From a virus, in the IMG/VR virus record IMGVR_UViG_3300023116_003678, positions 1 through 25,556 of that record: DNA of 25,556 nt; one strand, 5' to 3'. Shown one piece after another: positions 1 through 25,556 of this stretch (positions are counted from its first letter, which is position 1; each line of letters opens with the position of its first letter). The notes beneath the pieces are model-generated. The model saw nothing but the letters and a program-made list of their open reading frames with translations. It did not search any database and had not been told where the DNA came from. Made by a program: the position numbers and the translations under genes.

Positions 1-136
1 CAGTTTCAGCATGGAACCATACAATCAGTTCATATTCTTCTTTGAATAGTGATAGCCACCATTGCCACATACGTTTCCATACAGAAACTTTCTTAATGAC
101 TACTTCTTTTTCTTCAATTATCTTTTGCTCTGGCAT
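1..136 (-). CDS. Hypothetical small phage protein, 3' end outside window
   Basis: The reading frame opens at ATG (134-136) and stays open to the window edge, giving about 45 residues that begin MPEQKIIEEKEVV and continue with a Trp-rich basic stretch (VWKRMWQWWLSLF). I do not recognise it. It starts 8 bases after the clamp-loader stop codon. In T4 the neighbour of gp44 is the small clamp-loader subunit gp62, but nothing in these residues lets me claim that. No Shine-Dalgarno sequence precedes the ATG; instead an ATAAATA element ends 5 bases upstream, so a leaderless late transcript is likely. Confidence 0.6.
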   Translation of the reverse strand, partial: MPEQKIIEEKEVVIKKVSVWKRMWQWWLSLFKEEYELIVWFHAET

Positions 137-141
137 AACAC

Positions 142-148
142 TATTTAT
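142..148 (-). promoter_or_regulatory. Late-type promoter motif ATAAATA overlapping the gp44 stop codon
   Basis: Minus-strand CATAAATAG matches the core of the T4 late promoter (TATAAATA). The TAA stop of the clamp-loader gene (145-147) lies inside it and the next ATG (136) follows after 5 bases. Transcription starting at the usual distance would begin at or next to that ATG. Confidence 0.5.
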
Positions 149-1071
149 GCAAGGGCGTTAAATTGTAACTCAATTAACGTAGCAGATAAATTAATTTCAA
201 GATCAGCACACAATGTACTCTTTGCCATTCCATCACGAATAATTACAACAGCCTGGTCTTGCCTGACTTCATCAGTGCCCCACAAGTGTAGATTACGATA
301 CAAAAATTTAAATACTTCATCATACTCTTCTGGTCTAGCCTGACTAACAATTAGTTCACGTGCCTTTTTGTATTCACTATTCTTGAATAAGTCAACTGCT
401 TCTAGCATCCAGTCCGATGTATTACCATCTCCTACTTGCGGCATCTGTAGTACACCATCTACCACATTTTGTTGTACAAGGTTAATACATTTACGCAAAT
501 CAGGATATGTCGCTTGTACAAAAGTATCCAGTGTTTCTAAATCTAATTCAACACCTTCTTGTAAACCGATTGTGGCAATACGTGTAGTAAATTCTGTAAT
601 GTCCAGTTTCTCAATGTGGAAGCCTTGACATCTACTGTGTAGTGCAGCAATAATCTTTTGTGGATAGTTACAGGTTAAAATAAATCTACAAAAGTTACTG
701 TATGTTTCCATTACGTTACGCAATGCCGCCTGTGCGTTAGGCGTTAGATAATCTGCTTCATCCAGCAATACATATCTCATTTCGCCAAAGCTCATTGTGC
801 TAGCAAAGTTTGTAATACGGTCTCTTACTTCTTCTACGCCATTCTGACTTGAGCCATTCATGAATAGTATATCCATGTCGTCTACACCTAACTCATTCAG
901 CAACACTTTTGCCAGTGTTGTTTTGCCTGTTCCAGGTGCTCCACTAAACAATAAGTGTGGCATAGCGCCTTCAGCAATCCAACCTTGTACCTGCCTCTTC
1001 TGTTTCTCATCACGAAAAACATAGTCGCCTACTTTGCTGGGGCGATACTTCTCAGTCCATAATTCTTTCAT
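145..1071 (-). CDS. 44: Sliding-clamp loader ATPase subunit (T4 gp44-like)
   Basis: AAA+ ATPase that loads the phage sliding clamp onto primed DNA for the replicative polymerase. The 308 residues begin with the RFC-type motif LWTEKYRPSKVGDYV, then Walker A GAPGTGKT (44-51), Walker B VLLDEAD (101-107), and the SRC motif (146-148) carrying the arginine finger that acts on the neighbouring subunit. T4 gp44 is 319 residues, so length fits. A sigma-70-like promoter sits directly upstream (1099-1127), suggesting its own early or middle transcript, and GGTGA provides a modest ribosome-binding site. The T4 partner gene 62 normally lies beside it; the next gene in this direction is cut by the window edge. 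The protein call is firm; the T4 gene number follows from family similarity. Confidence 0.93.
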   Translation of the reverse strand: MKELWTEKYRPSKVGDYVFRDEKQKRQVQGWIAEGAMPHLLFSGAPGTGKTTLAKVLLNELGVDDMDILFMNGSSQNGVEEVRDRITNFASTMSFGEMRYVLLDEADYLTPNAQAALRNVMETYSNFCRFILTCNYPQKIIAALHSRCQGFHIEKLDITEFTTRIATIGLQEGVELDLETLDTFVQATYPDLRKCINLVQQNVVDGVLQMPQVGDGNTSDWMLEAVDLFKNSEYKKARELIVSQARPEEYDEVFKFLYRNLHLWGTDEVRQDQAVVIIRDGMAKSTLCADLEINLSATLIELQFNALA

Positions 1072-1098
1072 AGATTCACCAATAGTTGTGTTTTATAT

Positions 1099-1127
1099 AT
1101 TATAGTGGATTTAATACAGGAAGTCAA
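1099..1127 (-). promoter_or_regulatory. Sigma-70-type promoter for the clamp-loader gene
   Basis: Minus strand TTGACT (1122-1127), a 17-base spacer and TATAAT (1099-1104). The -35 box overlaps the TGA stop of the upstream dehydrogenase gene (1124-1126). Predicted start is near 1092, about 20 bases before the ATG at 1071. Confidence 0.8.
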
Positions 1128-1957
1128 TTAGATTTTTCAAAAACTGGCCATGGGGTAAACCTGTATTTCTTATTTTTCTGTACTGCGGTTTCTAATACTT
1201 CTAGATCTATATCTAGTCGTTCTGCAAAATAAAGTAATGCTTTGGTGTCTTTAGGAAAACAGTGTCCTCCAAAACCAAACTTACCATCTGGACCTGGTAC
1301 TTTCATATGGCTGTTACCCATACGTGGATCAGTCTGTAATATTTCTGTAAACTGTTCCCAGGTGCTGTGTGAACCACTGGCTTTGTGTAGCTCGTATAGT
1401 TCATTAAAAAATGTTACCTTTGTCGCAAGCCAACTGTTAATGGTGTATTTGATTAAACTGGCTGTGATTAAGTCTACTTTGTATGTTGGTACTGTTTTTA
1501 CCTTACTATGTCTTGCATAAGCCTTTTCAACTTTATCACAGTCGCGCCACTTACCGCCTAATACCTGCATGTTAGGATTGATAAAGTCTGCATGTGCATT
1601 GGCTTCAGTGAGAAACTCTGGATTGTAAACTAGATTTAGTTTGTAATCCTTTTTCATTTTGGTTAAATGTTTAGGAGTAATTGTGCTTTTGATCACCACT
1701 ATGCCCTTGTATTCTTTATCTGACAATTCGCTTAATACTTGTCTGGCTATGGTTACATCAACATCGCCCTTTTTGGTCTCAGGGGTGGGCACACAAACAA
1801 AAGTTAATGATGGATCAAATTCAATAAGGTTATTAATTGTGTTGTCGTTGTATTCTGGATCCACCACCAATTGTATAACACTTTCTACGTCAAAGCCATT
1901 TATTACTGAACCACCCACAAAGCCAGCACCAACAACTCCTATCTTAAGTGTGCTCAC
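1124..1957 (-). CDS. Short nucleotide-sugar dehydrogenase (UDP-glucose/GDP-mannose dehydrogenase family)
   Basis: NAD-dependent oxidation of a nucleotide sugar to a uronic acid is the family reaction. The N-terminal Rossmann domain has GVVGAGFVG (7-15), followed by VCVPTPE (54-60), the YNPEFLTEA segment (111-119) and the catalytic-cysteine motif GFGGHCFPKD with Cys233. Conserved Lys/Asn residues of the central helix are visible near 170-174. At 277 residues it is far shorter than usual members (about 390-450) and ends soon after the catalytic motif, so it lacks the C-terminal nucleotide-sugar-binding domain. It may pair with another protein, use a different substrate, or be catalytically altered. 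It follows an 83-residue unknown gene with a 14-base overlap and is near a glycosyltransferase-like gene, so a carbohydrate role is likely. Confidence 0.85.
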   Translation of the reverse strand: MSTLKIGVVGAGFVGGSVINGFDVESVIQLVVDPEYNDNTINNLIEFDPSLTFVCVPTPETKKGDVDVTIARQVLSELSDKEYKGIVVIKSTITPKHLTKMKKDYKLNLVYNPEFLTEANAHADFINPNMQVLGGKWRDCDKVEKAYARHSKVKTVPTYKVDLITASLIKYTINSWLATKVTFFNELYELHKASGSHSTWEQFTEILQTDPRMGNSHMKVPGPDGKFGFGGHCFPKDTKALLYFAERLDIDLEVLETAVQKNKKYRFTPWPVFEKSN

Positions 1958-2195
1958 TGGTGGCTCCTATTTTTTTAAATGCTCTTTTGGTCTGTTCTTC
2001 TGCGAGCCATTCGTCTTCACCTGCGTATGTAGGTCCGTTTTCAATCAGTTCTTTGGCCATAAAATATACTTCGTAAATTTTTTGTTTGCAACCCCAACCA
2101 TTGAATCCATCAATCATTGGGTCATGCATTACACCTTCCCATTGCCACAACTGTTCTTTGATTTTATTTACGCCTGTTTTTTCTACATACGGCAT
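1944..2195 (-). CDS. Hypothetical 83-residue protein
   Basis: Not recognised. It is rich in Trp, Gly and Glu in its first half (EQLWQWEGVMHDPMIDGFNG) and looks like a small soluble protein with helical segments. GGAGAAATGATATG gives a good Shine-Dalgarno sequence for the ATG at 2195. It overlaps the end of the glycosyltransferase-like gene (stop at 2183) and the start of the dehydrogenase gene (1957), so the three are almost certainly translated from one mRNA. A role linked to the carbohydrate genes is possible only by position. Confidence 0.7.
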   Translation of the reverse strand: MPYVEKTGVNKIKEQLWQWEGVMHDPMIDGFNGWGCKQKIYEVYFMAKELIENGPTYAGEDEWLAEEQTKRAFKKIGATSEHT

Positions 2196-3433
2196 ATCAT
2201 TTCTCCGTTAAAATATAATTCTTTTGTGTACATATTAATTCTTTCTTTATTATGTAACACAATTGGCACTACATTTTCTGAAAAACTGATCCAGTCTGTT
2301 TCAGTCCAGGTGCTGAGATCGTCCAGCAATTTAATTAGTACATCTAATCTTTCTAAGTCGTCTATAACAGTGTCATAACCTTCGTCCCACCACTGATCAA
2401 ACGTTTTAAATCCTAAATTACGTAGAGCTTGTAGTGTATGTGGTCTAGTTACCAGTATAAAAGGCATATAGGTGTTTATACATTTCCAAGTTTTTTCTGT
2501 GCAAAACCTGCCAAACAGTGACGGTTCATCAGACTTCATTGAATAATTTTGATAAAATACTGTTTCTGTAACTAGTCCAACATGACATGTTTTTGCATGC
2601 TCAGGATCTACTCGACAAAAACCGTCTTCATAAGTCCAATCATTTAATTTTAAGGGTTCAGTAATAGTTTTTATGGCATTTATCTGATCGGGGAATCTAT
2701 CCTCTACTTGTTTAAAATATTGGTCACTAGGTTTGAGCCAGGACATTGCAGAAGGTAAACTATCTTTTAATTGTAAAAGTTTGCCCGCAATAACTGCTCT
2801 ATGTGATTTATTGCTATTGTTGTAACACAATATTTTGTTGGGTTTGTGACCCACAGTAGGCTCATTTACTTGGTAGGCAGTGTTTGATTGCTGTCTGATA
2901 GCACTGTTTGCCCAGTTAGGATAATATAATATATTAAAGGGTGTTTTGTAATTTGACCAAAGGCCCAGTTCATGCATTTCTTTGTAGTTGATATCTGTGG
3001 GTATAGCCGCAGTTGCATAAATGTGATTAATGTCGTGCTCTTTGTTATTCAACGTTTTTGATAGATGGTCCAATACCAGCAGTGTTTTCCACATTGCTGG
3101 TTCAAAGCATTCACCAATATCACTGGCGACAATTACCACATTGTCTGATGGATTCCTTTTATCAATCCATGCGGCGTATGATTCACAAATTATGTTTATT
3201 TGTTGGTATAAATGTAAATGGGAAGCAAAGCAAGTAGGAATTAGAAATACATGTAGATCATTTGTATCAGGATTGCTTATATGTAATGCTGATGAGTGGA
3301 CTAAATTTGTTAATGCTCTCTTTAACCAGGGTTTAAACTCCTTATTATATCTATTATTAGTTGCTCTTGCTATATTGATAGGGAGTAGTTTAAAAGGGTC
3401 AACAGTTGCAACTTTAACTCTTTTAGAAATCAT
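2183..3433 (-). CDS. Glycosyltransferase-like phage protein (possible GT-B / GT10-type C-terminal half)
   Basis: A 416-residue protein without signal peptide or membrane segments. The middle has KILCYNNSNKSHRAVIAGKL, like the Y-N-R-x-x-R-x-H-R segment seen in many phage and algal-virus proteins that look like fucosyltransferases. The C-terminal half has the pattern VTET, then FCTEKTWK, MPFILVTRPHTLQALRNLGF and WWDEGYD, which resembles the T-E-K-x-W/F-K acceptor/donor region of GT-B enzymes such as GT10. I infer sugar transfer to a lipid, protein or DNA, but neither donor nor acceptor can be read. Its start overlaps the GroES-like gene by 4 bases and it is upstream of the nucleotide-sugar dehydrogenase, which supports a sugar-modification unit. 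Confidence 0.5.
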   Translation of the reverse strand: MISKRVKVATVDPFKLLPINIARATNNRYNKEFKPWLKRALTNLVHSSALHISNPDTNDLHVFLIPTCFASHLHLYQQINIICESYAAWIDKRNPSDNVVIVASDIGECFEPAMWKTLLVLDHLSKTLNNKEHDINHIYATAAIPTDINYKEMHELGLWSNYKTPFNILYYPNWANSAIRQQSNTAYQVNEPTVGHKPNKILCYNNSNKSHRAVIAGKLLQLKDSLPSAMSWLKPSDQYFKQVEDRFPDQINAIKTITEPLKLNDWTYEDGFCRVDPEHAKTCHVGLVTETVFYQNYSMKSDEPSLFGRFCTEKTWKCINTYMPFILVTRPHTLQALRNLGFKTFDQWWDEGYDTVIDDLERLDVLIKLLDDLSTWTETDWISFSENVVPIVLHNKERINMYTKELYFNGEMICRM

Positions 3434-3792
3434 TCACGAAACTTTCTTTCTGCTGTAACTACATTACTGTTATAATAAAAAGTTTCAGGTTTTTCAGCAC
3501 TGGTTGCTAAACAGCATTTGGGATCAACTTTCCAGATTTCGTTTTGTCCTTCAGGCAATCTTTCATCATCAACTTTGAGTGCTTCTGACCATCGCCCATA
3601 TTCTACTAGTACCCATTCACCTGGAGTTAACCAGTCAATTTCAGGACCTACTTCAAATACTTTAAACCATCTGGCTGTAATACCCTGGCTTTTTTCAACG
3701 TTGCTTTTTATAATAAGTCCTGCTTCAGTTACTTGGTCGCCAAAGTCTGCTTCAGTACATAGAATGTTATCGTTAATCGCTCTTAAAATCAT
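3430..3792 (-). CDS. 31: GroES-like co-chaperonin (T4 gp31-like)
   Basis: The 120 residues follow the GroES pattern: N-terminal strand ILRAINDNILCTE, a mobile-loop region with EAGLIIKS, then a small beta-barrel with FKVFEVGPE and GEWVLVEYGRW. T4 gp31 (111 residues) replaces host GroES on GroEL to fold the major capsid protein; this gene probably does the same. Length and the order of elements fit better than any other family I know, but identity to bacterial GroES is clearly low. It overlaps the upstream gene by 20 bases and the downstream one by 4. Confidence 0.75.
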   Translation of the reverse strand: MILRAINDNILCTEADFGDQVTEAGLIIKSNVEKSQGITARWFKVFEVGPEIDWLTPGEWVLVEYGRWSEALKVDDERLPEGQNEIWKVDPKCCLATSAEKPETFYYNSNVVTAERKFRE

Positions 3793-4144
3793 CTTTCTTA
3801 ATTCTGTTAAATGCTATCTGTGTTTTTAATCTTTCCGCAAATTCTGGATCTTGTTCGAATATATCCAGCATTGCATCAAGTCTTTCAATTTTATCTTCAG
3901 TTAGGATTCTGTCTCCAACCTTTACCTCTTTGGGAGGAGAAAAATCACTAAAACTTAAAGTATCCAAACCATAAGTACTATCGCCAGTGTACCACGTGGT
4001 ACCTCCAGTCTTTATACTGTATGACATATTATCGTCAAAATTGTAAGATAAGTCAGTGCCACTGAGACAATCACTTAAAGTAATGGTATCAGCATCACCT
4101 ATGTTTATTGTTACTACATCATCAGTATCGTCATCATCGCTCAC
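3773..4144 (-). CDS. Acidic hypothetical protein, GTG start
   Basis: 123 residues, starting with an Asp run (MSDDDDTDDVV) and a Ser/Thr/Gly-rich middle that could be a disordered or beta-rich segment, then a helical C-terminus (ERLDAMLDIFEQDPEFAERL). Not recognised. The GTG start at 4144 is chosen because it lies 5 bases behind the previous stop and AGGAC precedes it. Its place between a probable virion-associated gene and the GroES-like gene suggests a phage-assembly role, which is inference only. Confidence 0.65.
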   Translation of the reverse strand: MSDDDDTDDVVTINIGDADTITLSDCLSGTDLSYNFDDNMSYSIKTGGTTWYTGDSTYGLDTLSFSDFSPPKEVKVGDRILTEDKIERLDAMLDIFEQDPEFAERLKTQIAFNRIKKDDFKSD

Positions 4145-4149
4145 GGAAT

Positions 4150-4671
4150 TTAGTCCTTGTCCTCTTCTCTATAGTAGGGAACCATTTCTATATCTCCATT
4201 TGGCAATTCAACTTCTTTGTATCCTAACGGTTCAACACCGTCAGGTGCATCAAATTCTTCTGGTTCGTCAACTGGAGGAATCGGTGCAATCTCTGGTTCG
4301 ATAGGTGCAACCATTTCCTCTTTAATTTGTTGTGTTCTTTGTTCTACATCAGCAGGCGTTACAGTTGAAGTTCTAACGTTCTCCGCTGCTGTTTTCGCAG
4401 TTTTAACTTCAGGACTGCCAGTGTCTGCTGTTATTTTATTCTTGGGCGTTTCACCTTTAAGGCTGGCTTTTGCTGTGCTGCTTTTGGGATTATTTTTGTA
4501 GTATTCCCTGACTCTGTCTTCTTTTTTCTTAACTACTTCGCCACCAGTACCTAGCTCGTCACCTTTAGCATTGACTCCCATATTTCCAAGTGCTCTTGAT
4601 TTAACAGAGCTAGCTGCTCTAAGAGCGTCCATGTCAATTGGCTGTCCTCTGTTTGTTCTACGGTTAACCAT
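4150..4671 (-). CDS. Phage hypothetical protein, probably disordered C-terminus
   Basis: 173 residues. The N-terminus (RRTNRGQPIDMDALR, then ALGNMGVNAKGDELG) resembles a short motif that I recall from small proteins of T4-like cyanophages whose function is not settled; possibly virion associated. The middle is Lys/Thr/Ala-rich (PKSSTAKASLKG) and the end is Pro/Glu-rich (EPEIAPIPPVDEPEEF), typical of low-complexity, unfolded sequence. AGAGGA precedes the ATG. It lies 10 bases behind the DnaE-like gene and 5 before the acidic gene, so it belongs to the same operon. Confidence 0.65.
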   Translation of the reverse strand: MVNRRTNRGQPIDMDALRAASSVKSRALGNMGVNAKGDELGTGGEVVKKKEDRVREYYKNNPKSSTAKASLKGETPKNKITADTGSPEVKTAKTAAENVRTSTVTPADVEQRTQQIKEEMVAPIEPEIAPIPPVDEPEEFDAPDGVEPLGYKEVELPNGDIEMVPYYREEDKD

Positions 4672-4680
4672 TGTTTTCCT

Positions 4681-5154
4681 CTATTTTAAAAATTCGCGAA
4701 TATCTAAATTGTATTTAATACTGTCCACTTTGTGTACACCTATCAAATATAGACAATAACTGGCCACGCTACTGCCTCTTCCAACACCCCAAACGATATC
4801 GTGTTTTCGCATGGTGTCTATAATATATATCATCAGTTGCAACACTGGATACAGGTTTCTGGCTTTGTAAAGAGCTAGTTCTTCTTCTACTCTGGCATTG
4901 ACAGCCTCGGCTGAATCTCCGCTTGTTTGAACTAGTCCTTTAACATATTCCTCAACATCTATATCTTTGTAGTGCTTGGGAATGTTAAAGCCTTTATCAC
5001 TTATTTGTTCAGTGCTGATTGTGTTTAAACCCAGTTCTTCTGCACTGTTGTTGTATTGTTCCACAATGTCAGAGTCAAAAGCCACATTATGTAACTGTCT
5101 GTTTCTGTATAGGATTTCAATTCCTATATCTGTGTTCGCAATAGTTGTCATCAT
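4681..5154 (-). CDS. DnaE-like fragment protein (DNA polymerase III alpha palm segment)
   Basis: 157 residues whose C-terminal part, WGVGRGSSVASYCLYLIGV then DSIKYNLDIREFLK, matches the segment of bacterial DnaE/PolC-like alpha subunits that reads G-P-G-R-G-S-x-x-G-S-L-V-A-Y-x-L-x-I-T then D-P-L-x-Y-D-L-x-F-E-R-F-L-N. The preceding YPVLQLMIYIIDTMRKHDI also fits the helix in front of this motif. The protein stops just before the place where DnaE carries the catalytic D-x-D-x-D-F, so it cannot be a polymerase by itself. GRGS at 125-128 might still bind a nucleotide or another protein. Two Met codons (5154 and 5151) are possible starts; the promoter places the mRNA start at about 5151, favouring leaderless translation. 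Confidence 0.7.
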   Translation of the reverse strand: MMTTIANTDIGIEILYRNRQLHNVAFDSDIVEQYNNSAEELGLNTISTEQISDKGFNIPKHYKDIDVEEYVKGLVQTSGDSAEAVNARVEEELALYKARNLYPVLQLMIYIIDTMRKHDIVWGVGRGSSVASYCLYLIGVHKVDSIKYNLDIREFLK

Positions 5155-5157
5155 TAT

Positions 5158-5186
5158 ATTATATGTTAATTATGAACGATTGTCAA
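5158..5186 (-). promoter_or_regulatory. Consensus sigma-70 promoter, leaderless layout
   Basis: Minus strand TTGACA (5181-5186), 17-base spacer, TATAAT (5158-5163): a perfect consensus filling the whole gap between genes. Predicted +1 is near 5151, the A of the second ATG of the DnaE-like gene. A second TATAAT lies at 5153-5158. Confidence 0.85.
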
Positions 5187-5188
5187 TG

Positions 5189-5935
5189 TTAAACTAGGGT
5201 TGGTTTCCAACGATCTTTCTTTTTCTTAGTAAAATCTACTTCTACCAGTTGTCCTCGTTCACTATCTGGTTTAGTTATTTTGGCTACGGCCTCGTGTACA
5301 GCATCTTCAATATCAGTAAAAATTTCTCTGTTTTTTGTTTCTAGGTCTGACTCTTCTGCTTTTGCTTTCCACTCTTCAAGCATTTCTTTTGTTTCTGCAT
5401 CATAGTCAGTAGTAACTGCGTCGTCTCTCTGCCACCATGGAGTTTGCCAATGACTCAATTCTGTAATCCATTCCTCTTTTGTAGGCAACTCTGAGTAATT
5501 TTCTTCATCATTTTTAAAGTATTGATAAGTTATATTATGTGTTAAGTCTTTAAGTGATAGTGTTTCAACAAATGTATTATCTGCTACAATATGGTTTAAC
5601 TTACTATGTAATGTAGCAATTAATGTGGACTCATTGACATCTGGCATCACCATGATATTGTTTTCCCATCCCATATCAAAGATTTTTTTAAAATCTTTAT
5701 TGTCGAATGCAATCATAATGCTGTGTTCAATTACACCTTCTATGAATGTAACCACTTTAGCAAAACTTACATTTTGTTCCAGAGATGCTTTCAATAAATC
5801 TTCTGAACTATCAGTTGGTGCATCAGTCACTAAACTGAATGTAAGTTCGTATCTTGCTACATTAATTTGATGTATTACATCATCTAACCCAACTAAATTT
5901 AATGGAATAGTTTTCTCCATTGTAAAACTTTTCAT
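5189..5935 (-). CDS. Hypothetical protein, 248 residues
   Basis: Not recognised. It reads as a soluble, mixed alpha/beta protein in the first 130 residues, followed by a helical, charged region (TKEMLEEWKAKAEESDLET) and a basic tail (FTKKKKDRWKPTLV). No signal peptide, membrane segment or metal-binding motif is evident. Its ATG overlaps the previous stop (ATGA at 5932-5935). It ends 3 bases before the -35 box of the next promoter, so it is the last gene of the transcript that begins at the cupin gene. Confidence 0.7.
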   Translation of the reverse strand: MKSFTMEKTIPLNLVGLDDVIHQINVARYELTFSLVTDAPTDSSEDLLKASLEQNVSFAKVVTFIEGVIEHSIMIAFDNKDFKKIFDMGWENNIMVMPDVNESTLIATLHSKLNHIVADNTFVETLSLKDLTHNITYQYFKNDEENYSELPTKEEWITELSHWQTPWWQRDDAVTTDYDAETKEMLEEWKAKAEESDLETKNREIFTDIEDAVHEAVAKITKPDSERGQLVEVDFTKKKKDRWKPTLV

Positions 5936-6240
5936 TTGTCTATACCTTTTGTGTATGCTTCTACAGTGACGTTAAGTAATTCTTGTTTGGAGTAGTCTGG
6001 GGTGTAATCTACACTCTCCATTTCACCTATGTCCAATGTTTCGTCTTTGAGGTTTTTATTTCTGGCCATAAAGAATCTTTCTTGTCTCTGATCAGTTGCC
6101 AGTTGTAACATGTCTTGTAATTGTGAAAACATAGGACTATTATGATTCATTTTGAACAATGCATCGTTGAGACGTTTTAATTCTGCTGTAAGATCGTCAT
6201 CTGACATTTCTGCTATTTTTGTGTAATAATCTATACTCAT
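5932..6240 (-). CDS. Hypothetical helical protein, 102 residues
   Basis: Not recognised. The first 60 residues form heptad-like helices (DDDLTAELKRLNDALFKM and MFSQLQDMLQLATDQRQERF), suggesting a coiled-coil hairpin; the rest is acidic. ATGA overlaps join it to both neighbours (6237-6240 and 5932-5935), a sign of translational coupling. A scaffold, chaperone or virion-assembly role is possible but not shown. Confidence 0.7.
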   Translation of the reverse strand: MSIDYYTKIAEMSDDDLTAELKRLNDALFKMNHNSPMFSQLQDMLQLATDQRQERFFMARNKNLKDETLDIGEMESVDYTPDYSKQELLNVTVEAYTKGIDK

Positions 6241-6557
6241 TCTGTATACTTCTCTATGCCACCCAATATGGCCATGGCTTTATCATTAACAGATGCAAAT
6301 CTAATTTCACCATTTCGTATCTGAAATTCTCTAAACTCCTTGAGACCCTGGGTCTTTAATTGAGTTCTTGCATCACTGATACTTACATGTTTTTTGAGCT
6401 TCATTCTGTTCGCTCTCCAAGTCATCCAGAGATCAAAAAAGTGTGCTGTTCTGGTACTACGATTAGGTGATAGTGACCCAAAAGTTTCCAGCATGTACTC
6501 ATCAGAAAAGAGATTCTGATATGTATCACTCCTCTTTAATGTTGTATCTTTCGCCAT
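6237..6557 (-). CDS. Hypothetical basic protein, 106 residues
   Basis: Not recognised. Contains a Trp/Arg-rich helix (FFDLWMTWRANRMKLKK) and a helical C-terminal half (LKTQGLKEFREFQIRNGE). It is net basic, so nucleic-acid contact is possible. The ATG lies 32 bases inside the preceding gene without a clear Shine-Dalgarno sequence; the next in-frame Met would remove 21 residues, so the longer form is kept. Confidence 0.6.
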   Translation of the reverse strand: MAKDTTLKRSDTYQNLFSDEYMLETFGSLSPNRSTRTAHFFDLWMTWRANRMKLKKHVSISDARTQLKTQGLKEFREFQIRNGEIRFASVNDKAMAILGGIEKYTE

Positions 6558-7410
6558 AAAAATAGTCCAATGACTTTTCTGATATTTCTAGTTGTTTTTT
6601 TCTGCATCTGAATAATAAATCAGTGTTAGGTATAAAGTCACTTACAATATTTTCTATACTATAACTTTTATAATTTCCATGTGCGTAACAGTTATATCCA
6701 ACTATGCGGTGTGCTAATGACTCAAATTTATCAATGTCATCATAAGTTAAATCTAATACATCTGGCTTTAGCTCATTTAAGTATAACTTGGCAGTAGTAT
6801 TAAAAATATCATGTGTTTCTGCTATCAGTGTTTTCTTACAGTTAGTCATTTTTCTTTTATTCAAATGAATGCTAAATCTGTTATTATTACTTAACAAACT
6901 ATTATACCCGTCAGTGCTTTTAACGAACTTAAAGCCTAGTTCCTGATAAAAGTCCATTTGTCTAGCAGTAAATCCTGACAGTATGAGTCCAGAAAAATAC
7001 TTCATGCCAGTAACATTATCATGTGGCACGGTGTCCACTACACTATAATCAGCACTGAATACATCTGCATCTATATCCTGATTACTAAAGAATAATATTC
7101 TGGTACCATTTGTATCACCGGTCCTGTACATACCCAATTCTACATCATAAGATGCACCCAGTGATTCTATCATTCCCACAGGAGCAATAAAACCTAATCC
7201 GCTAATTTGCGGATAATCAACTCCCTCTAACTCTCTGAGAAAGATGATGCACTGATTTTGTACCCATAGTGTAATAGGTGTCCTGTTATGCACAGTACGT
7301 AATGCAAACCCAGCTCGTACAAGACTTTCAGCCATTATCTCTCTGCTCACTGTATGTGGATCGTAAGTGTATTCAATAAAACTAAAATCTGGATATTTTC
7401 TGTTACTCAT
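6526..7410 (-). CDS. Possible VOC-fold protein with HPPD-like N-terminal half
   Basis: 294 residues. The opening PDFSFIEYTYDPHTVS, then LVRAGFALRTVHNRTPITLW and QNQCIIFLRE, follows the start of 4-hydroxyphenylpyruvate dioxygenases and related VOC proteins (F-I-E-Y/F, then G-F-x-x-V-A-R-H-R-x-x-x-V-x-L-Y-x-Q, then I-N-F-I-V). A second repeat seems to start near FSGLILSGFTARQMDFYQEL, again VOC-like. I do not see the full His/His/Glu metal set, so whether it is an Fe(II) enzyme is open. The ATG is 1 base behind the cupin gene's stop. Confidence 0.45.
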   Translation of the reverse strand: MSNRKYPDFSFIEYTYDPHTVSREIMAESLVRAGFALRTVHNRTPITLWVQNQCIIFLRELEGVDYPQISGLGFIAPVGMIESLGASYDVELGMYRTGDTNGTRILFFSNQDIDADVFSADYSVVDTVPHDNVTGMKYFSGLILSGFTARQMDFYQELGFKFVKSTDGYNSLLSNNNRFSIHLNKRKMTNCKKTLIAETHDIFNTTAKLYLNELKPDVLDLTYDDIDKFESLAHRIVGYNCYAHGNYKSYSIENIVSDFIPNTDLLFRCRKKQLEISEKSLDYFYGERYNIKEE

Positions 7411-7411
7411 G

Positions 7412-7999
7412 CTAGTCTGCTAATGTGTATTCGATAATTTCCCAACATCTTTCTGGTGTTTTTGGTTGACTAAATGCACAAGGAAATCTTTCCTGATCGT
7501 TCACAATGAACCAATTTTCACCAGGGTCTCTGAGTCGTCTTCCTGCTTTCAGTATATCATCTGGATTTTTTTCCAAAAAGGTTACTACTTTATCAGTAAG
7601 ACAAATAATTCTATGTATACATTTTGAGTCCAGTGTGTATGAACTACCTTGTGTGGTAATAAATCTGCCAGTAATCAGCGGCTCTATATTTCGCTGTATG
7701 ATTTCCATATTAGCATTGGGTTCGCATTGTCCATATTCTAATACATAAGGAGTTTCTTTATCACTAGCTCTGGCTTCGTATACCAGATTTTCCATACTAC
7801 CTTTAACTAAAGTACTTGTAAAGCCAAACCTGTGTGTATGCGGATCATCACATATCTGTTCTGTTTGATCGCAATAAAAATGAAAACTATTCATGGGCGT
7901 GATTGGTAATTTAACTACACCAAGACCCATATAGTGTGGCTCTACACCAAAACTTTTTAGATAGTCTACGGTTACTGTTTCAAGTTTAGGTGCTTTCAT
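7412..7999 (-). CDS. Cupin-like protein, 195 residues
   Basis: Residues 35-60 contain MNSFHFYCDQ then DPHTHRFGF, an H-x-H pair (His54, His56) followed by a strand with STLVKGSMEN. A third candidate ligand, His129, lies in SSYTLDSKCIHRI, where cupins carry the histidine of their second motif. This pattern suggests a metal-binding cupin such as a small dioxygenase or isomerase; the substrate is unknown. The gene starts 6 bases behind an ATAAATA late-promoter motif that overlaps the clpP stop codon, and no Shine-Dalgarno sequence is present. It heads a five-gene cluster of mostly unknown proteins. Confidence 0.6.
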   Translation of the reverse strand: MKAPKLETVTVDYLKSFGVEPHYMGLGVVKLPITPMNSFHFYCDQTEQICDDPHTHRFGFTSTLVKGSMENLVYEARASDKETPYVLEYGQCEPNANMEIIQRNIEPLITGRFITTQGSSYTLDSKCIHRIICLTDKVVTFLEKNPDDILKAGRRLRDPGENWFIVNDQERFPCAFSQPKTPERCWEIIEYTLAD

Positions 8000-8005
8000 A
8001 CACGA

Positions 8006-8012
8006 TATTTAT
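8006..8012 (-). promoter_or_regulatory. Late-type promoter motif overlapping the clpP stop codon
   Basis: Minus-strand AATAAATATCG. The TAA of clpP (8009-8011) lies inside the motif at the same offset as at 142-148, and the next ATG (7999) begins after 6 bases. Confidence 0.5.
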
Positions 8013-8599
8013 TCTCTTTTATCTACAATTTCGTCGACCAAGCCGAAATCTAGTGCTTCTTGTGAAGTCATAAAATTATCGCGATCCATTGCAAGCTCAA
8101 ACTCTTCAAAGGTTCTGCCTTTTGTGTTATGCTTTACATAAATGTCAGTGAGTTCTTTCTTGATACGCACAATTTCTTTTGCACGTATTTCGATATCACT
8201 GGCTTGTCCTTGTGCGCCACCTAATGGCTGATGAATCATGTGCCTAGCATTAGGTAGCATAAAACGCTTGCCCTCTGCTCCTGCGTTAGCCAAAAAAGAA
8301 CCCATACTTGCAGCTTGCCCCATTACGATAGTGCTCACATCGGGTTTGATATACTGCATAGTATCATACATAGCCATACCTGCTGTTACAACACCCCCGG
8401 GCGAGTTGATATAAAAGTTGATGTCAGCATCAGGATCTTCTGCTTCAAGAAAAAGAAACTGAGCACAGATACTATTTGACACAGCATCGTTTACTTCGCC
8501 ATTTAAAAATACAATTCTTTCTTTTAGTAATCTGCTGTAGATATCGTAACTACGTTCACCAGCAGAAGTTTTTTCAATTACATATGGTACAAAGTTCAT
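8009..8599 (-). CDS. clpP: ATP-dependent Clp protease proteolytic subunit ClpP
   Basis: Serine peptidase that forms a double heptameric chamber and degrades proteins fed by a Clp ATPase. The 196 residues match full-length ClpP: YINSPGG (63-69), active-site Ser98 in MGQAASMGS, His123 in [10 protein letters not shown], and Asp172 in MDRDNFM. All three catalytic residues are present, so it should be active. E. coli ClpP is 207 residues with a propeptide; this one begins directly with [23 protein letters not shown]. No ATPase partner is in the window, so it may use host ClpX/ClpA or act in head maturation, as suggested for some phage ClpP proteins. It has its own sigma-70 promoter and a good site (GAGGATAATAAATG). 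Confidence 0.95.
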
Positions 8600-8621
8600 T
8601 TATTATCCTCAATAAAATTTT

Positions 8622-8649
8622 ATTATAACACAAAATTTATTACAGTCAA
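8622..8649 (-). promoter_or_regulatory. Sigma-70-type promoter of clpP
   Basis: Minus strand TTGACT (8644-8649), 16-base spacer, TATAAT (8622-8627), followed by GAGGA and the clpP ATG at 8599. The -35 box overlaps the end of the SufE-like gene. Confidence 0.75.
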
Positions 8650-9032
8650 CGTATTTGTGATTGAATTAAATTTAGTGTTGCTTGCATGCCTCTTTGTCGA
8701 GGTGCAGGCAAAAACTGCATAAAGTCAGCAAACGATTTTATTCCAGTTTCTAAAACCTTCTTCTTGGTTTGTCCTTCCAGTGCTTGGTTCAGTACTGCAC
8801 ATATTCCCAAGGAATATTTAGAATCACTGTCAAACTTTAATTTAACCACAGCAGTGTCTACAGATGCTGAAACCCATAGTTGACTTTGACATCTTCTTAC
8901 ATAGTTTGCCCTGTCTTTTCTGATGCTGTTATCAGTTTTGAGCTCTTCTCCCAAAGAAAATATATACTCTGTTACTTCTGAACTATCAGATAAATTTCTC
9001 ATTTCCTGTACAATAATTTCTAAGGGTAGCAT
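8646..9032 (-). CDS. sufE: SufE-like Fe-S assembly sulfur-acceptor protein
   Basis: SufE accepts persulfide sulfur from the cysteine desulfurase SufS through one cysteine and passes it to the Fe-S scaffold. The 128 residues contain RANYVRRCQSQLWV with Cys48 (Cys51 in E. coli), the following strand VKLKFDSDSKYSLGICAVL and the C-terminal FLPAPRQRGMQATLNLI, which correspond to the G-C-Q-S-Q-V-W, D-S-D-A and S-P-S-R motifs of the family. The frame could begin 12 codons earlier at GTG (9068), but that start lies in the terminator stem and has no ribosome site, so ATG at 9032 is preferred; it sits 5 bases behind a TTAAATA element. No SufS is encoded here, so the host desulfurase would be the partner. 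Confidence 0.8.
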   Translation of the reverse strand: MLPLEIIVQEMRNLSDSSEVTEYIFSLGEELKTDNSIRKDRANYVRRCQSQLWVSASVDTAVVKLKFDSDSKYSLGICAVLNQALEGQTKKKVLETGIKSFADFMQFLPAPRQRGMQATLNLIQSQIR

Positions 9033-9037
9033 GTTAG

Positions 9038-9044
9038 TATTTAA
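9038..9044 (-). promoter_or_regulatory. Late-promoter-like motif TTAAATA before the SufE-like gene
   Basis: Minus strand TTTAAATACTAAC precedes ATG 9032 by 5 bases. It is a one-base variant of the ATAAATA elements seen elsewhere in the window and lies just behind the terminator of the 55-residue gene. Confidence 0.35.
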
Positions 9045-9060
9045 ACAAACACAAAAGAGT

Positions 9061-9080
9061 AGGCCCACTTTCGCGGGCCT
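9061..9080 (-). terminator. Rho-independent terminator
   Basis: Minus strand AGGCCCGC-GAAA-GTGGGCCT: an 8-pair stem with one G-U pair closed by a GAAA tetraloop, followed by ACTCTTTTGTGTTTG. It ends the transcript of the 55-residue protein and separates it from the SufE-like gene. Confidence 0.8.
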
Positions 9081-9105
9081 TGGTGTTCGTTAATTTTGTG
9101 TAAAA

Positions 9106-9273
9106 TTAATAACTAAGTTGTGCAAGGCTTAACCACATAATTGATCCAACTATCACAGATAACATGAAAGTTAAAACTGATTCACAAAATTCTCCATCAT
9201 GACAGATTTTATCGTGAAGCGTCTTTAAGGATTCAAAGAGGTTAAGACCTGCCTTTTTGATTAAGGTGGTCAT
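9106..9273 (-). CDS. Small single-pass membrane protein, 55 residues
   Basis: ATG at 9271-9273 is preceded by CTAGGAGACACAA, a strong Shine-Dalgarno sequence, and the frame ends at TAA 9106-9108. The protein starts MTTLIKKAGLNLFESL, has two Cys (24 and 30) around CHDGEFC, and then one hydrophobic segment (about residues 33-51, LTFMLSVIVGSIMWLSLAQL). It has a dedicated late-type promoter (9437-9443), a long leader and a terminator (9061-9080), so it is a complete transcription unit. I do not recognise a family; small phage membrane proteins act as holins, antiholins or superinfection-exclusion factors, but one segment alone does not decide. Confidence 0.75.
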   Translation of the reverse strand: MTTLIKKAGLNLFESLKTLHDKICHDGEFCESVLTFMLSVIVGSIMWLSLAQLSY

Positions 9274-9431
9274 TTGTGTCTCCTAGAGTCTAATTTAAAA
9301 TTAGCACTCGCGTTCACTGCCAGTTACCTGCGCAGCTCAATGTAAAAAAGTTCCTTAACTTTTTGGTCAACCCTCACACGGAGGCATCGGCAAAACATTG
9401 TGGTGGAAGTGCGTTGTGCGATTTACTTCCA
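9274..9431 (-). ncRNA. Structured 5' leader (candidate regulatory RNA) of the 55-residue gene
   Basis: About 158 bases between the predicted start and the ATG, unusually long for this phage. On the minus strand it can form several hairpins: GGAAGT with ACTTCC (arms 9405-9410 and 9425-9430), CCTC with GAGG (within about 9371-9384), AAAAAGTT-AAGG-AACTTTTT (9345-9364) and CTAATTT-T-AAATTAG (about 9290-9304). The third resembles a weak terminator or attenuator. No open frame of note was seen in it. It may be a regulatory leader or a separate small RNA. Confidence 0.45.
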
Positions 9432-9436
9432 GGCTT

Positions 9437-9443
9437 TATTTAT
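9437..9443 (-). promoter_or_regulatory. Late-type promoter motif GATAAATA
   Basis: Minus strand TAGATAAATAAAGCC, 16 bases downstream of the stop codon of the second radical SAM gene. Predicted start is near 9431, where the GGAAGT hairpin of the leader begins. Confidence 0.5.
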
Positions 9444-9458
9444 CTACGTAGTTAATTA

Positions 9459-10961
9459 TCAGTGTGTTTTTTGGGTCAAAATGAATGATTTTTTCTTTTC
9501 AACATAGTCACGTTTGTGCTTGGTTGTTTTTGCAAGAACGTCTGAGTGCCAGATACGATTATAACCAGCCATACCATGTTCTGAAATATCTTTTGTAACA
9601 CCCAATGCCAATAATATAATCCACTCGAACCCGCTTACTGTGGGAATATGGTTGCGTACAAAATAACTATTAATATCTTCTGCCAGCTCAGTGGCTTGCT
9701 TACTATCGCACCATTCATTTTTCCAGTATACTGTGTTCACTCCACCTCCAGCACGTTCCTGAACAATAGTATCGCTGAACGTGTTGTCATATCCATCAAA
9801 TGTATAGCCATACTTTTCCGGATATTTTGAAATTTCACACATAAAGTTATCATCAAATAATTCGCTCACGCTGTCTTGTAACATGAAACAACTAGGGCTA
9901 ATACTATGCACTAATTGGTCTTTTATTAGACGTTTGATATTTGCTCTGATATCTATTTCATTATCACCACTTAGCCCTATAATATATCCTGTATTAATAA
10001 ATGCGTTGGGTGCGTATTCTTTAAATTTGTTCAGTGCAGTTTCAACGTTCTTTGTACTCTTGTGTATACGTTTAGCCGCAACTGGATTCATTGTTTCTAT
10101 GCCCAGTGTTATGCCTTTTAGATTACACCTTTTTAAAAGTTCATACTGTTTAGGTTTGCTCTCGAATAAATCCACTCGCAAGTAACAGGAAATATTTGGT
10201 TCAAATGACAGGGATTCGACTGCTGTTGCTAATGCTTCCAGTTTGTCGTCCTGATCATTTAGTGTATCGTCTGCTATAAAGAAGTTCTTTACTCCGTATT
10301 TGTCATAAGCATGTTGCATAAAGTTCTGTATGTTTTCAGACTTTTCTAATAGCGGGTTTTTTGTATTGCGTAAATCATAATTGCAAAAGGCACAATTAAA
10401 TTTACATCCTATGCCTATCTCAAAACCTAATATATCGTTCTCATTCAGGATATATCCGTCGTCAATGTCTGGTACAACAGGAAGGTCATGTTCAAATTTT
10501 ATATTGCGATTAATTAATACTTGTGGATTACTTGTGGCAAACTGATGCATATCACTGTCACTTAGCCATGCATCTAAAATTTCCATGCTACGACCTACAA
10601 ATACATAATCAACAATTTTTTCCAATTTGCTGTCATGATTACGCATGCCGCCCACAATAACAGTAACGCCAGGATATTGCTGTCTGACTTCTTCTAACAG
10701 TGTCTCCAGCTCATAGACAATGTCAAAACAAAAAGGTGTGCTAAATCCTATTACTTGTTTTTCACTGCCCTTAAACCATGTACAAATGGACTCTAATAAC
10801 TCCTGTTTGCTCCATTCTGACACCCACTCCAATATAGTAGAGTCATACCCATGCTGACGGAATCGTTTATCAACCTCCATTGCACCCAGGTTTCTTAAAA
10901 GTGTTCTGTATCTTGTGCTAGGTGTAAATGCGTTGTCGCTTAATATAACACATTTGTTCAT
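9459..10961 (-). CDS. Radical SAM protein with B12-binding-like N-terminal domain (paralogue 2)
   Basis: 500 residues. Residues 1-165 form an alpha/beta domain like the cobalamin-binding domain of B12-dependent radical SAM proteins (VIVGGMRNHD, then DYVFVGRSMEILDAW), but the D-x-H-x-x-G motif that binds cobalamin from below is absent. The radical SAM core follows with FEIGIGCKFNCAFC, Cys186/190/193 in the C-x3-C-x2-C arrangement for a [4Fe-4S] cluster, and later LKGITLGIETMNP and NTGYIIGLSGDNE typical of the barrel. The C-terminal 130 residues are unlike known families to me. It overlaps its paralogue by ATGA (10958-10961). The substrate is unknown; the pair may modify a phage or host protein, RNA or metabolite. 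Confidence 0.85.
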   Translation of the reverse strand: MNKCVILSDNAFTPSTRYRTLLRNLGAMEVDKRFRQHGYDSTILEWVSEWSKQELLESICTWFKGSEKQVIGFSTPFCFDIVYELETLLEEVRQQYPGVTVIVGGMRNHDSKLEKIVDYVFVGRSMEILDAWLSDSDMHQFATSNPQVLINRNIKFEHDLPVVPDIDDGYILNENDILGFEIGIGCKFNCAFCNYDLRNTKNPLLEKSENIQNFMQHAYDKYGVKNFFIADDTLNDQDDKLEALATAVESLSFEPNISCYLRVDLFESKPKQYELLKRCNLKGITLGIETMNPVAAKRIHKSTKNVETALNKFKEYAPNAFINTGYIIGLSGDNEIDIRANIKRLIKDQLVHSISPSCFMLQDSVSELFDDNFMCEISKYPEKYGYTFDGYDNTFSDTIVQERAGGGVNTVYWKNEWCDSKQATELAEDINSYFVRNHIPTVSGFEWIILLALGVTKDISEHGMAGYNRIWHSDVLAKTTKHKRDYVEKKKSFILTQKTH

Positions 10962-12448
10962 TGCACCTCTTCCTGTATCTGTGCAATTTTATTGGCAATG
11001 TATAAGTTTTTATGCTTGCCAATCCTGGCTTCCATGGCACTCCATACGTGGCCATTACCAGCGAGCTTGGACTCTGATACATCTTTAACAGCATTCATTG
11101 CAAGTAAAATTATCCACTCAAATGCTGTGGTGATAGGAAAACTTTCGTTACGTAGGTTTTCTAAAATATCTTGTGTTATATCGTATGCTTCTTCATGATT
11201 AGTCCAATCATTGACCCATGCTAGTGTAGTGGTGTGGTTGGGTCTGCTGTCTCTGAGTTCGTCCTCTAGATCACGCTCAATGGTGTATCCAAACCTTTCT
11301 GGATTTTTAGCAAACTCGCTCAGATAGCTCTGCTCATACACTCCACTTTTACTGGTTTCTATTGTGAGGTTATATGGACTAATAGCATGTACAAGTTTTT
11401 CATCTTTCAGATAATTTATGTTGTTGTAAAGTTGCTCTTTGGTATCGCCAGTTAAACCAATAATCATGCCAGTGCCCACATAACTTTGTGGACTATGTTC
11501 TTTAACTTGTTTTAGGGCATTAACAATTTTGCCCACCTTACCAGTTTTCCTTACTGTTTTTGCAGCGGCGGGTGTCAGGGTCTCAATACCCAAATTTAAC
11601 CCTTTTAGTTTACATCGTTTAAGTAATTCAACTTGTTGTGGTCTGCTGTCTAGCAAGTCTATTCTGAAATAGCATACAATGTTAGGCTCGTATGTGAGTG
11701 CTTCTACTGCATTGGCTAGAATTTCTAGTTTTACATCTTGTTCATTTAGAGTGTCGTCAGCAATATAAAAATTGTGTACACCATAACGATCATAGGCACC
11801 TTGCAAAAACTCACGTATCCTTTCTGACTCTACTAGTAATGGGTCTTTGGTTCCACGTAATGGATAGCCGCAAAAACTACAATTAAATTTACAACCAATA
11901 CCTATCTCAAATCCTAATATATCTTTGCTGTTAAGTAAATCTTCGTCACATATTTCTGGGATAACAGGAACGTCATAATCAAACTTAATATTTTGATTTA
12001 TTAACACTTGCGGATTGTCTGTGGCAAACTGATGCATGTCTTCATCTTGTATCCAGGCATCCAGCATTTCCATACTGCGACCCAGGAATACATAATCTAT
12101 AAAGTCATTAAGTCTGTTATCATGGTTGCGATTGCCACCCACAATAATTTTGACGTTGGGGAATTTTACACGCAAGTTGTCCAATACAGGACGTAGGTTT
12201 ATAACATTTTCCAAACTGAATGTTACACTAATTGCAATGTATTGCTGGGTGCTGTTTGAAAAATATGTCTCTATTGTGGACTCTAAGTCGGAATGTTTCC
12301 AACTTCCAACCCATTCTAAATGTGTTGTCTTAACACCTTGTGCTCTGAATCTTTTAACCACTTCCATAGCACCAATATTACGATACAAAGTGCGAATAGT
12401 TGTGGTTGGGGAGTATGTATTTTCACTGAGTACTATGCACTTCTTCAT
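10958..12448 (-). CDS. Radical SAM protein with B12-binding-like N-terminal domain (paralogue 1)
   Basis: 496 residues, collinear with the next gene: start KCIVLSENTYSPTTTIRTL, IIVGGNRNHD, DYVFLGRSMEMLDAW, and the same cluster motif FEIGIGCKFNCSFCGY with Cys186/190/193 at identical positions. Barrel motifs LKGLNLGIETLTP and GTGMIIGLTGDT are also shared. Like its paralogue it has no D-x-H-x-x-G cobalamin motif. The two genes must come from a duplication and overlap by 4 bases, so they are probably made in equal amounts and may form a heterodimer or act in sequence. A strong terminator lies 12 bases upstream with no clear promoter between, so expression seems to depend on readthrough from the NadE transcript. 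Confidence 0.85.
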   Translation of the reverse strand: MKKCIVLSENTYSPTTTIRTLYRNIGAMEVVKRFRAQGVKTTHLEWVGSWKHSDLESTIETYFSNSTQQYIAISVTFSLENVINLRPVLDNLRVKFPNVKIIVGGNRNHDNRLNDFIDYVFLGRSMEMLDAWIQDEDMHQFATDNPQVLINQNIKFDYDVPVIPEICDEDLLNSKDILGFEIGIGCKFNCSFCGYPLRGTKDPLLVESERIREFLQGAYDRYGVHNFYIADDTLNEQDVKLEILANAVEALTYEPNIVCYFRIDLLDSRPQQVELLKRCKLKGLNLGIETLTPAAAKTVRKTGKVGKIVNALKQVKEHSPQSYVGTGMIIGLTGDTKEQLYNNINYLKDEKLVHAISPYNLTIETSKSGVYEQSYLSEFAKNPERFGYTIERDLEDELRDSRPNHTTTLAWVNDWTNHEEAYDITQDILENLRNESFPITTAFEWIILLAMNAVKDVSESKLAGNGHVWSAMEARIGKHKNLYIANKIAQIQEEVQ

Positions 12449-12458
12449 ATTGGGCCTG

Positions 12459-12491
12459 TAAAAAATTATGGCCGCGACTGTGCACGGCCAT
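12459..12491 (-). terminator. Rho-independent terminator after the EF-hand gene
   Basis: Minus strand ATGGCCG, a 10-base loop, CGGCCAT, AA and TTTTTT. Stem arms are at 12485-12491 and 12468-12474. It lies between the EF-hand membrane protein and the first radical SAM gene. Confidence 0.85.
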
Positions 12492-12503
12492 TGAGTGTAG
12501 AAA

Positions 12504-12854
12504 TTAGTCTAATTTCTTGTGTTCGCTTTTAAGATCAGCGATCATCTTGTCTTTGGTCTTTCTCTTGTCGAGTTCGATACCAAATTCTCTTCCTAGGTCT
12601 TCTAATTGGGCCTTTGTTAGAGCTTTTAGTTTTGCTGCTGTAGGTAATTTTGCTTTTACTTCTGCAACTTTTTCTTTTACCTCTGCCTTGACTTCAGCAA
12701 CCTTCTTTTCGATTGTTGCTTCTGCTGCATCTTTAAATGCATCAAGGTCTTTTTCATCTACTTTACCGTCTTTGTTGAAGTCTAAAAAACCACCAAAGTA
12801 TAAACCTGCGGCAGCTACACCTACAACAATTACGAAGATTAATAACGGATCCAT
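12504..12854 (-). CDS. Membrane-anchored EF-hand, coiled-coil protein with SAP/HeH-like tail
   Basis: 116 residues in four parts. Residues 4-22 are one membrane segment (LLIFVIVVGVAAAGLYFGG). Residues 25-36 (DFNKDGKVDEKD) are a canonical 12-residue EF-hand loop with acidic residues at positions 1, 5, 9 and 12. Residues 42-75 are a Lys/Glu/Ala heptad helix with repeats of EVK and KVAE. Residues 76-116 (LKALTKAQLEDLGREFGIEL then KTKDKMIADL) look like a small helix-extended-loop-helix (SAP/HeH/Rho-N-like) fold that often contacts nucleic acid. AAGGAGT precedes the ATG. A protein that might tie DNA or RNA to the membrane in a calcium-dependent way is an inference. Confidence 0.75.
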   Translation of the reverse strand: MDPLLIFVIVVGVAAAGLYFGGFLDFNKDGKVDEKDLDAFKDAAEATIEKKVAEVKAEVKEKVAEVKAKLPTAAKLKALTKAQLEDLGREFGIELDKRKTKDKMIADLKSEHKKLD

Positions 12855-12858
12855 AATA

Positions 12859-13803
12859 TTAACTCCTTAATGTTAAATCCAATTTTTCCAGGTCGTTAAA
12901 CCTGTCTGTGTACACAGGATGGTCCAGATTGAACGGATTTGCTCTTTTGTAAGTAGTACTCCTTACACGTTCTGCAACCGCATCCACAATTTGTCTGTCT
13001 GTGTCAGTTAGTTTATTATAATCGATATCGCCACGTATTAATGAAAATAGAGCAATATCAAACTCCAAGTAACTAAAACCAAATTGGTCTTCGTCACCAT
13101 TAGCAATACCCAAACCATCTGTAGGTACTGCTTCTACAATAGAGCTGGGTACGCCTAAATGCTCAGCAAGTGCTGGTACTTCCCAACTTTTTGTAAAACT
13201 CTGTATAGGTGCTACGTCACCGACGTCACCGTGTAATGTCCAAAAGCCTGCGGCTAGTTCTGAAAAATTGTCAGTACTTGCGACAAAACCGTTATGTTTA
13301 CTGGCTAAATTATACAGAGTGATCATTCGCAATCTTGCACGAATGTTACCTCTGCGTTTAGCAGATTCAATACTGTCGTCATTTAACGTGTCATCAACCG
13401 GAGCCGCACCGTTTGTTAGGCGTTCCACAAACTCGTTAAATGCGATAGTTAAATCAATATTTTTGTGTTCGATACCCAGTGCTTTGCATGCTTCAATACC
13501 ACGCTTAGTTTCTGCTGGGTTTTGATGGATGGGTAAAGTTACGCCAATAACGTTATAACCTGCACGTTTGAATAGTGCGGCTGTAACAGCACTGTCAATA
13601 CCGCCACTCATGCCCAACACCACTGTGCCAATATTGTTACGCAATTTGTAGTCAATCAGTGTACGTGTTATGTCTTGTGCTAGTCCAGAAATATCATTGT
13701 GGTAATATCCAAAACTGATCAATTTCTCTAACTGATCTTTGAACCAATCGCTTATAACAGGTTGCCTGTTATACCGTAAAATTTTTGTCTGTAGTGTACT
13801 CAT
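12859..13803 (-). CDS. nadE: Ammonia-dependent NAD+ synthetase
   Basis: Converts nicotinate adenine dinucleotide to NAD+ using ATP and ammonia. The PP-loop is VVLGMSGGIDSAVTAALF with SGGIDSA at 66-72, followed by GVTLPIHQ and, later, ASTDNFSELAAGFWTLHGD and DVAPIQSFTKSWEVPALAEH, which correspond to the G-T-D-x-x-E and D-x-x-P-I/L-x-x-L-x-K motifs of NadE. Length is 314 residues against 275 in E. coli, mainly through an N-terminal extension; there is no glutaminase domain, so free ammonia is the donor. A late-type motif lies 26 bases upstream of the ATG. It may keep NAD available in infected cells or reverse NAD loss caused by host defence. Confidence 0.88.
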   Translation of the reverse strand: MSTLQTKILRYNRQPVISDWFKDQLEKLISFGYYHNDISGLAQDITRTLIDYKLRNNIGTVVLGMSGGIDSAVTAALFKRAGYNVIGVTLPIHQNPAETKRGIEACKALGIEHKNIDLTIAFNEFVERLTNGAAPVDDTLNDDSIESAKRRGNIRARLRMITLYNLASKHNGFVASTDNFSELAAGFWTLHGDVGDVAPIQSFTKSWEVPALAEHLGVPSSIVEAVPTDGLGIANGDEDQFGFSYLEFDIALFSLIRGDIDYNKLTDTDRQIVDAVAERVRSTTYKRANPFNLDHPVYTDRFNDLEKLDLTLRS

Positions 13804-13829
13804 AATATTAATTTATTAACAACTGCTTT

Positions 13830-13836
13830 TATTTAT
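13830..13836 (-). promoter_or_regulatory. Late-type promoter motif GATAAATA upstream of nadE
   Basis: Minus strand GGGATAAATAAAAGC in the 45-base gap between the GMP reductase stop and the nadE ATG (13803). The leader would be about 20 bases, without a clear Shine-Dalgarno sequence. Confidence 0.5.
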
Positions 13837-13848
13837 CCCTAAAACCGG

Positions 13849-14973
13849 CTATTCTCCTACAGTTTTGGACTCATAAACATTATTATATTGCTTTCCAACA
13901 CGAATAAATGTGGTTCTTTTGCTTAATTCTTTTAAACTCTTGGCGCCCACATAAGTACAAGTGCTACGAATGCCGCCCAATATGTCTCTGATAATGGGCT
14001 GAACATCGCCCCTATACGGTACAGTAACCACTCTACCTTCGCTTGCTCTGTATTCTTTTGTTCCACCATGTTTCTCCTGTGCGGCTCCTGAGCTCATGCC
14101 ATAAAATTTTACAACTTGACGCTCTTCAATTTTGCGTTTGTTATTTGTTAAATGATTTCCTACTTCATATATGATTTCATTTGTATCATAAAATGCAGTA
14201 CTCACATCACCCCCGCCTTGATCAGTTCCTGCAAGCATTCCACCCAGCATGACAAAGTCTGCTCCAGCACCAAATGCTTTTGCTACATCGCCAGGACAAG
14301 TGCAACCACCATCAGCGATAATATGTCCACCAAGACCATGAGCGGCATCGGCACATTCGATGACAGCGGATAACTGCGGATAGCCAACGCCAGTTTTGAT
14401 CCTTGTAGTGCAAACAGAACCAGGACCAATGCCCACTTTAACAATATCTGCCCCACTTAATATCAACTCCTCCGTAACATCGGGTGTTACAACATTTCCT
14501 GCAATAATTGTGATGTTAGGATTTTTTTCTCTAAACAATTTAACAAAATTTAAAAATCTTTCACTGTAACCATTTGCCACATCAATACACACATACTGTA
14601 AACTACGACTCAGTTTTAGTGTTTGATCCATGCGTTCCTGATCTATATCAGTGATGCCAGTACTAACTGCAACATGGTTTACAATATCTGATCGTTGAGC
14701 GTGATTACTGATATATGTGTGAATATCAACTGGCTGATAACTTTTTGCTAAACAGGTAAACAATCCTACTTCATGTAGTGTGTCTGCCATTTCAAATGTA
14801 CCAACACCGTCCATGTTGGCGGCAATAATAGGGACACCACGATATTTGGCACCACTATTTTTAAATGTGTATTCTCTTAATAAACTTACTTCTTTGCGAC
14901 TTCCAATTTCGCTTCGTTTTGGTCTGAACAATACGTCACTGTAGTCCAGTTTAATGTCGTCTTCAATCCTCAC
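13849..14973 (-). CDS. guaC: GMP reductase
   Basis: NADPH-dependent reductive deamination of GMP to IMP, returning guanine nucleotides to the adenine branch. The sequence follows E. coli GuaC closely from the start ([20 protein letters not shown]), with VPIIAANMD (47-55), [19 protein letters not shown] and the active-site loop [12 protein letters not shown] with Cys188 (Cys186 in E. coli). GGMLAG and [10 protein letters not shown] are also present, and no CBS domains, which separates it from IMP dehydrogenase. At 374 residues it is 27 longer than E. coli GuaC; about 22 of these form an insertion near residues 255-287, between the substrate loop and FYGMSS. It is the last gene of the long early operon and overlaps the previous one by 11 bases. 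Confidence 0.92.
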
Positions 14974-15187
14974 CGTTTAGTTTCCTTGTTAGTACTTGCT
15001 CTATTGTTGCATACTGGATTGTATCAAATGCGTTAGGAGGGAATTGTGGTGGAGTCCACTCAACAATTCTTTTTCTTTTATATATAGTGCGGAACCATAC
15101 CTTTTCCCCACCAAAAACGGTGACAGGTTTCCAAGCAAACCATTTACGCCAGGGGGTGTAAGTTGAATCCGTAGGCTGTGGCTTCAT
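14963..15187 (-). CDS. Hypothetical Trp/Arg-rich phage protein, 74 residues
   Basis: The frame could begin at 15301, but that would overlap the acidic gene by 56 bases; ATG at 15187 has AGTAGGAAATCAAAT in front and gives 74 residues. The core [19 protein letters not shown] and [10 protein letters not shown] looks like a small all-beta protein that I recall from T4-like cyanophages without known function. Residues after 45 are rich in Pro and Ile. It overlaps GMP reductase by 11 bases, so it belongs to the same operon. Confidence 0.6.
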
Positions 15188-15245
15188 ATTTGATTTCCTA
15201 CTGTGGGTTCTGGTTAAGTGCCCACTCACTGATGTTACTGGAGTT

Positions 15246-16010
15246 TTATTCCCAGTCTTCGAAAAGTTCTTCAATTTGATCTTGTGAATGCCATTTGTCA
15301 TGCCATTTTGGATTCATAAATCCCACATAAGCATAGTAACCTTTACCAGTTGTGTCAGCCCAATCAAAATTTACTTCCAACTCTTTTTTGTTGTACCAAT
15401 ATCTTTCTATAATACTAGCACAGTCTGTTTCAACATAACCACAATGCAATGCTTCTGGATCAAAATCTTCACCATCTGTTGCAATATACAACTGGCCAAA
15501 GCCACCTTTCTCACCACTATGCCAGCACATTACTGGAACGGTTTCTTCTTCCTCTTGTGGTGTGTCATAATTACCGTATGCTTCGCGACCATAAATGGCA
15601 TTGTAATCGAATGGGCCTAGTTCCTCACCAACATCTTCCCATTTGGGGACACTGTAATCGTGATCTACACCTTCTTTCCATTCAATACTGGCATATTCTT
15701 CATTAAACACTGCATCAGCATGTAATTTTACTTCTTGCACAAAGTATTGACTGTCTGCATAAGGACCATTAGCATGTTCAATATCGTCACAATCATACCA
15801 TTCATTAAAGTCTTCACCCAGTGAAGGTGAATCGGGATCGCGGCCATCGTCATCGTCCCATGCAAAACTTTGTACATGACTGATAAAGTCTGAATCGCCA
15901 TCTTCTTTAATTTTAGGATTCCAGTATTCTACAAAATCTGCAGGCACTGTACCCACTGCAACTTCACCGCCATAACGTCCGGTGTCTACAATAAAAATTC
16001 TTTTACTCAT
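15246..16010 (-). CDS. Highly acidic hypothetical protein, 254 residues
   Basis: Extremely rich in Asp, Glu, Tyr and Trp throughout, with a run FAWDDDDGRDPDSPSLGEDF and a C-terminal QIEELFEDWE. It starts with a strand-like MSKRIFIVDTGRYGGEVAVG. No domain is recognised. Such overall charge is common in phage DNA-mimic inhibitors but also in other soluble proteins, so the role is open. An ATGA overlap (16007-16010) couples it to the kinase-adenylyltransferase fusion gene. Confidence 0.7.
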   Translation of the reverse strand: MSKRIFIVDTGRYGGEVAVGTVPADFVEYWNPKIKEDGDSDFISHVQSFAWDDDDGRDPDSPSLGEDFNEWYDCDDIEHANGPYADSQYFVQEVKLHADAVFNEEYASIEWKEGVDHDYSVPKWEDVGEELGPFDYNAIYGREAYGNYDTPQEEEETVPVMCWHSGEKGGFGQLYIATDGEDFDPEALHCGYVETDCASIIERYWYNKKELEVNFDWADTTGKGYYAYVGFMNPKWHDKWHSQDQIEELFEDWE

Positions 16011-16792
16011 AATTTTCCGTCCTTACGCATTTGCTCGCGTATTTTGGTAGCACTGATTTCATGTATTGCATCATCAAATACTTCCTGTTCAATTTTATAG
16101 CCAACACCACGACCATATGTAATGTTCATGATGTTTGGTACTATACCTATTTTAACTTTACCAGCAAATTTTGTCAACTTATCTTTTAAGTTTTCAACAA
16201 TAACTTCTTGACCAAAAGGATTATCTGTGGATAATGGCATGTCTCTGATCATCAGATACACTTGGCCATGTTTTGCGATTGCACGATCAAATAATGCTTG
16301 GTGTCCGTCATGCCATGGTTGCCATCTGCCCAGCATCTGTGTGGTGGGTGCTTTGTTATCCCATATAAATCTATCACCTAGTTCCCATGCCAACAGTTTG
16401 GCGTCAGTATCTCCACGCCATTCTTTAACTATATAATTAACATCAGAAACATCTGGTTCTTCAAACACTGCGTTGGTATCAGCAAACCTGCCTTCATCAA
16501 TGGTGTTTACCCATATAGTAAAGTCTGCGTCAAATTCTTCGCGGGCTTTATTAAATGGGCAAACAAAATCAGCAATAGCAATTTTGCCCTGTGCCTCTGC
16601 ACCTTCACAGAGCATTTTCATTCTCTGCTTCTGTCTTAATCTACCTTCTTCTGAAAAGTCCCAATCGTCTGCCTCTTCACGGACTTTGTCAGCATTAAAC
16701 CAGGCAACCTGGTCTCCAAAAATTTGCACTAGTTCTTGTGCTAGATATGTTTTACCACTCCCTGGTAAGCCAAATATCAGTACTTTAGCCAT
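16007..16792 (-). CDS. Fusion: APS-kinase-like P-loop kinase + NMNAT-like nucleotidyltransferase
   Basis: 261 residues with two domains. Residues 1-120: P-loop FGLPGSGKT (7-15), NADKVREEADDWDFSEEGR like the D/N-x-D-N-x-R, D-x-x-F-S, x-x-R pattern of adenylylsulfate kinases, then IADFVCPFNKARE and FADTNAVFEEP. Residues 150-261: GRWQPWHDGHQALF with the H-x-G-H motif (161-164), DNPFGQEVI, and ISATKIREQM (246-255), the set found in NMN adenylyltransferases and related enzymes. The domain order is opposite to NadR (NMNAT then kinase). The nucleotidyltransferase could feed NadE, encoded in the same region, but a role in sulfate activation or another adenylation cannot be excluded. GAGAGTAAGTAG precedes the ATG. 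Confidence 0.75.
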   Translation of the reverse strand: MAKVLIFGLPGSGKTYLAQELVQIFGDQVAWFNADKVREEADDWDFSEEGRLRQKQRMKMLCEGAEAQGKIAIADFVCPFNKAREEFDADFTIWVNTIDEGRFADTNAVFEEPDVSDVNYIVKEWRGDTDAKLLAWELGDRFIWDNKAPTTQMLGRWQPWHDGHQALFDRAIAKHGQVYLMIRDMPLSTDNPFGQEVIVENLKDKLTKFAGKVKIGIVPNIMNITYGRGVGYKIEQEVFDDAIHEISATKIREQMRKDGKL

Positions 16793-16803
16793 CTACTTAC
16801 TCT

Positions 16804-17280
16804 CTATGAACGTGGCATAACCCTCACTTGTTCGCCACACTGGTTACGGCGATAATAATTCCTTGGTGCAAAACCTATTACCCAAACCTTATCGCCTGAT
16901 TGAAATGATCCAACGTCTTGTTGGATAATACTATGTACGCCTGAATCCATTTGTACAATGAGCTCTTTACCCTGTAGGTCCTGTGTTGCATCAGCAACCT
17001 TGTCGCCAATTACAGCACCAGCACCAGCACCAATGGCTGTTGCAAGGACTTCTACAACTTCATCTTTGTCTTTTGTTGCACGGTTTGCAACATAACCACC
17101 CAAGCCTGCGCCAATACTTTGTGCAACTTCGGTGTTCCTTTCAATCGTTACAGATTGAATATCTAAAATAACGCCTTCAACTGCTTTACATGTTGAGCCG
17201 CCTGTTACCGTGGGATGGTTTTGTGTGCTAGTACAACCCACCATCGCAAACAATAACCCTAATACAAATATATTTTTCAT
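16804..17280 (-). CDS. Outer-membrane lipoprotein with glycine zipper (SlyB/Pcp-like)
   Basis: 158 residues. A lipoprotein signal peptide MKNIFVLGLLFAMVGC ends at Cys16, which would be lipidated; the next residues are Thr-Ser-Thr-Gln. Two Gly-zipper segments follow: AQSIGAGLGGYVANRA and LATAIGAGAGAVIGDKVA, as in SlyB/Pcp proteins, then a beta-rich tail ending CGEQVRVMPRS. Ser at +2 and absence of Asp suggest sorting to the outer membrane. It is in the early operon directly behind the MazG-like gene (ATGA overlap). Phage lipoproteins such as Llp of T5 and Cor block receptors against further infection; that function is possible here. Confidence 0.82.
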   Translation of the reverse strand: MKNIFVLGLLFAMVGCTSTQNHPTVTGGSTCKAVEGVILDIQSVTIERNTEVAQSIGAGLGGYVANRATKDKDEVVEVLATAIGAGAGAVIGDKVADATQDLQGKELIVQMDSGVHSIIQQDVGSFQSGDKVWVIGFAPRNYYRRNQCGEQVRVMPRS

Positions 17281-17639
17281 AAGTATTGCTCCAATTCAGG
17301 TGCTTTCCAACCCTCAGGTTTCAGTACTTTGCCGTCTTCACGTTTACGTACCTTTCCTGTTTCAGGGTCTATTTTGGCGAAGTTTGTACGCATTACTTCG
17401 TTCCATGCGCCTTCACCATCTGCACCCATACTGTTAATTGCACCAATGGTTACAACTAAAATATCTATCAGTGCATCTAATTGCTCCACTGGATCATTGT
17501 CTTCACATGCCTCATCAAGCTCTTGTACTTCTTCTTTGATCAAACTCAAATACATACTGTACTGATCCTGATTCATGTCATCAGTAGACTGATCGCATGC
17601 TCGCATAAATTCTGATTGTTCTGCAAAAGGATTTGTCAT
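17277..17639 (-). CDS. MazG-like NTP pyrophosphohydrolase
   Basis: 120 residues from the ATG at 17639, which overlaps the previous stop as ATGA; an in-frame TTG at 17648 adds three residues and is less likely. The helix pair LIKEEVQELDEACEDNDPVE and LDALIDILVVTIGAINSMG shows the E-E-x-x-E and E/D-x-x-D metal-binding pattern of all-alpha NTP pyrophosphatases. The tail KIDPETGKVRKREDGKVLKP then GW is typical of the phage MazG/PRA-PH-like branch. Such enzymes remove non-standard or alarmone nucleotides; the substrate is not readable. Flanked by a gamma-glutamylcyclotransferase-like gene and the lipoprotein gene. Confidence 0.82.
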   Translation of the reverse strand: MTNPFAEQSEFMRACDQSTDDMNQDQYSMYLSLIKEEVQELDEACEDNDPVEQLDALIDILVVTIGAINSMGADGEGAWNEVMRTNFAKIDPETGKVRKREDGKVLKPEGWKAPELEQYL

Positions 17640-18013
17640 CTTAACCAACTCACTGTGTTACCATCACTGGGTACAATTTTTTCACCATGATACTCGTCAA
17701 TATCTTTTATATGGTATATCCATGCTTTGCCAAGGCTAGTGTTAATTTGGTCTCTGGAATAAAAATCAGGATATCCTTCTATATGATCTAAAACTTCTAG
17801 TACATCGTCATCCACGTCAAATACCTGACCTGATATTTTATGTTCTCCATTTAATACAGCGGCTGGAAATGATCCTAAATTGTACATAGAAAAGTCAGCG
17901 TCTGTAGTCGCATCACCTATAAATTCTGCCTCACCACCAAAGTGTTGCATACCTCGAGTACGGTTACCTTGCTTTAACGTTCCGTAAACAAAAACCCTGT
18001 TCTTGTTAGCCAT
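17636..18013 (-). CDS. Gamma-glutamylcyclotransferase-like protein
   Basis: 125 residues with the fold signature VFVYGTLKQGN (YGTLK at 10-14), a middle FPAAVLNGEHKISGQVF and the catalytic Glu79 in VLDHIEGYPDFYSR. Family members (GGCT, GGACT, AIG2/BtrG) release gamma-glutamyl groups as 5-oxoproline from peptides such as glutathione or from gamma-glutamylamines. All elements are present, so activity is likely; the substrate is not defined. The ATG overlaps the previous gene by 8 bases. Confidence 0.88.
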   Translation of the reverse strand: MANKNRVFVYGTLKQGNRTRGMQHFGGEAEFIGDATTDADFSMYNLGSFPAAVLNGEHKISGQVFDVDDDVLEVLDHIEGYPDFYSRDQINTSLGKAWIYHIKDIDEYHGEKIVPSDGNTVSWLR

Positions 18014-18224
18014 TTAATTTTTCTTCGAGAGCCTTGATTCTCTGGTTCATGATTGTTAGCATACGACTGCTTTCAGCATCCATGGGGACAGCCTGACTTG
18101 CGATAGCCATACCTTCCAGCTCATCAATTTTTTCATTGAGCTCTCCGATAATGCTATCTTTTTCTCTGACTAATTCCAGTAGTTCTGCTTTAGTCATCTG
18201 TGTAGTACTCTTCTTCATACTCAT
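18006..18224 (-). CDS. Small coiled-coil protein, 72 residues
   Basis: The frame is open from 18266, but ATG at 18224 (MSMKKSTTQMTKAELLELV) avoids overlap with the previous gene (stop 18235). A short coiled coil runs from LLELVREKDSIIGELNEK to LEGM, a second helix (MLTIMNQRIKALEEKL) ends the protein. Not recognised; small helical proteins of this type are frequent in phage early regions. No strong Shine-Dalgarno sequence is visible before 18224. Confidence 0.6.
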   Translation of the reverse strand: MSMKKSTTQMTKAELLELVREKDSIIGELNEKIDELEGMAIASQAVPMDAESSRMLTIMNQRIKALEEKLNG

Positions 18225-18234
18225 ACTTATAAAC

Positions 18235-18426
18235 TTATACGAACTGTTCGTCCATAATCTGAGCAACTCTTTCGCTGATCAGATGTAAACGCAAAGAAGG
18301 AACGTACTCTGGTATGAGTACGTCCTTGTTCATATATGAACATTCCCTAAGTACACGCTCGTCACTCATTAGATTAACTTCTTTTTGAGCTTGGCGTTGT
18401 ACCAATTCCAACCAGGGATCTGTCAT
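18235..18426 (-). CDS. Hypothetical protein, 63 residues
   Basis: Not recognised. Reads as a helical protein (WLELVQRQAQKEVNLMSDER and LRLHLISERVAQIMDEQF). Its ATG overlaps the stop of the previous gene as ATGA (18423-18426), which supports it over the competing frame 18374-18574. It sits in the early operon. Confidence 0.65.
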   Translation of the reverse strand: MTDPWLELVQRQAQKEVNLMSDERVLRECSYMNKDVLIPEYVPSLRLHLISERVAQIMDEQFV

Positions 18427-18659
18427 GATTGGATTCCGTTTGCTTCACAATACGCATCAGCCAAAAAGTCAAAGAACTTATAATGCTGTACCTGGCTAAT
18501 ACTGTTGTCTTTGATGAGCTGTGCCATATCCAAATAAACATCACCATCAACAAAGTTCCAATTAATAGAACCATCTGTGTTGATGTTTTCTTTTTTACTT
18601 ACTGCGTGGTTAAACGCTCTTGCCATTTTTACATGGACTTCATTTTTTGAGTTAAACAT
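18423..18659 (-). CDS. Hypothetical protein, 78 residues
   Basis: Not recognised. The middle resembles a small mixed fold (FVDGDVYLDMAQLI then YKFFDFLADAYCEAN). CTAAGGAGGTTTTATG gives an almost perfect Shine-Dalgarno sequence at ideal distance, so the start is secure. The gap to the previous gene is 9 bases. Confidence 0.75.
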   Translation of the reverse strand: MFNSKNEVHVKMARAFNHAVSKKENINTDGSINWNFVDGDVYLDMAQLIKDNSISQVQHYKFFDFLADAYCEANGIQS

Positions 18660-18668
18660 AAAACCTCC

Positions 18669-18992
18669 TTAGTCTAATCTCGAACCTTCGTAAAGTTTAA
18701 CTTCAGGCAAGTAACGCTCTACCGTATCAACATACGCCTTGGTACCAGCCATCTTGGCACTCATGTCCTGAGTGTTATGACCTGAGGGATTCCACAACTT
18801 GTAACCACCGTCATAACTTTTCTTAAAACCTTGAGCAATAAAACTCTTGCCCAACTTGGTGTTACCCTTTACAAAAGTGGTTACCCAAGCAAAGCCACAG
18901 TTGAATGGATGTTCTCCATTCTGCTGAATATAATCGTCCGTTGCAATTTGTGCATTACGAACTGCCAATTGATGAATTTCTGGTGTCAACAT
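18669..18992 (-). CDS. Phage hypothetical protein, 107 residues
   Basis: The segment NCGFAWVTTFVKGNTKLGKS followed by GFKKSYDGGYKLWNPSGHNT is a pattern that I recall from small proteins of cyanophages and other marine T4-like phages; no function is known to me. It is probably a compact alpha/beta domain with a conserved Cys and several aromatic residues. Its last base of ATG overlaps the previous stop (18992), so the genes are coupled. Confidence 0.7.
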   Translation of the reverse strand: MLTPEIHQLAVRNAQIATDDYIQQNGEHPFNCGFAWVTTFVKGNTKLGKSFIAQGFKKSYDGGYKLWNPSGHNTQDMSAKMAGTKAYVDTVERYLPEVKLYEGSRLD

Positions 18993-19231
18993 TACGCCGC
19001 CTCCATTACTTGAGTAATATATTTGTGATCAACAATTACAGTGTCGCCTGCAGGGCGACTAACAACAACACGATTAGTAGAGCCCTTCCACTCGAAGCCT
19101 TCGTCGAGTACAACATGGTGGCTAACATTACCACCGTACTCAACACGGCTAAGAGTTACTAGCCCACTAACAGGTATATCGCCGCTGAGGTAAAGACCTT
19201 TAACACGCATACCTTCTAAGTTCCAGTTCAT
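18992..19231 (-). CDS. Phage hypothetical beta-rich protein, 79 residues
   Basis: Starts MNWNLEGMRVKGLYLSGDIP and continues with alternating strands (GLVTLSRVEYGGNVSHHVVL, then EWKGSTNRVVVSR). It reads as a small beta barrel, similar in style to small early proteins of cyanophages; function unknown. AAGGAGGTAGCGTAATG provides the ribosome-binding site, and it is joined end to start with both neighbours. Confidence 0.72.
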   Translation of the reverse strand: MNWNLEGMRVKGLYLSGDIPVSGLVTLSRVEYGGNVSHHVVLDEGFEWKGSTNRVVVSRPAGDTVIVDHKYITQVMEAA

Positions 19232-19608
19232 TACGCTACCTCCTTTTCAAGGAATGAAAGTAATTGAGTGAAGCCCATACCATCCACCATGTGGTAGGTG
19301 CCCATTTCGTTGTCACGGATAATATCGCCCACGCTCACTGAGTGCATGGGAGCCAATCGCTCAATGCTCTCTTCAGGACCCATGTTACCTACTTGAAACA
19401 CACCATTAAGGGTTGCTGCGTCAATGTTGGCAACAGGATTGTAGTACTCGCTCATCCAAGCATTAAAGCCATCTGAGCCACCACTAAAAGAAACTTTCAA
19501 CTGGATTTCAACTTCTGGAAACTTCTTCATTGCATCATCCCAGCCCAGGCTGTTTACTGCATCGCTTGCTTCACGAGAGAGATGAAATTGGAAAACTGTA
19601 TAACGCAT
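19231..19608 (-). CDS. Hypothetical first gene of the early operon, 125 residues
   Basis: The frame is open from 19668, but ATG at 19608 (MRYTVFQFHLSREASDAVNS) is chosen because CGGAGTAAAAAT precedes it and the promoter's -10 box (19641-19646) lies inside the longer version. The protein looks soluble and mixed alpha/beta, with SGGSDGFNAWMSEYYNP and VSVGDIIRDNEMGTYHMV. The last part resembles a domain in other phage proteins that measures or marks a parameter, but I cannot name it. As first gene behind a strong promoter it is expected to be made soon after infection. Confidence 0.72.
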   Translation of the reverse strand: MRYTVFQFHLSREASDAVNSLGWDDAMKKFPEVEIQLKVSFSGGSDGFNAWMSEYYNPVANIDAATLNGVFQVGNMGPEESIERLAPMHSVSVGDIIRDNEMGTYHMVDGMGFTQLLSFLEKEVA

Positions 19609-19640
19609 ATTTTTACTCCGTTTTTTTAACCTACATATAT

Positions 19641-19668
19641 ATGATAGCAAATTCTGACGATCTGTCAA
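19641..19668 (-). promoter_or_regulatory. Strong sigma-70 (early) promoter of the 13-gene operon
   Basis: Minus strand TTGACA (19663-19668), 16-base spacer, TATCAT (19641-19646), with the predicted start near 19634. It would drive the genes from 19608 down to GMP reductase (13849), which follow with overlaps or gaps of at most about 11 bases and no terminator seen. Confidence 0.75.
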
Positions 19669-19772
19669 CCTTTTTAGATGGCTGTAAACCCTTGATTTTA
19701 CTGACTTTTTTAAAAAAGTGTAATTTTTTTAATGTAAGAAAATCAATAACTTAGCGAAGCCAACAAAATTAG

Positions 19773-19811
19773 ATAAATAACTGTATAATATTATAACAGT
19801 TCTTTTAGGAG
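19773..19811 (+). promoter_or_regulatory. Promoter region of the oxygenase gene with inverted repeat and Shine-Dalgarno
   Basis: Plus strand has a late-type AGATAAATA (ATAAATA 19773-19779), then CTGTATAATATTATAACAG (19781-19799), an inverted repeat that also contains a TATAAT box (19784-19789), and TAGGAG (19806-19811) before ATG 19818. The repeat could be an operator or simply part of two stacked promoters. No good -35 box is visible for the TATAAT. Confidence 0.5.
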
Positions 19812-19817
19812 AATAGC

Positions 19818-20381
19818 ATGCTACAAAGCAAAGTAAGAATCAAGAAAAACGCATTAACATCAGAGCAATGTGCACAGCTCATCGCTAATGCCGAAAACTT
19901 TGAATACGATATTCTAAAACATGACATCGTTGAACAATCTAAGTTTTCTTCGAAAGAAGAACTGGACCAGGGTACAGTAGAGAGTACACATGATGATAGT
20001 TACTCAAAGCGTAAAGTTTCTCAGTCCCCAATTGAGCCAGTATTTTCTGAATGGGACGGTAATCCAGTTTACAGATGCAAAATCATGAAATATGAAGAAG
20101 GCGAGTATGTAAATGAGCATCGCGATGCTCAATGGATGTGCCTAAGTAATTATTGGGAACCTGATACCAATAAGCAGTCTAAATCATTGATGGTTATTCC
20201 ACTAAATGATGATTATGAGGGTGGTGAGTTCACAGTAGAAGGTCAAGTTGTACCACAAGAAGTTGGTACATGTATCCAGATACCATGTGATCCTTTCAGC
20301 CCAGAAACAAGTCCTAAGCATGGCGTTACAGAAATTACTAAAGGTACTAGATACAGTTTAGTATTTTGGAATTTCGCGTAA
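19818..20381 (+). CDS. 2-oxoglutarate/Fe(II)-dependent oxygenase (P4H/PKHD-like)
   Basis: 187 residues of the double-stranded beta-helix family that hydroxylates a substrate using Fe(II), O2 and 2-oxoglutarate. Iron ligands are His101 and Asp103 in GEYVNEHRDAQW and the distal His168 in SPKHGVTEI; Arg178 in KGTRYSLVFW would bind 2-oxoglutarate. DDYEGGEFTV before the distal motif is typical of prolyl-hydroxylase-like members. Similar proteins are common in cyanophages, with mostly unknown targets. It is the only gene on the plus strand and has its own promoter region, Shine-Dalgarno sequence and terminator, so it behaves as a self-contained unit. Confidence 0.9.
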   Translation: MLQSKVRIKKNALTSEQCAQLIANAENFEYDILKHDIVEQSKFSSKEELDQGTVESTHDDSYSKRKVSQSPIEPVFSEWDGNPVYRCKIMKYEEGEYVNEHRDAQWMCLSNYWEPDTNKQSKSLMVIPLNDDYEGGEFTVEGQVVPQEVGTCIQIPCDPFSPETSPKHGVTEITKGTRYSLVFWNFA

Positions 20382-20397
20382 AGATAAATTTAATAAA

Positions 20398-20420
20398 AGA
20401 AGGGCGTAAGCCCTTTTTTT
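20398..20420. terminator. Bidirectional rho-independent terminator
   Basis: AAGGGC-GTAA-GCCCTT (20400-20415) followed by T residues on the plus strand and CTTTTATT on the minus strand. It serves the oxygenase gene and the convergent nfuA operon. Confidence 0.88.
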
Positions 20421-21012
20421 ATGACTCTACGACTGGTTTATAGAATGCGTTGGTGATGTCAGTGTGGTCAGTGATGTCACGTATTCCCTTTATTTCGGGC
20501 ACACTCTCTGAGAGAGCCTTTTCTACACCATCTTTAAGTGTGGCATCAATGCCAGCACAACCCTGACAACCACCACCGAATTCCACTATAGCAATCATAT
20601 CGTCTGTTATTTCTATCAGTTTAACATTACCGCCATGAGCTTGTACTATGGGGTATACGTCGGTCCATAATGCGTAGTTAACACGTTCTTCCAATGTGGC
20701 ATCATCAGCAAGTTTGGGCATTTTGCTGTTGGGTGCTTTAATGGTCAACTGTCCACCAAAGTTATCTGTGTCGTAATCTACTGTGGCTTCTTCTAGCCAT
20801 TTTTCACTGGCAACATCCACATATACGTCCAGCTCGCCAAATGTCTTGATTTGCCATTCTGATGTAACCTCGCCCACTTTACAGTAACTGAGCTGTGTAC
20901 TAGCCAGGGGTGTTCCACCATCTTTTACACTGATTTTTACACCTATGCATTCTGATTTCTTTTCTAATAATTCACACAAATAGTTTTGTGCACGTTCTGA
21001 TACGTCTAACAT
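20419..21012 (-). CDS. nfuA: NfuA-type Fe-S carrier protein
   Basis: NfuA takes a [4Fe-4S] cluster from the assembly machinery and delivers it to target enzymes. The 197 residues align over the full length with E. coli NfuA (191): an N-terminal degenerate A-type domain without the usual cysteines (LSYCKVGEV, VYVDVASEKWLEEATVDY, GGQLTIKAPNSKMPKLADDA) and a C-terminal Nfu domain with QAHGGNVKLIEI and GGGCQGCAGIDATLKDGVEK. The cluster cysteines are Cys149 and Cys152, the same numbers as in E. coli. It overlaps the dCMP deaminase gene by 7 bases and closes the operon. Confidence 0.92.
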   Translation of the reverse strand: MLDVSERAQNYLCELLEKKSECIGVKISVKDGGTPLASTQLSYCKVGEVTSEWQIKTFGELDVYVDVASEKWLEEATVDYDTDNFGGQLTIKAPNSKMPKLADDATLEERVNYALWTDVYPIVQAHGGNVKLIEITDDMIAIVEFGGGCQGCAGIDATLKDGVEKALSESVPEIKGIRDITDHTDITNAFYKPVVES

Positions 21013-21413
21013 TGTATTACCTCTATGCCACTGTCGATTAAAAATTGTTTGCCTGTGCCTTTAGCACTCTGATATTCTTCTCGGTAGTACACAGTGACTA
21101 TACCACTTTGATGAATTAGTTTAGCACATTCTATGCAAGGCAAATGTGTGCAGAATAATTCTGATCCTCTGCTGCTCTCTGAACTTTGTGCTACTTTGGC
21201 AATAGCATTTGTTTCTGCATGTAGTACTTCAGGCTTAGTTCTGCCCTCATGCTCACACACATTATCCCAACCACTTGGCATGCCATTATAACCAATGGAA
21301 ATAATTCTATTGTCTTTCACAATGATGGCACCAACTTTTGCTCTGGTTGCTGTACTTAATTGTGCAAATCTTTCTGCACAATCCATGAATGCACTAACAA
21401 ATTTCTCTTTCAT
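21006..21413 (-). CDS. dCMP deaminase
   Basis: Zinc enzyme that makes dUMP from dCMP for thymidylate synthesis. The 135 residues contain the zinc and proton-shuttle motif HAETNAI (His65, Glu67) and the PCIECAK motif (Cys93, Cys96), with GYNGMPSGWDN upstream as in T4 Cd and bacterial dCMP deaminases. T4 Cd is 193 residues; this is shorter and lacks its additional zinc site region, close to the compact ComEB-like form. Start ATG at 21413 overlaps the Bfd-like gene by 20 bases. Confidence 0.9.
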   Translation of the reverse strand: MKEKFVSAFMDCAERFAQLSTATRAKVGAIIVKDNRIISIGYNGMPSGWDNVCEHEGRTKPEVLHAETNAIAKVAQSSESSRGSELFCTHLPCIECAKLIHQSGIVTVYYREEYQSAKGTGKQFLIDSGIEVIQC

Positions 21414-21582
21414 TCTCTAATTTCTCTACGGCATTTTCCAGCACAATTTGATGAACTGTTTCCTTACATGAACAACATTGTGTACACAATCCTGTTTCTT
21501 TTATCACAGTTTCCAGAGACGATTCAGATAACATTTCTCTCAGTTTACTTTCAGTGATATTTTTACAAATACACACTATCAC
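21394..21582 (-). CDS. bfd: Bacterioferritin-associated ferredoxin-like [2Fe-2S] protein (Bfd family)
   Basis: 62 residues starting VCICKNITESKLREML and ending with a helix after GLCTQCCSCKETVHQIV. The cluster ligands fit the Bfd/NirB-type fold: Cys4 and Cys6 (C-x-C) plus Cys36 and Cys39; Cys33 and Cys37 are extra. E. coli Bfd has 64 residues and gives electrons to bacterioferritin to release stored iron. A bacterioferritin-like gene is encoded 3 kb away. GTG is the start, in a GTGA overlap with the DUF2061 gene (21579-21582). Confidence 0.82.
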   Translation of the reverse strand: MIVCICKNITESKLREMLSESSLETVIKETGLCTQCCSCKETVHQIVLENAVEKLENEREIC

Positions 21583-21800
21583 TTTTTGTTCTCCACACCA
21601 AACTTGCTGTAGTTATACCATGCTCTTTCGTGCCAATAGTATAATAACATTTTAGTAGCAACTTCTATACTTGCTATACCTGCCGCCCAATCTATTTGTC
21701 CAGTGATTAACCAAGCAATTAGAAAGGTATCTGTTGTCGCTAATACTCTCCATGTGAGGGTCTTAGCCAAGTGACGTTTACGTGAAACATTAGTACTCAT
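21579..21800 (-). CDS. DUF2061 small membrane protein
   Basis: 73 residues with RHLAKTLTWRVLATTDTFLI, ITGQIDWAAGIASIEVATK and LLYYWHERAW, which is the full signature of DUF2061. Two membrane segments are visible (about 19-33 and 37-55). Function is not known; bacterial copies often lie next to sulfate-assimilation genes. ATGA overlap with the zincin gene (21797-21800). Confidence 0.85.
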   Translation of the reverse strand: MSTNVSRKRHLAKTLTWRVLATTDTFLIAWLITGQIDWAAGIASIEVATKMLLYYWHERAWYNYSKFGVENKK

Positions 21801-22222
21801 TTTTTATCCTCTTTACAGGCATCATAAACAATGTTTTCCAGTTTATATGCCTCCTTTTCCCAGGGCATGTCTTGGTAATTAACTTCCTGTAGGGGAGTAC
21901 CTTTCCAAATCCATTTGGGTAATTTTCTTTTTGTAAATCCATCATCTGCTAGTGTGCCTGTAGCAATTTGTTTTGCATGTATTAGCTCATGTGCTATGTT
22001 TATCATTAACAAATCCTGTGGCACTCTACCACATGCATCATTACGTGCAACTTCTATCATTATGGTGTAGTCATCGCCGTGACAGTATCCGGCCACATTG
22101 CCGTCGCACCTTTTAACAAACTCTAGTTCTATATAGGCATCAACATCATATAAGCCTAAATACTCACATGCTCTGTCTATATACCCTAGTATTTTTTTAC
22201 TCTGAGTTCCACGTACTTGCAC
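21797..22222 (-). CDS. Zincin-like metalloprotease (HExxH), leaderless
   Basis: 141 residues with the zinc motif IAHELIHAKQ (His78, Glu79, His82) and, 40 residues later, QDMPWEKEAYKLE, in which Glu of the E-x-x-A segment may be the third ligand, as in SprT-like and other gluzincin phage proteins. A Tyr-Cys-His-Gly-Asp segment (CHGDDYTIMIEVAR) precedes. The start is GTG at 22222, lying 7 bases behind a TATAAT box, with no Shine-Dalgarno sequence. Target unknown. It heads the operon that leads to nfuA. Confidence 0.72.
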   Translation of the reverse strand: MQVRGTQSKKILGYIDRACEYLGLYDVDAYIELEFVKRCDGNVAGYCHGDDYTIMIEVARNDACGRVPQDLLMINIAHELIHAKQIATGTLADDGFTKRKLPKWIWKGTPLQEVNYQDMPWEKEAYKLENIVYDACKEDKK

Positions 22223-22229
22223 ATATTTA

Positions 22230-22257
22230 ATTATATGATATTTTGACTATTTGTCAA
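22230..22257 (-). promoter_or_regulatory. Consensus sigma-70 promoter, leaderless layout
   Basis: Minus strand TTGACA (22252-22257), 16-base spacer, TATAAT (22230-22235). Predicted start is at 22222-22224, at or next to the GTG of the zincin gene. Confidence 0.82.
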
Positions 22258-22455
22258 TTATTTGATCTTGCCGGTACGCAAGTGATCTTTGCCTATCAGG
22301 CAACCTTTGGTAAAACTTGGACTGCGTGAATTGCAGTTTGTTGAACGTCTTTTTCTGGCCCATCCATATCCAGCCTTGTGCCCACTACAATCTATAGTGC
22401 ATTGGCTTCCAAAAAACTTTGGTGGCGCTTCTGATATGATTTGCTCAATCTTCAT
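22258..22455 (-). CDS. Small Cys/His-rich phage protein, 65 residues
   Basis: Contains GSQCTIDCSGHKAGYGWARK and later NCNSRSPSFTKGC, a pattern that I recall from small proteins of cyanophages and other marine T4-like phages (C-x3-C-S-G-H-x-A-G-Y-x-W). The four Cys and one His could hold a metal or form disulfides. The opening MKIEQIISEA is also shared in style by several marine phage proteins. Function unknown; virion association is possible because it follows a late-type promoter. No Shine-Dalgarno sequence. Confidence 0.75.
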   Translation of the reverse strand: MKIEQIISEAPPKFFGSQCTIDCSGHKAGYGWARKRRSTNCNSRSPSFTKGCLIGKDHLRTGKIK

Positions 22456-22460
22456 ATCAG

Positions 22461-22467
22461 TATTTAT
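22461..22467 (-). promoter_or_regulatory. Late-type promoter motif overlapping the cupin stop codon
   Basis: Minus strand AGATAAATACTGAT. The TAA of the cupin gene (22464-22466) lies inside it and the ATG of the next gene (22455) follows after 5 bases. Confidence 0.5.
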
Positions 22468-22892
22468 CTGCCTTGACTATATTTTTCCTCTAAGTACTGC
22501 TCATGCTGTACCCATGTGCCTTGTCTTAGGAAACCCCACTCTCTTAACTTTGGCCCAGGAATAAACAAAGTCCAAGGAGTAACGCCAGGCTCAAGCTCGA
22601 TCCTATGATAAGACTTAGCACTGCAAATCCTACAGTGTCCGGGTCGCCTCCAAAATTTACCATTCGGAGTATATTCCCAATAACCGCCACGCACAATAAG
22701 AGTAAAATAAGGCCAAGGGTGATCATGTAGGTCATCTAAATCACCTTTGTGAAATTTATGTAAAAATATGTTGAAAGGAAACCATTTGCGGTCCTTTAAA
22801 AACAAGTAATATCTGGTCAGGTACGGTTCGTTTTCGAACCTGTCCATGATTACTCTTTTACGACCCAGTTTCTCTAGTAGGCTTAGTAACAT
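22464..22892 (-). CDS. Cupin-like protein, 142 residues
   Basis: Contains LHDHPWPYFTLIVRGGYWEY with His56 and His58 of the first cupin motif, and SAKSYHRIEL with His96 of the second, then WTLFIPGPKLREWGF. This pattern recurs in small phage cupins of unknown substrate. ATG at 22892 is preferred over Met16 because CAAGGAGGACGTTTAATG is a near-perfect Shine-Dalgarno sequence, although it creates a 35-base overlap with the membrane protein gene. Confidence 0.7.
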   Translation of the reverse strand: MLLSLLEKLGRKRVIMDRFENEPYLTRYYLFLKDRKWFPFNIFLHKFHKGDLDDLHDHPWPYFTLIVRGGYWEYTPNGKFWRRPGHCRICSAKSYHRIELEPGVTPWTLFIPGPKLREWGFLRQGTWVQHEQYLEEKYSQGR

Positions 22893-23253
22893 TAAACGTC
22901 CTCCTTGCGACGTCTAGTAGTACAAGATAAAATGCTGTTGCTGTGAATGTGCTGGCATCAAACTCTAATGCCGCCATGCTGAATGGATTACCATGAGACA
23001 GATTTGCCAGGATATGATATCCAAACATTCCAATAAAATACGCTTTTAATAAAGTCATTCTGCTGGCAACAAATGTAGCAAAAGACAAACTTGCGAAATA
23101 ACCCAATTGTGCAACATCTAAACCTGCACCCATAATATAATAAAGTGCAAGGGCAACAACTGGTACACCATATTGTAATTCTTTTCTGTCAGTGAGAAAA
23201 GGCATAAACAATGCTAGTGCTAAAAAGGGCTGAAAGTTAGGTATTAAAAACAT
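22858..23253 (-). CDS. Multi-pass membrane protein (DUF6580-like)
   Basis: 131 residues with four or five hydrophobic segments (about 3-20, 28-45, 48-65, 70-85 and 103-115). The opening MFLIPNFQPFLALALFMPFL then DRKELQYGVPVVALAL resembles the P-N-F-x-P-x-x-A-x-A-L-F start of DUF6580/substrate-binding-like membrane proteins. Substrate unknown. AAGGA lies 10 bases before the ATG and a TATAAT-like box is at 23270-23275, so it may have its own transcript. Confidence 0.65.
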   Translation of the reverse strand: MFLIPNFQPFLALALFMPFLTDRKELQYGVPVVALALYYIMGAGLDVAQLGYFASLSFATFVASRMTLLKAYFIGMFGYHILANLSHGNPFSMAALEFDASTFTATAFYLVLLDVARRTFNVTKPTRETGS

Positions 23254-23277
23254 GTATTTTTTTCCTTATATTATAAT

Positions 23278-23742
23278 TTATCCAAAATGGTCTATATTTT
23301 CCTTTTTATTGGCTGAGGTAACACGTTTTCTCAAACTGCTACTGCTAAAACTGTGGTCTCTGCCGTTAAAGAACAATTCAATCCCTCGTTGTTCGCAAAT
23401 ATCTTTTCCTGTAAATTCTTTATCTTGATATTCAATACCTAGTATACGCACATTTATAGGTAATGTCAATAGCAAATCTTTTAAATCTTGCTCAGTGTTA
23501 TAAACAATTATTTCATCCACGTATTTCACTGCACTTAATTGAATCTGTCTTTCAATAATACTTTGCACTGGTGGATTTTTGCTGTCTGGTCTGTCCAGTG
23601 TGGGATCATTCTGTAAACCCACAATCAAAAAATCGCAGTGGTGTTTGGCTTCCTCCAGCATAGTGATGTGTCCTGCATGCAACAAATCAAATGTGCTACA
23701 AGTAAATCCTATCTTGCCGCAGTTCTTATAATCCAGTTTCAT
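23278..23742 (-). CDS. Cytidylyltransferase-like nucleotidyltransferase (TagD/RfaE-C type)
   Basis: 154 residues. IGFTCSTFDLLHAGHITMLE has the nucleotide-binding H-x-G-H motif (His22, His25), VGLQNDPTLDRP the following strand and loop, and DHSFSSSSLRKRV the final S-S-x-x-R-type motif. The family transfers a nucleotide to a sugar or alcohol phosphate (glycerol-3-phosphate, heptose phosphate and others). The substrate is not readable. It overlaps the SGNH-like gene by ATGA (23739-23742), which suggests a shared pathway. Confidence 0.85.
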   Translation of the reverse strand: MKLDYKNCGKIGFTCSTFDLLHAGHITMLEEAKHHCDFLIVGLQNDPTLDRPDSKNPPVQSIIERQIQLSAVKYVDEIIVYNTEQDLKDLLLTLPINVRILGIEYQDKEFTGKDICEQRGIELFFNGRDHSFSSSSLRKRVTSANKKENIDHFG

Positions 23743-24467
23743 AGTTTAAATGTCTTTTTTAAATGCTTACCTAAAACTCTGCCTACCTCAACATGTCCTG
23801 CTTTGGAGAAATGTGTGGAATCATCATCATGCAATCTGAATTTATACCATCTTGGTTCTAGCCATTCCTTATATGGTAACCACTCAACGGCTAGATTAAA
23901 ATCTGTTATATCAGTGATCTGTACAGGATATTCTGCTCTGCGATCATTATAATTTATAACAGGATATCCCATAGTCGTCCAACACATGCAAAGTTGTATG
24001 CCGTAATTTTTAACCACGTGCTTTAAACTTATTACATAGTTGAGAGTCCTCTCCATACCCAGTGCATCGATAACATTATTTTGATATGCTTTGTGCAGTG
24101 CTATATCGTCAGACAATATCTGCCATTGCCAACTGTCAATTTTCCATCTGCTGACCATTTCAGTACCAATCACATTGTCACCAAAATCTTGGAAACCCTG
24201 TTTGCCGGATGCTAGCAACTCACTTGCAGCTCTGCTTGGCAGTTCTGTTCTAGCAGGATCAGTCAGTTGCCAGACAATGATATCGTTTTTTCTGATATCA
24301 CCAGATCTGATGTTCTGCATTATCTGCCGCCATGCCAGATCGTTACTGCCACCACCAGCGGCAAGATGCAAATACTCAGCACCTATCTCTTTTGCGGCAA
24401 TCTCTCCGTATACAATATCAACTTTTGTATAATCGGATACACTACACCCTGCTACTGCTAACTTCAC
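23739..24467 (-). CDS. SGNH/GDSL-hydrolase-like protein
   Basis: 242 residues, GTG start. Block I is LAVAGCSVSDY with a candidate nucleophile Ser9 or Ser11, GGGSNDLAW contains the Gly/Asn block, and HDDDSTHFSKAGHVEVGRVL supplies the D-x-x-H of block V. These features suggest an esterase or acetyltransferase-like hydrolase acting on carbohydrate or lipid. It overlaps the bacterioferritin-like gene by 26 bases and the cytidylyltransferase by 4. Confidence 0.72.
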   Translation of the reverse strand: MKLAVAGCSVSDYTKVDIVYGEIAAKEIGAEYLHLAAGGGSNDLAWRQIMQNIRSGDIRKNDIIVWQLTDPARTELPSRAASELLASGKQGFQDFGDNVIGTEMVSRWKIDSWQWQILSDDIALHKAYQNNVIDALGMERTLNYVISLKHVVKNYGIQLCMCWTTMGYPVINYNDRRAEYPVQITDITDFNLAVEWLPYKEWLEPRWYKFRLHDDDSTHFSKAGHVEVGRVLGKHLKKTFKL

Positions 24468-24903
24468 TGAAATCTCTCAACATTTTTTTAATTTCCAGGG
24501 CATGTTGTTCTTCCTGTCCAATCTGGCCACGTGCATACTCCTCTAACATTATACTGGCGTCTGCAACTTCTTCTAGCAGTTCCTTGTATTTTGCAACTGC
24601 ATTTTGTTCGTGTTCAAAACTTTCCTCAAGTATTTGTTTCACACTGTGGTTGTGATTTTCTTCAATAGGAGATATTTTTTGACTTGGATGACCACCAAAA
24701 CCTGTGATGTATTCTCCTGCTTGTAGTGCATGCATTAAACTTTCGTTTGCCTGTTCCTGTAAGAATTGTACAATGGGTATTCTGTTAGGTCCACTAACCA
24801 TAAGTGAACTGTGAGCATAGCGTACCACGCCTGCCATTTCAAGCTCAATGATATCATTCAATATGTTACATACTTTTTCAATGTTAAGTTCTCTCATTTC
24901 CAT
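24442..24903 (-). CDS. Bacterioferritin-like iron-storage protein
   Basis: 153 residues from ATG 24903, 1 base behind the previous stop; an earlier in-frame ATG (24957) would overlap that gene by 53 bases and lacks a ribosome site. A four-helix ferritin pattern is clear: helix A with IELEMAGVVRYAHSSLMV (Glu22), helix B with QANESLMHALQAGEYI (Glu54, His58), helix C with LEESFEHEQNAVAKYKE, and helix D with YARGQIGQEEQHALEIKKML (Glu131, His134). GPNRIPIV and GGHPS in the loops match a bacterial bacterioferritin subgroup. It would oxidise Fe(II) and store iron or protect from Fenton damage. The Bfd-like ferredoxin in the window is the expected reductase partner. Confidence 0.82.
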   Translation of the reverse strand: MEMRELNIEKVCNILNDIIELEMAGVVRYAHSSLMVSGPNRIPIVQFLQEQANESLMHALQAGEYITGFGGHPSQKISPIEENHNHSVKQILEESFEHEQNAVAKYKELLEEVADASIMLEEYARGQIGQEEQHALEIKKMLRDFSEVSSSRV

Positions 24904-24904
24904 T

Positions 24905-25556
24905 CTAATCTCGTTTTGCCCAAATGCCCAGTGTGACATTAGGGTCTGTGTTTTCATTTACAAATTCAAAAATATGTTGAATATGATTTACATCATCAAG
25001 ATTTCTAACACTACAAACTTCATTGGCAAAATGTAATTCAACATTGTTATCTACTGCTAATTTTAAAAGTTTATGTCTTCTAAAAGGATCGTCTGGCAAA
25101 CAATAGATACTACATAACACAATACCTTCCACACCGTAACCAGTAATCATTTTTTCTAATCCTGGGAACCAATCTAAGAATTCATTTTCAAATTGGTAAT
25201 CGTTTATCTTGATGTCGTGTTTATTTGTATACTGATTAATTATTGCACGTTGCATAGGTAAAGGAATAGGACCACTAAATTTGGCGTTCCAGCCTGCATA
25301 ACTAATCCATTTTTTCGTTGTGTCAATAGGTCTAGTATCTTCTCTTTCACCTATAAATCTAAAATAACCACCTGGTAATTTTCTATGGAAGTGACCACCT
25401 TTGGGCAATATTCTACCATCCATACTCCATCGTGTGATGTCTGTGTCGTTGTTAAAGTTACCATGTATATGGTGTTGCTGGAATAAATGTGCCTGTCCTG
25501 GCTCTAGTGTAACAGGCCAACAGTGTGTTGAACATTCTTCCTGCAATTTATCGTAA
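24905..25556 (-). CDS. Fusion of 2OG-Fe(II) oxygenase C-terminus and sporadic carbohydrate cluster protein, 5' end outside window
   Basis: The frame is open to the right edge, so the start is missing. The visible N-terminal part, LEPGQAHLFQQHHIHGNFN then TDITRWSMDGRILP, matches the end of the 2OG-Fe(II) oxygenase found in sporadic carbohydrate clusters (H-G-N-x-x-N-x-T-x-x-T-R-W-S-x-x-x-R), with the distal His and the 2-oxoglutarate Arg. From about residue 80 of the visible part (KKWISYAGWN, then PLPMQRAIINQY, DYQFENEF, EGIVLCSIYCLPDD and VELHFANE) it resembles the LIC12192-type sporadic carbohydrate cluster protein. In bacteria these are usually separate genes in surface-polysaccharide loci. 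The fusion suggests a two-step sugar modification. Confidence 0.72.
   Translation of the reverse strand, partial: YDKLQEECSTHCWPVTLEPGQAHLFQQHHIHGNFNNDTDITRWSMDGRILPKGGHFHRKLPGGYFRFIGEREDTRPIDTTKKWISYAGWNAKFSGPIPLPMQRAIINQYTNKHDIKINDYQFENEFLDWFPGLEKMITGYGVEGIVLCSIYCLPDDPFRRHKLLKLAVDNNVELHFANEVCSVRNLDDVNHIQHIFEFVNENTDPNVTLGIWAKRD

Follow-up and report, generated by a model that had tools for sequence, protein, structure and literature searches.

In a set of T4-like phage genomes the late-promoter box ATAAATA is frequently separated from the start codon of a gene by exactly five bases. The best reading of this arrangement, and one we consider very probable from the sequence comparisons, is that gp55-type late promoters in these phages would produce leaderless mRNAs. 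Evidence for the class is directly visible as a spike in the spacing between box and ATG that is absent from T4, Syn9 and 121Q, as a lack of Shine-Dalgarno (SD) sequences, as an initiator signature, as conservation among orthologues and as switching of genes between two arrangements. The stretch of DNA analyzed (the window) was a complete public IMG/VR record of 25,556 bases. It is a piece of a large T4-like phage genome and carries genes for a gp44-type clamp loader, a ClpP-type head maturation protease, an NAD synthetase and a cupin. Spacing is given below as the gap, the number of bases between the box and the ATG.

Box, stop codon and start codon in the window

The first-pass annotation of the window had described ATAAATA followed by five or six bases and ATG at three minus strand loci, and all three were present (148-134, 8012-7997 and 22467-22453). 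At each of them the TAA inside the box is, as it had also stated, the stop codon of the upstream gene (gp44, clpP and cupin, respectively). The first box (142-148, minus strand) is preceded by a C at -13, and the gp44-like clamp loader ORF (145-1071) stops within it. The spacer GTGTT (-5 to -1) and the ATG follow at 134-141, giving the unit ATAAATA GTGTT ATG with a predicted +1 at 136. The predicted leaderless ORF (1-136, minus strand) is cut by the window end; its relatives are about 100-107 aa long and it was assigned to no family. The second box (8006-8012, minus strand) holds the stop codon of the ClpP-like head maturation protease ORF (8009-8599) and is separated by a gap of six (TCGTGT) from the ATG at 7999 of a 195-aa ORF (7412-7999, minus strand), for which a leader of 0-1 nt is predicted. 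This ORF weakly resembles phrog_8313 and cupin/cysteine dioxygenase, and a search of viral contigs found no relatives of it. The third box, GATAAATA (22461-22467, minus strand), has a G at -13 and contains the stop of the cupin/cysteine-dioxygenase-like ORF (22464-22892). It is followed by the gap CTGAT and by the ATG at 22455, the predicted +1, of a 65-aa ORF (22258-22455, minus strand) in the unit ATAAATA CTGAT ATG. Three relatives of the 65-aa ORF (L397-L399) are 48% identical and are without the promoter.

A fourth, weaker case proposed at 9030-9044 was real. The box TTAAATA (9038-9044, minus strand) has a T at -12, overlaps no upstream stop and is followed by the gap CTAAC and an ATG at 9032, so that the unit at 9044-9030 reads TTAAATACTAACATG. 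The ATG opens a 128-aa ORF (8646-9032, minus strand) that is predicted to be leaderless and for which no relatives were found. An intrinsic-terminator-like hairpin (9061-9080, minus strand) lies directly upstream, the box beginning 16 bases beyond it, and the ORF therefore probably depends on the promoter at 9044. An alternative, longer GTG start at 9068 falls within the hairpin region. None of the four starts, three behind ATAAATA and one behind TTAAATA, has an SD sequence, which bears out the annotation for its three main loci.

The window has three further ATAAATA words, and each of these precedes a gene with a leader. One GATAAATA box (9443-9437, minus strand) precedes a leader of about 158 nt (9431-9274) with the SD AGGAG and a 55-aa ORF (9106-9273). 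This leader matched no Rfam family and no phage sequence, and its folding was no better than that of shuffles. Another GATAAATA box (13836-13830, minus strand) stands 26 nt before the NAD-synthetase ORF (12859-13803) with no clear SD. Within the same region (13795-13836, minus strand) the NAD-synthetase ATG is preceded at gap 6 by a second near-box, ATAAATT, which may be a degenerate leaderless promoter. The last GATAAATA box (19773-19779, plus strand) is followed by ACTGT, the predicted +1 A, the SD TAGGAGAA and an ATG at 19818.

A spacing of exactly five bases in related phages

The first-pass annotation had argued that three copies of the arrangement spoke against chance. For the window alone this did not hold, as ATAAATA-N3-9-ATG was observed three times against 1.6 +/- 1.3 in shuffled sequence and 24 of 100 shuffles reached three. 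When an ORF and a gap of exactly five were required, 2 of 6 ATAAATA words qualified compared to 1 of 280 for the other 20 A5T2 words (P = 0.001). Because the count from the window alone was weak, relatives were examined, and these provided very strong support for the argument. IMG/VR was searched for relatives of gp44, of the head protease and of the cupin, and the pooled spacings between ATAAATA and an ORF's ATG had a spike at exactly five bases. The extension of the motif search to relatives thus found the arrangement present, where its absence had been named as a reason to discard it.

We then read whole records, both from IMG/VR (G001, 250 kb; G002, 340 kb; G004, 110 kb; G009, 357 kb) and from isolates (PA5oct, T4, Syn9, HTVC008M, Mosig, Melnitz, P-SSM4 and 121Q). 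Eight related or analogous genomes (the window, G001, G002, G004, G009, HTVC008M, Mosig and Melnitz) were pooled, giving 501 ATAAATA words, and spacing was measured to ATGs that open ORFs of at least 40 aa. A gap of five was found at 82 of the 501 words with about 2-3 expected, and these 82 sites are not all independent because the signature-bearing genomes fall into two groups of relatives. Neighboring gaps held 0-11 sites each (gap 4, 2; gap 6, 11). The distribution was bimodal, with the spike at gap 5, a trough at gaps 7-15 (26 sites in all) and a broad hump at gaps 16-35, where SD sequences occur. The missing class is that of leaders of 2-10 bases, which are too long for a leaderless mRNA and too short for an SD sequence. 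Some sites have a gap of six, or no pyrimidine before the ATG, and would have the ATG at +2 or be chance matches.

Control words of the same composition produced no spike at gap 5. Compared to such words the excess was significant in G001 (26 of 101 words, P = 2e-33), G002 (17/121, P = 2e-18), G004 (10/47, P = 7e-13), HTVC008M (9/45, P = 2e-12), G009 (8/83, P = 2e-8) and Mosig (7/56, P = 4e-6). Gap-5 sites were few in Melnitz (3/42), P-SSM4 (2/47) and PA5oct (5/145), and there were none in T4 (0/65), Syn9 (0/38) or 121Q (0/55).

Promoter register and initiator

The T4 late box spans -13 to -6 (PMC1524935), and a gap of five would therefore place +1 on the A of the ATG. The claim that these are T4-type late promoters with +1 on that A, and hence with leaderless mRNAs, gained strong support from comparative sequence. 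The three main window sites have an exact ATAAATA and the fourth has TTAAATA, and the T/A initiator matches. In leadered promoters of the same phages the positions box +5 and +6 were T in 59% and A in 63%, the same values as in T4 itself (T 59%, A 63%), compared to only 30% A at box +6 for ATAAATA words without a downstream gene. As read from sequence, the initiator of the leadered promoters is a sign of +1 that is independent both of T4 and of the start codon. A G at -13, where T4 late promoters have a T (PMC2988020), was found at 55% of gap-5 sites and 66% of leadered promoters as compared to 19% of geneless ATAAATA words. The base before the ATG at gap-5 sites was a pyrimidine in 99% of 77, which is no demand of translation. 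Because they share this initiator pattern and the G at -13, the gap-5 sites resemble the same promoters with the start codon placed on the start site.

Translation signals at gap-5 starts

A strong SD sequence (-5 kcal/mol or better) was present at 0 of 105 gap-5 and gap-6 starts, compared to 38% of leadered starts and 31% of other long ORFs (P ~1e-28). The start codons at gap 5 were 78 ATG, 1 GTG and 0 TTG, a bias that leaderless initiation would demand. Exclusive use of AUG together with loss of the SD would fit selection for leaderless initiation. The first 40 bases were slightly less structured than those of other ORFs (mean -2.6 vs -3.1 kcal/mol, P = 0.04).

Conservation of the register and switching between modes

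The gene following gp44 has a gap of exactly five in the window and in its orthologues at L008, L017, L277 and L013, and an SD leader (AGGAG) behind the same promoter in L012 and L016. The SD-led copies read GATAAATA-N-TGTT-ACACAGGAG..ATG as compared to ATAAATAGTGTT-ATG in the window. In a family of about 120 aa encoded downstream of ClpP, a gap of five or six was kept at six loci (L085, L088, L093, L096, L109 and L111) with identity down to 36%. A 51-54-aa protein encoded after the head protease likewise starts at gap 5 in L097, L104, L105, L113 and L114. In the L090 copy of this gene the ATG at +1, present in L097, is changed to ATA, and a GGAG and a later ATG are found instead. These orthologue comparisons show that the register was kept under sequence divergence and that the leaderless and SD-led modes interchange.

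Genes that start at gap 5

HTVC008M is a cultured pelagiphage, and each of its nine gap-5 ATGs coincides with a gene start picked by the annotators. Known late genes are among them, the set including the DNA end protector, tail tape measure, baseplate wedge, tail-tube-associated baseplate protein and CsgF. Seven of eight sites in Mosig agree with annotated starts, again including the DNA end protector, as do three of three in P-SSM4 with one gap-6 site counted. In PA5oct, EST35_0222 starts at a gap-5 site, its upstream neighbor is on the opposite strand, and according to its record it is a virion protein detected by mass spectrometry. The gene following gp44 showed no homology to the structural protein that PA5oct encodes at this position. 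PHROG and Pfam matches at gap-5 genes of the jumbo relatives included the terminase large subunit, a gp25-like baseplate wedge, a head-tail adaptor and the tail tube. The four ORFs behind these boxes in the window received no functional assignment.

Two single sites were also observed. The plastoquinol terminal oxidase gene of the Prochlorococcus phage P-SSM4 (107316) starts at gap 5 from ATAAATA, and this cyanophage metabolic gene may also be leaderless. At G001:C1:128676-128740 two divergent gap-5 promoters lie 35 bases apart, placing two predicted leaderless genes back to back.

Distribution among phages and candidate factors

In a gp44 tree the window grouped with 16 other IMG/VR loci (100/99 support), and T4 and the Kyanoviridae, including HTVC008M and Mosig, fell on a far branch. 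Judged from these positions, two or more deep branches carry the gap-5 signature, and on others it is weak or missing. Restriction to phages of alphaproteobacterial hosts was considered and rejected, as the Sinorhizobium phages phiM12 and phiM9 had no gap-5 site and the host of Melnitz belongs to the Methylophilales. Host type is no simple explanation of the distribution.

Homologues of gp55 were found in G001, G002, G007, G009 and PA5oct. None was found in the fragments G004, G005 and G006 or in the 25.6-kb window, a record too short to decide. Most genomes with the gap-5 signature encode bS21: it was found in HTVC008M, Mosig, Melnitz, G002, G004, G006, G008, G009 and PA5oct and was not found in T4, Syn9, S-PM2 or G001. 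As G001 has the strongest gap-5 signal without bS21, a role for bS21 as an enabling factor is just a lead. A phage-encoded IF-1 homologue was detected only in G009 (G009:C1:54449-54646; 7.6e-21).

Alternative explanations

In phage DNA rich in A and T both ATAAATA and ATG occur often, and 24 of the 100 shuffles matched the window count, as a chance origin would predict. We give this origin almost no credence: P values reached 2e-33 in relatives, almost all gap-5 sites of the isolates coincide with annotated starts, and T4, Syn9 and 121Q have none. For the group, chance was refuted by the test against words of the same composition. Alternatively, the stop codon in the box could point to termination-reinitiation, in which a ribosome stops on the box TAA and restarts at the ATG eight bases on, the resemblance to a promoter being incidental or for downstream genes only. 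The upstream stop lies inside the box at all three main window sites, and a codirectional ORF end falls within -25 to +40 in 39 of 84 gap-5 sites. However, the nearest such end is 26-200 bases upstream in 34 of the 84 and there is none in 11, which leaves 45 of 84 unexplained, and on these distances reinitiation was rejected as the sole cause. The first-pass annotation had made the upstream stop part of the motif, and this did not generalize: only 12 of 82 gap-5 sites (six genomes; upstream ORF of at least 60 codons) have it, and the overlap is mostly incidental, arising because genes are tightly packed and the box itself contains TAA. Divergent first genes, such as the 546-aa ORF at 149608 in G002 and PA5oct EST35_0222, are among the 45 sites. 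Translational coupling accounts neither for the two base preferences (G at -13 and a pyrimidine at -1) nor for a spike at precisely five bases. We consider reinitiation very improbable.

The two other alternatives accept the promoter. Transcripts could start at the A of the ATG with the first ORF hardly translated, the promoter serving downstream genes and the first ORF being read from mRNA initiated upstream. Some bacteria translate leaderless mRNAs poorly, and the first ORFs are sometimes short. Yet a promoter for downstream genes only would need no register with an ATG, and gap 5 was found 82 times as compared to 2 and 11 for its neighbors. The AUG-only use (78:1), the lost SD and the detection of EST35_0222 in virions, with its upstream neighbor on the other strand, also stand against poor translation, and we think it highly unlikely that this accounts for the class. 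A start one to a few bases upstream of the ATG, giving leaders of 1-3 nt in place of strictly leaderless mRNAs, is less far-fetched and still unlikely. Start choice by RNA polymerase is flexible and the 11 gap-6 sites, including the one downstream of clpP in the window, would suit such leaders, but in leadered promoters A peaks clearly at box +6, and at gap 5 the pyrimidine-A step falls on -1/+1. Functionally, mRNAs with such leaders would still be without an SD.

Proposed mechanism

We return to leaderless mRNAs from gp55-type late promoters as the preferred reading. Host RNA polymerase with a phage gp55-like sigma would read the box (G)ATAAATA at -13/-12 to -6, with a five-base spacer, preferentially N-T-R-R-Y, between the box and +1. 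Two arrangements would be stable. In one the start codon would sit exactly at +1, so that the late mRNA begins with AUG and has no leader, and the ribosome would engage this 5'-terminal AUG without an SD sequence. In the other the ATG would lie 16-35 bases past the box with the SD in the leader. The start at the A of the ATG, gp55 as the reader of the box and efficient translation of the leaderless mRNA are what we infer from the sequence patterns. It is also possible, though on balance doubtful, that several deep T4-like branches (marine and freshwater jumbo phages, SAR11 phages and Methylophilales phages) have a two-mode late regulon, deliberately leaderless and SD-led, in which small mutations switch genes between modes and the leaderless class is served by phage-adjusted initiation, possibly through bS21.

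Relation to known systems

Late transcription in T4 is a textbook case, and the late mRNAs of this phage carry SD leaders. The promoters described here share with T4 late promoters (gp55/gp33/gp45; consensus TATAAATA, -13 to -6) the box, the inferred start distance, the T/A start preference and an AT-rich spacer without a -35 element, and gp55 homologues are found in the long relatives. T4's own ATAAATA boxes lie mostly 12-36 nt before the ATG, about half with an SD, and 0 of 65 at gap 5. Unlike in T4, -13 is mostly G here and a large share of sites have the predicted +1 on the start codon. ATAAATA has been predicted upstream of structural genes in the jumbo phages CBB and GAP32 (PMC5259590), which likewise combine this box with a gp55-like sigma and structural genes. 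In contrast to our set, no leaderless class was reported for them (PMC5259590), and their relative 121Q, whose gp44 falls in the CBB/RaK2 clade, has no gap-5 sites.

With the leaderless mRNAs of bacteria and phages the class shares the absence of an SD and, as predicted here, a 5'-terminal AUG. The cI mRNA of lambda transcribed from PRM is an example, and to our knowledge the phage cases described previously are single genes expressed from sigma-70 promoters. In contrast, the sites described here form a repeated class of fixed spacing within the late regulon of T4-like phages. Late promoters of phiKZ carry a TATG element where transcription starts, which would be an analogous but unrelated case. 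Leaderless transcripts are also known in mycobacteria (PMC4633059). A search of the open literature found no paper joining leaderless, phage and TATAAATA.

Together these data show that in a set of marine and freshwater relatives of T4 a spacer of exactly five bases often separates the late promoter from the start codon. The message would then begin with the start codon, a mode of late expression that T4 lacks. This would amount to leaderless expression as a systematic class among T4-like phages that are abundant in the sea, in which a 15-base unit serves as both promoter and start codon and would aid the late-infection expression of any gene inserted behind it. The arrangement predicts the exact RNA 5' ends of named genes in cultured phages, would correct start-site calls in gene annotation and may offer a set of natural cases in which to test how mRNAs without leaders compete for ribosomes in infected cells.
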